This document shows positions 1 through 62,408 of a stretch of DNA of 62,408 nt, in pieces (the stretch's first letter is position 1; each line of letters opens with the position of its first letter). A model generated the notes under the pieces. It saw only the letters and a list, made by a program, of their open reading frames with translations, was not told the DNA's origin and ran no database searches. The DNA is from Piscirickettsiaceae bacterium (GTDB lineage Bacteria > Pseudomonadota > Gammaproteobacteria > Nitrosococcales > Methylophagaceae), in assembly GCA_024685995.1 (NCBI GenBank), contig JAIBDY010000007.1:1-62408 (forward strand). The letters run 5' to 3'. The position numbers were made by a program, and so were the translations under genes.

Positions 1-74
1 GGAGAGATCGTTGACTTGTTTTCAGGAGCACGTATATGTGTCCGTCTAATTTCATCATCTAGATTAATTTTCAT
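1..74 (-). CDS. Partial CDS, N-terminal 24 residues only; function unknown
   Basis: An open frame begins with ATG at 74 and runs off the left end of the window. It encodes MKINLDDEIRRTHIRAP and a few more residues. A good ribosome binding site (AAAGGA) lies about 8 bases upstream, which is the main support for a real start. It is downstream of and co-directional with the broken integrase, so it may belong to the same integrated element. Too little is visible to assign a family. Confidence 0.45.
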   Translation of the reverse strand, partial: MKINLDDEIRRTHIRAPENKSTIS

Positions 75-145
75 TACAGATTCCTTTCTTAAAATAAAAT
101 TCAAATAATATCAGGTGTAAAGGTTCATCACTCATCGGGGACTCT

Positions 146-755
146 TCATTCTTTACTTTCCCCCCGTCTAGATGGGGTTATTAACTCAGCTTTTCTTCTA
201 TATACACGATCGGTAATGATTGAAGAAGAGTGGCCTAACAATTTTTGTGCTTGTTCCAGTTCATTGTCAGAAGCAACCTTCGCTCTCAGATCATGTTCTG
301 TAAACCGCTCTTTAAGATCAGTTTCTTCTAATGCTTTTGCCATGAACCTTTGCCAGACACTATCAAAAGAATTCGACCGGCCATTTTCGTTCATATAACA
401 CTTGCCTTTTTTATGCAAAACAACCATTCAGACTCTATCTCCTTATTAAGATTTTTTATGTTTTCCACTGCAGCTCTCAGCCCACCTATCCATAGGTAAA
501 TCACCTTTTTACCTGTCGTCGCTTGGGTTTTACGGGGAGTAACTTTTGAATTCCTTCCGGCAGTAGGCCTACATGGCGAATATAGAGCATGTCTCCCCTT
601 CTCAAACCTAGGAGTAGCTTCAACTGCACGTAAGCCTTAATAAACGGGGATGCAACGGTTAGTGCTGACTCAACTTCCCAATCTTCTAGATAACGTCTGC
701 GCGGGGGCGTAGCTATCTTCTTGACTTTGACTATTATTGGATTGGCTTCCGCCAA
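146..755 (-). pseudogene. Tyrosine recombinase (phage-type integrase) catalytic domain, frameshifted and N-terminally truncated
   Basis: Three reading frames together rebuild one tyrosine-recombinase catalytic domain. The first (755-501, TTG start just after a TGA) holds the LLGLRRGDML region with the first catalytic Arg. After a one-base shift at the A-run near 535-540 the frame reads VTPRKTQATTGKKVIY, which fits the beta-strand/Lys region. After a second shift at the A-run near 405-415 it reads the HDLRAK box, then LLGHSS and the VYRRK tail with the nucleophilic Tyr. The N-terminal arm and core-binding domains are absent. Both lesions are single-base slips in A-runs, so sequencing error could explain them, but the missing N-terminus makes loss of function likely. 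It marks the remnant of an integrated element. Confidence 0.8.
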
Positions 756-978
756 TCCTCATTCTATAGCTTTGCTATATACAGTAACCGTCACATGAGT
801 CTGCAGGATTAAGTTTTTTTCGTATCCTTAATTTATCGAATTAAGCTAGCAGGCAACGCCATAAATTCGCCATTGTCTGTACGTTAGATAATTGATATGC
901 TGATAATAAATTAGATTCTCCAGCCTTAAGGTAAGGAGACAAAAATATAATCTATCCATACTTCAGGAGTAACAACTC

Positions 979-1347
979 ATGGGTAATGTATTAGTTTTTA
1001 TTATCTTATTTATCGTAGTACCACTCTGTATCTGGCAAATCTACCGAACTAGATCGACTTCCTTAACCCCAAGATCTCATAAAAACACGGCCTCCTTTCA
1101 CTGCGTTTCAATTGCGCCGTGCCCAAATGCCTGTTTAGGGGCTAAGAGGTTAAAAGGACAGCACTTTCTAGCCAGTGAAGTCAGCCAATTACCTTTACGT
1201 GGCTGTAACGCCAAAACATGTACATGCACTTATATGCATTATGATGATCGTCGTCAAGGCGAAGAGCGGCGTTATCCCAGTGGCATTATGAATAGTATCT
1301 TTGCAAGTAATGAGCAACGGATTTCCACTGGTGACCGGCGCCAATAA
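979..1347 (+). CDS. Conserved hypothetical membrane-anchored protein with a Cys-rich CxC segment
   Basis: The 122-residue product starts with one hydrophobic segment (about residues 4-20), then a linker. A compact domain follows with FHCVSI, PCPNAC, a GCNAKTCTC cluster and an HYDDRRQGEERR motif. The Cys pattern with the DDRR..ERR tail recurs, as I recall, in small uncharacterised gammaproteobacterial proteins. The Cys residues could bind metal or form disulfides; that is inference. CAGGAG sits 10 bases before the ATG. The gene stands alone between the integrase remnant and a convergent gene. Confidence 0.7.
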   Translation: MGNVLVFIILFIVVPLCIWQIYRTRSTSLTPRSHKNTASFHCVSIAPCPNACLGAKRLKGQHFLASEVSQLPLRGCNAKTCTCTYMHYDDRRQGEERRYPSGIMNSIFASNEQRISTGDRRQ

Positions 1348-1453
1348 AGTCAGATAGTGCGTGCACTCTCAATGGCCAGTCGTCATCAAATAGGACATTC
1401 TTCGTTAGATTAACAACCAGTTGCTCTTGGTTATTTATTCTGCTCCCAAAAAC

Positions 1454-2341
1454 TCAATACGCCTGCACCCCGTACTTCAATAATAATCGAGGGAGTATGT
1501 CATCTAAATTTTGCACATCAGCATCTTGTAACTCTATGAGATTAAAACCATACTTCATATAGATATCTTTTTTCACCTTTTTGCGAGCAAGATATTTGGG
1601 CTCGTTTTCATATCCCCAATATTCGATATAAACCTTTCCTGTGGGTATATAAAAATCACAATAAACATCTTCCTCGACTGGCAATTTCCGTTCGTATGCA
1701 TGAACTATCTCAGCCATATATAACCAATTATCAATTAACATTTCAGCTTTAGAGCGGACAAAGTGACCATCTGCGCTTCGATGTTTTGCTTCAAACTTCT
1801 CACGAAAACCAATTTCATTTTTACTATTATTTACTGATTCGTCTTGTTCACTATCAGATGACTTACCTTTAACTTGCTCAATAGATTCCTTCAACGATTT
1901 TGTATTAAGAAGCGATTCGGGCCATCTCACGTAGGGTATACCCGACTTCTTATCTTCAGCTTGGATAGCGCCGTGTTTTGTACCTTGTTCTGTTGCTAGC
2001 CAGCCTTTGAGACCTTTATTAAGCCAGCCTAATTCCGAAAGGATGAAGTTGATTTTATTCGCTGAGACATCGAAGTGTGCCGCTATATTTCTCGCCGTAA
2101 TGAGCTTCTGATCTCGTACCGAAGCAGTAATGATCTGTACCAATAGATCTTCAGGCCAAACAATATATTTGCCATAGCGCGATGATTCAATATATTCACC
2201 ACCCTCAGCTTCACCATCGGAAGTTAAAATCCAACGCCCGTCAGAATGTTCAATGAAGCCAGATTCAGAAAGTTGAACAAAGAGATCTTTTGATGTCATG
2301 GCTTTATTCTTCGCCAATGCAGAAGTAGAAATTTTTTTCAT
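1454..2341 (-). CDS. Duplicated winged-helix-like protein with C-terminal PD-(D/E)XK-type nuclease domain
   Basis: The 295-residue product has three visible parts. Residues about 5-68 form a helix-turn-helix-like module that ends in a YIVWPEDLL block. Residues about 82-145 repeat that layout with diverged sequence, again ending in YVRWPESLL. After a polar linker (150-175), residues 190-295 carry spaced acidic residues E200, D229 and E240 in the order E...CDF...YIEYWG, followed by KK and LIEL. That order matches the PD-(D/E)XK/Vsr-like nuclease fold. I infer a DNA-binding protein with a nuclease-related domain, perhaps linked to repair or defence. The family has no name known to me. It stands alone with its own promoter region. 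Confidence 0.6.
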   Translation of the reverse strand: MKKISTSALAKNKAMTSKDLFVQLSESGFIEHSDGRWILTSDGEAEGGEYIESSRYGKYIVWPEDLLVQIITASVRDQKLITARNIAAHFDVSANKINFILSELGWLNKGLKGWLATEQGTKHGAIQAEDKKSGIPYVRWPESLLNTKSLKESIEQVKGKSSDSEQDESVNNSKNEIGFREKFEAKHRSADGHFVRSKAEMLIDNWLYMAEIVHAYERKLPVEEDVYCDFYIPTGKVYIEYWGYENEPKYLARKKVKKDIYMKYGFNLIELQDADVQNLDDILPRLLLKYGVQAY

Positions 2342-2405
2342 TAAATTTATATCCTCCTTGATATAGATACTTACTTTTGATGATCTTTATTAATATTGCA
2401 AAACG

Positions 2406-2419
2406 ATAACAATTGTTAT
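2406..2419. promoter_or_regulatory. Perfect 14-bp palindrome, possible operator
   Basis: ATAACAATTGTTAT is its own reverse complement. It lies 65 bases upstream of the start of the winged-helix/nuclease gene (2341, minus strand), where an operator would be expected. An AT-rich perfect palindrome of this length may be a dimer binding site. No regulator can be named. Confidence 0.3.
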
Positions 2420-2612
2420 TAAAAATCATAAGCAACGTAAAACGTGACAAGAATCACAATGCTAATGAAGTCAATATTTTGCATAAACATAGTGCCGCAA
2501 CCGATAGTCGTTTAACGCAATCATAAACGGCGCGATCTTACGAGTGTCCGATGACTCTAGAGAACAGGGTTAATCGTGTTGCCATAAAAAGATTAATGGA
2601 TTGGGCTTCCCA

Positions 2613-3647
2613 TCATCTTATTGTTGATTTATCTCCATGAGCACCTATGGGTGCTCCGCCCGCAGGGTGTCCTCCAGGTAGCCCTTCAGGACGGACCGTT
2701 TCTCCGTGAAAACATCCAATGAACATGTTTTCACTCGGACTTGCAGCATGGTAGTGATAGCCTCTAATGTCATCAGTTTGACCCCGACATTCATCAAGCG
2801 GCCCGGCTTCCTTACCCTCGGGATTTTTCAGTGCATAGATACCATAACCATCGGACGCATAGCCCACTAATAGCGCATGTCCATCGTCACTATTCGATTT
2901 ATCAGTACATCCAACTGAAGAATGATAGTGATAACCTTGATGCACATTAATGTGTCCACCACAATCATCAAATGCAGCAATCGTATAAGCCCCTAAAATT
3001 GCGTCAATCGGGGCTGAGCCCGATAGCTCGGTACCATCTAGCGCAATACCTGCCGTAGGTACTCGACTGGTCTTAGCAGCAGGGATCGGCGTAGTCGGTA
3101 TCAAAAAAGTACGAGAAAAGCCATCATCAAGATACCATAACTCGCACTCGATACAATTTTGCATATACGCTTCTTCAACATCCGGTTTGGCTGCACCTAA
3201 GCAGGCTTCTTTCGTCGCGGTATAACGCACCTTGTGTGTCTGTGTGTCATAAACCAGCCATTTGTCATCACCATAGTACTCACCCAGTTTAAGAATAAAC
3301 TCACCTGTGATGTCGATTAAATCACCAGCTCCTTCTTTGCTAAACCAAGTGCCGCCTACATCGGCACCATCCGTGATCATTCTCGGACAAAAAGGGCCCG
3401 GCGTTCGGCCTGCAGGCGCACCATCAGTAATCAATTGGTAACAAGTCGTTTTTGTGCCACCTGCAGTTTCACAGTCAACAATTTTAGGCTCTTGAGTAAA
3501 TGCACCCTTCGCAAACATAGATAGATCTAGACCTTTGGCAAGACCTGCTTGTTCTGCTGTGTTGTCGGAAGGGTTATAGCAACCTCCTAAAGCGAGAACA
3601 CTAAAAGCAATAATACCCATTAATGATCTGTCGCTTAGTAAGTACAT
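2613..3647 (-). CDS. YHYH-domain lipoprotein
   Basis: The 344-residue precursor opens with a short signal sequence ending in the lipobox LGGC (Cys about 23), so it is probably lipid-anchored in the envelope. The C-terminal half has two YHYH signatures. One is HINVHQGYHYHSSVGC, the other is RGYHYHAASPSENMFIGCFHGE, with DGHALLVGYASDGYGIY between them. This is the layout of the YHYH family, whose function is not established. Many paired Cys and His residues suggest disulfides or metal binding. The second Met (residue 10) is also a possible start. It is monocistronic. Confidence 0.8.
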   Translation of the reverse strand: MYLLSDRSLMGIIAFSVLALGGCYNPSDNTAEQAGLAKGLDLSMFAKGAFTQEPKIVDCETAGGTKTTCYQLITDGAPAGRTPGPFCPRMITDGADVGGTWFSKEGAGDLIDITGEFILKLGEYYGDDKWLVYDTQTHKVRYTATKEACLGAAKPDVEEAYMQNCIECELWYLDDGFSRTFLIPTTPIPAAKTSRVPTAGIALDGTELSGSAPIDAILGAYTIAAFDDCGGHINVHQGYHYHSSVGCTDKSNSDDGHALLVGYASDGYGIYALKNPEGKEAGPLDECRGQTDDIRGYHYHAASPSENMFIGCFHGETVRPEGLPGGHPAGGAPIGAHGDKSTIR

Positions 3648-3838
3648 TCGTTAACCCCTTTATTTCGACAACTAACACTGCTAATAATGACACATAATCT
3701 CCGCATACTATGCTAAATACTCCGAAAATAATTATGACTCACATTGAGTCACGTGAATCCGTGAATACCCCCACTTATTTAACTCATTGTTGCTCAGCGC
3801 AAGAATTTATACTATTTAGGCATTCGTTAAAATCAACC

Positions 3839-4711
3839 TTATTTAAAACACCTTTCTACTTCACGCATTACTGTCATAACTCGATTAGGTGTGAACTTAT
3901 TAGTATGTGTCCCGATATAAAGCGTTTCGCTGACTTCCTTGGCAAGATGATGCACGTTCACTTTTTCATGCGCTTTAAAAGCACCTACGGCGTAACTCGG
4001 TAGCACCGTAAATCCTAACCCCATCCCCACAGGCTCAAGAATAAGGTTAATCTGGTTTGAGAACCCTGTGCGTCTGAATTGGTGACTATTTTGAAATTTA
4101 GGGTAATTGACGCTAAGAAGCTGTCCTGCATGATCAGCGCCATCAGGATGATCAATAAATCCCAAAGCCATTAACTGTTCCCAACTAGGCTCCAAAATGC
4201 TGGATGGTGTAACTAATAACAATGCTTCTTCTGCTGTTGCTTTAAGGCTCACTTCGCTCATCGTTGATAGGCAGGTCATTATCCCAATATCCACCTTCTG
4301 ATCGGCAATCTGTCGCTCAACATCACGGTTAGGGGCAAACCGATAATCAATGACAAGTTTCGGGTAACATTTTTGCAAAGCCAATAAATGAGGATAAAGC
4401 TTAAGACCAACACTCCCTGGAGAGGCAATTCGCACAACCCCTTCATGACTTGGATCGTGCGTGACGCGCTTTTCAAGATCAGCCAGTGTTAGAAGCAGCT
4501 TTTGACCTTCTTGATAAAGACGATTGCCACTATTCGTCAATGAAAACTGCTTACCATCTCTGAACAACAATGGCTGCCCTATAAGTGCTTCAAGCTTTTG
4601 AATATGTTGACTGACCCCTGACTGAGTCATATGAAGTTTTTCAGCAGTACGCGTGAAATGACCAATATCAACAAGTGTACAAAAACTCCGTAACCAAACT
4701 GGATTAATCAT
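3839..4711 (-). CDS. LysR-family transcriptional regulator
   Basis: The 290-residue product has the LysR N-terminal winged helix-turn-helix (LRSFCTLVDIGHFTRTAEKL through QSGVSQHIQKLE, residues about 8-45). An effector-binding domain from about residue 90 to the end contains VRIASPGSVG and PVGMGLGFTVLPSYAV. The length is usual for the family. It is divergent from the VOC-fold gene that starts at 4805, and about 93 bases separate the two starts, so the usual LysR arrangement predicts it controls that gene. The effector cannot be read from sequence. Confidence 0.9.
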   Translation of the reverse strand: MINPVWLRSFCTLVDIGHFTRTAEKLHMTQSGVSQHIQKLEALIGQPLLFRDGKQFSLTNSGNRLYQEGQKLLLTLADLEKRVTHDPSHEGVVRIASPGSVGLKLYPHLLALQKCYPKLVIDYRFAPNRDVERQIADQKVDIGIMTCLSTMSEVSLKATAEEALLLVTPSSILEPSWEQLMALGFIDHPDGADHAGQLLSVNYPKFQNSHQFRRTGFSNQINLILEPVGMGLGFTVLPSYAVGAFKAHEKVNVHHLAKEVSETLYIGTHTNKFTPNRVMTVMREVERCFK

Positions 4712-4804
4712 TACGTTTTGTACTCATAAAAATAATAAATGATAATTTTACTTAATAATATAGATTTTGTAACCTTTTCACATCATTCAATAACACGAGA
4801 CAAA

Positions 4805-5308
4805 ATGATGAACAATACCTACCCACGCAGTTTTTCACACATCGGTATCTCCGTTCCTGATCTAGAGGTTGCCGTTAAATTCTATACCGAAGTGATGGGT
4901 TGGTATTTGATTATGAAGCCAACAGAAGTCATCGAAGACGACAGCCCTATCGGTCAAATGTGTACAGATGTCTTTGGCCCTAATTGGGATAAGTTCCGAA
5001 TTGCGCATCTCTCAACAGGTGACCGCATCGGCGTTGAACTTTTCCAGTTCAAAGGTCAGGTTAATCCTGACGATAATTTCGAATATTGGAAAACCGGTAT
5101 ATTTCATTTTTGCGTTCAAGATCCGGATGTCGAGGGGTTAGCTGATAAAATCGTTGCCGCAGGAGGGAAAAAACGGATGGAGAAACCACGTTATTATTAC
5201 CCAGGCATCAAACCCTATCGCATGATTTATATGGAAGATCCCTTTGGAAATATCTTAGAAATTTATAGTCACAGTTACGAGCTTATTTATAGTGAAGGTG
5301 CATACTGA
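4805..5308 (+). CDS. VOC-superfamily protein (glyoxalase / extradiol dioxygenase fold)
   Basis: About 167 residues. FSHIGISVPDLEVAVKFYTE opens the first beta-alpha-beta-beta-beta module with a metal-ligand His. GIFHFCVQDPDVEGLADKI opens the second, and the C-terminus has MIYMEDPFGNILEIYSHSYE with a Glu ligand. This is the glyoxalase/bleomycin-resistance/dioxygenase layout of one metal-dependent subunit. An upstream frame start at 4739 exists, but homology begins after the ATG at 4805 (or 4808), so I chose 4805. The divergent LysR gene probably regulates it. Whether it isomerises a glutathione adduct or cleaves a ring cannot be decided. Confidence 0.85.
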   Translation: MMNNTYPRSFSHIGISVPDLEVAVKFYTEVMGWYLIMKPTEVIEDDSPIGQMCTDVFGPNWDKFRIAHLSTGDRIGVELFQFKGQVNPDDNFEYWKTGIFHFCVQDPDVEGLADKIVAAGGKKRMEKPRYYYPGIKPYRMIYMEDPFGNILEIYSHSYELIYSEGAY

Positions 5309-5482
5309 ATATAAAGTTAGAAATTATTTTTTAATCTTACCAAATTAGCTTAGTACTATAGGCAGCAATCTATCCCTGACTTATTCTCCGCCCCTAAATC
5401 CATAACGGTTATTGTGAAGCGCGATAATCTCCTTTAGGCCGGTAGAAACCCTTAAGGCTTATAGCTAATATAGGGAATATCG

Positions 5483-5520
5483 AGCAGTTAACCACTAAGT
5501 GATTAGCTGCTTTTTGTTTT
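5483..5520 (+). terminator. Likely rho-independent terminator
   Basis: Arms AGCAGTTAA (5483-5491) and TTAGCTGCT (5503-5511) pair with one G-T wobble around an 11-base loop and are followed by TTTTTGTTTT. It lies about 175 bases after the VOC gene and before the convergent gene at 5664-6209, so it would end the plus-strand transcript. Confidence 0.5.
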
Positions 5521-5663
5521 CATCGCTTGCTAGCCCTAAATATGTGAATGACGTCTTTAAGGCTACAAGAAATGCTTCGCATCCATGTCCTTTTATGGTT
5601 GCTCGGCCATCGTTAAAGCAGTATATCCTCTCTCGACTAACCTGCCTCACCTGCGCCATCGAC

Positions 5664-6209
5664 TTAGTCTTCACAGTCTTGTTCAGCGTGGGTCTTATAT
5701 GGCTCGTCATCACTAAGAACAGGCGCATGACGCATGTGAACAGCGGTAGCCCCCTCTTCTCTAAACTCGGTGATAATTCTTGCATGATTCTGAGCAACTC
5801 TCGCTGCCAACGGCGTTTTTCCGACGACAATAACGCTTATGCCATCTTCTAAGTATTGCACCTCCGTTGTCAGTTGATCATGAAACTCAACCAGTTGGAC
5901 AAAAGCAGGATCCCACCGACGAACCATGCCGCCACGCCCTACCCGTCTGTGCATGTAACGGAAATGCAACTTAAGCTTGTCAGCAAGCACTTTGTTGCTC
6001 GTCGTCGTCGTGGCAGCGTACCCATCTTTACGTAGGGTCACTTCGCGTATCAATTCATCGTGATGCTGGGCAAGATAATGTATATTCTTTTTCTGCTCAT
6101 CTGGTAACGGCCCCCTTAAGGATTCTTCTGCCAGAACGCTGGTACAGCTTAAGAAGAGGCAAAGAAAAAAGTAGAAGCCAACAAAGCGCTGTAGTTGTTC
6201 TATTTTCAT
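5664..6209 (-). CDS. Secreted protein of unknown function
   Basis: The 181-residue precursor has a clear signal peptide (charged start, hydrophobic FVGFYFFLCLFLSC, cleavage near VLAEE), so it should act in the periplasm. The mature part is mostly helical and rich in His, Arg and Glu. It has LPDEQKKNIHYLAQHHDELI near the start, then KLHFRYMHRRVGRGGMVRRW, PAFVQLVEFHDQL and QNHARIITEF. The repeated HH/HR and RIITEF pattern hints at a helical bundle or ligand-binding module; that is inference. It is monocistronic, and I do not recognise a family. Confidence 0.7.
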   Translation of the reverse strand: MKIEQLQRFVGFYFFLCLFLSCTSVLAEESLRGPLPDEQKKNIHYLAQHHDELIREVTLRKDGYAATTTTSNKVLADKLKLHFRYMHRRVGRGGMVRRWDPAFVQLVEFHDQLTTEVQYLEDGISVIVVGKTPLAARVAQNHARIITEFREEGATAVHMRHAPVLSDDEPYKTHAEQDCED

Positions 6210-6427
6210 GTGTGTTCTCCAATCAAATAATTGTCATCATGTAGATCGGTTTCTCATTAGCCATCCTAGCAGAAATACCCTAAAACCAATAAGTGAATTG
6301 ATAACTTAATCACGGGATTGAGCTCATGGTTAAATTTATGACCCTCATAAATTCAGCTTCGTCACAAACCCGCCTCCGAAAGCTGGCATACTGTCGTCTT
6401 TAAACCTCCAGCTAGAAACAACAAGCA

Positions 6428-8221
6428 ATGGCGCAAGAAAGCACGACACACCATAAAGACAACCCCAAGCCCAAACCTGTGGTGTCATTAACAGATTTAT
6501 GGCCTTTCCTCAGACCATATCGGGTACAAATGACTATCGCTTTTGTATTGTTATCCTTAGCGTCTATTACCTTATTATTAGTGCCACTAGCTTTTCGTGA
6601 TTTAATCGATGTCGGTTTTGCTAATAATGATGGCACGGGGCCAACCGTCGATATCGATACCAAATTTGGCGTGCTGTTTGGTTTAGCTGCTTTTTGGGCA
6701 CTGATGGTGGCATCGCGTTTCTATATGGTTTCGTGGATAGGTGAACGCGTCATGGTAGATTTACGCAGTGCTGTCTATGCCAGCGTACTCAGACAGTCAC
6801 CACAATTCTTTGAAACGCTACAAACCGGCGAAGTACTTTCCCGATTAACAGGGGATACCACACTGATCCAAACCGTCGTCGGTAGTTCGGCCTCAATGGG
6901 CTTACGTAGCTTGTTTCAGTTCACAGGGGGCATGGTAATGCTTGCCGTGACGAGCTTTTATTTATTTTCGATCAATATAGGCTTGATGGTCTGCTTGACC
7001 TTTCCCATCATACTTATTGGACGTTCGGTCAAAAAACTCTCACGCGAATCGCAAGATCGTATTGCTGATAGCTCAGCCATGGCCGGTGAAATTTTAAATG
7101 CGATGCCAACCGTACAGTCTTATAATCAAGAAAGACGTGAAACTGACCGTTTCACACAGAGTGCCGAGCTCAGTTTTTTAACGGCAATTCGAAGAACCAA
7201 AGTCAGGGCGCTACTCACCGCCGTCATCATAACCGCCGTGATGGGTGCGATTATTTTTGTATTATGGCTAGGCGCACGCCAAGTGAGTGAAGGCGTGATG
7301 ACTGGCGGGGAGCTGGCTTCATTTGTATTATACGCTGCGATGGTCGCTGGTGGCGTCAGCACCCTAGCGCAAGTTTGGGGCGATATGATGCGTGCCGCAG
7401 GCGCCACAGAACGTTTACTCGAATTACTGCATACAGAAACAGCAGTCACTGAAATAGCTCAGCCCTTGACCTTGAGTGACGTAACCCGAGCCGACATCCA
7501 ATTTAGCGATGTGCAGTTTCACTATCCCTCTCGTCCATTAAATGCGGCACTAAACGATATTAACCTGCACATTAATGCTGGGGAAACCATCGCATTAGTG
7601 GGGCCCTCAGGGGCTGGGAAAACCACTATTTTTCAGCTCTTGTTACGGTTCTATGATGTACAAAATGGCAGTATCGCAATTAATGGTCAACCTATTAACA
7701 ACATTAGTTTGCATGACTTACGTCGCTTAATCGCCATCGTCCCGCAAGACCCCATTATCTTTTCTGCCAATGTATTAGAAAATATTCGCTATGGACAACC
7801 CGATGCGACAGATGAAGCTGTGATCATCGCTGCCAAAGCCGCACAAGTCGCACAATTTGTGTCGCAGTTGCCGGAGGGCTACAACACCTTCTTAGGTGAA
7901 CGAGGTACACGGTTATCGGGAGGCCAAAGGCAGCGTATCGCAATTGCACGGGCTATGTTAAAAAACGCACCGATCCTATTATTAGACGAAGCGACCAGTG
8001 CGCTCGATGCTGAATCTGAAATACTGGTGCAAGCAGGGCTCAACGCTGCCATGAAAGGCAGGACCACACTTATTATTGCTCACCGATTAGCCACCGTACA
8101 GAAGGCTGATAAAATCGTTGTGATGGACAAGGGTGCTATTGTCGAAACAGGTGATGCAGTCGAATTACGTAAAAAAGGCGGTTTATACGCTAGGCTTGCC
8201 GAATTGCAGTTTAAAAACTAA
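6428..8221 (+). CDS. ABC exporter with fused membrane and ATPase domains (MsbA/ABCB-like)
   Basis: The 597-residue half-transporter has a type I exporter membrane domain with six segments (about residues 30-320). A nucleotide-binding domain follows, with Walker A GPSGAGKTT near residue 391, the signature LSGGQRQR near 495, Walker B ILLLDEATSALD near 517 and the switch His in IIAHRLATV. It should work as a homodimer in the inner membrane, exporting a lipid or hydrophobic compound. The substrate is not readable. It is close to the bacterial ABCB subfamily rather than to the lipid A flippase MsbA itself. It stands alone. Confidence 0.9.
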   Translation: MAQESTTHHKDNPKPKPVVSLTDLWPFLRPYRVQMTIAFVLLSLASITLLLVPLAFRDLIDVGFANNDGTGPTVDIDTKFGVLFGLAAFWALMVASRFYMVSWIGERVMVDLRSAVYASVLRQSPQFFETLQTGEVLSRLTGDTTLIQTVVGSSASMGLRSLFQFTGGMVMLAVTSFYLFSINIGLMVCLTFPIILIGRSVKKLSRESQDRIADSSAMAGEILNAMPTVQSYNQERRETDRFTQSAELSFLTAIRRTKVRALLTAVIITAVMGAIIFVLWLGARQVSEGVMTGGELASFVLYAAMVAGGVSTLAQVWGDMMRAAGATERLLELLHTETAVTEIAQPLTLSDVTRADIQFSDVQFHYPSRPLNAALNDINLHINAGETIALVGPSGAGKTTIFQLLLRFYDVQNGSIAINGQPINNISLHDLRRLIAIVPQDPIIFSANVLENIRYGQPDATDEAVIIAAKAAQVAQFVSQLPEGYNTFLGERGTRLSGGQRQRIAIARAMLKNAPILLLDEATSALDAESEILVQAGLNAAMKGRTTLIIAHRLATVQKADKIVVMDKGAIVETGDAVELRKKGGLYARLAELQFKN

Positions 8222-8424
8222 TCTCAAATTACACGGCGGCTCCGGTGATTACCCCCGCCTTAAGCCGTAAAATAAAAGAGTATTACAACGGCTTTGGCTT
8301 TCGTGCGTTAGCATCCGTGTTGTGTAAATTAACACCTTGCTGACAACAGCGTCATAGCCTTAAAACCAACTACCCACAACACAAGCTTGTGTCACAATCG
8401 TCACTCCCCTCCTGTCTTCTTACC

Positions 8425-9048
8425 TTACTGTTGTTCTTCTAATAAAGGCTGTAGATAAGGCAAGATATTTTCCAGCACCAACGGCTGACCTTCTTGATTA
8501 GGATGCAATCCATCAGCTTGCATTAAGGTTTTATCCAGCGCGACGCCTTCTAGCATGAAAGGCATATAGGCTAACTGATACTTATTCGCAATCTGTCGGT
8601 ATAACTTAAAAAACATGTCGGTGTAACGTTTACCATAATTTTGGGGCAGTTGATTGCCTATCAACAGTACCTTTGCATTAGACTGAAGCGCTTGTTCGAT
8701 CATTTTTTCAAGGTTCTCCGTTGTTTGGTTTAATGGATAACCTCGTAGAGCATCATTTGCGCCGAGCTCTAAAATGACCCAGCGTGGTTTGTACTCTGAC
8801 AGCAAGGCACCAAACCGGGCGTTTCCCCCTTGAGAGGTTTCACCGCTGACACTGGCATTCACGACTTTAATGTCGGGATTGGATTGAGAGAGTTGGTTTT
8901 CGAGTAAACTAACCCACCCCGCCTCTTGTCGTAAGTTGTACGCTGCGCTTAGACTATCTCCCATAACAAGTAATGTTGATGCTGAAACAACATTGGCGAA
9001 CAACAGACTTAACGTCAAAAATAGCAAAAATTGTCTTTTCAAAAACAT
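8425..9048 (-). CDS. tesA: Periplasmic GDSL esterase / thioesterase I / lysophospholipase L1
   Basis: The 207-residue precursor has a signal peptide (residues 1-24). SGNH-hydrolase blocks are all present: VMGDSLSAAYN with nucleophile Ser32, SGETSQGGNARFGA with the oxyanion Gly, LGANDALRG with Asn, and ADGLHPNQEG with the catalytic Asp and His. TesA hydrolyses acyl-CoA, lysophospholipid and aryl ester substrates in the periplasm. It is divergent from ybbA (26 bases between starts), the conserved gammaproteobacterial tesA-ybbA-ybbP arrangement, which strongly supports the call. Confidence 0.95.
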   Translation of the reverse strand: MFLKRQFLLFLTLSLLFANVVSASTLLVMGDSLSAAYNLRQEAGWVSLLENQLSQSNPDIKVVNASVSGETSQGGNARFGALLSEYKPRWVILELGANDALRGYPLNQTTENLEKMIEQALQSNAKVLLIGNQLPQNYGKRYTDMFFKLYRQIANKYQLAYMPFMLEGVALDKTLMQADGLHPNQEGQPLVLENILPYLQPLLEEQQ

Positions 9049-9074
9049 AGCAACCTTATTTAGAGTGAAATACC

Positions 9075-9755
9075 ATGGCAGCCAAAACTGCGATTAAAGT
9101 AAGTAATTTAACCCATACTGTGACTGCAAACACAGGAAATTTAACGATATTGAAAGATATCAATATGGACATCAAGGAAGGACAGTCTGTTGCAATCGTC
9201 GGGGCTTCGGGCTCAGGAAAGTCGACTTTACTCGGTTTGTTAGCAGGATTAGATGTCAACACGTCTGGTGAAATCACACTTTATGACCAGCCTTTCTCTA
9301 GCTTAGATGAAGAGCAGCGCGCCTTAATACGCGGACAATACGTTGGTTTTATTTTTCAATCTTTTCATCTACTCCCCAGCCTGCAAGCGATTGAAAATGT
9401 CATGCTCCCAGCTGAATTAAAAGGCGATAAACATGCCCGTCAAAACGCCGAAGCATTATTAGATAAAGTTGGCTTATCGCATCGCTTAAGCCATTACCCC
9501 AATCAACTGTCTGGTGGTGAGCAACAGCGCGTGGCCATCGCGCGTGCTTTTGCATCCAGCCCCAAAATTCTCTTTGCTGATGAGCCCACTGGCAATCTCG
9601 ATACCGACAATGGCAATATTATTATTCAACAGCTATTTGACCTAAACCAATCTCAAGGCACCACACTGGTTATGGTCACCCATGATAATGAATTAGCGAA
9701 AAAGTGTGACCGTCAGTTAGTGATTTCATCTGGCCACTTGGCAGAAAAAATATGA
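9075..9755 (+). CDS. ybbA: ABC transporter ATP-binding protein, LolD/YbbA type
   Basis: The 226-residue ATPase has Walker [10 protein letters not shown] (about 43-51), Q-loop FQSFHLLP, signature LSGGEQQR, Walker [13 protein letters not shown] and a switch His in VMVTHD. It belongs to the MacB/LolD/FtsE group that powers FtsX-like permeases. It overlaps the next gene by four bases (ATGA), so the two are translationally coupled and should form one complex at the inner membrane. The gene pair beside tesA is a conserved neighbourhood whose substrate has not been settled. Confidence 0.9.
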
Positions 9756-12214
9756 TCCGTTTTGCGTTACGACTGATGATAAGAGACTTACGCAGTGGGG
9801 ATATTTTGACCTTGCTGTTCGCGTTGATTATTTCTGTTGGCACCGTGACCTCGATTGGCCTATTTATCGATAGACTACAACTCTCCTTTGAGCAACAGTC
9901 AGCCAATCTACTGGCGGCTGATAGGCTTATCCGTTCCGATGATGCAATGCCAAAGTATTGGCGAGATAAAGCTAGCGACCTCTCATTACAGCTGGCAGAG
10001 AACACCACCTTCAGTACGATGTTATTTGCAGGAGATGCTTTACAACTCAGCCAGTTGAGTGCCGTCACTGACAGTTACCCCTTAAAAGGCGCATATTTGG
10101 TAGACGGTAGCTTATTTGGCTCTGGGCACCCTGTCACCACGCCACCACAACAAGGACAAATTTGGTTGTCATCTCGACTTGCCAGCCTATTGAATATCAG
10201 TATTGGCGATCAGGTCGACGTCGGTGAAACGACATTAACCGTTGCTAGTTACTTGGTGCGTGATCCGGGCGCAAGTAGTTCCGCTTTTGCTATCTCACCT
10301 CGTGCGGTAATGAATAAGGCCGATCTGGCCGCAACACGAGTGATTATTCCTGGTAGCCGAGTGCGTTACAGCCTGTTACTCGCAGGAAACCGGGGCGATC
10401 TCGACAGCTATGAAGCATGGGTAACGCCACAGTTCAACGACGGTCAACGCTGGCGGACACCGACACAAAAAGGTGAACGTATCGGTGACACAATCAACAA
10501 AGCAGAATCCTTTTTATTACTAGCCGGCACCTTAGCCGTGATCTTGTCTGGCATCGCGATGGCACTGGCTTCTGGACGTTTTGTAAAACGCCATTTAATG
10601 CAAGTTGCGGTCTTAAAAACCTTAGGTGCAACGCCAGCAAAGTTGGTGAAGATCTTCTCGATTCAATTTCTCGTACTCTTTGTTCTGGGCGCTGCCATTG
10701 GTCTGGCAGCAGGATGGGCAGTACAGGCCCTTATTTCATCATTGCTCTCGGGATTATTGTCGACATCGTTGCCCGAACCTTCAATCAGTCGCTTATGGCT
10801 CGGCATTGCAACTGGCTTCATTTCTATGGTGGCATTTTGTTTGCCACTGCTGTTGCGGCTGATCAAAATTTCACCAATGTCGGTATTGCAACCAAGCTTA
10901 AAGATAGCGCAAAACACGCTGCTCGTTTATGCCATTGGCTTTATCGGGATGTATGGTTTGATGTGTGTTTATACCCAAGGTTTCTTATTACCCAGCGTGA
11001 TGACGCTAGCGATTGCCGGTATTGCATTTGTCATTAGCGTATTAGGATGGTTCGTGTTTAAGGTCGGTCGGTCTTTAACCTCGGGGGCAACCAGTGGCTG
11101 GCAGATTGGGTTCGCGTCACTTTATCGCAGACTCTTACCCAACCTTTTTCAATTGCTGGTATTCACACTCATCATCATGCTCGGCCTGATCTTAGTCGGC
11201 GTGAAATCTAGCTTTATTGCAGATTGGCAAGGTCAATTGCCAGCCGATGCACCTAATCATTACTTATTTAATGTACAAGCTGACCAGATCCCCCAAATTA
11301 ACGCCGCAGCTGATCAACTCGACGTCCCTAGATCCGATTGGTACCCGATGGTTCGAGGTCGTGTTATTGCGGAAAATGGAACCAGTATCCATGACTTGTA
11401 CCCCGAAGATATCCGCGAACCAGAAATATATGAACGAGAACTCAACCTTACATGGTCAGATAGTATCGGCAAGGGCAATGTCCTTGTGTCTGGATACTTT
11501 TCGGGGGACGGACTATCGATCGAACAACGGGTCGCCCAAGAAGCCAAACTGAATTTGGGCGATAGCTTAACCCTCAATATTGGCGGCAATATCACTACGT
11601 TACCTATCACCTCCATTCGGACTGTTGATTGGGGAACGATGCAACCTAATTTCTATCTGATGCTACCCAAAGAAACCTTACAAGCTTACCCCGCTAACTT
11701 TGTGAGTAGCCTGTATATTCATGCCGACAACGCTCAAGCTTTTTATACAGCAATGTCTCGATTCCCAACCGTATCCATCCTCAATGTTGGCGATCTTTTA
11801 AAACAGATACAAACCATCATAAGTCAATTATCAGAAGCAATTCAGTTGGTCTTATTGTGCATCTTGACCGCCGCCGGCTTGGTCTTACTTGCCAGCGTGC
11901 GTTCAACATTAGAGGAGCGACTAGAAGAAGGTGCCTTATTACGCGTTTTAGGTGCGAGTAAAGCTTTAGTCCAACAAGCGCTTTTTGTCGAGTTCAGCGC
12001 ACTAGGCTTGTTTTCAGGCCTTATTGCCACGATAGGTGCAGAAGCCTGTTTAGCTGGTTTACAGGTATTTGTCTTTAAATCACAGGCCAGTTGGCACCCC
12101 TTATTATGGGGCTTAGGCCCTATGATTGGTATCTGTATTATTTCCGCCATCGGACTGTTTGCTAGTAGAATGGTATTAAAAGTACCACCCATGCATTTGC
12201 TCCGTGATTTTTAA
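9752..12214 (+). CDS. ybbP: FtsX-like ABC permease, YbbP family
   Basis: The 820-residue membrane protein has an N-terminal segment (about residues 17-37) and a large periplasmic domain. A first FtsX block follows (about 250-360, SGIAMALASGRFVKRHL and VLKTLGATPAKL), then central helices (about 385-490), a second periplasmic domain, and a C-terminal FtsX block (about 695-815, LVLLASVRSTLEERLEEG and LLRVLGASKALV). The tandem FtsX layout and length match YbbP. It overlaps ybbA by four bases and should be its membrane partner. Confidence 0.9.
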   Translation: MIRFALRLMIRDLRSGDILTLLFALIISVGTVTSIGLFIDRLQLSFEQQSANLLAADRLIRSDDAMPKYWRDKASDLSLQLAENTTFSTMLFAGDALQLSQLSAVTDSYPLKGAYLVDGSLFGSGHPVTTPPQQGQIWLSSRLASLLNISIGDQVDVGETTLTVASYLVRDPGASSSAFAISPRAVMNKADLAATRVIIPGSRVRYSLLLAGNRGDLDSYEAWVTPQFNDGQRWRTPTQKGERIGDTINKAESFLLLAGTLAVILSGIAMALASGRFVKRHLMQVAVLKTLGATPAKLVKIFSIQFLVLFVLGAAIGLAAGWAVQALISSLLSGLLSTSLPEPSISRLWLGIATGFISMVAFCLPLLLRLIKISPMSVLQPSLKIAQNTLLVYAIGFIGMYGLMCVYTQGFLLPSVMTLAIAGIAFVISVLGWFVFKVGRSLTSGATSGWQIGFASLYRRLLPNLFQLLVFTLIIMLGLILVGVKSSFIADWQGQLPADAPNHYLFNVQADQIPQINAAADQLDVPRSDWYPMVRGRVIAENGTSIHDLYPEDIREPEIYERELNLTWSDSIGKGNVLVSGYFSGDGLSIEQRVAQEAKLNLGDSLTLNIGGNITTLPITSIRTVDWGTMQPNFYLMLPKETLQAYPANFVSSLYIHADNAQAFYTAMSRFPTVSILNVGDLLKQIQTIISQLSEAIQLVLLCILTAAGLVLLASVRSTLEERLEEGALLRVLGASKALVQQALFVEFSALGLFSGLIATIGAEACLAGLQVFVFKSQASWHPLLWGLGPMIGICIISAIGLFASRMVLKVPPMHLLRDF

Positions 12215-12524
12215 TCTATCGAACAAAGAAGTCATATCCTGCTCACTTCAACCATTTTTCGCACGTCTTGATATTATCGCATCATTGGATTTTTAATTTT
12301 CACCCTACTCGCCTAACGTTTTGATGAACAAAAAATGCCGGTACTTTCCACCCTATTTTCAAGCAGTAATATAGTAATTTTATTCTTAATATCAATGACA
12401 TTACCCCCTCCCATTTCAAAATGATAATTCACAGCGAATGGCTCTTGTTTCATGCTATTTTTTAAGATATTGTTTTATACAGAAACAAAATGTTTCTATT
12501 GATCGTTAATGATTTTTTATAAAA

Positions 12525-12592
12525 GCCAACCTTGGTGTGAACCAAGCTACGGAAAGTCACAGGTCTTTAATCCAATAAAGATGGCTGAACTG
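12525..12592 (+). ncRNA. Probable cyclic di-GMP-I (GEMM-I) riboswitch aptamer
   Basis: The leader of the PEP-CTERM-like gene follows the GEMM-I plan. GCCAACC (12525-12531) faces GCTACGG (12546-12552) around a CTTGG...CCAAG hairpin, giving the first stem-loop. Next comes ACGGAAAGTCACAGGTCT, close to the family's ACGCAAAGCCACAGGTCT junction. A second stem TCTTTA/TAAAGA (12564-12569 and 12576-12581) follows, and then ATGGCTGAACTGC, close to the conserved 3' strand. GEMM-I RNAs bind c-di-GMP and often precede surface or matrix genes. The GNRA tetraloop of the first hairpin is not classical here. A covariance-model search would settle it. Confidence 0.65.
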
Positions 12593-12611
12593 CATTTTCA
12601 AAAGGAAAATG
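12593..12611 (+). promoter_or_regulatory. Hairpin over the Shine-Dalgarno site, likely riboswitch expression platform
   Basis: CATTTTC (12593-12599) pairs perfectly with GAAAATG (12605-12611) around the loop AAAAG. The Shine-Dalgarno AAGGA (12602-12606) lies in the loop and the first base of the 3' arm, eight bases before the ATG at 12614. It begins directly at the aptamer's 3' end, so ligand state could open or close it. That suggests translational control; the direction of the switch is not readable. Confidence 0.5.
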
Positions 12612-12613
12612 TG

Positions 12614-13219
12614 ATGAATAAACTTCTTTCCGCTGTCGCTATTGCTACAGCCTTCTTAATTAGCCCTATTGCCAACGCTGCGCTAACAGTCTACAACGCC
12701 CCTTCCAATCCATTTTCATTTATGAATAGTGATGGCAACACACTGTCTTTTGAATATTCAGGTGGAACCACAGTGAGTCGAATTGCTGCTGGCGATGACA
12801 ACCCAAGCGCGCCGATCAGCAACCAAAGCTACAATGCAATCGGTGACGCGATTGAAACCGTTTTTTCACTTCCTGCGAATACTTTTGCTGCCGAGTCCAC
12901 ATTATCTGGCACATTTAAGGGTGATATCAGCGGGTCTTCAGCGACGATTACCAGTACGATTCCGTATGACTACCTCGCCGTCCACTTCGGCAAATATGAA
13001 GTATTTTTCCACTTTGCAACATTGGTCACAGCAGGAACGACTTTTGACATTTTTAATGTTGCTGCAACAAAAACAGGTACGGGTGGGAAAGGTGGTGGTC
13101 TAAGTAACTTCAGAGTCTATGACTCAGGCTTATCTGAAGTGCCTATCCCCGGCGCACTCTTTTTACTAGCACCAGCATTATTAGGCTTGCTCGGCTTCAG
13201 AAAAAGTCTAAAAGCTTAG
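12614..13219 (+). CDS. Secreted protein with PEP-CTERM-like (VPxPG) sorting tail
   Basis: From the ATG at 12614 the product is 201 residues: a signal peptide ending in ANA, a beta-rich Ser/Thr/Gly body, and a C-terminal tail VPIPGALFLLAPALLGLLGF followed by RKSLKA. The tail is the tripartite motif, helix and basic end of exosortase-type sorting signals (a VPxP variant). A longer frame to 12509 is rejected because its first 35 codons overlap the riboswitch and the ATG at 12614 has the real ribosome binding site. The protein is likely surface-exposed or matrix-related, which fits c-di-GMP control. No exosortase is in the window. Confidence 0.8.
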   Translation: MNKLLSAVAIATAFLISPIANAALTVYNAPSNPFSFMNSDGNTLSFEYSGGTTVSRIAAGDDNPSAPISNQSYNAIGDAIETVFSLPANTFAAESTLSGTFKGDISGSSATITSTIPYDYLAVHFGKYEVFFHFATLVTAGTTFDIFNVAATKTGTGGKGGGLSNFRVYDSGLSEVPIPGALFLLAPALLGLLGFRKSLKA

Positions 13220-13241
13220 ATTAATCTAGCACAATCTAGCC

Positions 13242-13277
13242 AAAAAGCCGTCATGATTAACTTCATGACGGCTTTTT
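13242..13277 (+). terminator. Strong rho-independent terminator
   Basis: AAAAAGCCGTCATG pairs with CATGACGGCTTTTT around the short loop ATTAACTT. The 3' arm runs into a T-stretch. It lies 23 bases after the PEP-CTERM-like gene and also has an A-run on the 5' side, so it may work in both directions. Confidence 0.9.
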
Positions 13278-13518
13278 GCTTTCCCTCTCTGTACATAGTA
13301 TCTATGGCCTCAAATACCATGACCGTCGCTTAGGTATACCCTAATTTCAATCGCGCGTCCCGTAAAGCAATTGTCATGAGCCTAATCCGCCCTTGCAAGC
13401 AGCAGACTGAGCGAGTTCTAATTAACCTAAACTGTATGAAAAAGTAGCTAAACAACATAATATGTCAGCTCCCAAATCAATCTGATGCTGGGTCTCGCTC
13501 GCAACTTTAGGAATTAAC

Positions 13519-13869
13519 ATGAAAGAAATTACAGTCAATAGCAATCCAACTGAAGCATTTTTAAAAGAAATGGGGGTTAATTATTGGCCAACTTGGCAAA
13601 AAGAAGTCTCTGTCTTTCCATGGGAATTTGTTACAACAGAAACAGCATTTATTTTAGAAGGTGAATGTGAAATGACCCCTGCGGATGGCGGTCCATCTAC
13701 TACCTTTAAAGCCGGTGATTTCGTAGTTTTCCCGTTAGGTTATAAGGGAACTTGGGAAGTCAAGAAAGCCCTTAAAAAACGCTATAAACATAGCGAAGGC
13801 GATATCAAAAAACGCTTCTTCAACCGTTTGACCCGGATAATAAATTTCACTAAATCAATCCTCAAATAA
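13519..13869 (+). CDS. Small cupin-domain protein
   Basis: The 116-residue product has a single cupin barrel: WPTWQKEVSVFPWEF, then ETAFILEGECEMTP (first cupin box with Glu ligand), a GGPSTTFKAGDFVVFPLGY turn, and TWEVKKALKKRY. This is the short cupin_3/EutQ-like type whose members are often uncharacterised. Family members usually stop near the KKALKKRY block. Here about 25 extra basic residues follow, possibly from loss of the original stop. A ribosome binding site (AGGAA) precedes the ATG. It stands alone. Confidence 0.8.
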   Translation: MKEITVNSNPTEAFLKEMGVNYWPTWQKEVSVFPWEFVTTETAFILEGECEMTPADGGPSTTFKAGDFVVFPLGYKGTWEVKKALKKRYKHSEGDIKKRFFNRLTRIINFTKSILK

Positions 13870-13956
13870 TGTTCAGCAACTCGTTCCATCTAAGCTAACG
13901 CTGATATCGTCCACACGACCGACAGACGCTCATGTTTTGTCTTCGAATCTAACGCC

Positions 13957-13999
13957 GCCTTCAGCGCTTCGGAGAACAAGAACCCGAACCGCTGAAGGC
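13957..13999. repeat. Long inverted repeat between convergent genes
   Basis: GCCTTCAGCGCTTCGG (13957-13972) and CCGAACCGCTGAAGGC (13984-13999) pair over 15 positions with one C-C mismatch, around the loop AGAACAAGAAC. No T-run follows on either strand, so it is not a standard terminator. It lies between the convergent cupin and precursor-like genes. Confidence 0.6.
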
Positions 14000-14061
14000 A
14001 TTGTTAACTTATATCATTCACTAAGTGGTTGATTTGATTATACGATCTGACTTAGAGTTGT

Positions 14062-14634
14062 TTAATTTCTTACCGGATGTATAAAGACTAAGCTTGCGAC
14101 CGTAATGCCTCCAGGCCCAGATGGTACGGACAAAATTAATGGCCCCCACTGTAACCATGAAATTGGAAAGTGCACACCGTGACCATTATTGATAATACTT
14201 ATTTCGGCAATCTTGACGATAAAAGCCGCTGCGAGTCCCGCGCCTAAAGCGGTAGCAATCCCCGCCGTCACAACACCTGCAGCCCCTAAAGCGCCAGCAA
14301 TAATACTTGCTAGTGCGCCGGTTGTTTCGGTACCCGCGATAATATCTTGTGTGAGCTTTTCGTTCATGATGAAATCAACCCCCCACCAATCGACCTTGAC
14401 TTCCATGTGCTCAGACTCCGCTATGGCAGCATTGGCTGAAACGGATGCCGACGCGCTAGCAATCGACCGCGAGAGGTTACTTATATTGCTGGGCAGTCCA
14501 CCACCACCCTGCCATTCTTTTACAATTGGAATACCCGCAGATTCAAGGACAGGTAGCGGATTAGCAATAAAGTTTTCATAATCGTTTTGATTAAAACTCT
14601 CTTTTAACGTGGTAAATTTTTCTTGATATGACAT
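14062..14634 (-). CDS. Bacteriocin-precursor-like hydrophobic protein of unknown function
   Basis: The 190-residue product has three parts. The acidic N-terminus (residues 1-37) reads like the tail of nitrile-hydratase-type leader peptides, with NFIANPLPVLESAGIPI. A GGGG follows at 43-46, then a Ser/Ala-rich stretch (SRSIASASASVSANAAIAES). Residues 106-147 form a long Gly/Ala-rich hydrophobic helix pair (GALASIIAGALGAAGVVTAG onward) like those of pore-forming or circular bacteriocins. The end has GHGVHFP and Trp-rich SWLQWGP. There is no Sec signal. No modification, export or immunity gene is adjacent, so a toxin or natural-product role is only a hypothesis. The start has a Shine-Dalgarno-like AGGGAA. 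Confidence 0.6.
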   Translation of the reverse strand: MSYQEKFTTLKESFNQNDYENFIANPLPVLESAGIPIVKEWQGGGGLPSNISNLSRSIASASASVSANAAIAESEHMEVKVDWWGVDFIMNEKLTQDIIAGTETTGALASIIAGALGAAGVVTAGIATALGAGLAAAFIVKIAEISIINNGHGVHFPISWLQWGPLILSVPSGPGGITVASLVFIHPVRN

Positions 14635-15211
14635 AGTTAATTCCCTTTATTTTAGAGTGTTACCCTTAGATCTACTCGCATGAACTACGATATAAATAAG
14701 GATCCTTTTTCCAAGCTCAGTTCCATGAACTCAAAAATCTGGCATAAGATTACGTGAACCTTAACAATGTGTTTTATGTGGCCTGTCGGCTCATCATACT
14801 GATTGATGAGTTGGCCCTTAATCCCTATCTGATCTTCTATGGCATTAATGTCGGTATGGAACGATAGGATACTGTTTTGTAGCGACTACATTGTTATCGC
14901 AGTGATAAGGTGTGGCCTGAAGCTGTTGTTTTTGTTGCTACTGTTATTGCTGGTATTTTTGAATAAATCTCCCTGTGTTCAAAAAAGTGAGTCCTGTCTA
15001 ATTTGTCGTCGTTATCGATAATAGACTGACAATTTCAACGGCTTTGCACAGAATAAAATATTTCATACTTTGCAATAAATAGCAATGACTTTAGGCGCTC
15101 TGGGTATTGCCCAAAAACCTCGATTGGTTGCTAAGATTCAGACTGAACTCTGATATACCTTATTGTATCCTTCCTAATGGACCAGTTTGATTTGGCATCT
15201 TTATACATGCT
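14635..15211. other. Gene-free stretch of about 580 bases
   Basis: This holds the upstream region of the precursor-like gene and the downstream end of cbbO. The only open frame of note (14839-15021, plus) encodes a Leu-run with no ribosome binding site or family resemblance. No RNA gene or clear terminator was found. Confidence 0.5.
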
Positions 15212-17467
15212 TTATTGGGTTAGGCTTGCAAACAAAGCGGGTAATTTTTCTGGTAGTTTTTCGACATTATCGATCACTATATGACGTTGCCCAAAGATGT
15301 CTTGAACATAATCATCTGCATGTGGATCCAAGGTGATGCAATAGCTATAAATCCCTTGTTGATCCAGCTCTTTTACCGCTTTGTGCGTATCTTCTATCAA
15401 CAATCTATCATCATCGACATCGATATCGGAAGGTTCACCATCGGTTAAAACCAACAATAATTTTTTATCGGCTTGTTGCACGTTAAGGTAATGAGCAGCA
15501 TGACGCAGTGCCGCACCCATTCGCGTCGAGTAAGCAGCTTTTAACCCAGCAATACGACCCTTAACATTATCATCCCAGTGCTCGCTAAAGCCTTTGATAT
15601 GATGATACCTGACATCGTGTCGCGTATTAGAATGAAAGCCCGCAATAGCAAACTTATCCCCCAATTGTTCGATAGACCATGACAATAAAGACACCGCTTC
15701 CTGGCATAACGCGAGAATAGTTTGACTCGCCCCCTTAGGAATATCGTTAATCGATTCTGATAAGTCTACTAGCAACATCACGGCAATATTACGACCATCA
15801 TGTCGATGACTCATATTGATTCTGGTATCAGGGGTACTCCCACTTTTCAAATCAATCAAAGACCTTAATGCCACATCAAGATCGAGTTCAGCACCTTCTT
15901 CTTGATAGCGAACTCGCACATAATGTTGAGGTTTTAATAAGTCTAAAATTTGTTTCAAACGTTTTAATAAAGAACGGTGTTTTAGTAATAAGTTGTCAAC
16001 ATCACTGGCTTCACCTGCAGGGTGAAGTGCTTCATAGACACTCGTCCAATCCGGTCGATAATGCTGAGAATGATAATCCCACTCTGGATAATGACGTGGT
16101 GGTAAGCTATGTAGCTCTTCTTGATCAGCTTGAACGGTGGGCTTGTCGTCAAAAGATTCTTCTTCATCTCCTTCTTCAATAAAGATCCATAAATGGCGGT
16201 TATCATCACGGTAATTGATTTCCGTATCATCAAAAAAGACATTAGCCAATTGATCACTTTGGCGGCGAGTTTTGGCGACATAAGATAGTGCAATGCCGGC
16301 GATCTCTTTGGTACTGGACGCTCCTTCAGCCATCGCTTGATGAAAACGGTCTGTAAAGTCCAATAAATCCACATCGCTATAACCATGATTGGGATCCAAT
16401 ATCGCTCTTGAGAGCATCGCTAAACGGTGACGCAAACAAGACTGTGTTTCGGCATCACACGCCCCCGCTATCGGCTTGGGGTGTAACGCCAAAAAGAGTG
16501 ACCGTAAACCAGGATAATATTGAATCGCAAGGTGCTCCACCCTAACGTCTTCCATAAACTCGACAGCCATACGTTGAAAAGGGCTGTAATTGTCAGCAAT
16601 CAATGGACGCGACCAATATTGATGTGCTGCCATATGCGCTAAGGTCGCTCGGTAACGGTCTAGACCCGACACCTTTCCCAAGTCATCATACACATCCGGG
16701 ATCCGCATCCCTAAAGTATCATAGTAAGGTTGTGGTTTACGTAACTCATCAAACCCTAAAGAATACGGTACTAATTGTGGTTCAGTTTGCCACAGCCCTC
16801 GCAAATAAAGGTCCAGCTTCCGCTCATGGTCATAAAATAAAGTACCATGCCGTTCTTTTTGCAACACGGCCATGCTATCAGCCGATTGTAGGCTAAAATA
16901 ATCGCGTTGCCGTTCTGGGTAATGATTGTAATAACGCACCCCATAATCGACCCAGTTTTTTAACCCCGATAGTGATAGTTGACTGATAAGATAAGGTGTT
17001 TTTTGAAGTAGATCAGCAATACTTGGACTCGGAATGGTTTTATGATGACCATGAATTGACCCACTAGTCGCTTCCATCATGTCAACGATGATAGCGATAT
17101 ATTGTTGCAAGGCCGTCACATCACCAAGTCGGCGTGAGACGGCGGCTAATGTTTGCATAAAAGCAGGAATCGCTTTGCCATTGGCAGTCCGTGAAATCTG
17201 CCACACCGTTTGAGCAACCAAGTTCAGTACCGGTTCACCTAACTGGCCCGCTATCGTAGGCATATCTTCAAGATAGCTTAATACCGGTTCAACACCTCGG
17301 CCTATCATGCAAACCAATGAGGCACCTTCAAGGTAAGCATCGACTCCTTGTGCAGACAGGTAATGTTCTGCCTCACGCATACAATCATCAAAAACAGGCT
17401 CAATCTGCTCAAAGCCGCATTTTAGCTTTTCACGATAAGGCGATTGTGAAGGTGTCACCTCAATCAT
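15212..17467 (-). CDS. cbbO: RuBisCO activase subunit CbbO (VWA domain, NorD-like)
   Basis: The 751-residue product is the size of CbbO. It has a helical N-terminal region, an acidic linker near residues 425-455 (EEGDEEESFDD) and a C-terminal von Willebrand A domain with the MIDAS motif VDLSES near residue 565 and LTDGEPSD downstream. CbbO pairs with the CbbQ hexamer. The VWA domain docks on RuBisCO while the ATPase drives removal of inhibitory sugar phosphates. It follows cbbQ by 15 bases, third in the cbbM-cbbQ-cbbO order. NorD of nitric oxide reductase is the close alternative, excluded by context. Confidence 0.93.
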   Translation of the reverse strand: MIEVTPSQSPYREKLKCGFEQIEPVFDDCMREAEHYLSAQGVDAYLEGASLVCMIGRGVEPVLSYLEDMPTIAGQLGEPVLNLVAQTVWQISRTANGKAIPAFMQTLAAVSRRLGDVTALQQYIAIIVDMMEATSGSIHGHHKTIPSPSIADLLQKTPYLISQLSLSGLKNWVDYGVRYYNHYPERQRDYFSLQSADSMAVLQKERHGTLFYDHERKLDLYLRGLWQTEPQLVPYSLGFDELRKPQPYYDTLGMRIPDVYDDLGKVSGLDRYRATLAHMAAHQYWSRPLIADNYSPFQRMAVEFMEDVRVEHLAIQYYPGLRSLFLALHPKPIAGACDAETQSCLRHRLAMLSRAILDPNHGYSDVDLLDFTDRFHQAMAEGASSTKEIAGIALSYVAKTRRQSDQLANVFFDDTEINYRDDNRHLWIFIEEGDEEESFDDKPTVQADQEELHSLPPRHYPEWDYHSQHYRPDWTSVYEALHPAGEASDVDNLLLKHRSLLKRLKQILDLLKPQHYVRVRYQEEGAELDLDVALRSLIDLKSGSTPDTRINMSHRHDGRNIAVMLLVDLSESINDIPKGASQTILALCQEAVSLLSWSIEQLGDKFAIAGFHSNTRHDVRYHHIKGFSEHWDDNVKGRIAGLKAAYSTRMGAALRHAAHYLNVQQADKKLLLVLTDGEPSDIDVDDDRLLIEDTHKAVKELDQQGIYSYCITLDPHADDYVQDIFGQRHIVIDNVEKLPEKLPALFASLTQ

Positions 17468-17482
17468 AGTCTGGACGCAGGC

Positions 17483-18286
17483 CTATACGAAAACAGTATT
17501 GATAGCGTGATCTAAAGTGTCACAAATATCTGGATCATCGGTAATGGGCCGAACCAAAGCCATTTTACACGCTGCTTTTGCTTCTACCCCTTCTACCATC
17601 AACTTAGCTGCATAGGTTAATAAACGTGTTGAAATGCCTTCGTCCAGTCCATGACCTTTCAAATTACGTGCAGCATGTGCAATCTTCACCAATTGATCGG
17701 ATAGCGTTGAATCAATACCGGTTTCTTTTTGGAGAATTAACGATTCTGTTTTGGCCTTGGGATAATCGAACTCAAAAGCAGAGAACCGTTGTTTTGTTGA
17801 TTGCTTGAGGTCTTTCATCAGGCTTTGATAACCTGGGTTATAAGAAATAACTAATTGAAAATCGGGATGTGCATGGATTAACTCCCCTTTTTTATCCAAG
17901 GGCAATGTACGACGATGATCCGTTAAGGGGTGAATAACAACCGTGGTATCTTGACGAGCTTCAACCACTTCATCTAGATAACAGATTGCCCCCATTCGAG
18001 CAGCTGTTGTCAGCGGTCCATCTAACCAACGGGTACCATTAGCATCTAATAAATAGCGACCGACAAGATCCGAGGCGGTCATATCTTCATTACACGCCAC
18101 GGTGATAAGCGGTTTGCCTAAATGCCACGCCATATATTCAACAAAGCGCGATTTACCACAGCCCGTCGGGCCTTTGATCATCACCGGTAAACGTGCCGCA
18201 TAAGCCGCTTGATAAAGTTCAACTTCATCCGCTTGAGGCTGATAAAAAGGTTCATCTTGAATAAAATATTGGCTTATGTCGGTCAT
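17483..18286 (-). CDS. cbbQ: RuBisCO activase ATPase CbbQ (MoxR-type AAA+)
   Basis: The 267-residue AAA+ protein has Walker A GPTGCGKS (residues 39-46), Walker B ICYLDEVVEA, sensor 1 in VISYNPGYQ, and an arginine-rich KQRFSAFEFDYP segment. It is the MoxR-subfamily motor that forms hexamers and, with CbbO, reactivates inhibited RuBisCO. It lies 128 bases after cbbM and 15 before cbbO on the same strand, so it is probably transcribed with them. NorQ is a near-identical paralogue; the RuBisCO neighbour decides the name. Confidence 0.95.
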   Translation of the reverse strand: MTDISQYFIQDEPFYQPQADEVELYQAAYAARLPVMIKGPTGCGKSRFVEYMAWHLGKPLITVACNEDMTASDLVGRYLLDANGTRWLDGPLTTAARMGAICYLDEVVEARQDTTVVIHPLTDHRRTLPLDKKGELIHAHPDFQLVISYNPGYQSLMKDLKQSTKQRFSAFEFDYPKAKTESLILQKETGIDSTLSDQLVKIAHAARNLKGHGLDEGISTRLLTYAAKLMVEGVEAKAACKMALVRPITDDPDICDTLDHAINTVFV

Positions 18287-18414
18287 GATATTAACTTCTT
18301 AATGAGCAAACGAAATACAAGGTTTTAGCGTTCAATCGACGCTGTAATGAGAATTTGCAAGTTATACGCCTCACCTCTTGCAGGGTGACGTTGCCATGAA
18401 ATCTTTGGGTTGGC

Positions 18415-19794
18415 TTATTTATGAACAGCCAATTGTTCGCGCCAACCAGGGAAAATCCTATCGGCATCGCCCGGGAAAGATTCAAAGGCACGCGCAAATT
18501 CACGATGTTCTTTGGCATATTCAATTGGATCGGCACCCGATTTCCAACATTCAAATGCTTGACGTAAAGAGGTCGCACCCGCTGCGGGACTATCGATATG
18601 ACCATAAGCGCCCCCACCCGAGGTATTGATCACATTACCATGCCCAAGGTTTTCAAAGAAGCCGGGTAATCGTAATGCATTCATCCCCCCCGAGATAATC
18701 GGTGTTGTCGGTTTCATCCCATACCACTCTTGATGATAATAAGGCCCATCGGCACTATCTCGTTCAATCATATAGGCAATGTTACGGTCGTCAGCACCGC
18801 CCTCCATCTTACCGTAACCCATGGTACCTACATGGATACCGGAGGCGCCCTGTAGACGTGAAATTTTCGCCAACACAAATGCAGTGTAGCCACGTACCGA
18901 TGACGGTGATGTGATCGCACCGTGACCTGCGCGGTGATAATGTAAATATTGATTTGGGTAGTTACGACGCGCTGTCGTAATCATCCCAGGGCCACCAACA
19001 TAACCATCGACTAAGAAAGCCACTTTGTCGGCATCTGATCCAAATGTCTCTAAAATATAATCTGCACGCGCCAACATCTCATAATGATCATCGGCGGTGA
19101 TATTTGCTGAGAATAATTTCGCTTCTCCGGTTTCATCCTGTGCCCGTTTCATCGCATCGGCAACGAGCGGGATAACCTTTTTCATCGGGCAAAAAACTTG
19201 GTTACCTTGCGGCTCATCATTTTTAATAAAGTCACCGCCTAACCAAAATTGATAAGCAGCTTCAGCAAACGGTTCAGGACGCAAACCTAATTTGGGTTTG
19301 ATGATCGTTCCGGCTATATAGCCACCATTGATTAATGGTCGACCTAGAATACGCCACATATCAGTGATGTCTTTAGAAGGTCCGTCAAATAACTGCAACA
19401 TGCGAGGCGGGACATAGAAATCTTGGATTTGAGCACATTTGACGTCACCCATCCCTTGATTATTCCCAATGGCAAGCGTCAAGAATGACACAATCATCAC
19501 CCGACCATCGATCATATTACGGTCAAACAAATCATTAGGATATGCGACTTTCATGATCCCTTTCGCTTCATCAATTTCATAGACCATGGCGTCAACGCCC
19601 TTGGTAAAGTCATCGGTTGTTGACACTTCAACGTTAGTACCGGTAGACGATTCTGCCGCAAGATGTGCTGCCGTCTCTAGGTAACCATGGCCATCAGCTG
19701 GCGTCATATGATAAACAACAAGGATATGTTCGCCGTTAGCAATTAGCTCATCTTCTTTTAAGCTAAGGTCGGCATACCGTGAGGATTGATCCAT
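18415..19794 (-). CDS. cbbM: Ribulose-1,5-bisphosphate carboxylase/oxygenase, form II
   Basis: The 459-residue product is a full form II RuBisCO large chain. It fixes CO2 onto ribulose 1,5-bisphosphate, giving two 3-phosphoglycerates. K166 in [11 protein letters not shown] and the carbamylated K191 with D193 and E194 in [14 protein letters not shown] fall at the classical form II numbering. [19 protein letters not shown] and [10 protein letters not shown] complete the active site. No small subunit is present, as expected for form II. It leads cbbQ and cbbO and is divergent from cbbR. Form II enzymes suit high-CO2, low-O2 conditions, which says something about habitat. Confidence 0.98.
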
Positions 19795-19825
19795 GACTGT
19801 GTCCCTTTGTGTTTATTAGGTGAGC

Positions 19826-19854
19826 AAGCGTTGTCATTACGTTAGACAACGCTT
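19826..19854. promoter_or_regulatory. Perfect 10-bp inverted repeat in the cbbM leader
   Basis: AAGCGTTGTC (19826-19835) and GACAACGCTT (19845-19854) are exact reverse complements around ATTACGTTA. It sits 32-60 bases upstream of the cbbM start, so it is either a 5'-UTR stem-loop in the cbbM mRNA or a protein-binding site close to the promoter. Confidence 0.5.
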
Positions 19855-19862
19855 CTAAATGA

Positions 19863-19916
19863 CTTAGTTTTATTAGATATCTAGTGTAGGTTACTTTTTA
19901 TATAAATAAAACTAAG
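19863..19916. promoter_or_regulatory. Perfect 12-bp inverted repeat between cbbM and cbbR, candidate CbbR operator
   Basis: CTTAGTTTTATT (19863-19874) and AATAAAACTAAG (19905-19916) are exact reverse complements 30 bases apart, with the palindrome TAGATATCTA (19874-19883) between them. LysR regulators such as CbbR bind AT-rich inverted repeats in the divergent intergenic region next to their own gene. The position fits, but the assignment to CbbR is inference. Confidence 0.5.
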
Positions 19917-19959
19917 ATATTTTGATTATAATAATAAGAAAAACTTATGATATAACGCC

Positions 19960-20904
19960 ATGAATATCACACTCAGACAATTACAAATTTTCGAAGCCGT
20001 TGCCCTGCATCTTAGTTATACCCGCGCAGCTAAGGTTTTATATTTGACGCAACCGGCTGTTTCAATGCAAATCAAACAATTAGAGGCAGAATTGGCCCTG
20101 TCTCTGTTTGAGCGCATCGGTAAGACATTATTTTTAACCGAAGTTGGGACAGAGTTACTCCACTATGCTCGTCAGATTTCGCAACAACTTATCGAATTAC
20201 ACGATGTGATGGATGAGTTCCGTGGTAGCGAAAAAGGACATTTAACCATTGCCGTCGTTACCACCGCCAATTCCTTTGCTTTAAAACTTTTAGGCGAATT
20301 TTACAAACGTTTTTCAGCCACTAAAATTAGTTTAGATATCACCAACAGAGCCAGCTTAATTAAACGCTTAAGTGGCAATAATGTTGACATGGTCATCATG
20401 GGCCAACCACCCGAAGGGTTGGATGTTGACGCCACCCCTTTCTTAACAAACCCTTTGGTGGTGATAGCCCCAAAGGATCACCCACTATCGACGACAAAAA
20501 AAATTCCGTTATCCATATTACAACAACAAACTTTTATTATGAGAGAACAAGGCTCTGGTACTCGGATCGTGATGGAGCAGTATTTTGGACAGCGTGGTTA
20601 TAGTATTAACTCTGTCATGGAAATGAGTAGTAATGAAGCCATTAACCGAGCGGTAGAAGCAGGGTTAGGTCTTGGTATCGTCTCGCGCCACACCCTAGAA
20701 ATGGAGCTGGCACTCGATCAATTGGCTATTTTAGATGTCGATGATTTTCCTATCATGCGTCATTGGTATTTAGTCCATAGAAAAGGTAAGCGTTTCACAG
20801 CTTTAGCCTCTGCATTTAAAAAACTTGTCACCGAGGATGCCAGTCAAATTTTATCAAAACAATGCACGTACACGACACCAAAAATGGTTGTCGCAACCGA
20901 GTGA
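19960..20904 (+). CDS. cbbR: LysR-type regulator of the CO2-fixation genes
   Basis: The 314-residue product has the LysR helix-turn-helix (MNITLRQLQIFEAVALHLSY, TQPAVSMQIKQLEAEL, residues 1-62) and a periplasmic-binding-like effector domain (about 90-300, with VTTANSFALKLLG and EAGLGLGIVSRHTLE). It is divergent from cbbM with 165 bases between the starts, the standard cbbR position. CbbR proteins sense Calvin-cycle metabolites and activate cbb transcription. The intergenic inverted repeats are its likely targets. It ends one base before the convergent glycerate kinase. Confidence 0.9.
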   Translation: MNITLRQLQIFEAVALHLSYTRAAKVLYLTQPAVSMQIKQLEAELALSLFERIGKTLFLTEVGTELLHYARQISQQLIELHDVMDEFRGSEKGHLTIAVVTTANSFALKLLGEFYKRFSATKISLDITNRASLIKRLSGNNVDMVIMGQPPEGLDVDATPFLTNPLVVIAPKDHPLSTTKKIPLSILQQQTFIMREQGSGTRIVMEQYFGQRGYSINSVMEMSSNEAINRAVEAGLGLGIVSRHTLEMELALDQLAILDVDDFPIMRHWYLVHRKGKRFTALASAFKKLVTEDASQILSKQCTYTTPKMVVATE

Positions 20905-21783
20905 TTACTGGTTTAAATCGACAATATTACGATAACGATCTAACGCAAACAAATAATCGACCTTCTCAGGCAAGTCACTTAACATATTTTCTGTAACACG
21001 CTGAAAATACTCAATAAATACACGCAACTCCGAATCACTCATTAAGCGATGAGACAGGTCAAGCGTGCTTTGTTTGTTCCGTAAACTTTTTTCATGTTGA
21101 CAACGCCAATCAAAAATACAGTCAAAACTCGGCGCTTTTAACATCACCCAACGGTCAATTAGGTTAAATAAAGCAGGATAAGTCGATAACAATTGTTGAT
21201 TAACATAATGTCGCCACTGTCCCGTGCTATCTTGCTCTCGTTCCAATCGATTGATCGCTGTGTGTAAATATGCGTCAGCTTGCGGCTGTGCACCTAAACA
21301 CCAACCCTCAAGAATCACAATATCAACAACAGACACCTTATCCCACTCAGACTCGGGATAACGATCATCGGTGACTTTGTTAAACCGCGGAATAACCACC
21401 TCATTTTGTTGGTATTGCAACATTTTCAAGACATCGACCGCTAATCTCACATCATGTGTGCCAGGTACGCCTCGTGTTTGCAATAAGGGGTGTATCTTGG
21501 CAGCCAATTGTGCGCGTTCAGCACGCGTGAAATAGAAATCATCCAAAGAAAGTGCCACGGCGTTAAGTTGCTGTTGTGCAAATAATGACACCATTAAGGC
21601 CGCCAATGTGCTTTTACCACTGCCTTGGGCACCATTAATGCCAATGATCAAAGGATGTGCAGCATGAGTTTGTTCTATAGCCAGTTTAGCCACCATCGGC
21701 ACAAACCATTTTTCCGCCTTCATCAAATAGGTTTGCGGCAGTTGATGTTCATGAATAAAGGTCATTAAAGCTTGATTTTGCAT
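20905..21783 (-). CDS. D-glycerate 3-kinase-like P-loop kinase
   Basis: The 292-residue product has Walker A GINGAQGSGKST (about 47-58), ALSLDDFYFTRAER, RGVPGTHDVRL and VVILEGWCLGAQPQ. This matches the plant-type glycerate kinase branch of the phosphoribulokinase/uridine kinase superfamily. It would make 3-phosphoglycerate from glycerate, the last step of phosphoglycolate salvage. RuBisCO oxygenation makes phosphoglycolate, so its place beside cbbR is meaningful, though the gene is convergent rather than in the cbb operon. A pantothenate- or uridine-kinase-like role is less likely given the GTHD block. Confidence 0.75.
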   Translation of the reverse strand: MQNQALMTFIHEHQLPQTYLMKAEKWFVPMVAKLAIEQTHAAHPLIIGINGAQGSGKSTLAALMVSLFAQQQLNAVALSLDDFYFTRAERAQLAAKIHPLLQTRGVPGTHDVRLAVDVLKMLQYQQNEVVIPRFNKVTDDRYPESEWDKVSVVDIVILEGWCLGAQPQADAYLHTAINRLEREQDSTGQWRHYVNQQLLSTYPALFNLIDRWVMLKAPSFDCIFDWRCQHEKSLRNKQSTLDLSHRLMSDSELRVFIEYFQRVTENMLSDLPEKVDYLFALDRYRNIVDLNQ

Positions 21784-22010
21784 TTCAACCCCAAACCTTG
21801 CTAATCGTCTACTGACACTTCATAGATCACCCTGTGCTGTTAACTAATAACATACGCTATAAAATCATCGAAGTACAAGCTTAGCCATTTATGCCACTCT
21901 GACTTATTAACAAACCAAAAAAACAAAAAGTATCGTAAACACTAGTCCTTAAATAGTGCGATCAGCTACAATGCTTTTAACCTGTACACTTATCGGCCAT
22001 GATGCACGCC

Positions 22011-22703
22011 ATGAAACTACTGTCTGTCAATGTCTCAAAACCCAAAATAAGGCGTTTTGGATTCAAATTCATCACCACGGCCTTTTTAAAAAAACCGGTT
22101 GATGGCAAGGTCGCTATCACCCATGGCAACTTGGCGGGGGACAAGCAAGCCGATCTAATGAATCATGGTGGCGCAGATAAAGCCGTCTATGGCTTTTCGC
22201 CCGATCATCATGGGTATTGGAAACAGCAATTGGGTATTGATCATATTGATTTTGGTAAGTTTGGTGAAAACCTCAGCATTAGCGGTCTAGATGAAGCCGA
22301 AATTGCGATTGGCGACAGATTGAAGATTAACGATTGTATTCTGGAAGTCAGTCAACCTCGTATTCCATGCTATAAAATTAGCTTTGAATTTAAACACATG
22401 CCCATGCTCAATAACTTCATCGCTTATGCCCATACTGGTGTCTATTTCCGGGTGATTAAAACGGGCACGATTGCCGCTAATGATGCGGTCGAAATCATCT
22501 ATAAACATCCTGCTAATATCACCATCAAAAATCTGTTTCGAGCTTACTTCGATAGCAAATACCCTGACCAAGAAAAAGTCATGCGCGCAGCCGTTGCCAT
22601 TCCAGAGTTGGCAGAGGCTTGGAAAACTAAAATGGTTGATCGATTGCACCTCATTGATTTATATTACCAACGTCAGAAAAAGAGAAAAACAAGCAACAAA
22701 TAA
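22011..22703 (+). CDS. MOSC-domain protein, YiiM type
   Basis: From the ATG at 22011 (MKLLSVNV; 21999 and 22002 are possible earlier starts) the product is 230 residues. It has the MOSC beta domain with HGNLAGDKQADLMNHGGADK, FGENLSISGLDE, GDRLKINDCILEVSQPRIPC (the conserved Cys) and a C-terminal helical 3-alpha extension. YiiM-type proteins take part in molybdenum-cofactor-dependent reduction of N-hydroxylated compounds. It is monocistronic. Confidence 0.88.
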   Translation: MKLLSVNVSKPKIRRFGFKFITTAFLKKPVDGKVAITHGNLAGDKQADLMNHGGADKAVYGFSPDHHGYWKQQLGIDHIDFGKFGENLSISGLDEAEIAIGDRLKINDCILEVSQPRIPCYKISFEFKHMPMLNNFIAYAHTGVYFRVIKTGTIAANDAVEIIYKHPANITIKNLFRAYFDSKYPDQEKVMRAAVAIPELAEAWKTKMVDRLHLIDLYYQRQKKRKTSNK

Positions 22704-22774
22704 CCATATATCAATAATTTATACCTGATACATAAAGCAATTTGTTCTAACTCGACCAAGTAGATACTTTCAAT

Positions 22775-24031
22775 TTGTCATCCCTTCACTCTTCTCAATA
22801 CGACGTTGTCATCATCGGCGCCGGTGCATCCGGTTTATTGTGTGCCAGCACCGCAGCTAAAAAAGGCCGACGTGTGCTCGTTTTAGAACGTGCAAATAAG
22901 GTTGGCAAAAAGATATTAATGTCCGGTGGTGGTCGCTGCAATTTCACCAATCAATTTGTTGAGGCCGAAAACTTTCTTTCCCAAAACCCCCACTTCTGCA
23001 AAGCCGCGTTAAAGCGCTATAGCCAATGGGATTTTATTAGTATGGTGGAGCGTTACGAAGTTCATTACGAGCAGCGTCGCCACCATCAACTATTTTGCCG
23101 TGACTCTGCCAAAGATATTCTCAATATGTTGTTAACAGAATGTCATCAAGCGGGTGTCGACATTAAAACCCATTGCGAAATTGAACAAATTACGGCGTTG
23201 GAACACAAAGGCCATTCTGATAAGCACCAACATCAAGATGATCGCTGTCGATATCAAGTCAACTACCTGCATGATAAAACTCACTTCAAACAAACATGTC
23301 AATCGCTAGTTATCGCTACCGGCGCCTTGTCTATTCCATCTTTAGGTGGCAGTGGCATCGGTTATGATATTGCACAGCAATTTGGTTTAACCGTCACGCC
23401 ACGACAAGCAGGCCTCGTGCCCTTTATGTTCAGCGATGATCTGAAGCCAGTCTGTGAACAATTATCAGGCTTAGCATTAGAAGTCACGGTCACCTGTAAT
23501 AAACAAAGCTTTACTGAGAACATGCTATTCACACACCGTGGACTCAGTGGGCCTGTCATGCTGCAGGTTTCAAATTATTGGCAAGCGGGTGACACCCTTG
23601 AGATTGATTTATTACCCAATCTCGATGCCGGCCACTGGCTGGTTGAGTCCAAACAGCAACACCCCAAGAACCTACTCAAAACCATCTTAAACCATCGACT
23701 TGCTAAACCGCTTGTCACAGAGTTACAAGCGCGTTGGTGGTCTGATAAAGCACAATCTTCGCTTGCGGCGTTCACCGATAAACAACTCATTGCCATCGGG
23801 CAGCAACTCAACCAATGGCAAGTAAAGCCCTCTGCAACTGAAGGTTATCGCACTGCAGAAGTGACGCTAGGCGGTATTGATACCGATGGCATCAGTTCTA
23901 AAACCATGGAAGCCAAACAACAAGCTGGTCTTTATTTTATCGGCGAAGTATTAGATGTCACTGGCCACCTGGGCGGTTTTAATTTTCAATGGGCTTGGTC
24001 ATCCGGTTACAGTGCTGGCTTGTTTGTTTAA
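22775..24031 (+). CDS. BaiN-like / HI0933-family FAD-dependent oxidoreductase
   Basis: The 418-residue flavoprotein has an N-terminal dinucleotide site (VVIIGAGASGLLCASTAAKK) and the family-typical KKILMSGGGRCNFTN. A second dinucleotide-like segment is LVIATGALSIPSLGGSG, and the C-terminus GEVLDVTGHLGGFNFQWAWS closes the FAD pocket. The physiological substrate of this family in gammaproteobacteria is unknown. The frame has no ATG near the start, so TTG at 22775 is the likely initiation codon. It is 70 bases before another FAD gene on the same strand. Confidence 0.88.
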   Translation: MSSLHSSQYDVVIIGAGASGLLCASTAAKKGRRVLVLERANKVGKKILMSGGGRCNFTNQFVEAENFLSQNPHFCKAALKRYSQWDFISMVERYEVHYEQRRHHQLFCRDSAKDILNMLLTECHQAGVDIKTHCEIEQITALEHKGHSDKHQHQDDRCRYQVNYLHDKTHFKQTCQSLVIATGALSIPSLGGSGIGYDIAQQFGLTVTPRQAGLVPFMFSDDLKPVCEQLSGLALEVTVTCNKQSFTENMLFTHRGLSGPVMLQVSNYWQAGDTLEIDLLPNLDAGHWLVESKQQHPKNLLKTILNHRLAKPLVTELQARWWSDKAQSSLAAFTDKQLIAIGQQLNQWQVKPSATEGYRTAEVTLGGIDTDGISSKTMEAKQQAGLYFIGEVLDVTGHLGGFNFQWAWSSGYSAGLFV

Positions 24032-24101
24032 AGCCAGCTATAGCGACACACAGTCATGCTAATATAGCCGCCTGAATGTCTCCCAAAACGCGAAGCCTGT
24101 T

Positions 24102-25751
24102 ATGTTACGACTAAATGAAATTAAACTCCCGCTCGATCACCCTCCCGAAGCGCTTCAACAAGCTATCGCAGATACGCTCAAGATCGACAAAGAGCAAGTC
24201 GTCAATTTCACTATCTTTAAGCGTAGCTACGATGCGCGTAAAAAAAATAAAATCATCTTGATCTATCAAATTGATATCTCACTAGGTCCCGAACAAGAGC
24301 AACGGCTGCTAGAACAAAATATCAATACTCACTTTGTCCGGCCCACGCCAGATACCCGCTATCACTTTGTAGCACATGCTGAACCCGACTTTCCCAAACC
24401 GCATCAACAACGCCCTATTGTGATTGGTTTTGGCCCTTGCGGCTTATTAGCAGCCCTCGTGCTTGCCCAAATGGGCTTAAAACCTATCGTGTTAGAACGC
24501 GGTCAAAACGTCAAGCAACGGACTAAAGACACTTGGGCACTCTGGCGTCAAGGCAAGCTCGATACCGAATCTAATGTGCAATATGGTGAAGGTGGCGCAG
24601 GCACCTTCTCAGATGGCAAGCTATACAGCCAAGTGAAAGACAAACGCCATCTAGGGCGTAAAGTACTCCAAGAATTTGTTAAAGCCGGTGCTCCTGAAGA
24701 AATCCTTATGGTGAGCAAGCCCCATATTGGCACCTTTAAATTGGTCAAAATGGTCGAAAAAATGCGTGCTGAGATTATTGCGCTTGGTGGTGATATTCGT
24801 TTTCAACATAAAGTGGACACCTTACACCGTGAAACAACAGACACGGGGCAAGGCAAAATAAGCAGTTTGACGCTCAGTAATGGTGACACCTTACATAGTG
24901 ACCATATTATTCTCGCCATCGGACACAGCGCTCGGGATAGCTTTCAAATGCTGCTCGACCAAGGCGTTTATATTGAACCCAAACCGTTTTCTATTGGCTT
25001 TCGTATCGAACACCCACAATCAGTCATCGATAAAGCCCGTTTTGGCCAACAGGCTGGCAATGCCATTCTAGGCGCTGCCGATTACCATCTCGTGCATCAT
25101 TGCCCGAATGGTCGCAGCGTGTACAGCTTTTGCATGTGTCCTGGTGGCACCGTTGTCGCAGCGGCCTCTGAAGAAGGTGGTGTCGTGACCAACGGTATGT
25201 CGCAATATTCACGTAACGAACGCAATGCCAATGCAGCCATTGTCGTTGGCATTGATCCTGATCGAGACTACCCGGGGCATCCACTGGCAGGTATCGATCT
25301 GCAACGACGTCTAGAAAAAATGGCCTACCAACAAGGCGGTGAAAGTTATCATGCCCCAGCCCAACTAGTCGGTGATTTTCTCGCTAATAAACCCTCTACG
25401 ACACTGGGCAAAGTTACGCCGTCTTATCAACCCGGCGTCAAACTAGGTGACCTATCGCAAACCATGCCACCTTTTGTGATTAACGCAATCAGAGAAGCTA
25501 TTCCTGTGTTTGATCGACAAATTGAAGGGTACGCGATGGCCGACGCCGTCTTGACAGGGGTAGAAACACGTACATCTGCCCCGATCAGTATAAAGCGTGA
25601 TAAAACTTTTCAAAGCATTAACACCCAAGGCTTATATCCTGCAGGAGAAGGCGCTGGCTATGCTGGTGGTATTTTATCTGCCGCCATTGACGGCATCAAA
25701 GTGGCTGAGGCCGTTGCACAAAGTCTCTTAGTCAATAACGTCAATAGCTAA
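24102..25751 (+). CDS. FAD-dependent dehydrogenase-like protein (COG2509 type)
   Basis: The 549-residue product has an N-terminal ferredoxin-like domain (residues 1-90, LKIDKEQVVNFTIFKRSYDA). The dinucleotide site PIVIGFGPCGLLAALVLAQM follows, then YGEGGAGTFSDGKLYSQVKD, and a C-terminal GLYPAGEGAGYAGGILSAAI. This domain order is typical of the COG2509 'uncharacterised FAD-dependent dehydrogenases'. The reaction is not known. It follows the BaiN-like gene and overlaps the convergent HAD gene by four bases. Confidence 0.88.
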   Translation: MLRLNEIKLPLDHPPEALQQAIADTLKIDKEQVVNFTIFKRSYDARKKNKIILIYQIDISLGPEQEQRLLEQNINTHFVRPTPDTRYHFVAHAEPDFPKPHQQRPIVIGFGPCGLLAALVLAQMGLKPIVLERGQNVKQRTKDTWALWRQGKLDTESNVQYGEGGAGTFSDGKLYSQVKDKRHLGRKVLQEFVKAGAPEEILMVSKPHIGTFKLVKMVEKMRAEIIALGGDIRFQHKVDTLHRETTDTGQGKISSLTLSNGDTLHSDHIILAIGHSARDSFQMLLDQGVYIEPKPFSIGFRIEHPQSVIDKARFGQQAGNAILGAADYHLVHHCPNGRSVYSFCMCPGGTVVAAASEEGGVVTNGMSQYSRNERNANAAIVVGIDPDRDYPGHPLAGIDLQRRLEKMAYQQGGESYHAPAQLVGDFLANKPSTTLGKVTPSYQPGVKLGDLSQTMPPFVINAIREAIPVFDRQIEGYAMADAVLTGVETRTSAPISIKRDKTFQSINTQGLYPAGEGAGYAGGILSAAIDGIKVAEAVAQSLLVNNVNS

Positions 25752-26512
25752 ACAACTGATACAAAAGGCGCAATAGCCTCCACAACTGACGGTGAAAAAC
25801 GCCCTTTTGACAGTGCCATTTTCTCTTCATCGCCTGAACGGTATTTGCCGGTTTCGACTAAACACGCCTGCAACCCAGCTTCCAATGCGCCGTTGACATC
25901 GGCTTCAACATCATCCCCTATCATTAGCACCTCTTCAGGTTTGCAAGCAACAGAGTGAACAGCAGCCATAAAAAACTCAGCGGCCGGTTTACCCAGAATT
26001 TCTGCTTTCCCCCCTGTCGCATACTCTAGTGCCACAATAAAAGGGCCTGCATCAAGAAACAATTTACCACCGCTTTTAAAATACTTGTTTCTCCCTATTC
26101 CAATAAGCGGTGCACCGACCATCAATAATTCAAAAGCCTGATTGAGGCTTGCATAGTCAAAACACTCTGCGGCATCCGTGATAACAACCGCATTTGGGCT
26201 AGCTGTATCAAAACCAGTAAATTCAGGCTCTAAATCCGGGTGAATTAAACAGTATGGTCTTAAGTTGCTTTCAGTTAAACGTTGTTTGATAGCAGATACA
26301 GCCGTGAACAGTTGTGATTTTTCTATCTCAAAGCCCATTTTTTGCAATGTCGTTAAGATTACACTTTCGGGACTCCGTGAGCTGTTTGTTACAAATCTGC
26401 AAGGCAGATCCGTTCGCTGCTGTAGTTGTCTAAGCGCCTCGACTGCACCCTTAATGGGCTGATTATCCTCGTAAAGTACACCACTAATATCAAATAAAAT
26501 CGATTTAATCAT
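25748..26512 (-). CDS. HAD-IIA hydrolase (LHPP/NagD-like phosphatase)
   Basis: The 254-residue product has HAD motif I as FDISGVLYED, motif II in FVTNSSRSPE, a C2-type cap and motif III/IV as ILGKPAAEFF and MIGDDVEADVNGALEAG. The first motif has DxS rather than DxD, as in the LHPP group (phospholysine/phosphohistidine inorganic pyrophosphate phosphatase). It should remove phosphate from a small molecule or protein; the substrate is not known. It is convergent with, and overlaps, the FAD gene. Confidence 0.88.
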   Translation of the reverse strand: MIKSILFDISGVLYEDNQPIKGAVEALRQLQQRTDLPCRFVTNSSRSPESVILTTLQKMGFEIEKSQLFTAVSAIKQRLTESNLRPYCLIHPDLEPEFTGFDTASPNAVVITDAAECFDYASLNQAFELLMVGAPLIGIGRNKYFKSGGKLFLDAGPFIVALEYATGGKAEILGKPAAEFFMAAVHSVACKPEEVLMIGDDVEADVNGALEAGLQACLVETGKYRSGDEEKMALSKGRFSPSVVEAIAPFVSVV

Positions 26513-26885
26513 CGCAAACTCCTTTTAGCAGCAATAGAAAATTCAACAGTATTGATGGCTTCAATTGACCCCAAAAGACTCGACAAAACGGTATGTTGTT
26601 AATCTGATCAGGTTTAACGTACTAAAAACGACAAGTTCGGACTACTTTCAACCGCTTACATCTTATTAAACAATAGACGCTTCAGTTTCATAACGCCACC
26701 CCAACCTCATATTCGCTATTCTTGAGTCTAAAACACGCCGCTTATTGCTTATAGCCAAAATTGAACTTGATACAAAATACCATTACACCTAGGTAGGTGT
26801 TCGCTGTACTTTAATGGCTATTTCCAATAATCTGTTCTACACTAAAACGATAGCACCACCTCGATTATTTCTTTAATTATCAAGG
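26513..26885. other. Gene-free stretch with a short inverted repeat
   Basis: This lies between the divergent starts of the HAD gene and the decayed lipoprotein. The only structure I see is ACACCTA (26785-26791) and TAGGTGT (26794-26800), an inverted repeat about 95 bases before the lipoprotein start that could be an operator. No small gene or RNA is recognisable. Confidence 0.35.
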
Positions 26886-26894
26886 ATGTTAGGC

Positions 26895-27439
26895 ATGATT
26901 AAACATAAGACTATGTCGTATCTACTGACTTCTGGCTTATGCCTATTGCTGTTTCTATTGCTAAGTGGTTGCAGTAACCAATTACCCAAAGGACAAGAGA
27001 TCACTAAATCACCATGGAGTAGTTTCGAAGAAGTTAAACTCGCCTATGATGAAATCACTCTTCATCAAACAACAACCGATGAGCTACTACAGCTTGGCTT
27101 TGCCCCCTACAGCACCCCCAATGTTAGAATTTTATCCTACTTGGATATTGTCAAAAGGTTCAGTCCAAATAATTTAGTACGTCCAGAAGTTCTGCCCCCT
27201 AGCGTCCGGCATTGTTTATCATCAAGGGAGCAATGTATGGCTTATGAAGCACGCCCTAGCGTTAGCAGAAGCGAACGGGTTGGCGCTTTAATGCCTTAAT
27301 CGTGATCAGCCATGATATTGCTGTTTATAAAATTTGGAGCGGCACACCCATTATCGATCAAGAACAAGCAAGGCAAAATTCCTTAGGTCCAATTCAAGGA
27401 TCAATAGGGTCTATTGCTAAAGACGCTGCCGGAATTTAA
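26895..27439 (+). pseudogene. Conserved lipoprotein gene with frameshift and internal deletion
   Basis: The first frame (to 27299) gives a lipoprotein signal ending in LLSGC and then SFEEVKLAYDEITLHQTTTD, LLQLGFAPYSTPNVRILSYL and PPSVRHCLSSREQCMAYEA. From about 27263 another frame continues the same family: TGWRFNALIVISHDIAVYKI, then WSGTPIIDQEQARQNSLGPI, ending AAGI. Between the halves about 20 residues that I recall in relatives are missing. The junction is at AACGGGTTGGCG, where the ERVG and TGWR coding sequences merge, so a deletion by short-homology recombination is plausible. The start at 26895 has AAGGA eight bases upstream. The function of the intact family is unknown. Confidence 0.65.
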
Positions 27440-27551
27440 TAAATTCCTATTATCGTTTTGATTAAAAGATCTTGTTAAAGGTGACATCTTTATGAGTCAG
27501 TTCTATAATTAACCTATAAATGTATATCCGACTTTAACGGAGGATAAAACA

Positions 27552-28034
27552 ATGAGTATTCCAATCCGAGTCTCAAACTATTTAGACACACATAATATCC
27601 ATTTTGATACTATCGCACATGAACCTGCCAACAGCACTATCGGTTCAGCCATAGAAGCACACCTATCACCTCGAAACATCGCTAAAGCTGTTGTGCTCGA
27701 AGATGATGAAGGCCGCCGTTTAATGGCAATTCTACCTGCTGATCACAAAATAAGTCTCCATAAACTGAGAGATGAAATGCAGGTATTAGATCTACACCTA
27801 GTCGATGAACAACGGGTTTACGAGCTTTTCAGTGATTGTGTTCCTGGTGCTGTACCTGCGCTTGCACAAGCATATAACATGAGCTCAATTTATGATGAGG
27901 CCTTGAACCATCTACATGATATTTATTTAGAAGCCGGTGATCATGAAACCTTAATTCACCTAAGCAACGAACAATTTAATAAATTAATGCAAGATACTCA
28001 GCATAGTCGCTTTAGTGGAGAGATATTTCACTAA
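27552..28034 (+). CDS. YbaK/ProXp-type aminoacyl-tRNA deacylase-like protein
   Basis: The 160-residue product matches the YbaK/prolyl-tRNA-synthetase editing fold: YLDTHNIHFDTIAHEPANST near the start, then SPRNIAKAVVLEDDEGRRLM with the conserved Lys, VPGAVPALAQAYNM and a C-terminal GDHETLIHLSNEQF. Such proteins remove wrongly attached amino acids from tRNA. The specificity cannot be read. Many members have TGG or SG in the GxxxP loop; here it is VPGAVPAL. AGGAGG-like AACGGAGG precedes the ATG. Confidence 0.85.
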   Translation: MSIPIRVSNYLDTHNIHFDTIAHEPANSTIGSAIEAHLSPRNIAKAVVLEDDEGRRLMAILPADHKISLHKLRDEMQVLDLHLVDEQRVYELFSDCVPGAVPALAQAYNMSSIYDEALNHLHDIYLEAGDHETLIHLSNEQFNKLMQDTQHSRFSGEIFH

Positions 28035-28259
28035 CAAAACAGGTTTTAAAAAACGACTGGCCATATTCCTGACATCGAGACATTTAGTGATGTCTTTATA
28101 TGCGACCTCGTCTATCATTTTGTGTCGCTAAAAACTAGAGCCTACCTATCACGCGATTAATACCCCTAAAGCGCTCATAAAATAAGCTATACTCAATTGC
28201 TCATTCATAATCTCATCACTGCTAATGATTAGGCTAATTAGCAGCTGTCAGAAATATCC

Positions 28260-29331
28260 ATGTTTTTAGTCTCACTAAATTATTTTAGAGCCATCGCAAT
28301 AGTATTTATTGTTGCTGGCCACAGCTATAAATTAGTTGGCATTACTCATGATAGCTTATTCCAAAATATCATCTTAAATTTGATTACTGGCGGCACAACA
28401 CTTTTTGTCTTTATTTCCGGCTTCCTTTTCCACCATATTTTCTCCCTCGCTACCATTACAAAACCTTCTAAAAAAAATAAAATTAAGAATGTACTCATCC
28501 CTTATTTAGTGTTATCAATGCCGATAATTTATTGGATTACGTTAAAAGGTGATGGCTGGTGGGGACCTTATTTCAACCCTAACAGCACTGGGGTATCTGA
28601 CCATTATGTGATACCAACTGTCCAATATCTTTTAAGTGGCAGCCACATGGTCGCTTATTGGTATATACCTTTCATCATCGTCACATTTTCAATGCCCCCC
28701 ATCCACAGATGGTTCGATCAACAAAACACGTTAATCCAACTTGCAATCATTATCTTTTATCTTGCCATCTCTGCTATCTTACATAGGCCTCTCGACACAC
28801 TTTATGTATTTCAATCCGTTTTATATTTTTCCCGGTATACCTGATTGGGATTTTCTGTTCGATTCATAAAGCGCAAATATATACCGTCATGAAAGGCCGA
28901 GAGCTCTACTTACTAGGGCTAGTCATTTATTTGGCAGCGTATGAGAGCCTAAAAGGCAAGTCGGTAGCTATAAAGCAGCACCATTTATATACAACGGTAT
29001 CGACTTCATGTTGTTTCAAAAAATAATACTTAGTTTATTTTTTATGGTTTAGCTACATCGCTTTGAGGCGAGGACGGTGAAGCCTCTGGACATCATGGCA
29101 GCAACAAGTTTTGGTGTTTTCTTTCTACACGGCTCTTTGTTCTATATTGGCAGTGACATTCTTAATCATCTAGGCGAATACAAACTGGCCGCGTTAAGCT
29201 ACACCGAGCAGCTGCCACTTTGGATGTTATTTGGCTTGACTACGACCCTATACATTTTGATTAGCGTGCTTGTTGTAACGAGTTTGAAAAAGGTCTTGCC
29301 TCAATACAGTCGTTATACAACAGAGTATTAA
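28260..29331 (+). pseudogene. Membrane acyltransferase (acyltransferase-3 family), multiply frameshifted
   Basis: The first frame (28260-28844) encodes the N-terminal half of an acyltransferase-3 protein: SLNYFRAIAIVFIVAGHSYK with the conserved His, then GGTTLFVFISGFLFH, and several membrane helices. The middle is readable only in other frames (YLIGIFCSIHKAQIY, then GLVIYLAAYESLKG, then FMLFQKIILSLFF). The last helices reappear at 29077-29331 (SFGVFFLHGSLFYIG). At least three frame changes and an internal stop show a decayed gene. These enzymes O-acylate surface sugars, so the loss may alter surface chemistry. Confidence 0.8.
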
Positions 29332-29483
29332 ATGCATGCTAAGCCGATAACATGTATTTTATAGCTTCAGGCAATAGCAAATAGATACGTTAATTATTCA
29401 TTCTCAAGGAAGTCCTAATAAACTAGCCTGGCTTGTCTGTTGCTTGCTATTAGTCACCACATCTAGCCGCGACAGTCCGTTGC

Positions 29484-30842
29484 TTAAACCAAGGGTAATT
29501 TGACCGTAATACACAAACCACCTGCTTTGGCATTATGCGCAGTAATCGTTCCCTTGTGTAGAGCTATAGCCCGGGCAGCGATCGCCAGACCAAGGCCATA
29601 ACCCGGTACGTCGCTATTCTGTTCTTGGCCCATACGTACAAACGGTAAAAATAACGAGGCCAATTCACTGTCTTTGACACCGGGCCCTTGATCGCAGACT
29701 TCGAGCACAAGTTCATCCTTAACTTGTGTGAGGCTGACGGTTACCGCCCCATGTTCAGCTGTGTAAAACACCGCATTACGAACCATATTTTCAAGCGCGC
29801 GCCTTAACAGCTCAATATTGCCTTTAATCGGATACTCGCCATGCGATTCAAAAACCACCCTTTTACCATGCTCATTCGCTTCAAACTGAGCGTCACTGCA
29901 CACTAGTTCGACCAGCCCCTCCAAATCAAAATAATCTTCAACATGGCGTTCGACCTCAGCTTCTAGTCGTGACAAGGTCAATAGTTCACCCACCAAAGTA
30001 TCGAGGCGCTCGGTTTCTTTCTCAACCCTTAGCATCATAGCTTCCACTTGTTCGGGCTGTTGCCGGCCTAATGCGACCGCCAGTTGCAATCGCGCCAGTG
30101 GCGAACGTAGCTCGTGTGACACATCATTTAATAACCGTTTTTGACCCGCAATCAGTTGTTGGACTTGTTCAGCCATATGGTCAAAATCACGTGCTAAGTC
30201 AATAATTTCATCACGGCGGTTCGCCATTTTAGGCATCACCCGACTGTCTAACAGACCTTTTGCAAATTGCTGTGTCGCAGCACGTAAATAGCGCAAAGGG
30301 GTCGTGATATACAACGCCAGTCCAACACTAAACACCAAGCTACCGAACAATAAGATCCAAAGAGGCAAGACTGGTATGTTCATTGGAAACAATTTACCTT
30401 TTTGCATCGCCGGGTGGCCTCGATGCGGAATAAAAACCAACATCTGTTCGCCCTCGGGCGTGACCACTTGTCTGATTCCAACCTGTTCTGATTCTTTAAG
30501 CGATTGATGAACCTGCTTTAATAACAGTTTAGGAACAGGCCTCTCCAAAAAGTCTTTACCTTGTTCATTGATAATGAATACCGGTAATGGGTATTTTTGC
30601 TTCATTTCGCGTTTGTTCATAAACCGTTCAAGCCCAGGCAAGCCTCGATGTTGCAATATCTTTGCTACTTGTCTGACATGCTCGGCAGCTTTCGGATGGT
30701 CAACAAGTATTTCTAGCTCTGAAATACGCTCTTGTGCGTGTTGCCAAACTAACCAACCGCCAGCCGCACCGGTAATCAACAATGTCAGCCAAAACCCGAG
30801 GAAAATTTTCCAGAATAAACGTCCCATCTTAGGCTTTATCAA
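29484..30842 (-). CDS. CpxA-like sensor histidine kinase
   Basis: The 452-residue product has a first membrane segment (about 12-32), a periplasmic sensor (35-155), a second membrane segment (about 160-180) and a HAMP linker. The HisKA box DVSHELRSPLARLQ has the phospho-His near residue 243. A HATPase_c domain follows with NMVRNAV (N box), DQGPGV (G1) and GYGLGLAIA (G2). It overlaps the response regulator by 14 bases and reads after it. The divergent Spy/CpxP-like gene and the CpxR-like sites point to envelope stress sensing. The sensor domain is diverged from enteric CpxA. Confidence 0.9.
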   Translation of the reverse strand: MIKPKMGRLFWKIFLGFWLTLLITGAAGGWLVWQHAQERISELEILVDHPKAAEHVRQVAKILQHRGLPGLERFMNKREMKQKYPLPVFIINEQGKDFLERPVPKLLLKQVHQSLKESEQVGIRQVVTPEGEQMLVFIPHRGHPAMQKGKLFPMNIPVLPLWILLFGSLVFSVGLALYITTPLRYLRAATQQFAKGLLDSRVMPKMANRRDEIIDLARDFDHMAEQVQQLIAGQKRLLNDVSHELRSPLARLQLAVALGRQQPEQVEAMMLRVEKETERLDTLVGELLTLSRLEAEVERHVEDYFDLEGLVELVCSDAQFEANEHGKRVVFESHGEYPIKGNIELLRRALENMVRNAVFYTAEHGAVTVSLTQVKDELVLEVCDQGPGVKDSELASLFLPFVRMGQEQNSDVPGYGLGLAIAARAIALHKGTITAHNAKAGGLCITVKLPLV

Positions 30843-31518
30843 CCAGTTGATAACCTTGACCTCTTACCGTGACAATACGCAACGGTAAGCCATACTGACT
30901 TAATTTTTTACGTAAATTACTCATATGCATGTCTATGCTCCGGTCATATTTTTCTAATGAGCGCCCCATCGCACTCTGAGACAGCATTTCTTTGGTCACG
31001 ATATGACCAACTTGGCGTAATAAAAAATACAACACATTAAACTCTGTACTCGTCAACTCCATAACTCGATTAGCCGCCATCGCTGTACGAGATGACATAT
31101 CCATTTTCAACTTACCGACCACCAAGGGACTATTGTCAGCCACTAACTCGGTCGACTGTTGACTACGCCTTAACACCGCTCTCACTCTAGCCAGCAGTTC
31201 GCGAGGGTTAAATGGTTTAGATAAATAATCATCCGCCCCCATCTCAAGCCCCACAATCCTGTCGACTTCGTCACCTTTCGCCGTCAACATCAATACCGGT
31301 ACAGCCGAATATCCACGAAGATGGCGCAGTACACCAAAGCCATCTAATCCAGGCATCATCACATCCAGTACTAGGGCATCGTATTGCTGTACTTTGACTT
31401 TTTCTAAGGCCGACAAACCATCAAAAACCGCATCCACCTCAAACCCTTCCGAACGTAAATACTCCGCCAACATCGCAGAAAGCTCTTTATCATCGTCAAT
31501 CAATAATAATTGTGTCAT
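30829..31518 (-). CDS. CpxR-like response regulator (OmpR family)
   Basis: The 229-residue product has a receiver domain with the acidic pocket DDD at 8-10, phospho-acceptor D52 in LVLDVMMPGLDG, conserved Thr/Lys in LTAKG and LSKPFNPREL, and an OmpR-type winged helix (about 130-226) with KYDRSIDMHMSNLRKKL and TVRGQGYQL. It partners with the overlapping kinase gene. Three TTTAC elements at 10-base spacing lie 65-90 bases upstream of its start, so it probably regulates itself and the divergent gene. Confidence 0.92.
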   Translation of the reverse strand: MTQLLLIDDDKELSAMLAEYLRSEGFEVDAVFDGLSALEKVKVQQYDALVLDVMMPGLDGFGVLRHLRGYSAVPVLMLTAKGDEVDRIVGLEMGADDYLSKPFNPRELLARVRAVLRRSQQSTELVADNSPLVVGKLKMDMSSRTAMAANRVMELTSTEFNVLYFLLRQVGHIVTKEMLSQSAMGRSLEKYDRSIDMHMSNLRKKLSQYGLPLRIVTVRGQGYQLVDKA

Positions 31519-31582
31519 CGCTACTCAAACCTTATCCCTTTACGGCTTGATTCTGACACAGATTGCCACCACTGCCGACCTC

Positions 31583-31607
31583 TTTACACACCTTTACAAA
31601 GCTTTAC
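31583..31607. promoter_or_regulatory. Three helically phased CpxR half-sites
   Basis: TTTAC occurs at 31583-31587, 31593-31597 and 31603-31607, exactly ten bases apart. On the minus strand this is GTAAA-N5-GTAAA-N5-GTAAA, two overlapping copies of the CpxR consensus GTAAA-N5-GTAAA. It lies between the regulator operon (start 31518) and the Spy/CpxP-like gene (start 31708). Confidence 0.8.
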
Positions 31608-31707
31608 TTTGTCCTGACACAAAATGACGGTATTTATTGCCATACTAGGTTCCAAGCTAGCAACGAGCTGCTAAGCCAAATTTACTTAACGTCAACGAGG
31701 TGTACAT

Positions 31708-32166
31708 ATGAAAAAGACAACTAAAATTATCGCGATCTTATTCGCTGGCAGTCTATTTGCTGTCGGTGGCCTTCAAGCTGCAGACCATCATGGTGGTAAA
31801 CAATGTGGTGAAAAAATGCATATGTTTAAAAAACTGGGACTCAGCGAGACTCAACATGATGCAATAAAAATCATCAAAGAAAGCCAACATGCCAGTAAAA
31901 TGGCACAGAAAAAACAAATGAAATCCATCCGGGAAGGCATGAAAAACCAAGTCATGTCAGATAACTTTGATATCAGCGAAGTCCGTAAATTAGCACAACA
32001 AAAAGCCCAACTCGTTGAAGCGATGACCATGTCAAGTGCACAATCTATGCATCAAATATATCAACAATTAACACCTGATCAACGCACTAAATTTTCAGAA
32101 ATGAAGGATAAAATGCATCAGAAAAAAATGCAAAAGCATGACAAAAAAGAAAGACACAGCCATTAA
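31708..32166 (+). CDS. Spy/CpxP-family periplasmic chaperone-like protein
   Basis: The 152-residue precursor has a signal peptide (cleavage near LQAADH). The mature part is alpha-helical and basic, with two LTxxQ-like motifs: LGLSETQHDAI near 44-54 and LTPDQRTKFSEM near 125. It also has a His/Lys/Met-rich tail (HQKKMQKHDKKERHSH). CpxP and Spy dimerise into a cradle that binds unfolded proteins or the kinase sensor domain. The gene is divergent from the cpxRA-like operon, with CpxR sites between and a strong terminator after it. The His-rich ends could bind metal. Confidence 0.88.
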   Translation: MKKTTKIIAILFAGSLFAVGGLQAADHHGGKQCGEKMHMFKKLGLSETQHDAIKIIKESQHASKMAQKKQMKSIREGMKNQVMSDNFDISEVRKLAQQKAQLVEAMTMSSAQSMHQIYQQLTPDQRTKFSEMKDKMHQKKMQKHDKKERHSH

Positions 32167-32190
32167 CCTGACATCTAGCTAACCGAACAG

Positions 32191-32222
32191 CCGCGACGCT
32201 AAGCAAGCGTCGCGGTTTTTTT
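32191..32222 (+). terminator. Strong rho-independent terminator
   Basis: CCGCGACGCT and AGCGTCGCGG form a perfect 10-bp stem around AAGCA, followed by TTTTTTT. It ends the Spy/CpxP-like transcript just before the convergent gor stop at 32241. Confidence 0.95.
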
Positions 32223-32240
32223 ATAAACGACAGTTAGACT

Positions 32241-33596
32241 TTAATCTATGACCGGATCACGCATGGTCACAAACTCTTCAGCAGCGGTTGGGTGAATGCC
32301 CACCGTGGCATCAAAATCGGCTTTGGTTGCCCCCATTCTCATCGCAACAGCAAAGCCCTGTAAGATTTCCCCCGCATCAGCGCCCACCATGTGCAACCCC
32401 ACCACACGATCGCTATCGCCGTCGACCAATAACTTCATCATTGACCGTTCAGGGCTACCGCCCAAATTATGCTTCATGGCACGATAATTACTACGGTATT
32501 TCACTAACTTCGGATACCTTTCTCTAGCTTGCGCTTCGGTCATGCCAATGGTGCCGATATTCGGCTGACTAAAAACAGTGGTCGCAATATTATTGTAGTT
32601 TAACTGACAGGGCTCATCGTTATAGAGGTGGCGAGCTAAGGCCATGCCTTCTTCTATCGCGACCGGGGTCAATGCCATGCCGGCAGTCGCATCGCCGAGC
32701 GCGTAAATACTTGGCTCGTTGGTTTGGTATTGTTTATTGACCTCAATATAACCCTGTTCGGACACCGTGACATTGACATTCTCTAAGCCCAGATCCGTCA
32801 ATTTTGCCTTACGACCTGTGGCATACAATACGGCATCTACAATTAAAGTTTGCCCTGTCGACAAATACACTTTAAGTGCACCATCGGGCATTTTCTCTAT
32901 TGACGTTACCTCGGTGTTGAACTGTAAATCTACGCCCTTCTTGGTTATCTCAGCTGCTGCCATATTACGTACGTCATGGTCAAAGCCTCGCAGAAACAAT
33001 TCGCCTCGATACAATTGCGTCACATCGGCACCAAGCCCATTAAAAACCCCAGCAAATTCAACGGCAATATAACCACCACCCACAACAGCTAAGCGCTTAG
33101 GGAATTCGGTCAAATCAAAGATTTCATTGGAACTTATCGCATATTCACTGCCTTTAAACTCAGGAATAAATGGCCAGCCGCCGACAGCCAACAGAATACG
33201 TTTGGCACTGTATTGTTGCCCGTTCACTTCAACCGTTTGAGCATCGACTAAACGGCCATGGCCACGAATAATGTCAACATTGGCATTATCTAAAAGGACA
33301 TCATAAATACCATTTAACCGGCTTATCTCAGCTTGTTTATTATCCCGTAGTGTTGCCCAGTCAAATGCGACCGGCGGAGTCTGCCAACCAAAACCTTTCG
33401 CATCTTCAAAGTGACTGGCATATTCTGAAGCATAGACATACAGCTTTTTCGGAACACAGCCGACGTTGACACAGGTTCCACCCATATACAGTTCTTCACA
33501 TATTGCGACTTTGGCACCGAATGATCCCGCTGTCCGACTCGCCCTAACCCCCCCTGATCCCGCCCCAATGACAAACAGATCGTAATCAAAAGCCAT
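32241..33596 (-). CDS. gor: Glutathione-disulfide reductase
   Basis: The 451-residue flavoenzyme has the FAD site VIGAGSGGVRASRTAG, the redox pair in GGTCVNVGCVPKKLYVYAS, the NADPH site VVGGGYIAVEFAG and the dimerisation domain with the catalytic His-Glu as VGIHPTAAEEFVTM. It reduces oxidised glutathione with NADPH in the cytoplasm. The length matches the family. Its ATG overlaps the stop of the pqiC gene, so it appears to be the last gene of the pqi operon. This ties thiol-redox defence to envelope maintenance. Confidence 0.95.
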   Translation of the reverse strand: MAFDYDLFVIGAGSGGVRASRTAGSFGAKVAICEELYMGGTCVNVGCVPKKLYVYASEYASHFEDAKGFGWQTPPVAFDWATLRDNKQAEISRLNGIYDVLLDNANVDIIRGHGRLVDAQTVEVNGQQYSAKRILLAVGGWPFIPEFKGSEYAISSNEIFDLTEFPKRLAVVGGGYIAVEFAGVFNGLGADVTQLYRGELFLRGFDHDVRNMAAAEITKKGVDLQFNTEVTSIEKMPDGALKVYLSTGQTLIVDAVLYATGRKAKLTDLGLENVNVTVSEQGYIEVNKQYQTNEPSIYALGDATAGMALTPVAIEEGMALARHLYNDEPCQLNYNNIATTVFSQPNIGTIGMTEAQARERYPKLVKYRSNYRAMKHNLGGSPERSMMKLLVDGDSDRVVGLHMVGADAGEILQGFAVAMRMGATKADFDATVGIHPTAAEEFVTMRDPVID

Positions 33597-34180
33597 TATT
33601 TCAACCCAATCAACATCTGGTTGCTGAGATCCGTTAACAAGCGGCGCATTTTGACCACTGCATGGCCATAACCATCCTGCGTAAGGCTATCTGTTAAAGC
33701 AAAGTCATAGGCAATAGTTTCATCACTGTCAGTTTTTGTCAGCCAATACCGGCCTGACAACACAACTTGTTGCTGAGCATTGGGATGAAAATGATCTATC
33801 TGGACTTTGATCTGATAGGCTTCTTTACCAAACCACTCCGCCGTACCCCTCTCAAAACGAAGCTCAGTACCACTGCGGCGTAAATCTTTCAATAACGCTT
33901 TAGGAATCGCTTCAACCAAGGGCTCTGCCCAAACATGATTCAACGCATAATGCATTTCATGATCTGCTAATTGTACGAGTAAACTTGATTGGCGTAAAAA
34001 CTCACTCAAGTCAACATCACTCACTAACACCAACGGCTTCTGACTGTTAGTGAAATTCGGTGTGCCTACGATGCTGCTACTCGGCCCTGAGTCTAATAAG
34101 TAATAATTTAAACTCGGCGCATTACTAGCACATGATGCCAAGAGCATGATTGCACTACATAGTAAGAATAATCGTTTCAT
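33596..34180 (-). CDS. pqiC: PqiC-like outer-membrane lipoprotein
   Basis: The 194-residue precursor has a lipobox LLASC (Cys about 17) and the ABC-type transport auxiliary domain with SLNYYLLDSGPSS, LVLVSDVDLSEFLRQSSLLV and HVWAEPLVEAIPKALLKDL. PqiC (YmbA) is the outer-membrane partner of the PqiB tube in lipid transport across the periplasm. Its start overlaps the end of pqiB, and its stop overlaps the start of gor. Confidence 0.9.
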   Translation of the reverse strand: MKRLFLLCSAIMLLASCASNAPSLNYYLLDSGPSSSIVGTPNFTNSQKPLVLVSDVDLSEFLRQSSLLVQLADHEMHYALNHVWAEPLVEAIPKALLKDLRRSGTELRFERGTAEWFGKEAYQIKVQIDHFHPNAQQQVVLSGRYWLTKTDSDETIAYDFALTDSLTQDGYGHAVVKMRRLLTDLSNQMLIGLK

Positions 34181-35844
34181 TATGGGCCTTTTGTAGGTTC
34201 TATCGTCTCGCCCGTTTGGCTACTAAAAATCAGCCCGTTGGGTTTACGTTTAAGGTGTAATAACAGGGGTTTTAAGTCTAATAAAATCGTATCCACTGAA
34301 CGTAAAGTTTCATGCATTGTTTGTGGTAATTGTGCATCCTTTGTGTTCTCTAATATTTCCTCCAAGATGATAATAGATTGCGTCAATTTCTCCACCATAC
34401 TGTCTGTTTTCACGAGGACGTTATCTGCATTATTGAGTACCGACTCTAATGGTAGTTTTTGCAACATGGTTAACGTTCTTTTGGTTTCTATCAACGCCGT
34501 TTCTGTCTCACTTGCCACTGATTCATATGGCAAGTTATTTAATTTATTGACTAATTCCCCAATCTGAACGCCTACCCGAGACAATTTGTTGGGCATTAAA
34601 GGAATGACCGGGTATTGATGAAAATACGTTAAGGGGACTGCCGTATCGGGCTCAAAATACGCTAATTCGATCAATTGACTGCCGGTGACTAAATTACCGG
34701 TGACAAGTGAAGCCTTAAGGCCTTTATCTAACCAAACAACCAAATCTTGTTTTAGTTTCTCCACTCCCCCTTTATCATCACTTAAACCCATTCGACCTGG
34801 CTCAAGTTCAATTAGTATCGGAATCAATGACGCTTTATCTAACAAATTATTAATTTGTCGATAAGCCAAATCAGTTCGAACCACTTGACCAATTTTCACC
34901 CCACGATATTCGACTGGTGCGCCGATCCTAATACCTCTAATCGAGTCTTCGACTAACAGAATATAATTAACCTTATGGGCAAAACGCTCATCTAAAATGG
35001 CCTGTTCATCTGGGTAAATCTCAAAATAACCGCGCGATTCAATCCTGTTACCTAAAACTTCATCTATTGGCAATCCAAAGGTGACTCCGCCTCGCACAAT
35101 AGTTTCTAATGTCCCCGCTTGTAATTTCATCCCGTTCGCAGACAAATCCACTTCTATGCCACTCATCTTCCAAAAGCGTGTATTGCTACGAATCAAAGTG
35201 TGATAAGGCGCTTCAATGAAAGCGTTGTAATACATCTTATTTTCATCACTGTTGAAGTATAAATCTTCGATTTTTCCAACATTAAAACCCTGATAAAGAA
35301 TCGGATCACCAGCGGTAAAACTAAAGTCATGCTCACTACTCAAAGTCACACTTAAACCGGGCGTGCCAGACGGCGTCAATGGCGGCGCCTCAAGTCCTTT
35401 AAAGCGATAACGTTCGATCTCGCCGGTACCAGGATACAATTCAATATAAGGTCCAGACAGTAAAGTATGTAATCCAGACACACCTGCGCGCGTGACTTGT
35501 GGTGACACCACCCAAAAAGTTGTCGTTTTACGTAACAATGTCTCATACGAGGGAGACGATAGACGCGCCGTGACAATGACCCCATCTAACTTCGGTTTAA
35601 TATCCACTTTCGTCACTTGGCCGATATCAACATTTAATGACTTAATTTTAGTCGCACCGACTTCAATACCCGATGCCGTTTTAAATTCAATCTTGATCAA
35701 TGGGCCTTGATTTCGCCAGTTTTGATACACCATCCAACTACCAATAAAAACGGCAAGGATCGGAATTAACCAAATTATCGAGACTGCTTTGGCTGGTTTG
35801 ATCCGTGCCTTAGTCACTGAACGATTATTCTCCGTCATACACAT
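34180..35844 (-). CDS. pqiB: PqiB, MCE-domain intermembrane transport protein
   Basis: The 554-residue product has one N-terminal membrane anchor (residues about 25-42) and three MCE domains (starting near residues 48, 160 and 285, the last with GIRIGAPVEYRGVKIGQV). A long C-terminal helical part (about 440-530) forms the needle of PqiB. It should span the periplasm and carry lipids between the membranes. The start may be the Met two codons in (MTENN). It overlaps pqiA2 by about 20 bases. Confidence 0.92.
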   Translation of the reverse strand: MCMTENNRSVTKARIKPAKAVSIIWLIPILAVFIGSWMVYQNWRNQGPLIKIEFKTASGIEVGATKIKSLNVDIGQVTKVDIKPKLDGVIVTARLSSPSYETLLRKTTTFWVVSPQVTRAGVSGLHTLLSGPYIELYPGTGEIERYRFKGLEAPPLTPSGTPGLSVTLSSEHDFSFTAGDPILYQGFNVGKIEDLYFNSDENKMYYNAFIEAPYHTLIRSNTRFWKMSGIEVDLSANGMKLQAGTLETIVRGGVTFGLPIDEVLGNRIESRGYFEIYPDEQAILDERFAHKVNYILLVEDSIRGIRIGAPVEYRGVKIGQVVRTDLAYRQINNLLDKASLIPILIELEPGRMGLSDDKGGVEKLKQDLVVWLDKGLKASLVTGNLVTGSQLIELAYFEPDTAVPLTYFHQYPVIPLMPNKLSRVGVQIGELVNKLNNLPYESVASETETALIETKRTLTMLQKLPLESVLNNADNVLVKTDSMVEKLTQSIIILEEILENTKDAQLPQTMHETLRSVDTILLDLKPLLLHLKRKPNGLIFSSQTGETIEPTKGP

Positions 35845-36451
35845 CCCATATTAACCGTGGATCAAAACTATTTGCCGCCAACATGGTCGCCACGACCATA
35901 CCAGCAAATGACAATGCTGCTGGCCCAGGGTAAATAGTCATTAAATTACCTAAATGGACCAAACTGACTAAGATCGCAACAACAAAAACATCAATCATCG
36001 ACCAACGGCCGATAAACTCCGTAATACGGTATAACAACGTCCGTTCACGCATTAACACCGCACTTTTGTTTTGCACCATATAACACAACCAACTGAGCAC
36101 CAATAACTTCGCTATGGGTACCAATACGCTGGCAATAAAAATAATTAATGCAATCGGATACGAGCCGTGCTCCCATAACACCACGATGCCACTCAAAATC
36201 GTATTCGACGACGTTTTGCCTAATAAAGTTGTACTCATAATGGGTAATAAGTTAGCAGGCAAGTACAACACTAACGCGGTGACCAGATAAGCCCATGTTT
36301 TTTGAATACTGCTTTCGTAACGCACATGCACCGGCGAATCACAGCGCTCGCAACGTTCATGCGTCATCGCCTGTGTTTTGCCACAGTGATGACACAATAA
36401 AAAGCCGCTTCTGGCCGCTGAACCTTGACTAAACTGGCGCTCAGGCAGCAC
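35825..36451 (-). CDS. pqiA: PqiA-type inner-membrane protein, second (C-terminal) half
   Basis: The 208-residue product has a zinc-ribbon (CHHCGKTQAMTHERCERCDS, four Cys in pairs) and four membrane helices with YLPANLLPIMST and FIGRWSMIDVFVVAILVSLV. It is homologous to one of the two repeats that make up single-chain PqiA of E. coli. Its N-terminus overlaps the preceding PqiA gene by 11 bases, so the two halves are made as separate, coupled polypeptides that probably form one complex with PqiB. Confidence 0.9.
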   Translation of the reverse strand: MLPERQFSQGSAARSGFLLCHHCGKTQAMTHERCERCDSPVHVRYESSIQKTWAYLVTALVLYLPANLLPIMSTTLLGKTSSNTILSGIVVLWEHGSYPIALIIFIASVLVPIAKLLVLSWLCYMVQNKSAVLMRERTLLYRITEFIGRWSMIDVFVVAILVSLVHLGNLMTIYPGPAALSFAGMVVATMLAANSFDPRLIWDVYDGE

Positions 36452-37085
36452 TGTCTTCCACCCATTGCCAGACTTCCACTTTATCTAAATGTAATAACAC
36501 TAAAGTCATCAACACCGTAAACAGAATGTAAGCCCAAAATGACATGCCTAAGGTAATGGTGGCAAGTGATGCAATCTTCACCAAACTCACCATCGTTCCG
36601 ATTAAAAAAATCTCAACCATACTCCATGGCGCTAACATTAAGATAAAGCGCAATATTTGCTTACCTTGAGGCGGTAATGTCGAACGATATTTCAACGAGC
36701 CTATGACATATAACACACCCATCAAAAAGGCGGCTGGAATAATCAAAATCACCACCAAAATCATCAACGCTAGTAACACTTGTTGTTCATTCGCTAAGAC
36801 ATCGATACTTTGTAACAAGGTGACTTCGCGGCCATGACCGTTTGTACTAAAACTTAAGAACGGATACAAGCTGGACAACAACAAAAAAATTAGCCCCGAC
36901 AAAGCAAACGCTAAAATACGCTCCATGGCATTGTTATGTTTTTTTGTCAGGACATAATCACAACGAGGACAAACTACAACGTTGCCGGGCTCCAGCTTAG
37001 GGTAACTGACAAGCAAGTCACATTCGTGACAAGCAATGGTCTGTTCTCTCGCCTCAGCAGGTATAGTCGTTATAACCATAGACAA
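36441..37085 (-). CDS. pqiA: PqiA-type inner-membrane protein, first (N-terminal) half
   Basis: The 214-residue product starts with a zinc ribbon (CHECDLLVSYPKLEPGNVVV then CPRCDYVL) and has four membrane helices, including LLLSSLYPFLSF and LAPWSMVEIFLIGTMVSLVK. It is the first gene of the pqi operon. Together with the following gene it covers the length of E. coli PqiA (about 420 residues). The conserved P[WR]SMVE/ID loop in both halves shows their common origin. Confidence 0.9.
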   Translation of the reverse strand: MSMVITTIPAEAREQTIACHECDLLVSYPKLEPGNVVVCPRCDYVLTKKHNNAMERILAFALSGLIFLLLSSLYPFLSFSTNGHGREVTLLQSIDVLANEQQVLLALMILVVILIIPAAFLMGVLYVIGSLKYRSTLPPQGKQILRFILMLAPWSMVEIFLIGTMVSLVKIASLATITLGMSFWAYILFTVLMTLVLLHLDKVEVWQWVEDSAA

Positions 37086-37194
37086 TCAGTCGATATAGAA
37101 AAACAATATACGTTAAGGCTATCATATTCTGCTTTTAAGTCTGAGGAAAAGACAGGCAGAGGGTTCGGCACTAGAGGCAATACCACAGAAGCCA

Positions 37195-37752
37195 TCAAAA
37201 AAGGAACGGGCTTGAACAAAACGGTTCAAACTTTTTATAATGACTCTTCACCAAGCCCCCTTCAAACACTTCGGTCGAACAATGATCAAATTGCAGCATC
37301 GGGTGCTCGGCAGAAAAGAGCGGAATCCCACCACCCAGTAGAATGGGAATTTTAGAAATAATCAGTTCATCTATCAGGTTTTTTTTGAGAAAGCTTTGTA
37401 TCGTTTGGCCGCCATCAATATAAAGATTGTGATAACCCGCTTGCTGCAGCTTTTTAACAATGGCGTTTAAATCGCCACTCACCAGTTCCACTTGATCTAC
37501 CAAGTCCGGTCGAATATCTTTCAAGCTATGACTCAATACAAAGACTTTTTTACTGTAGGGCCACGTCGAAAAAGAAGACACGATGTCGAATGTTTTCCGG
37601 CCCATCACAATGGCATCAATACCATCCATAAATTCATGATAGCCGTAATCACTGTCCGTCGGGTTTGGAAAGTGATTCAACCACTCAAGGCTGCCATTCG
37701 AGCTTGCGATATAGCCATCTAAACTGGTCGCGATATAAACACTGTTGGTCAT
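37195..37752 (-). CDS. Dihydrofolate-reductase-fold protein (RibD C-terminal family)
   Basis: The 185-residue product has the DHFR/RibD reductase fold: VYIATSLDGYIASSNGSLEW, then GIDAIVMGRKTFDIV, VFVLSHSLKD, the NADPH-binding NLYIDGGQTIQSFLKKNLID and LLGGGIPLF. The family includes YwjB/YyaP-like proteins. It is probably an NADPH-dependent reductase of unknown substrate, and true DHFR function is unlikely. It lies just upstream (minus strand order) of the pqi operon with 109 bases between. Confidence 0.88.
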   Translation of the reverse strand: MTNSVYIATSLDGYIASSNGSLEWLNHFPNPTDSDYGYHEFMDGIDAIVMGRKTFDIVSSFSTWPYSKKVFVLSHSLKDIRPDLVDQVELVSGDLNAIVKKLQQAGYHNLYIDGGQTIQSFLKKNLIDELIISKIPILLGGGIPLFSAEHPMLQFDHCSTEVFEGGLVKSHYKKFEPFCSSPFLF

Positions 37753-37792
37753 GATGCAACCTCATTTTTACCGGTATCGGTGCCGTACAGGG

Positions 37793-38341
37793 CTAGTAAC
37801 GACTAAAAACGCTAGTCTGGCCTGCTTTATCGAAAGCTAAAACATCATAGTCTTGTGGCGCTAAGCCTTCCGGCTGCATGCCTGGTGATTTTTGTGGCAT
37901 GCCCGGAGCCGTCAAACCCAACACCGCCGGTTTGGTGTTTAACAAATGTTTAATGTCCGACGCTGGGACATGGCCTTCAATCACATAACCGTCGACAAAC
38001 GCAGTATGACAAGAGGCTAATTCAGGTTGTAACCCCGCTTCAATCTTAATGGTATTCATATCGTCTTTATTGTGACTGACGACTTTGAAACCTTCACTCT
38101 CAAGGTGCGTTATCCACTTACTGCAACACCCACAGGTAGCAGACTTATACACCGTGACTTCTGGCAAGCTGGTTTCTACAGGTGCTTGCTGTGACATTTT
38201 CATTTGCTGTGTCGCTTGAGGCGGTTGTTTGGCTTTAAAAAACATTACACCTGCCGCAGCTGACAGGATAATAAGCGCTAAGACCACATAAATAATGGCT
38301 GAACCTTGTTGTTTTAAACGCATTGTATAATGTGATTTCAT
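37793..38341 (-). CDS. DUF411 protein with N-terminal membrane anchor
   Basis: The 182-residue product has a membrane helix (about 12-30), a Gln-rich linker and a DUF411 domain. That domain has TVYKSATCGCCSKWITHLES with the CxCC metal-binding or redox site, LASCHTAFVDGYVIEGHVPA with a Cys and His, and GLTAPGMPQKSPGM near the end. DUF411 genes are often linked to copper handling. The His/Cys set suits copper, but the role is unproven. It is 40 bases upstream of the DHFR-fold gene on the same strand. Confidence 0.88.
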   Translation of the reverse strand: MKSHYTMRLKQQGSAIIYVVLALIILSAAAGVMFFKAKQPPQATQQMKMSQQAPVETSLPEVTVYKSATCGCCSKWITHLESEGFKVVSHNKDDMNTIKIEAGLQPELASCHTAFVDGYVIEGHVPASDIKHLLNTKPAVLGLTAPGMPQKSPGMQPEGLAPQDYDVLAFDKAGQTSVFSRY

Positions 38342-38632
38342 GACGATCCCTAATTGATATGATGGTGTCTTACGTGCCAGACAAAAACTAATTATAACGA
38401 ATAAATAGACAACAACGTGAGCACAATAATTCGTTCAAATCAGCAAATTGGTCCACCCAATCACCGTCCATATCAAGTTTAGATCTTAATTCGTAGTCAT
38501 TACTTCACCTTATTAAAACCGCGCGCCTTCATAAAAAGAGCGCATAGAACATGCCTGTCATAGAAAACTCTGTACACAAAACCGGGGTAAACAACGTTTC
38601 TGCGCACAGAGCTCACCTGACTTACACATTAA

Positions 38633-40741
38633 TTACATTTTGATTTCAATACCCGCATACAATGATGCGCCTGCACCGGGATTTAAAATCTGATCCGTAT
38701 CGGTCGCATTCGTTCTAACGCTATGGGTCGCAATATAATCTTTATCAAAGATATTTTGCGCCTCAACAAACACGCTTAACTTATCATTCTGCCAACCAGT
38801 TCTAAGGCCAAATATTGTATAAGAACTCACTGTATAACTATTGCTAAAGTCAGCATAACGTTTACCAACGACATCCATAGTGGGACCGGCATAGAAGCCA
38901 TTCTCGTGATGATAAATCACCTCACCTTTCAACACATGTTTAGGCGCGCCGGGCAGGTCATTATTTCCAAAAGTGTCATTATCATCAAAACGGAAATGAT
39001 TAAATGTCACACTCGCCATCGGCGCGATGGAATGTTTGCCACTGTCGCCTAAGGCAATTTTAGAATGAACTAAGGCTTCTACACCGGCATGGATCGTTTT
39101 ATCCACGTTAGTCGTAATAAATGTGCCAAGTGCTGCTGGATCTTCTTCGGATAAAATCTCATCTTCAAGTTCCGAATAAAACAACGACACATCCCAAGAC
39201 CAGCTATGGTCTTGTCCAAACGGTTTTGTACCACGTGAGCCTATCTCAGCAACTACACCCTGCATCGCTTCCAACGCCTCAGCATTGGCACCATCCTCTA
39301 ACTGATACGTTGTTGGTGGCTCATAGAGCCGACTCACGCTAGCAAACAAATCCACCTGTTGATTCAACGCATAAATCGCACCCACGCGTGGGTTAATAGC
39401 ATGATAGGTATCTTCTACATTTTTGGTTGTTAAACCTGTAGCTGGTGATTTCGATTTCACTTCACGGTCGGCACGCACCGCTTGCGCGCCCAAGATTAAG
39501 TTCAGGCTATCGCTAATTTGCCAGCGGTCCATCATAAAGGCTTCAACGTTATAGGCATCATTATCATTAATGACATCTAAGCTCGTTTTCACAGCACCGT
39601 TATGGCTATATTGTCCGCCTTTTGAATTCCAATCACTATAATTAACACCAAACAATAAATTATGGTTATCAATCTTATGATGATATTTCACCATCGAACC
39701 TGCATTGCGCTGCGTGGTATCAATTAACAATGAAAAAAACGGGCTTTGAACAATAGGGTGAAATAAGTCCTGTTCTTCATAAGATAAACCAAATTCTAAC
39801 CGTCTGTTCTCATCTATTTCCCATACCGACGTATTGGCAATGCGCACCGTTTTTACATCGACTTGGAAATGGCCATTTTCAGACGACGCATTGGCTTGCT
39901 CAGGATCATCCCTCACTTGTTGGCGCGATAAAGAACCCGATAGCTCTTGATCGTTTTCAATATAGGTGGCGTAAAATCGAGTTGAAAAAGCATCATTGAT
40001 TTTAAAGCCCATATTGGCATAGAGGCCTTGGCGATCAGATTCATTATGGTCACGAAATCCCTCCCAGTTTTTGGTTTCAAACGTCACCAAACCATCAACT
40101 TGTTCATTAAACACTTGAGAAGCCGTAAGACGGGTAATTTGTTGACCGTGGCTGCCTACACTCGCATACAGCTCCGCAGGTGCACGATCATAAGCCGTTT
40201 GAGTAACGAAGTTAAGCGCGCCACCTAAAGTACTAGCCCCATATTTCATAGCATTAGCACCACGCGCGAACTCGGCATGACTGGCACTTAATGGGTCAAT
40301 AAGTCGATTATGATTATTACCATCCGCCGACGTCACAGGCAAACCATCTTGTAAGAATTTAACGCCATTTCTATCAAAACCACTGGCATCTAAATTAGAA
40401 CCACGACTGGTAAAAAACACACCATCATTACCGGTGCTACTTGCAGCCCAAACCCCTGGTACATAACGTAGCATATCTGCGATGCTCGATACGTTGCGTG
40501 TTGCTACATCAGCGATATCAATAACCGTCACACCACCTGGCGTCAGCTTTTGCTCGGCACGTGACTCTTCGATACCTATACTTGCGGGGGCAACAGGATT
40601 GGTGACCACTTCCAAACTATCTAATTTAACCGCATCCTCAGCGGCTAAGACCGGCATCGTAAAAGCTGAAAACAAACTAACACTGTACATAGCGTGTTGC
40701 CAAAATGTACGTTTATGTAAATAAGGGTGAGGCATGCGCAT
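38633..40741 (-). CDS. TonB-dependent outer-membrane receptor (FecA/siderophore type)
   Basis: The 702-residue precursor has a signal peptide ending near VLAAE. A plug domain (about 45-170) has the GGVTVIDIADV start, MLRYVPGVWAASSTGND, GNNHNRLIDPLSASHAEFAR and GASTLGGALNFVT. A 22-strand barrel follows, ending YAGIEIKM. It is nearest to ferric-siderophore or citrate receptors. A Fur-like element lies about 100-120 bases upstream. There is no nearby transporter or TonB gene in the window, so the ligand cannot be named. Confidence 0.9.
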   Translation of the reverse strand: MRMPHPYLHKRTFWQHAMYSVSLFSAFTMPVLAAEDAVKLDSLEVVTNPVAPASIGIEESRAEQKLTPGGVTVIDIADVATRNVSSIADMLRYVPGVWAASSTGNDGVFFTSRGSNLDASGFDRNGVKFLQDGLPVTSADGNNHNRLIDPLSASHAEFARGANAMKYGASTLGGALNFVTQTAYDRAPAELYASVGSHGQQITRLTASQVFNEQVDGLVTFETKNWEGFRDHNESDRQGLYANMGFKINDAFSTRFYATYIENDQELSGSLSRQQVRDDPEQANASSENGHFQVDVKTVRIANTSVWEIDENRRLEFGLSYEEQDLFHPIVQSPFFSLLIDTTQRNAGSMVKYHHKIDNHNLLFGVNYSDWNSKGGQYSHNGAVKTSLDVINDNDAYNVEAFMMDRWQISDSLNLILGAQAVRADREVKSKSPATGLTTKNVEDTYHAINPRVGAIYALNQQVDLFASVSRLYEPPTTYQLEDGANAEALEAMQGVVAEIGSRGTKPFGQDHSWSWDVSLFYSELEDEILSEEDPAALGTFITTNVDKTIHAGVEALVHSKIALGDSGKHSIAPMASVTFNHFRFDDNDTFGNNDLPGAPKHVLKGEVIYHHENGFYAGPTMDVVGKRYADFSNSYTVSSYTIFGLRTGWQNDKLSVFVEAQNIFDKDYIATHSVRTNATDTDQILNPGAGASLYAGIEIKM

Positions 40742-40838
40742 CTCCAGAAATAAGTAGAAAAATATCCAGCGCGTAGCATAGCGAAGTCAATATCCGTAGT
40801 TTTAGGTCATTTGCCTCGTTCTCAGGTTAAATCCCTTA

Positions 40839-40860
40839 AAATTATTCTCATTCTCATTTC
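40839..40860 (-). promoter_or_regulatory. Possible Fur box upstream of the TonB-dependent receptor
   Basis: On the minus strand the stretch reads GAAATGAGAATGAGAATAAT, with the TGAGAAT hexamer-like units of Fur sites (compare GATAAT repeats). It lies 98-119 bases upstream of the receptor's ATG. One arm is degenerate, so this remains a candidate. Confidence 0.45.
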
Positions 40861-40900
40861 CCTTATCATCAGTATCTGGCAGAGCGGGGCCAGCCCCTTT

Positions 40901-41602
40901 TTAGGATGAACCCAAAGGTTGGAGCCAGCTAACACCGCCTAAGTGTTCTTGCTGATCAAGGTTCCAATGCGCCCGTTCTATTAGATGTTGAGCGGGTCTA
41001 GCCGGATGGTACTTCAAAGGACTCGGTAACGATGAAGCCAATAAGGCCAGTTGCATTGGGCTTAAGCGTTTTGCCGACCTGCCAAAATGATATAAGCTCG
41101 CAGCCTCTAAGCCGAAAACACCCGGCCCCCACTCAGCCACATTTAAATACACTTCTAGTATCCGTTGCTTACCCCAAGTCAATTCAATCAACAATGTAAA
41201 CCAAACTTCAAGTCCCTTACGTATCCAGCTGCGCCCCGTCCACAAGTACATATTACGTGCCACTTGTTGACTAATCGTACTAGCACCACGTAGCGGTTGT
41301 CCCTTACCTGCCGACGTTACCACACTCATAATGGCCTTAAAATCAAAGCCCGAATGTAGTGGGAACAATTGATCTTCCGAGGTCACGACGGCCAACGCTG
41401 CTTGCTTAGGCATCGCCGCCCAGGACAACCAATGCTGTTTCAATTCAAAACCTGCACTCGATCCCAACCAACGGTCAGCCATCACCATCGTAATCGGTGG
41501 GTTAAACCAACGGAATGGCAGCACGATGAGTAAACTCAACACAACGAAAGCTAAAACCAGTCGTAAAACTATATTAAGGATAATGAGGCGTAATTTTTTC
41601 AC
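40901..41602 (-). CDS. mtgA: Monofunctional biosynthetic peptidoglycan transglycosylase
   Basis: The 233-residue product has one membrane anchor (about 8-30) and a GT51 domain with VTSEDQLFPLHSGFDFKAI (catalytic Glu), LRGASTISQQVARNMYLW, GKQRILEVYLNVAEWGPGVF and FGLEAASLYHFGRSAKRL. It polymerises lipid II into glycan strands at the inner membrane and has no transpeptidase domain. The length matches MtgA. The gene is monocistronic. Confidence 0.95.
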   Translation of the reverse strand: MKKLRLIILNIVLRLVLAFVVLSLLIVLPFRWFNPPITMVMADRWLGSSAGFELKQHWLSWAAMPKQAALAVVTSEDQLFPLHSGFDFKAIMSVVTSAGKGQPLRGASTISQQVARNMYLWTGRSWIRKGLEVWFTLLIELTWGKQRILEVYLNVAEWGPGVFGLEAASLYHFGRSAKRLSPMQLALLASSLPSPLKYHPARPAQHLIERAHWNLDQQEHLGGVSWLQPLGSS

Positions 41603-41858
41603 ATGAGGATCCTAACAGAACTGGCGCTGTAACGGGTTGAATAACAACGTCAGTTCTAATGACTGAATTAACACAATGCTTCAGTATAAATGCCGCGTAT
41701 TTTTGGCGAGCATCAAAGCCAAAAGTTGAAATCATTGACGGTTGGGATGAAGTAACTTCACGCTTTTAATTAGAGATTCATCGATCAAAACGATGTTTAT
41801 TCGCTCATTCGAAGCCTATAATCAAAAATAGTTTTGCTAACCCACCCAGAAGGAAACA

Positions 41859-42410
41859 ATGATGACATTAGCTGTATTAACCACTGAACAAGCACCCGAA
41901 GAAAGCCAAACGCTACTGAATCAACTACAGAAAAAAATGGGTATGGTGCCCAATTTTCACGCCATGATCGCTGCGTCGCCGCAAGCGTTAAAAGCCTATA
42001 TGACCTTGCATCAACTCGCGACAGAAACGGCTTTCAACGCAAACGAAGTCACCGTTGTATGGCAAAGTATCAATGTCGAACACGCCTGTCATTATTGCGT
42101 ACCTGCCCACACAGCAGTCGCTAACAGCATGGGCGTGGACCCAAGCATATCCAATGCGTTAAGAAATGAAACGCCATTGAACGATGTAAAGTTAGAAGCC
42201 TTGCGCCAGTTTACGCTGCTCGTTGTCAGAAATCGTGGTCATGTCGCTGAAGCCGACGTAAATGCCTTCAAAGCTGCAGGCTACGGCGATCGTGCTATCA
42301 CAGACGTAGTCATGATCCTATCGCAAAAAGTCATGAGTAACTATCTTAACCACATGGCTGACACCCCCATCGATGATGCATTTGCACCTTTCGAATGGTC
42401 AAAGAAATAA
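41859..42410 (+). CDS. Carboxymuconolactone decarboxylase / AhpD-like protein
   Basis: The 183-residue product is helical with the AhpD-type active site HACHYCVPAHTAVA (CxxC followed by His). Other CMD features are LNQLQKKMGMVPNFHAMI at the start and LRQFTLLVVRNRGHV later. Members act as peroxidase-coupled disulfide reductases or lactone decarboxylases. The CxxC favours a redox role. AGAAGGAAAC is the ribosome binding site. It is monocistronic. Confidence 0.87.
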   Translation: MMTLAVLTTEQAPEESQTLLNQLQKKMGMVPNFHAMIAASPQALKAYMTLHQLATETAFNANEVTVVWQSINVEHACHYCVPAHTAVANSMGVDPSISNALRNETPLNDVKLEALRQFTLLVVRNRGHVAEADVNAFKAAGYGDRAITDVVMILSQKVMSNYLNHMADTPIDDAFAPFEWSKK

Positions 42411-42462
42411 AGTCAGCTAGCCTTTCTTAACCTAAGCCTTCACTACTGGCTTGATGTTAAGA

Positions 42463-42740
42463 CATTCGCCAAACCCGTTCGACGACGGATGTTGATGGAG
42501 GATCAATGAGTATCAGAAGCTGATAAAGAAGGACATGGCGACAGACTGCATCGCATATTATCGCACCGTTAATGGTAAAGCTGTCGCCACTGCACGACTG
42601 AATCAATCGGACAATAAGGTCTCACTTCGACTATGCTGACTGAGCTTAGCAACTCAGCCAAATATCTCGGATTAAAACAACAGACGCTCAATACCCAAAC
42701 TTATGGCCAATCGTTTTATCACAAACAGGGGACTTACAAG
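42463..42740 (+). pseudogene. Decayed GNAT acetyltransferase
   Basis: Fragments in several frames align with the intact GNAT gene at 58691-59110. IRQTRFDD matches HVRQAVFINE, EGHGD matches WGHGDED, YYRTVNGKAVATARLN matches ASLDGNPIATARLS, and YLGLKQQTLNTQTYGQSFYH matches FRVLKLNAQRTAEGFYAK. Stops and frame changes lie between them. The order is preserved, so this is a decayed gene and not chance similarity. Confidence 0.65.
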
Positions 42741-42804
42741 ACTAAACAACGAAACATTTTTAGATGCGGAGATCCCCCCGTCTAAAAATGGCGTCGCGAG
42801 TCAC

Positions 42805-43305
42805 TTAATCAGCTGATTGATTAATCCCTAACAGCTCAACATCGAAGATTAAGGTTGAATTAGGTGGGATATCACCAGCCCATTGCTCTCCATACGCTAA
42901 ACTAGGCGGAATAAAGAAACGGGTTTTCTCCCCCACCACCATCAAAGGCAACCCTTCTCGCCACCCTGCTATCACGCGTTCCAATCCAAAGTTAATCGGC
43001 CGATCACGCTGGATAGAACTATCAAACACTGTGCCATCGATCAGACTACCTTCATAGTGCACCGTAACATGGTCAGTCACTTTAGGGTGTACCGTTCCCG
43101 TACCCGCTTGCAATACCTGATATTGCAAACCCGATGCGGTGGTCTTGACGTTTGGTTGTGCTTGATTCACTTCCAGATAGGCCATCGCGGCTTGTTTATT
43201 GGCCGCTAAATCATCCTCACTCATCGACGGTGTATAGGTCTGAAAAAAGTAGAATCCAATCAACGCAGCCGCAATAATAAAATAGAGATTTTTTGACACA
43301 CTCAT
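42805..43305 (-). CDS. Membrane-anchored FKBP-type peptidyl-prolyl isomerase
   Basis: The 166-residue product has an N-terminal membrane anchor (about 7-22), an acidic/Ala spacer and a C-terminal FKBP domain with VHYEGSLIDGTVFDSS, GLERVIAGWREGLPLM, FFIPPSLAYGEQWAGDIPPN and LIFDVELLGI. All hallmark residues of the fold are there (Tyr, Phe, Asp, Val, Ile, Trp). It should help proline isomerisation in the periplasm while held in the inner membrane. Confidence 0.93.
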   Translation of the reverse strand: MSVSKNLYFIIAAALIGFYFFQTYTPSMSEDDLAANKQAAMAYLEVNQAQPNVKTTASGLQYQVLQAGTGTVHPKVTDHVTVHYEGSLIDGTVFDSSIQRDRPINFGLERVIAGWREGLPLMVVGEKTRFFIPPSLAYGEQWAGDIPPNSTLIFDVELLGINQSAD

Positions 43306-43445
43306 TTTCCCAAAAACAATTAAATACCGTAACGAATAGGGTATCGTAAATAATCATTTTACAAAACTATCTAAAATTGAAAACATCATTTATTACGAAA
43401 CCCCACAGGCCGTCACTTCAGATTAGCATCTGACATCAGTCAACT

Positions 43446-44774
43446 TTACTTGCAACGTGCCGTCTTAATTTGATGCGCGTGCGCCCACTGACTAGGATCG
43501 GGTTTTCTCCAGTTCTGTGATAACGATGATTTTAATTCTTGTGCACTTGACTCGATTGCCTCAGTTTCTTTCGGCCTAGCACCTGCTCCCACCGCCGTAT
43601 GATTGCCCTTATACAAAAAATCGATCGCTTTATATTTTAACGACGACAAATTGACAGTTTGCTCCCATGGTAAAACCAAATCATTGCGCCCAAAATGACC
43701 ATAACTCGCTGTCGCTTGATAAATAGGGTGTAACAAGTTTAGTCTGGTAATGATGCCACTTGGCGTTAAATCAAAAACACTTTCAACTAACTCTTCAAGT
43801 ACCTCATCCGGCTGTTTGCCCGTACCAAAAGTATTCAAATACAGCGATATCGGTTTCGCAACCCCGATAGCATAAGAAATTTGTACTTCACAACGTGTCG
43901 CCAACCCAGTTGCAACAACACTCTTAGCCACTTGCCTTGCAGCATAAGAAGCGGATCGATCTATTTTTGACGGATCTTTTCCAGAAAACGATCCGCCACC
44001 ATCTCGGGCAAAGCCGCCATAACTATCCACAATCGTTTTTCGGCCGGTCAAACCACAATCTCCCACCGGCCCCCCTGTGACAAATTCGCCATTTGGGTTC
44101 ACTAGAAACTGCGTTTCAGAGCGAAGCAACTCTTTGGGCAAAACTTGACTAAAGACTTCGTCATGTAACAGTTGTGTCACCTCATCTTGGCGAATATCTG
44201 GGGCGTGTTGGGTTGATGTCACCACAGTTTCAATCGCAACCGGTTTGTCATTAACATAACGGATACTGATTTGTGACTTAGCATCAGGACGTAACCAATC
44301 AACAACATGGCTATGCCGCAATTGGGCTAGCCGTTTTGTAATCCGATTGGCATAATAAATTGCTGCTGGAATTAAAGTGGGGGTATCAGTGCAAGCATAA
44401 CCAAATACCAATCCCTGATCACCCGCACCCACCGTCTCGCCAACATGGCTGTCATGACCAACAGCAAGATCAACCGTTTGATGACTCGTATAATCTTGAA
44501 AAGTTAATGAGTCTGAAGCAAAACCCAGCGCAGCATCGCAATAACCAATATTGGCAACAACGCGCCGTACCACTGCTTCGTGGTCAATTTTAACTGTGCT
44601 AGTGATTTCCCCAGCGATAATGACAGTATTGCCTTTTACTAAGGTCTCGCAAGCAACGTGGCATTGTTTATCTTGGGTGAGATAGGCATCTAAGATAGCA
44701 TCCGATATTTGATCGGCTATTTTGTCAGGATGCCCTTCGGATACAGATTCAGAAGTAAATACATAACGCGTCAT
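43446..44774 (-). CDS. metK: S-adenosylmethionine synthetase with C-terminal extension
   Basis: From the ATG at 44774 (MTRYVFTSESVSEGHPDKIA) the product is 442 residues. The further upstream Met at 44828 is rejected because the conserved start is at 44774 with GGAG before it. Family blocks are present: DQISDAILD, GAGDQGLVFGYACTDT, FVTGGPVGDCGLTGRKTIVD and GGGSFSGKDPSKIDRSA. It makes S-adenosylmethionine from methionine and ATP. Typical MetK is about 384 residues. Here about 55 extra residues follow the usual end near YGHFGRNDLVLPWEQT. The tail is polar and of unknown role. Confidence 0.95.
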   Translation of the reverse strand: MTRYVFTSESVSEGHPDKIADQISDAILDAYLTQDKQCHVACETLVKGNTVIIAGEITSTVKIDHEAVVRRVVANIGYCDAALGFASDSLTFQDYTSHQTVDLAVGHDSHVGETVGAGDQGLVFGYACTDTPTLIPAAIYYANRITKRLAQLRHSHVVDWLRPDAKSQISIRYVNDKPVAIETVVTSTQHAPDIRQDEVTQLLHDEVFSQVLPKELLRSETQFLVNPNGEFVTGGPVGDCGLTGRKTIVDSYGGFARDGGGSFSGKDPSKIDRSASYAARQVAKSVVATGLATRCEVQISYAIGVAKPISLYLNTFGTGKQPDEVLEELVESVFDLTPSGIITRLNLLHPIYQATASYGHFGRNDLVLPWEQTVNLSSLKYKAIDFLYKGNHTAVGAGARPKETEAIESSAQELKSSLSQNWRKPDPSQWAHAHQIKTARCK

Positions 44775-44832
44775 TGGTTTTCTCCACATCCCCATGTGAG
44801 TCAAATAAGCACGATGGAGGGGATACAACCAA
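44774..44832 (-). promoter_or_regulatory. Structured metK leader with mutually exclusive helices over the start
   Basis: On the minus strand TTGGTT (44832-44827) pairs with AACCAA (44779-44774, touching the start codon). CTCCA (44819-44815) pairs with TGGAG (44786-44782, the Shine-Dalgarno). ATCCCC (44824-44819) pairs with GGGGAT (44793-44788), which with the CTCCA helix would make a pseudoknot. CACAT (44798-44794) and ATGTG (44789-44785) form an alternative hairpin that frees GGAG. It does not match a known SAM riboswitch that I recall. Function is inference. Confidence 0.35.
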
Positions 44833-45125
44833 CGTCGCTTTAGCAGGACTTATATACCGCTCGCAAGTTGTTGATTAAATCAGCGGTTAACAATAAGTTA
44901 CGCCGACAAATCCTATCCGTCAATGTATTGATGAACTTAGCTAGTACACTAAATCCTATGCGAAAAGGTCAGTAGCAATACCGTTATCACTTATATATAT
45001 TATAGTTTAAGACTGTTTATGGCTTAACAAACACCACAGTATCGTGAGAAACCTGAATACGTCTCATGGCACAATAAGTCGTCTTGATGCGACTAAATTA
45101 GCAAGTCATTCTAGGGAGAAAGTCA

Positions 45126-47840
45126 ATGTCTGAGCCCGAGTACCTAGACATACCTTGGCACGCGCATGACAATGAAGCCATCTTCGAGAAGTTAGCTTCA
45201 TCCACCGACGGCCTGTCTCAACAAGATGCACTGCAACGTTTGCAAAAGTATGGTCCAAACCGCCTTCGACCAGCCAAGAAAAAAGGCCCGCTGGCTCGCT
45301 TTCTACTGCAGTTTCACAATGTCCTCATCTATGTACTCATTGGCTCTGGTGTTATCACCGCCCTACTCGGCCACTGGGTAGACAGTGGCGTCATATTTGG
45401 TGTCGTCGTGATTAATGCCATTATCGGTTTTATCCAAGAAGGCAAAGCAGAAAAAGCCCTCGATGCCATTCGTAATATGCTGTCTCAACAAGCCATGGTG
45501 AAGCGCGAGGGCAAAATGATATCCCTCCCAGCCGAGCAGTTAGTGCCGGGGGATGTGGTTTTTTTACAGCCAGGCGATAAGGTGCCAGCCGATCTGCGCT
45601 TGTTTAAGGTCCGTGAACTACGTATCGAAGAAGCGATGCTCACAGGAGAATCGGTGCCAGTGGAAAAGCATACCCAAGCCGTCGAAAAACAAGCAGTCAT
45701 CGGTGATCGTAAGTGCCTCGCTTTCTCCGGTACGCTGGTCACCTATGGTCAAGGCCAAGGGATCATCGTCTCCTCTGGCGACGACACTGAAATCGGTCGC
45801 ATTAGTGGTATGCTCGGTCAGGTCAAAACGATGACCACCCCTTTACTGAAACAAATGGCTATCTTTGCTCAGTGGCTCACGATTGCAATCGGCATTATCG
45901 CAGTGGCTACCTTTAGTTATGGCGTACTTTTACACGATTATTCTGTCAGCGACATGTTCCTCGCCGCCGTGGGTTTAGCGGTAGCGGGTATTCCTGAAGG
46001 ACTGCCGGCCATCATGACCATTACCTTAGCCATCGGTGTGCAACGTATGGCCAAGGTACATGCAATCATCCGACGTCTGCCTGCCGTTGAGACCTTAGGG
46101 TCAGTTACCGTTATCTGCTCAGATAAAACAGGCACCTTGACCCGTAACGAAATGACAGCACAAGCCGTTGCCACGGATGCTGGCATCTGTGCGGTCAGTG
46201 GTGTTGGCTATGCCCCCGTTGGTAGCTTTAACTTGGATGATCAGGTTGTTAATCCTGACGCATTTCCGTTGTTACAGGAAATAGCCAAGGCCTGTTTATT
46301 ATGCAATGACGCTACATTAAACGAGGTCAACAAGCAATGGCATATGCAAGGAGACCCAACCGAAGGTGCCCTGGTAACACTGGCCTTGAAAACAGGTCTT
46401 GATCACGAGCATTGTCGTGCACAATATCCCAGAACTGACGCCATTCCCTTCGAGTCAGAGCACCGCTTCATGGCCACTTTGCACCATGACCACGCTGGTC
46501 ACGGTTTTATCTATCTCAAGGGCGCACCAGAATTGGTACTTGATATATGCCATCAACAGCGTACACAAGGTGAAGACATTCCCTTAAATAAATCCTATTG
46601 GGAAACGTGCATGCAGACACTAGCGAGTCGTGGTCAAAGGCTGTTAGCTATTGCCTTTAAGCCCGCCACTCCTGACCAACAAAGTCTGGTATTTAATGAT
46701 GTGAATAATGGTTTAACCTTGCTCGGTATTATCGGTATCATCGATCCCCCTCGCGAAGAAGCTACGCAAGCAGTACGAGACTGTCAATCGGCTGGTATAC
46801 GCGTCAAAATGATCACTGGCGATCATGCTCTCACCGCCAACGCCATCGGTATCCAAATGGGTATTGGTGATGGAGTCACAGTCGTCTCGGGAGCAGATTT
46901 AGAGCAGTATAGCGTTACGCAACTCAAGGATGCAGTCCGGCGATCTGATATCTTTGCTCGCGTCTCCCCAGAACAAAAGTTGCAACTTGTCATGGCACTT
47001 CAGGCCGATGGAGAGGTCGTTTCCATGACCGGAGATGGGGTCAATGATGCACCCGCACTTAAGCGTGCTGATGTCGGTGTTGCCATGGGGCTTAAAGGGA
47101 CCGAGGTCGCCAAAGAGGCGGCAGAAATGGTGCTCACAGATGATAACTTTGCCTCTATAGTCCATGCCGTGGAGCAAGGTCGTACCGTTTACGACAACCT
47201 GAAAAAATCGATCCTGTTTGTATTACCAACCAATGGAGGTGAAGCACTGATAATTATTGCAGCGATTATCATGGGCCTCCAGCTCCCGATCACCGCTGCC
47301 CAGATCCTATGGATCAATATGATCACCGCCGTCACATTAGCATTGACTCTTGCCTTTGAACCTGCAGAACCAAATGTCATGCAACGTCTACCACGAGACC
47401 CTAAAGAACCTATCTTGAACAAGTTTCTGATATGGCGCATTAGTTTCGTGTCGCTGATCTTGGTTATCGGTACCTTCGGTTTGTTTGTTTGGGAACGGCA
47501 GCACGGCGCCGCTATCGAACTGGCACGGACAGTCGCGGTCAATACACTCGTCATGTTTGAGATATTTTATCTTTTCAGTGCCCGATACTTATTGGCACCC
47601 TCACTAAACTACCAAGGCTTGTTCGGCAACCGTTACGTCTTGCACGCCATTGGCTTGCTAATCTTGTTTCAACTCGGTTTCACCTACCTAAGCCCGATGC
47701 AAACCTTGTTTGGAACAACGGCCATGAGTGGTCAGGCTTGGTTGCGCGTCATCGTCGTCGCCTCATCAGTGTTATTTTTGGTCGAGTTAGAAAAAATGTG
47801 GTTACGAAACCGTGTAAAACAAGGCGAGGAAAGTTCATGA
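45126..47840 (+). CDS. Cation-transporting P2-type ATPase
   Basis: The 904-residue pump has the N-terminal cation ATPase domain, a first membrane pair and the A-domain TGES loop (LTGESVPVEKH). The TM4 site VAGIPEGLPAIMTITLAIGV contains the PEGLP ion-binding break. The phosphorylated Asp is near residue 332 in SDKTGTLTRNEM, followed by KGAPE and MTGDGVNDAPALKRADVGVA. This is the Ca2+/Na+-type P2 branch, though the ion cannot be fixed. It heads the unit with ackA, phosphoketolase and glucan phosphorylase, which suggests ATP-driven ion export tied to acetyl phosphate energy. AGGGAGAAAG precedes the ATG. Confidence 0.92.
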   Translation: MSEPEYLDIPWHAHDNEAIFEKLASSTDGLSQQDALQRLQKYGPNRLRPAKKKGPLARFLLQFHNVLIYVLIGSGVITALLGHWVDSGVIFGVVVINAIIGFIQEGKAEKALDAIRNMLSQQAMVKREGKMISLPAEQLVPGDVVFLQPGDKVPADLRLFKVRELRIEEAMLTGESVPVEKHTQAVEKQAVIGDRKCLAFSGTLVTYGQGQGIIVSSGDDTEIGRISGMLGQVKTMTTPLLKQMAIFAQWLTIAIGIIAVATFSYGVLLHDYSVSDMFLAAVGLAVAGIPEGLPAIMTITLAIGVQRMAKVHAIIRRLPAVETLGSVTVICSDKTGTLTRNEMTAQAVATDAGICAVSGVGYAPVGSFNLDDQVVNPDAFPLLQEIAKACLLCNDATLNEVNKQWHMQGDPTEGALVTLALKTGLDHEHCRAQYPRTDAIPFESEHRFMATLHHDHAGHGFIYLKGAPELVLDICHQQRTQGEDIPLNKSYWETCMQTLASRGQRLLAIAFKPATPDQQSLVFNDVNNGLTLLGIIGIIDPPREEATQAVRDCQSAGIRVKMITGDHALTANAIGIQMGIGDGVTVVSGADLEQYSVTQLKDAVRRSDIFARVSPEQKLQLVMALQADGEVVSMTGDGVNDAPALKRADVGVAMGLKGTEVAKEAAEMVLTDDNFASIVHAVEQGRTVYDNLKKSILFVLPTNGGEALIIIAAIIMGLQLPITAAQILWINMITAVTLALTLAFEPAEPNVMQRLPRDPKEPILNKFLIWRISFVSLILVIGTFGLFVWERQHGAAIELARTVAVNTLVMFEIFYLFSARYLLAPSLNYQGLFGNRYVLHAIGLLILFQLGFTYLSPMQTLFGTTAMSGQAWLRVIVVASSVLFLVELEKMWLRNRVKQGEESS

Positions 47841-47909
47841 ACCCATTGAAAATCAGCTCCTCCCATCTTAACGCACAATACTGCCTACTAAGATATTCGG
47901 TGTAACGTA

Positions 47910-49118
47910 ATGCATGTGCTTGTTATCAATTCCGGTAGTTCATCCATCAAGTTTCATCTTTATGACATGGAGCAAGAAAACTTGCTAGTGTCAGGAAAAC
48001 TAGAATCTATCGGCGAGTCTATCGGCCACAGTGTTTACCTAGACTACAAGACCAATGGTGAGATCATCGAACACAAAGAAGATAGCGCTATTGTCGATCA
48101 CACAACTGGTCTGAAACACGTCTTTGCTTTTCTGCAACAGCGTTTCTCGATGGGCACGATGAAACCGCTACAAGCTATCGGCCATCGCGTCGTGCATGGC
48201 GGTGAGACCTTCCAAACCCCGACCCTCATTAATGCAGATGTGATGACTTCCATCCGTGAAATGATACCGCTAGCACCTTTACACAATCCGGCCAACCTCG
48301 CTGGTATTGAAGCCGCACAGCACCTGTTTCCACACTTACCACAGGTCGCAATATTCGATACGGCTTTTTTCCGATCATTACCACCGTATGCCTATCATTA
48401 TGCGCTACCCAAAGCGTTTTATACGCAACATCATATACGTCGTTATGGTTTTCACGGTATTTCACATCAACACGTAGCAAAACAAGCAGCCGACTACTTG
48501 CAACAAGATCTGGCCAACTTAAAAGTCATCACACTACACCTTGGCAATGGCGCCAGTGCAGCAGCGATTCACAAGGGAATTTGTATTGATACTTCCATGG
48601 GTATGACACCGCTAGAGGGCCTTGTCATGGGCACGCGCTGTGGTGATATCGACCCTGCTGTTCATTTTTACTTCGCTAGAAGTTTAGGCATGAGCGTTGA
48701 TGAAATCGAAGCACTGCTTAATCATGATAGCGGTTTGAAAGGCCTTTCAGGTGTCACCGACATGCGTGAAATACATCGTCTCGTGGCACAAGGTGATGTA
48801 CAAGCAGCATTGGCTATCGATATGTTCTGTTACCGAATAGCTAAATATATCGGCGCTTATTACGTTGCTCTTGGTGGATTGGATGCCTTGATATTTACAG
48901 CAAGAATTGGTGAAAACGATGCCATCATTCGTCAAGCCATCTGTAGCCGATTAACGGTATTAGGCATTGATCTTGATCTGGAGCGAAATCAACGAGGCGA
49001 CGGTGGCACAGTTGATCTTAGTAAAGACAATAGCAAGGTAACGATATTGGTCACACCTAGCGATGAGGAGCTTGAAATCGCCCGTCAGACCTTGTTAGTC
49101 ATCAATGAAACCAGCTAG
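47910..49118 (+). CDS. ackA: Acetate kinase
   Basis: The 402-residue product has the ASKHA-fold signatures VLVINSGSSSIKFHLYD, AIGHRVVHGGE, the NPAN motif (APLHNPANLAGI), ITLHLGNGASAAAIHKG and FTARIGEN. It transfers phosphate from acetyl phosphate to ADP, giving acetate and ATP. The phosphoketolase gene directly after it makes acetyl phosphate, so the two form one energy-yielding branch. It lies 69 bases after the ATPase on the same strand. Confidence 0.95.
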   Translation: MHVLVINSGSSSIKFHLYDMEQENLLVSGKLESIGESIGHSVYLDYKTNGEIIEHKEDSAIVDHTTGLKHVFAFLQQRFSMGTMKPLQAIGHRVVHGGETFQTPTLINADVMTSIREMIPLAPLHNPANLAGIEAAQHLFPHLPQVAIFDTAFFRSLPPYAYHYALPKAFYTQHHIRRYGFHGISHQHVAKQAADYLQQDLANLKVITLHLGNGASAAAIHKGICIDTSMGMTPLEGLVMGTRCGDIDPAVHFYFARSLGMSVDEIEALLNHDSGLKGLSGVTDMREIHRLVAQGDVQAALAIDMFCYRIAKYIGAYYVALGGLDALIFTARIGENDAIIRQAICSRLTVLGIDLDLERNQRGDGGTVDLSKDNSKVTILVTPSDEELEIARQTLLVINETS

Positions 49119-49201
49119 ACTTAAAGATAAGTTGTTCGCGATTTCCAACCCACTCATCACAGCGCTGTGATAAGTTGGTATCCCAGTAAGGAGGACGCAT
49201 C

Positions 49202-51583
49202 ATGACACACTCACCGACCGGTAACGTCGATACCCTCGATGCCGAACAATTACACCTAATTGACGCCTATTGGCGTGCCGCGAATTATGTGTCCGTCGGT
49301 CAAATCTATCTACTCGATAACCCCTTACTGAAACACCATTTGAAAAAGGAACATGTCAAACCACGGGTGCTGGGTCACTGGGGCACGACACCCGGGCTTA
49401 ACTTTATTTATGCCCACTGCAACCGAATTATTAAGCAACATGAGCTTGATATGATTTATATTGCCGGCCCCGGTCATGGTGGTCCTAGCTTGGTAGCCAA
49501 TACTTGGTTAGAAGGCAGCTACAGTGAATATTACTCGAATATCTCCACCGATGCTGATGGCATGAAAAAACTGTTTAAACAATTTTCATTCCCCGGTGGG
49601 ATCGGTAGCCATGTCACAGCCGAAACACCCGGCTCAATTCATGAAGGCGGTGAACTGGGTTATGCCTTGTCTCATGCCTATGGCGCCGCTTTTGATAACC
49701 CTGAGTTGATAGTGTGCTGCGTGATTGGGGATGGCGAGGCAGAAACAGGCCCAATGGCGACGGCCTGGCACGCCAATAAATTTCTCAATCCAGCACAAGA
49801 TGGTGCCGTATTGCCTATCCTACATTTGAATGGGTATAAAATCGCCAACCCTAGCCTACTTGCTCGTATTGGTCATGACGAACTGGATAAGCTCTTCAGT
49901 GGCTACGGTTACAAACCCTATTTCGTCGAAGGTGCTGACCCCAAAGAAATGCATCAAAAAATGGCTACAGCATTGGACTTGATCGTCGCTGAAATTAAAG
50001 GGATTCAACATGATGCGCGAGTCAATAACAACCTGAAACGGCCTCGCTGGCCCATGATCATCCTGCGTAGCCCAAAAGGTTGGACAGGTCCGAAGGAGGT
50101 CGACGGCAAAAAAGCCGAAGATTATTGGCGCTCTCATCAAGTGCCCTTTGCTGACATTCACGACAAACCCAAACACCTCAAATTACTTGAATCTTGGTTA
50201 CAAAGTTACCAGCCCGAGGAGTTGTTTGATGACACGGGTTTCCTCAAGGCGGAGTTACGTGCCCTTGCGCCAGTTGGACAACGGCGTATGGGTGCTAACC
50301 CCCATGCGCATGGGGGCAAGTTGGCGAGAGATTTAAAACTGCCAGATTTTCGTGACTACGCTGTCGCTGTTGGTAAACCCGGTAATGCAAACGCGGAGTC
50401 GACGCGCGTGATGGGACAATTTCTACGCGATGTCATGAAATGCAATATGGACAACCAAAATTTCCGCGTGATGGGCCCAGACGAAACCGCTTCTAACCGC
50501 TTAGGGGCCTTATTCGACGTCACTAACCGTGCTTGGATGGCTGACACCTTGCCAGAAGATGACCACCTGTCGCCGGATGGCCGCGTTATGGAAATCTTGT
50601 CCGAACATACTTGCCAAGGTTGGTTAGAGGGCTATCTGCTGACCGGCCGCCACGGGGTATTTTCATGCTACGAGGCTTTCATTCATATCGTCGATTCCAT
50701 GTTCAACCAGCATGCAAAATGGATCAAGGTCAGTAAAGACATTCCTTGGCGTCGCCCTATCCCCTCGCTCAATTATTTGCTGACTTCCCATGTCTGGCGT
50801 CAAGACCATAACGGGTTTTCACATCAAGATCCGGGATTTATTGATTTGGTTGTCAATAAGAAAGCTGGCATTATCCGCGTCTATTTAGCACCCGATGCCA
50901 ATACCCTACTTTACATTACCGATAAGTGCTTGCGCAGCCGTGACTTTATCAATGTCATCGTCGCTGGCAAGCAACCACAACCGCAATGGCTCGATATGGA
51001 TGCCGCTATTAAGCATTGCAGTGCGGGCATTGGAATTTGGGAATGGGCTAGCAGCGATCATGATGGCGAACCGGATGTTGTGATGGCCTGTGCTGGGGAT
51101 GTCCCGACGCTTGAAACCTTGGCCGCGATAGATCTGCTACGCCATCATATTCCCGAACTCAAAGTCCGGCTCATTAACGTGGTCGATCTGATGACATTAC
51201 AACCTCATGAAGAACATCCTCATGGTCTATCTGATGTCGATTTCGACAGCTTGTTCACCACCGACAAACCCATTATTTTTGCTTACCACGGCTATCCTTA
51301 TCTTATCCACCGACTGTCATACCGTCGTACCAATCACAAAAATCTACACGTTCGCGGCTATAAAGAAGAAGGCACGACTACCACCCCGTTCGATATGGCT
51401 GTGATGAATAATTTAGACCGGTTTCATTTGATAAATGATGTCATCGATCGCGTGCCCAACCTAGGTTACAAAGCGGCACATTTAAAACAATTTGTGCGTG
51501 ATAAACTCATTGAACACAAACAATATATCGCACGCTACGGACAAGATATGCCTGAAATTCGCGATTGGAAATGGCCTTCTTAA
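49202..51583 (+). CDS. xfp: Phosphoketolase (xylulose-5-phosphate/fructose-6-phosphate)
   Basis: The 793-residue TPP enzyme has [16 protein letters not shown] near the start, [20 protein letters not shown], the TPP motif [32 protein letters not shown] and the phosphoketolase-typical [13 protein letters not shown] with [19 protein letters not shown]. It cleaves xylulose 5-phosphate (and often fructose 6-phosphate) with phosphate to acetyl phosphate plus glyceraldehyde 3-phosphate (or erythrose 4-phosphate). Substrate preference cannot be read. The ribosome binding site AAGGAGG is strong. The full length fits the family. Confidence 0.95.
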
Positions 51584-51602
51584 ACGGTGACGTTAGTTAA
51601 GT

Positions 51603-53303
51603 ATGCATAGCAACATCTCGATCGCTTATTTTTCTATGGAAATCGGACTCGAGTCCGCTATTCCGACCTATTCTGGCGGTCTAGGTGTGTTATCGGGTGA
51701 TACCTTACGCTCTGCTGCTGATGCCAATATCGCGATGGCCGGCATCACCTTGTTATCCCGTAAAGGCTATTTTCGTCAACAATTAGATGACCAAGGACAA
51801 CAAACTGAACAAGCCGTTAACTGGCCGGTCACTGACTACCTGCTCCCCATAGAAGCACACGCGATTGTAGAACTTGAGAATCGTCTTGTTATCGTGCGGG
51901 CATGGCGTTATGACATCAAAGGCAATAGTGGTCACATCGTGCCTGTATTCTTACTTGATACCGACGTAGACGGCAATTCAGATTATGATCGGACACTTAC
52001 CGACCAGCTTTATGGCGGCGATGACTATTATAGACTGTGCCAAGAAGTCATTCTGGGTATCGGTGGGATTAGAATCTTACGCGCCTTAGGATTTACCAGC
52101 ATTGAGCGTTATCACATGAATGAGGGTCATTCGAGTTTGCTGGTCTTTGAGTTAATGGCGGAGTTAACCCCACACCAAGTCGGCCGCAAATCTTCCATTG
52201 AACAACTGGATACGGTCAGAAAAGCGTGTGTCTTTACCACACACACGCCCGTTGCCGCTGGCCACGACCGCTTCCCTATGTCGTTAGCTTATCGCATCCT
52301 CAAACAATGCAACCCCTTTACTGACTGTGCTGAAGAAATTTGCTGCGACAACGAACTCAACCTCACCGATCTCGCACTGTCTGCGAGCTACTACATCAAC
52401 GGTGTCGCCAAAAAGCACCGTGAAACGTCAAGAAAAATGTTCGAGAATTACCGCATTGATTCCATCACCAATGGCGTCCATGCTTACACTTGGGCTTGCG
52501 ATGCCATGCGTGACTTATTCGATCAAAAAATTCCAGAATGGCATGAAGACAATGCCACCTTACGTTACGCTATCAGTATGGCACTCGATGATATCTGGCA
52601 AGCACATCAACGCGCTAAACGTCAGTTAATTGAGTACGTCAATAAGGTCTGTAATATCGGTATGGATCAAAGCGTCATGACACTCGGCTTTGCGCGGCGT
52701 GCAACACCATATAAGCGTGCTCACTTATTGTTTACCGATATTGATCGTCTAAGAGAAATAACAGCGCATTGTGGACCGTTACAGATTATCTTTGCCGGCA
52801 AGGCCCATCCTAAAGATGAGCCTGGCAAAGCCTTAATTCGCGAGCTATTTAGGACAAAAGATATCTTAGCCAATGACATCCGCATTGCCTACATTCCAAA
52901 CTACGATATGGACATCGGCAGGTTGATGACCTCCGGTGTTGACCTCTGGCTCAATACCCCGCTACCGCCCATGGAAGCTTCGGGCACTAGCGGCATGAAA
53001 GCCGCCATAAACGGCGTTCCCTCTTTGAGTATTCTTGATGGTTGGTGGGTTGAAGGTTGTATTGAATGTGTGACAGGCTGGGCGATTAGTAGTTCAGACC
53101 AACACGCTCCAGATGGCTCTCCAACAAGCAACATTGAATCCGAAATACTCTATTCCAAGCTAGAAAACATCATTATTCCGATGTATTACCAAAACCGAGA
53201 TGACTACATTAAAATCATGCGCAATGCCATTTCCATTAATGGCTCGTTTTTTAATACCGAACGTATGATCAGTCAGTATGTCACCAAAGCCTATTTCAGA
53301 TAG
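51603..53303 (+). CDS. glgP: Alpha-glucan (glycogen) phosphorylase, short form
   Basis: The 566-residue product belongs to the short alpha-glucan phosphorylase group: ISIAYFSMEIGLESAIPTYS, GGLGVLSGDTLRSAAD, HMNEGHSSLLVFELM, THTPVAAGHDRF, FARRATPYKRAHLLFTDI and the PLP-lysine region GTSGMKAAINGVPSLSILDG. It releases glucose 1-phosphate from stored glucan. It is the last gene of the unit, 19 bases after phosphoketolase, so glucan breakdown and phosphoketolase/acetate kinase flux are co-expressed. Confidence 0.92.
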   Translation: MHSNISIAYFSMEIGLESAIPTYSGGLGVLSGDTLRSAADANIAMAGITLLSRKGYFRQQLDDQGQQTEQAVNWPVTDYLLPIEAHAIVELENRLVIVRAWRYDIKGNSGHIVPVFLLDTDVDGNSDYDRTLTDQLYGGDDYYRLCQEVILGIGGIRILRALGFTSIERYHMNEGHSSLLVFELMAELTPHQVGRKSSIEQLDTVRKACVFTTHTPVAAGHDRFPMSLAYRILKQCNPFTDCAEEICCDNELNLTDLALSASYYINGVAKKHRETSRKMFENYRIDSITNGVHAYTWACDAMRDLFDQKIPEWHEDNATLRYAISMALDDIWQAHQRAKRQLIEYVNKVCNIGMDQSVMTLGFARRATPYKRAHLLFTDIDRLREITAHCGPLQIIFAGKAHPKDEPGKALIRELFRTKDILANDIRIAYIPNYDMDIGRLMTSGVDLWLNTPLPPMEASGTSGMKAAINGVPSLSILDGWWVEGCIECVTGWAISSSDQHAPDGSPTSNIESEILYSKLENIIIPMYYQNRDDYIKIMRNAISINGSFFNTERMISQYVTKAYFR

Positions 53304-53593
53304 CCTATAGTTTGATTATCATTGTTTAAATTACAAGCCTATCCAGACTTCAAAAGGCAAAAGCGCTTTTTAATTAGGGGAATTGATTAAAACAACAAAA
53401 ATTGTAATGATATGAAACAAACCTTGTGAAGGTCTCAGTGCTCAATGAAGCGTGCTGAAACAAATACCCCCACCAATAGCAATTAACAAAGCGGTCAATA
53501 CCACTCTGCCACAACGCCGTATTTTTCGTGTCGTTGGGACTAATATTTCATTTCCCGTGCCTTGCTTAATTGATTAGATGACTCAGGATCGCT

Positions 53594-54256
53594 GTGATAT
53601 CAAAATTACCCCGTTGGGTAGAATATGGTTCGTTCGTACTTGCCTTTGTTGCCGGCCTCGTTAACGCCATCGGCTTATTGGGCTTTAAACACGAATCAAT
53701 CTCACATCTATCGGGGACCGCCACCCTCCTTGGCGCCGGTATTGTACGCACGACAGTAGATGATGTTCTTCACTTAGCATGCATTCTCTTGAGTTTCCTC
53801 GTCGGAGCGGCTATCTCGGGTTATTTTTTACGCGGTGGATCTTTAAAATTGGGCCGAAACTACAGTGGTCTGCTTTTTTTAGAAGCCTTATTTCTCCTCA
53901 TTGCTATCTATTGCTTAACCCAAAACGCCGTGCAAGGCCATTATCTTGCTTCCGCCGCTTGTGGCTTACAGAATGCACTCGCAACAACATATAGCGGTGC
54001 TATTATCAGAACGACACATGTCACCGGTATCTTCACCGACTTGGGCATTATGCTCGGAGCCAAATTACGCGGCGCCCCCTTTGATAAACGAAAAGCGTTA
54101 TTGTTTTTACTGATCATCGTTGGCTTCGTTTTAGGCGGTACTTCGGGGGCTTATTTATTTATTTTCATGCAATTTCAAGCCCTTTATGTCCCCGCTGCTA
54201 TCTGTATCTTATTGGCATTGTCCTATTCCATTTATAGTACTCAAATCGCTACTTAA
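53594..54256 (+). CDS. DUF1275 (YoaK-type) membrane protein
   Basis: The 220-residue product has about six membrane helices. VLAFVAGLVNAIGLLGFKHE and SHLSGTATLLGAG open the domain, followed by AACGLQNALATTYSGAII and RTTHVTGIFTDLGIMLGAKL. This is the DUF1275/YoaK pattern of unknown function. It starts with GTG, with AGGA five bases upstream. It is monocistronic. Confidence 0.88.
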   Translation: MISKLPRWVEYGSFVLAFVAGLVNAIGLLGFKHESISHLSGTATLLGAGIVRTTVDDVLHLACILLSFLVGAAISGYFLRGGSLKLGRNYSGLLFLEALFLLIAIYCLTQNAVQGHYLASAACGLQNALATTYSGAIIRTTHVTGIFTDLGIMLGAKLRGAPFDKRKALLFLLIIVGFVLGGTSGAYLFIFMQFQALYVPAAICILLALSYSIYSTQIAT

Positions 54257-54361
54257 ATAGCTTAAGTCTCCGCCGCCGTTTTAGCTTAAACTGCTGTTAT
54301 CAATTCGCAATATGGCTTTATCCTAGGTAAAATCAGCGCTTTCTTTGACTCGAGTTTCAAA

Positions 54362-56020
54362 ATGGCCCAGTACGTATATAGCATGAATCGCGTTGGCAAG
54401 ATTGTGCCGCCAAAACGTGAAATTTTAAAAGACATTTCACTGTCCTTTTTCCCCGGTGCAAAAATTGGTGTGCTAGGTTTAAATGGATCGGGTAAATCAA
54501 CCTTACTCAAAATTATGGCGGGGCTAGATGCTGACTATATCGGTGAAGCCGTGCCAATGCCGAATATTAAGGTCGGATACCTACCTCAAGAACCCGAGTT
54601 AGATGATGCCAAAACGGTTCGACAAGTGGTGGAAGAATCGGTAGCCGATGTCAAACAAGCGATGGAAGATTTAGAGGCTATCTACACCGCCTATTCTGAA
54701 CCCGACGCCGATTTTGATGCCTTGGCAACCAAACAGGCCGAGTTAGAAAACCTGATCCAAGCGAAAGATGGTCATAACCTAGACAATGCCCTTGAACGTG
54801 CCGCCGATGCCTTGCGCCTACCGCCATGGGATACCAATGTCGCCGTCCTCTCTGGTGGTGAGCGACGCCGTGTCGCTTTGTGTCGCTTATTGCTCGACAA
54901 CCCTGATATGTTATTGCTGGATGAGCCTACGAATCATCTTGATGCAGAATCCATTGCTTGGATCGAGCGTTTCTTACAAGACTTTCCCGGTACGGTTGTC
55001 GCCATTACCCATGATCGATACTTCTTAGATAATGCCGCAGGATGGATTTTAGAATTAGATCGCGGTCGAGGTATCCCCTATGAAGGGAATTATTCGGCTT
55101 GGTTAGAACAAAAAGATGCCCGTTTGCAACAAGAAGCCAAAGCAGAAGCCTCGCACAATAAAGCCATTAAAGCCGAGTTAGAATGGGTACGCCAAGGCGC
55201 TAAAGGCCGCCAAGCCAAATCAAAATCACGCTTAAAGTCATTTGAAGAAATGAATTCACGTGAATTCCAAAAACGTAATGAAACCCAAGAAATCTACATC
55301 CCACCTGGGCCACGTCTTGGTGATAAAGTAATCGAAATTAACAATGTCACTAAATCGTATGGTGATAAGTTATTGCTTGAAAACCTAAGCTTAGCTATCC
55401 CTGCTGGTGCGATTGTTGGCATTATCGGCCCTAATGGCGCGGGTAAATCAACCCTCTTTCGAATGATAGCGGGCGAAGAACAGCCTGACTCTGGGTCAAT
55501 AGAGTTAGGTAGCTCGGTGCAATTAGCCTATGTCAATCAGTCTCGTGAACTTGATGGCAAGAATACCGTCTTTGAAGAAATCTCAGAAGGCAATGACATT
55601 ATTACCGTCGGTACCTATCAGACCCCGGCTCGTGCCTATTGTGGCCGTTTCAACTTTAAAGGCTCAGACCAACAAAAATTCGTCAAAGATCTATCGGGCG
55701 GTGAACGTAATCGTCTCCACATGGCCAAGCTCTTAAAAGAAGGTGGCAATGTCTTACTACTCGATGAACCCACTAATGATCTTGATATTGAGACCTTACG
55801 TGCACTCGAAGAAGCGATTTTAGCTTTTCCGGGTTCAGCCGTTGTTATTTCGCATGACCGTTGGTTCTTAGATCGGGTTTGTACTCATATGATTGCTTAT
55901 GAAGGTGATTCTAACGTTGTCTTCTTTGAAGGCAATTACACCGAATATGCTGAAGACTATCGACAACGTTTTGGTAAAGACCACCAGCCTGAACGTATCA
56001 AATATCGCAAAATGAGTTAA
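54362..56020 (+). CDS. ettA: Energy-dependent translational throttle protein EttA
   Basis: The 552-residue ABC-F protein has two ATPase domains. The first has Walker [13 protein letters not shown] (about 43), signature LSGGERRR and LLLDEPTNHLDAES. An arm/linker segment (about 240-310, KAELEWVRQGAKGRQAKSKS) follows, and the second domain has GPNGAGKSTLFR, LSGGERNR and LLLDEPTNDLD. The length and the YVYSMNRVGKIVPPKREILK start match EttA, which gates the 70S ribosome's first peptide-bond step according to ADP/ATP ratio. It does not export anything. Confidence 0.96.
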   Translation: MAQYVYSMNRVGKIVPPKREILKDISLSFFPGAKIGVLGLNGSGKSTLLKIMAGLDADYIGEAVPMPNIKVGYLPQEPELDDAKTVRQVVEESVADVKQAMEDLEAIYTAYSEPDADFDALATKQAELENLIQAKDGHNLDNALERAADALRLPPWDTNVAVLSGGERRRVALCRLLLDNPDMLLLDEPTNHLDAESIAWIERFLQDFPGTVVAITHDRYFLDNAAGWILELDRGRGIPYEGNYSAWLEQKDARLQQEAKAEASHNKAIKAELEWVRQGAKGRQAKSKSRLKSFEEMNSREFQKRNETQEIYIPPGPRLGDKVIEINNVTKSYGDKLLLENLSLAIPAGAIVGIIGPNGAGKSTLFRMIAGEEQPDSGSIELGSSVQLAYVNQSRELDGKNTVFEEISEGNDIITVGTYQTPARAYCGRFNFKGSDQQKFVKDLSGGERNRLHMAKLLKEGGNVLLLDEPTNDLDIETLRALEEAILAFPGSAVVISHDRWFLDRVCTHMIAYEGDSNVVFFEGNYTEYAEDYRQRFGKDHQPERIKYRKMS

Positions 56021-56089
56021 CACGCTGCGTATAATCAACACAAGCAAATCGGGAAAACATTCCCTGACCAATAGAGGCGAAAAGAACAA

Positions 56090-56368
56090 ATGAAAATAAC
56101 CGATATGACAGAGCGCGATCAAACTGCCCTTCATGCCGTTTTAGAGGCAACAAAAGCCATCGATGGCATTAGTCCAAACCTTGCTATTTTGGAAGAAAAC
56201 GACAACCCGCTTGAGATTGTACGATACGCCTACCTACGAACATGTCGGATCTACGAAGTCGAGCCACAAAACGACCTACTCGGCCAAGACCTTGCTACCA
56301 AAGAAAGCGTAGATGATGGCTTGTTTGCCCATCTCGCTGAAGAGTTTGATCCCAATGACATTAAATAA
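56090..56368 (+). CDS. Small conserved acidic protein, unknown
   Basis: The 92-residue product reads MKITDMTERDQTALHAVLEA, then PNLAILEENDNPLEIVRYAY, DLLGQDLATKESVDDG and ends LAEEFDPNDIK. It is soluble, acidic and mostly helical. I recognise no family. A ribosome binding site (AGGCGAAAAG) precedes the ATG, and a strong terminator follows. It is 69 bases after ettA and may be transcribed with it. Confidence 0.65.
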   Translation: MKITDMTERDQTALHAVLEATKAIDGISPNLAILEENDNPLEIVRYAYLRTCRIYEVEPQNDLLGQDLATKESVDDGLFAHLAEEFDPNDIK

Positions 56369-56385
56369 CAGCACAAACAAATAGT

Positions 56386-56423
56386 AAAAAAGGACTAAAC
56401 CAGTGCTGGTTTAGTCCTTTTTA
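56386..56423. terminator. Strong bidirectional terminator
   Basis: AAAAAGGACTAAACCAG pairs with CTGGTTTAGTCCTTTTT around TG. A-run and T-run flank the stem, so it can stop transcription from both sides, after the small acidic gene and after the convergent lipoprotein gene at 56500. Confidence 0.95.
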
Positions 56424-56499
56424 TTTTCAATGACAAAACGAAAATAAATTGAGTCAGCTTGTTGGTCCCAATAGGCCAATACCCAAACAATTTACGGGC

Positions 56500-57393
56500 T
56501 TACTTAAAGCTCCAACTATCAACTGCATCACGAAATTGATCTTTAGAAATTATTCTTGCGTGTGGTCCATTTGCAGCTGAATCGTTTGGATCATCTTCCA
56601 CGTAATTGATTTCAATAATGTCCATATGCGTCACTGCACCACACACACCGGCATACACAATGACATAATTTTGCCCAGGAATAGTAAAGTTATTTGCTTG
56701 GGGTGAATCTAACCAGCGCACAGTGTTCCCCTCCACTTCAAAAACCGGGAAATCTGATTTTGTCTCACCAGCAGCAGTATCTAGTCCTCCCCAATCCAAA
56801 CCATCCCAATCATTTGCTGGAGAATCATCATGGAACTCAATAGTCGGTTTTGTGCTAGAAGCCCCAAACGCACCGCTTATCATTTGCCCATAGAATGCTT
56901 CTACTAGCGAATCAAACTCGACGACCACTTCATATTTATAAAAAGCCGTTTCATAGAGCCCAGCGGATTTATAAATGCCCCCCAATGTCGTGTTGCCACC
57001 ATTGAGTTCTGGTATACCAGATGTCCCATCCATACGCTTACCCTGATTAAAAGATAAATTACCTGAAATAGCGCCTGTCAGGTTTACAGTTAGGCTTTTT
57101 ACTCGTGAGAGACACGCATGATCAATCTGCCAAAATTCTTTATCAAAAAACTGGTTATTAAATTCGCGACTATCCAACTGCCACGTATTCCAAACCGATT
57201 CCGTTCGCCCAGACTGTTTATCTAACGCAGTTAAAGGATAATCCTCAAATGGATACCACTGGTAAGGAGGCTTAGGATTAGATAGCGTGAGCGGCGTTGT
57301 AGGCTTTGGTTGCACGTCATGTTTACAAGACACCAAGGCTAAAGACAGGAATATCGCCAATAACAAATAAAGGGAGTATTTAATATGCGGCAT
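56500..57393 (-). CDS. Large lipoprotein of unknown function
   Basis: The 297-residue precursor has a signal ending in the lipobox LALVSC (Cys about 23). The mature protein is beta-rich and acidic, with a Pro/Thr spacer, PPYQWYPFEDYPLTALDKQS, a Gly/Asn repeat region (GISGIPELNGGNTTLGG type), NDWDGLDWGGLDTAAGE and FTIPGQNYVIVYAGVCGAVT. I know no family with these features. It has its own promoter region and ends at the bidirectional terminator. Confidence 0.7.
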   Translation of the reverse strand: MPHIKYSLYLLLAIFLSLALVSCKHDVQPKPTTPLTLSNPKPPYQWYPFEDYPLTALDKQSGRTESVWNTWQLDSREFNNQFFDKEFWQIDHACLSRVKSLTVNLTGAISGNLSFNQGKRMDGTSGIPELNGGNTTLGGIYKSAGLYETAFYKYEVVVEFDSLVEAFYGQMISGAFGASSTKPTIEFHDDSPANDWDGLDWGGLDTAAGETKSDFPVFEVEGNTVRWLDSPQANNFTIPGQNYVIVYAGVCGAVTHMDIIEINYVEDDPNDSAANGPHARIISKDQFRDAVDSWSFK

Positions 57394-57517
57394 ATCATTC
57401 TCCTTTTGATGCTTAACATTATCCTATCTACAGTCTACTCTAACTCAAACTAGATCCTTAAATCGAACGGATTAAATCTCGCAAAATTCGCTGACCATTA
57501 GCAAAACCATGAATACC

Positions 57518-57556
57518 AAAAAGGGGATTAGCCTATACTGGCTAATCCCCTTTTAT
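57518..57556. terminator. Orphan bidirectional terminator hairpin between divergent genes
   Basis: AAAAGGGGATTAGCC and GGCTAATCCCCTTTT form a perfect 15-bp stem around TATACT with A- and T-tracts on the two sides. It lies 125 bases before the lipoprotein start (minus) and 70 before rlmF (plus), upstream of both. It therefore ends neither gene. Confidence 0.85.
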
Positions 57557-57625
57557 TTTTGAAACGGGCCATTTACTATTCAGCTTATAATAACGTCCAC
57601 ACTTTAAACCTTCAGGCTCACTACC

Positions 57626-58606
57626 GTGACCACACGCCCTCGGCATCGCAATCAGCAAACACCCTCTTCTCGCAAAGGCCTGCACCCCAGAAATATTCAT
57701 CGATCGGGTTATGACTTTCCAGCGCTTATCCACAGCTACCCAATGCTTTCACCTTATGTCAAAACAAACGAGCACGGTAAACTATCCATCGACTTTGCCA
57801 ATCCACTCGCCGTCACCGCACTCAATACCGCATTGTTAAAACATCACTACAACATCGTAGATTGGTCTATTCCTGAGGGCGCGCTTTGCCCACCCATCCC
57901 CGGCAGAGTTGACTACATCCATCACATTGCCGAACTACTCGGCATTGATGCTCCAAAGACAAAGGCATCCTTAGCTAAATCAAATATCAAACTACTCGAT
58001 ATCGGCACTGGGGCTAATGGCATCTACCCAATATTAGCCAGCCAACTATACGGTTGGCACTGTGTAGGCAGCGATATTAATCCGCAATCTTTGGATAATA
58101 TCGCCACCATCATCGCCAATAACCCAGCCATCAAAGACACGTTTGAAATACGTTTACAAACCGATAAAAATCACATATTCAAAGGCATCATTCAAACAGA
58201 CGACTATTTTGATGTCACCGTCTGTAACCCACCCTTCCATGCTTCACTCGAAGAAGCGCTCAAAGGCAGCCAACGCAAAGTCGCCAACCTAGCGCGCAAC
58301 CGGGGTGAGCAGGCAAATAGAACATTAGACTCAAAAAAACCAGCTTCCCCCACCCTCAATTTCGGAGGCATAGCAGCAGAACTTTGGTGTAATGGTGGCG
58401 AACGACTATTCCTAAAAAAAATGATCAAAGAAAGTCAGGATTTCGCCACCCAATGTCGCTGGTTCTCCAGTCTCGTATCAAAAAGAGACAATATCAAACC
58501 TGCGATAAAACAACTTCGTAAGTTGGGCGCGACGGATATACACGAAATAACGATGGCACAAGGTAATAAAATCACGCGCGTGTTAGCTTGGACTTATCAT
58601 GAATGA
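57626..58606 (+). CDS. rlmF: 23S rRNA (adenine1618-N6)-methyltransferase
   Basis: The 326-residue product has the RlmF N-terminus (KGLHPRNIHRSGYDFPALIH), the SAM-binding LLDIGTGANGIYPILASQLY and the N6-adenine catalytic VTVCNPPFHASLEEA (NPPF). It methylates A1618 of 23S rRNA in free RNA. The frame extends to 57626 with an MTTRPRHRNQQ start, which is typical of the family. It is followed by the GNAT gene. Confidence 0.93.
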   Translation: MTTRPRHRNQQTPSSRKGLHPRNIHRSGYDFPALIHSYPMLSPYVKTNEHGKLSIDFANPLAVTALNTALLKHHYNIVDWSIPEGALCPPIPGRVDYIHHIAELLGIDAPKTKASLAKSNIKLLDIGTGANGIYPILASQLYGWHCVGSDINPQSLDNIATIIANNPAIKDTFEIRLQTDKNHIFKGIIQTDDYFDVTVCNPPFHASLEEALKGSQRKVANLARNRGEQANRTLDSKKPASPTLNFGGIAAELWCNGGERLFLKKMIKESQDFATQCRWFSSLVSKRDNIKPAIKQLRKLGATDIHEITMAQGNKITRVLAWTYHE

Positions 58607-58690
58607 ATTATTTGGTAAACTCATTAAATAGCGCTGTCCCTTTTCCTTTGTTTAACCCTTTTGCCTCGTCAACTAAGAAAACTAAATATT

Positions 58691-59110
58691 ATGCTTAAAA
58701 TCTTACTCTTAGACTGGTCACGTGCTCAAATAACCGCAAAACACGTTCGCCAAGCCGTATTTATCAACGAACAAAACGTACCAGAAGAAGACGAATGGGG
58801 ACATGGTGACGAAGACGCATTACACCTTGTCGCTTCACTCGATGGCAATCCCATTGCCACCGCCAGATTATCCGCTGATGGCACGATTGGACGAATGGCG
58901 GTGTTAAAAAGCTTTCGAAACCAAGGCACAGGCTCGGCCATGATGGCGCAGTTAATTAAAACCGCTAGACAAAATAGGTTTAGAGTTTTAAAACTCAATG
59001 CCCAACGGACAGCAGAAGGCTTCTATGCCAAGCACGGCTTCGTCGCCTATGGTGATGAATTTATTGATGCAGGCATTGCTCATATCGCCATGCAACGCGA
59101 TCTGTATTAA
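58691..59110 (+). CDS. GNAT-family N-acetyltransferase
   Basis: From the ATG at 58691 (MLKILLLDW; the 58661 start is TTG and lacks homology) the product is 139 residues. GNAT blocks are AKHVRQAVFINEQNVPEEDE, IATARLSADGTIGRMAV, the acetyl-CoA loop RNQGTGSAMM and LNAQRTAEGFYAKHGFVAYG. The substrate is not known. It is similar to the ElaA/YjcF-like groups. A decayed relative sits at 42463-42740. Confidence 0.87.
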   Translation: MLKILLLDWSRAQITAKHVRQAVFINEQNVPEEDEWGHGDEDALHLVASLDGNPIATARLSADGTIGRMAVLKSFRNQGTGSAMMAQLIKTARQNRFRVLKLNAQRTAEGFYAKHGFVAYGDEFIDAGIAHIAMQRDLY

Positions 59111-59227
59111 CAATATCAAGGGCAAGGATCGACGCAACCTTATCTATCCGCGGCCCATGCCATCTCTTCACCTTACCTTAATGCATTGCGTTAAAATTTG
59201 ATTCTTATTGTTAAGAAATGATGATTT

Positions 59228-59602
59228 ATGGAATATGAGTTTCAACGAAACACCTTAACTGGTGACTTACATGCTGATTTTAGTCAGGGCCAAGAAGTGT
59301 TAGGTTTTTGGTTTGTCGAGGAATTAGGCGACAGTGCCGAAAAATATGATGCGATCTGCCAAAACATTGCTAAATTACAATCTAATGACTTGAAACACTG
59401 GCATCTCTCGGGTAAGACATTGTCAATTGAACTCGATGCTGAAGAAGTGAGAGTTTTTGCCAATGATCTTGAAAATGACGAAGACATTGAGCTTGAAGAA
59501 ACGATGTCTCTCTACAATGACGAATCAGAAGCTTTCTGTGGCTTAGCTGATTTCCAGCTTGCATTAGAGAGTTGGCGTGTCTTTATAGATGATGGCTATT
59601 AA
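59228..59602 (+). CDS. yacL: UPF0231 protein YacL
   Basis: The 124-residue acidic product matches the YacL family: MEYEFQRNTLTGDLHADFSQ, HEVLGFWFVEEL-like segment, LKHWHLSGKTLSIELDAEEV and ADFQLALESWRVFIDDGY. The family has no known activity. It is followed by the YgjP-like gene on the same strand. Confidence 0.85.
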   Translation: MEYEFQRNTLTGDLHADFSQGQEVLGFWFVEELGDSAEKYDAICQNIAKLQSNDLKHWHLSGKTLSIELDAEEVRVFANDLENDEDIELEETMSLYNDESEAFCGLADFQLALESWRVFIDDGY

Positions 59603-59643
59603 GTCAACTTAGTCCGCAAAATTGATTGATTAAAAGCTACCGT

Positions 59644-60150
59644 ATGACCCAATTAAAATACCTATCTGGTTACCCAGAGCATGTGAAGTCTCAAGTACAG
59701 TCTCTCATCGCAGATCAAAAACTTGGTGACTATTTATTAAATAAATATCCTGAGACCCATAAGATTAAATCCAATAAAGCCTTGTATGGCTACGTTATTG
59801 ATTTAAAAAATCAATTTATCCGTCAATCTAGCTCGCTGAGCAAAGTCATTTATGATGATAAGCTTGATGTGCTCCATCAGGCACTCGGTTTACATACTTT
59901 TGTGTCTAGAGTTCAAGGTGGTAAATTAAAAGCCAAAAATGAAATCCGTATTGGCTCGGTGTTTAAACAGGCACCTAATGAATTTTTAAATATGATCGTC
60001 GTCCATGAGCTAGCCCATTTAAAAGAGAAAGAACACAATAAAGCCTTTTATAAATTATGCATACATATGAAACCGGACTATCATCAGTTAGAATTTGATA
60101 TGCGCCTGTACCTGACTTATCTAGAACGTTTTGGGCAATTGTATTCATAA
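59644..60150 (+). CDS. YgjP-like metallopeptidase (M48-related)
   Basis: From the ATG at 59644 (MTQLKYLSGYPEHV; the 59626 start is TTG) the product is 168 residues. The zinc site is VVHELAHLKEKEHNKAFYKL (HExxH with a third His), and KLKAKNEIRIGSVFKQAPNE precedes it. YgjP-like proteins have a SprT/WSS1-like fold. The substrate is unknown. Its end overlaps the upstream open frame of the next gene, though not its true start. Confidence 0.85.
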   Translation: MTQLKYLSGYPEHVKSQVQSLIADQKLGDYLLNKYPETHKIKSNKALYGYVIDLKNQFIRQSSSLSKVIYDDKLDVLHQALGLHTFVSRVQGGKLKAKNEIRIGSVFKQAPNEFLNMIVVHELAHLKEKEHNKAFYKLCIHMKPDYHQLEFDMRLYLTYLERFGQLYS

Positions 60151-60187
60151 TCTACCTATTCGCGCCTATTTTCTTAGCAGAGAACCA

Positions 60188-60706
60188 ATGAAAAAGCCTC
60201 AAGTACAGCTCGGTTTAGTCAACCCTAAAAGCCCAGATAATGTCGGCTCTGTGTTACGAGCGGCCGGCAATTATGGTGTCGATAAGGTCTTTTATACCGG
60301 TGACCGTTATCCGCGCGCAATTGAGCGGAGAGCAAGGATGGTCGATATGCGTCGTAAAGTGAGTGAAGACGTGTTGATAACGCAACAGGATTGTCTGATA
60401 GGTGTTGTCACTGACAATATGAAAATTGTCTGCGTTGAGTTTGCGTTAAATGCCATTCCCTTACCAGACTATAGTCACCCTGAAAATGCCCTGTATATTT
60501 TCGGGCCTGAGGATGGTTCTATCGATCAAGCGATTATCGATCAGGCAGATGATGTGGTTTATGTGCCAACCATAGGCTGTATGAACTTATCAGCTTCGGT
60601 CAATGTGCTGCTTTATGACCGCCTGCTAAAAACGGGTAATTACGATGCAGGTAATACACTCATTCGCGACAACAGAGATACCAATAATCGTTTAAAAGTC
60701 TTGTAA
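60188..60706 (+). CDS. TrmH-family RNA 2'-O-methyltransferase
   Basis: From the ATG at 60188 (MKKPQVQLGLV) the product is 172 residues of SPOUT fold: NPKSPDNVGSVLRAAGNYGV, YIFGPEDGSIDQAIIDQADD and the knot region VPTIGCMNLSASVNVLLYDR. This is the SpoU/TrmH group that methylates ribose in tRNA or rRNA. The longer frame to 60131 is rejected because it overlaps the preceding gene without homology. The specific target is not readable. Confidence 0.88.
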   Translation: MKKPQVQLGLVNPKSPDNVGSVLRAAGNYGVDKVFYTGDRYPRAIERRARMVDMRRKVSEDVLITQQDCLIGVVTDNMKIVCVEFALNAIPLPDYSHPENALYIFGPEDGSIDQAIIDQADDVVYVPTIGCMNLSASVNVLLYDRLLKTGNYDAGNTLIRDNRDTNNRLKVL

Positions 60707-60996
60707 CACTCAGTTTCAACCTTGGCAGTTGTCAAATAACTCAACAGCAATCATAAAAGCCAGCAGAAGCGGATTTATTAATAATGGCGGCGGGCATCGA
60801 ACACGCGTCCGCATGACCTCTGCTTTCAGGTCTACATGCTTATTTCATCTATTATTTTAACGATAAGACCGATGAGCAGGTAAAACACGTCGAGACTTGC
60901 TAAGATTCTCATCCATCAACGTCAAGCACATTTCAGGCTTTGCTTGTGGGAATCAATAGGGTCGACTCGTTTGAACTCAATGCCAGCTCTGAGTTC

Positions 60997-61131
60997 TTAG
61001 CTATCATCTTTTCTACTCATGGCACTCAACCTTGCTATAAGCAGCAACGTGATGACAATCCACCCGAAAGGATACGGGAAATATCCGCTAAAGAATGCTA
61101 AGAATGTTGCTATCAGTAGCGTAACCAGCAA
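60997..61131 (-). CDS. Possible small two-helix membrane protein
   Basis: A minus-strand frame encodes LVTLLIATFLAFFSGYFPYP, then FGWIVITLLLIARLSAMSRK and DDS before its stop, two clear membrane helices with a Pro turn. The frame stays open upstream to about 61213 but holds no ATG. A TTG start at 61131 is the only standard option, with a non-standard start upstream (near ATT after GGGAG) as an alternative. It lies just downstream of the LON-domain gene on the same strand. Confidence 0.35.
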   Translation of the reverse strand: MLVTLLIATFLAFFSGYFPYPFGWIVITLLLIARLSAMSRKDDS

Positions 61132-61204
61132 CGTTGTAAGCCAATCTATTTTAATAATTGTCTCCCAAAATAACTGTTTGTTTTGGATATTAAGCTTTAA
61201 AAGA

Positions 61205-61846
61205 CTACTTAATTGAATTTAACATTTTTAATAAGGCATCTAAACGCAGTTGTGGATGTCTCATTTCAAGTATTTCTTGTTTTATTTTTGCTGGCATACC
61301 GAATAAGCCGTTTACCATAAAACTAAATTCTACTGCTGACAGATTTTGCCATTTATCACTCGCCATCATTTTTCGGAACTTGTCATTGCCATGGCCAAGA
61401 GCCAATAAACGCTGCATCACCTTTTCATGGGTTTGCTTTAAATTGATTAAGTCATCAACCTCAAGCGGTTCATCTTCATACAACTCGCAAGCCCATATAT
61501 TAAAAGGTAATAGTTGTCGTACTTGTTTTAACATTAGTCGTGTTTCAAAATGAACGATGATGCCTCTACGACCATCATCCAATTCCTCAAATAGCTCTAC
61601 TTTACCAGCAGAAAAAACATCACAGGGCTTATAAGTAGCTTGATTACTGTTAATGGCCTCTTCTGGTGTTTGTTGTCGTTTAATCTCACAAATGACTCCT
61701 TGGGTATGACAAACACCCATCATCACATCGTTATCGATGCAATATTTCACCATTTCTCGATAACGCGGCTCAAACACATGCAACGGGGTGGGAACACCGG
61801 GGAAATTAACTGACTTAGGTATCGGAAAAAGTGCAACTTCAATCAT
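61205..61846 (-). CDS. LON-domain (substrate-binding) protein
   Basis: From the Met at 61846 (MIEVALFPIPKSVNFPGVPT) the product is 213 residues. It carries the ATP-dependent protease La N-terminal domain: LHVFEPRYREMVKYCIDNDV, FSAGKVELFEELDDGRRGII, GVCHTQGVICEIK and a helical C-terminus. There is no AAA+ or protease domain. Such stand-alone LON domains may bind peptides or regulators. The extra 11 codons upstream (to 61879) have no homology. Confidence 0.88.
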   Translation of the reverse strand: MIEVALFPIPKSVNFPGVPTPLHVFEPRYREMVKYCIDNDVMMGVCHTQGVICEIKRQQTPEEAINSNQATYKPCDVFSAGKVELFEELDDGRRGIIVHFETRLMLKQVRQLLPFNIWACELYEDEPLEVDDLINLKQTHEKVMQRLLALGHGNDKFRKMMASDKWQNLSAVEFSFMVNGLFGMPAKIKQEILEMRHPQLRLDALLKMLNSIK

Positions 61847-61967
61847 AAGGTTAAATACTTCTGTTTGAATCGCTGTCAAAAACGAATATTGTTCCAGTCA
61901 CCAACCATCATACCCTCGTTTCTCATGCAATCTGCTGAAATAAGAATTCATTCTCAATAAATGAGTA

Positions 61968-61996
61968 TAAAAAAACCACCCGAAGGTGGTTTTTTT
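61968..61996. terminator. Strong terminator hairpin without a clear gene
   Basis: AAAAAACCACC pairs with GGTGGTTTTTT around CGAA. Flanking A- and T-runs make it bidirectional. No gene in the window reads into it from the plus side, and the LON-domain gene starts on the far side, so it may mark the end of a transcript on the other side of an insertion. Confidence 0.8.
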
Positions 61997-62013
61997 AATG
62001 TGGCGGGGTCAAT

Positions 62014-62088
62014 CTAATTATCTCTTTAAACAACTATATAACTATAAATTAAAACCTAATTATCTTTAGTTACCCCTAAAGTTACCCC
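62014..62088. repeat. Short direct repeats near the mobile edge
   Basis: CTAATTATCT occurs at 62014-62023 and 62056-62065. AGTTACCCC occurs at 62068-62076 and 62080-62088, twelve bases apart. Repeats of this kind often serve as arm-type sites beside integrase attachment sites. That is a weak inference, supported only by the nearby mobile element. Confidence 0.35.
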
Positions 62089-62352
62089 CAACCATACGGC
62101 GCTTAAGCTATAAATCCTCTAACACACGATTTATCAATTACCGGTAAACAATTCCAGTCAAAAGCTTTATTTTGGAGAGGTAAAAATCTGTTTATGACAA
62201 CGGTCAAGTAATTGTCATCCTGTAGAGTTTTGCCCCCTACCCAATGTCAGCTGTAGCGGTTAAGGTTTAACCTGATAGTCTACTTAGTGCTGTGGGTTCA
62301 ACTGGTCAACGCAACATTTAATCTCTAAATTATAGAGAGGAGGATGTTGAAA

Positions 62353-62408
62353 ATGAATTATCGGAAAAGACTTCGTCACACCGATGAGCAGAAAGCCATA
62401 ATGTGGGA
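62353..62408 (+). mobile_element. IS30-family transposase, N-terminal part only
   Basis: ATG at 62353 with AGAGAGGAGG upstream (the ATG at 62344 sits too close to it) begins MNYRKRLRHTDEQKAIMW, which matches the start of IS30-type transposases (the helix-turn-helix leader before the DDE domain). A TCTCTA...TAGAGA hairpin (62322-62337) lies just before. The terminal inverted repeat was not resolved, though the stretch GGTTCAACTGGTCAACGCAA (62295-62314) is a candidate. The rest lies outside the window. Confidence 0.7.

Follow-up and report, generated by a model that had tools for sequence, protein, structure and literature searches.

The question raised by this locus is how a leader that may sense c-di-GMP could control the translation of the secreted-type protein encoded behind it. 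The locus lies in a stretch of 62,408 nucleotides (the window, meaning here the whole stretch of DNA that was analysed) from the genome of a marine, methanol-using member of the Methylophagaceae, where an earlier note had read a GEMM-I core at 12525-12592, a hairpin hiding the Shine-Dalgarno (SD) sequence and a PEP-CTERM-type surface protein. We propose that the leader is a c-di-GMP-I riboswitch on translation, working as an ON switch through an SD-masking stem that shares residue C92 with the aptamer, and we give this reading a probability of about 0.6.

The aptamer and the gene behind it

In the Rfam search of the whole window, the c-di-GMP-I riboswitch (RF01051) matches at 12515-12597 on the forward strand with 42.5 bits against the gathering score of 35 (E 5.8e-5). 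Both stems are present, so that the covariance-model check suggested in the earlier note is passed, and the stretch 12525-12592 is indeed the core of the longer match. This is the only Rfam match in the window at gathering thresholds and also the sole RF01051 match in the own genome, an assembly of 56 contigs and 1.84 Mb that is 82% complete. With a family model made from 89 Methylophagaceae relatives, the window being left out, the leader reaches 85.7 bits (E 8e-22), which ranks among the best of the family, the runner-up within the window having 15.3 bits. The alignment under this model also excludes the canonical aptamers of G027 and G028, sequences with N, near-duplicates more than 86% alike and, removed by hand from the remaining 95 rows, the six rows L024, L039, L148, L156, L160 and L168.

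The key ligand-pocket residues listed in the passages of PMC3764141 (G20, A47, A48 and C92) are all retained, as seen from the RF01051 alignment, the folding and a residue check: the G20 equivalent, a ligand contact, is G12525, the equivalents of C44 G45 G46 A47 A48 A49 occupy 12550-12555 with A47 at A12553, A48 at A12554 and A49 at 12555, and the C92 equivalent, also a ligand contact, is C12593. The core pair is C21-G46 in place of the G21-C46 of well-studied aptamers; the idea that the corresponding GCC...CGG pattern is an invention of the family was rejected, the pattern occurring in many other bacteria among the matches listed. The P2 hairpin (12531-12546) carries a GUGA tetraloop at 12537-12540, and P3 (12556-12589) is a continuous helix without the 11-nt tetraloop receptor. 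Thus the mark of type I, a GAAA tetraloop with the 11-nt receptor, is absent in the window aptamer, and a GYRA tetraloop without receptor corresponds to type II of the class according to the passages of PMC11218506. Across the 89 relatives, 15 of the 20 pairs of P2 and P3 are changed on both sides and 97.4% of the cells are paired, and the homologous leaders keep the conserved junction bases. At the position of the P1 pair G14-C93, which RF01051 does not model as paired, the window has A12519 and A12594 and no pair. Judged from these matches and from the covariation, the leader is a real c-di-GMP-I aptamer.

The gene (12614-13219, forward strand) encodes a protein of 201 aa in which inspection of the translation gives a signal peptide and, at the C terminus, VPIPG, a hydrophobic stretch and a basic RK end. 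This VPxP sorting-signal-like tail, VPIPGALFLLAPALLGLLGFRKSLKA at 13139-13213, scores 45 bits (E 2.6e-11) with the family tail profile, the tail itself being one of the 30 rows of that profile. The protein has four full-length relatives, 68, 54, 51 and 45% identical to it, and a riboswitch and an SD hairpin precede every one of their genes. By the profile, then, the tail is a diverged member of the family tails, and the profile together with these 45-68% identical orthologues supports the type of the gene. The earlier description as PEP-CTERM type was right in kind, the tail being VPLPA-like, but no curated cut-off is reached: TIGR03370 has no match in the own genome, the window protein scores 14.8 bits with XDP1 against a cut-off of 125, and no Pfam model matches it above cut-off. 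When scored individually at E <= 1, 26 of the 30 family tails match VPLPA-CTERM and 20 match PEP-CTERM. The predicted fold, made from two sequences, has a mean pLDDT of 45 and is uninformative. An inverted repeat with a T run at 13242-13277 (forward strand), read from the sequence and absent from the scan listing, is the presumed terminator of the gene, and the sequence scan gave no convincing promoter for the leader.

The masking hairpin and the proposed switch

The hairpin at 12593-12611 is a perfect 7-bp stem of -6.6 kcal/mol (temperature set at 25 C), with the arms CATTTTC (12593-12599) and GAAAATG (12605-12611) and the loop AAAAG (12600-12604). The earlier note had it following the aptamer at once, with the SD in its loop. 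The perfect stem stands, but the hairpin overlaps the aptamer rather than lying 3' of it, because its first base, C12593, is C92 of the aptamer; and the SD, AAGGA at 12602-12606, straddles loop and stem. In the predicted ensemble, C92 of the window pairs with the stretch from the SD to the AUG with a probability of 0.998. Among 53 distinct family leaders with short spacers (10-22 nt), C92 is paired in 33 when the stretch from C92 to the AUG is folded to minimum energy, whereas 20 shuffled sets average 10.4 and never exceed 16; each of the four full-length orthologues also has an SD hairpin in its leader. In one leader (L161, G006:C39) a short duplication at the 3' end of the aptamer repeats TGGGCTGC, and the SD hairpin begins at the second C.

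Based on the sharing of C92, the switch is proposed to work as follows. In the ligand-free state, the 3' end of the aptamer, C92-A-U-U-U-U-C, would pair with GAAAAUG and hide the SD. In the bound state, C92 would pair with a guanine of c-di-GMP and the masking stem would lose its closing C-G pair, making ribosome binding easier, so that at high c-di-GMP the secreted protein with the exosortase-type tail would be made. Such a protein may become attached to the surface and may have a role in biofilm or exopolysaccharide. The own genome has 24 GGDEF matches. If the gate is true, it is a very compact expression platform.

The folding calculations bear on this proposal in the following way. With the aptamer bound and C92 set free from the hairpin, the predicted cost of opening the ribosome site in the window is 8.2 kcal/mol instead of 10.0. 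The same constraint saves 1.06 kcal/mol across 46 short-spacer leaders, compared with -0.02 in shuffles (p = 5e-5, a value to be weighed with the fact that this measure was chosen after the result of another), and has no effect in 35 long-spacer leaders (0.03 compared with 0.08 in shuffles, p = 0.46). The other measure, the mean unpaired probability of the SD, was dropped and replaced by the opening energy, as it gave no difference between the free (0.46) and the bound state (0.45) in 45 short-spacer leaders. In long-spacer leaders, whether free or bound, the SD is predicted to be more exposed than in shuffles. It should be noted that the predicted effect is small and that, as nothing but C92 is shared, six of the seven pairs of the stem may remain when ligand is bound. 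We propose that C92 is common to c-di-GMP and to the arm masking the SD or AUG, the direction being probably ON.

The persistence of six pairs also fits a switch of the opposite sign, which we consider unlikely but by no means negligible. The hairpin starting at A93 would take over the position of P1 and stack below the ligand-C92 pair, binding would stabilise the masking, and c-di-GMP would repress translation. Passages of PMC3764141 place the G14-C93 pair normally in the ligand stacking network, and this place is vacant in the window leader. The nearest-neighbour energies instead predict easier opening in the bound state, although they ignore stacking on the ligand; and three of the four transcripts of PEP-CTERM-linked riboswitches in a Methylophaga strain are higher in biofilm (passages of PMC12530212). 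ON is more likely than OFF, though the direction could be the opposite one if the hairpin stacks under the ligand.

It is less probable again that the hairpin is merely a constitutive brake on translation, with the aptamer acting otherwise, on message stability or transcription, or decaying together with its single gene. In favour of this reading, a single riboswitch and a single tail gene were found in the own genome, and no exosortase; and in one relative (G012, 99% complete, no exosortase match) all six tail matches fall in short frames of 40-183 aa, one of them interrupted by a stop, where the tail genes are possibly eroding after loss of the sorting enzyme. The window aptamer, with a score among the best of the family, its intact reading frame and the retention of the hairpin in the four orthologues point the other way. 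Variants of the c-di-GMP-I class can bind different ligands, and the window aptamer differs from the usual core not only in its C-G pair 21-46 but also in having C rather than A at residue 25; the variant model RF03167 also matches, with a better E-value on a short-stretch scan. But this match, at 39 bits, is below the gathering score of 59, so that RF03167 was rejected as the true family, RF01051 is above its own cut-off, and A47 and G20 are kept, which leaves a ligand other than c-di-GMP as the most improbable of these alternatives. We thus prefer the ON switch with the shared C92.

Recurrence of the leader and of its gene

RF01051 matches are found in 60 of 192 genomes, the own genome included. 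The test by open reading frame took 129 of the approximately 175 family matches, and 112 of the riboswitches so examined stand before an ORF whose tail resembles VPVPAALFLFAPALLGFLGLRRK. The positives include the frame-broken G012:C16, with an ORF starting 143 nt downstream, and the 17 loci that went uncounted comprise three near-miss tails, eight ORFs that continue past the end of the sequence taken and six loci without a tail ORF by this test. In the genus of the window, 64 of 71 riboswitches (from 18 genomes, one riboswitch being below cut-off) are followed within 2.6 kb by a VPxP tail encoded on the same strand, and the ORF test on the same 71 gives 59. Looked at from the side of the tails, the profile has 133 matches in 16 of the 26 genomes of the genus searched, and 64 of these carry a riboswitch. 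Among the 69 loci with no upstream Rfam match, none fits the family model (the sole match up to E 10 has 9.7 bits, E 2.7), and therefore about half of the tail proteins stand under the riboswitch and half do not; a few leaders among the 69 go unseen because contig ends cut some short (e.g. L182, L183, L215, L221). The family model run over 31 genomes added few further riboswitches. To our knowledge, exosortase substrates have few known regulators, and a riboswitch on this share of the genus tail genes would be a direct and testable wire from c-di-GMP to a set of secreted proteins.

Several loci have arrangements of their own. In genus g3 (Methylophaga), arrays of three to five neighbouring tail genes have one riboswitch per gene (L077, L078, L080), and lie some 25-46 kb from the exosortase match of the same contig. 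In G027 and G028 (L069, L070), a canonical aptamer (GGCAAA, C92-C93) stands 100-112 nt before a different long secreted protein, with no tail in the stretch read and no tail-profile match in either genome. Four relatives have a c-di-GMP-I aptamer with no tail gene and no clear gene directly behind it (L039, L047, L024 and L168, at G003:C8:1961, G011:C16:41925, G016:C7:213941 and G012:C18:303593). Upstream of each, a promoter-like pair TTGACC...TA-T can be seen by eye, three of the four have a terminator-like hairpin directly after the aptamer, and those of G011 and G016 have a similar gene, of 295 or 292 aa, upstream of them and a convergent gene facing them. These solitary aptamers resemble an independent small RNA, about 130 nt long, that would sense c-di-GMP.

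In the 53 short-spacer leaders of the family, P1 pairing does not rise above chance (mean 2.89 bp, against 3.04 in shuffles, sd 0.15). It slightly exceeds chance in 49 long-spacer leaders (3.45, against 3.21 in shuffles, sd 0.16) and does so clearly in 83 outsiders among the matches listed (3.48, against 2.74 in shuffles, sd 0.16). C92-A-U, that is, CAT at C92-94, occurs in 89 of 124 family aptamers versus 3 of 82 outsiders among the matches listed, 47 of these 82 having C92-C93; two Cycloclasticus rows are left out of this count and kept in that of P1. The outgroup counts come from 80 titled pattern-scan loci among the matches listed, nine of the Methylophagaceae being set aside. Our reading is that P1 has been replaced by an arm that would pair with the SD or the AUG. 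When short leaders exchange their 5' arms, the penalty is 1.2-1.3 kcal/mol, with p = 0.003 for one arm length and 0.0015 for the other. Within the CATTTT group, significance is reached at one arm length (p = 0.0019) but not at the other (p = 0.2), no covariation was found by arm swaps outside the CATTTT leaders (p = 0.58 and 0.41), and the arm-swap test found no hairpin covariation in long leaders. Taken for the whole family, we tentatively suggest, at somewhat less than even odds, that the Methylophagaceae aptamer dropped P1, that an arm, CAU(UUU), able to pair with the start codon or SD came to begin at C92, so that messenger and start site compete for one base, and that this minimal gate was copied before about half of the VPxP-tail genes of the genus, c-di-GMP setting which sorted proteins are made.

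Outside the family, a sorting-tail gene lies next to the riboswitch in 12 of 71 loci by a loose pattern and in 10 by a strict one, among the matches listed; the background in the same loci, the hits themselves included, is 28 (loose) and 16 (strict) of 825 ORFs. The tail-linked records among the matches listed are of Methylomonas, Methylobacter, Methylococcales, Thiomicrorhabdus, Cycloclasticus, Alteromonadaceae, Nitrosomonadales, Desulfobacteraceae, Desulfobacterales and Deltaproteobacteria. Because the link recurs in this way outside the family, it is suggested to have arisen or been kept repeatedly. Tandem aptamer pairs were seen in records of Thiomicrorhabdus and of Campylobacterales or Epsilonproteobacteria (L263, L300, L308, L311, L341).

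The sorting enzyme co-occurs with the riboswitch. Of the 57 family genomes, 35 have an exosortase match (PF09721, E <= 0.001). When the 32 strong matches are counted, with G031 (30.3 bits, above the cut-off) and the sub-cut-off ones taken as without, 27 genomes have both riboswitch and exosortase, 5 the exosortase only, 8 the riboswitch only and 17 neither (Fisher p = 8.8e-5). Three of the four typed exosortases are XrtD, at 546-558 bits against a cut-off of 400: those of G038 and G008, genomes with the riboswitch, and that of G026 (69% complete), which has neither riboswitch nor tail match, a point against the link. The fourth, that of G035, is XrtB, and G035 has no riboswitch. The own genome gave no exosortase match, which at 82% completeness is weak evidence of absence, and the search there for a counterpart of the gene adjacent to xrtD in a relative, made without a positive control, found none.

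Comparison with known systems

With the variant c-di-GMP-I-GGC (RF03167), which is of the same clan, the window aptamer shares the bases matched, but the consensus there is GCGAA compared with GGAAA in the window. It is like c-di-GMP-I type II (RF01051) in the core residues, P2, P3 and the GUGA tetraloop without receptor. It differs in that the short-spacer leaders of the family have no P1 above chance, and in that the family has A for C93 and then U, feeding the arm that would pair with the SD or AUG. On the side of the gene, the window tail is below curated cut-offs and no exosortase is seen in the own genome, but the tail has the same plan as in the VPLPA-CTERM / XrtD system (TIGR03370 / TIGR04152), VPxP followed by a hydrophobic stretch and a basic end, and XrtD is present in three typed relatives, two of them with the riboswitch.

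Among the closest known cases is Methylophaga nitratireducenticrescens GP59, for which the passages of PMC12530212 give seven c-di-GMP riboswitches, four of them beside PEP-CTERM genes, the one PEP-CTERM-linked transcript that is not higher in biofilm being higher in planktonic cells; such transcript levels do not report translation. The link between c-di-GMP riboswitch and PEP-CTERM is thus already in print (2025) for one Methylophaga strain. In the passages seen of the literature on riboswitches with PEP-CTERM or exosortase, it is found only in PMC12530212, those of PMC10599522 mentioning GEMM-I genes and PEP-motif proteins separately. Ribo4 to Ribo7 of GP59, before PEP-CTERM/VPLPA-CTERM genes, are of the same family, riboswitch class and gene kind as the window, and five GP59 riboswitch positions are within approximately 160 bases of the matches in G038. 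That work concerns one strain and transcript levels, its passages giving no expression platform or family-wide count, whereas the scale of the regulon, P1 at chance in short-spacer leaders and the CAU starting from C92 are new in the present analysis.
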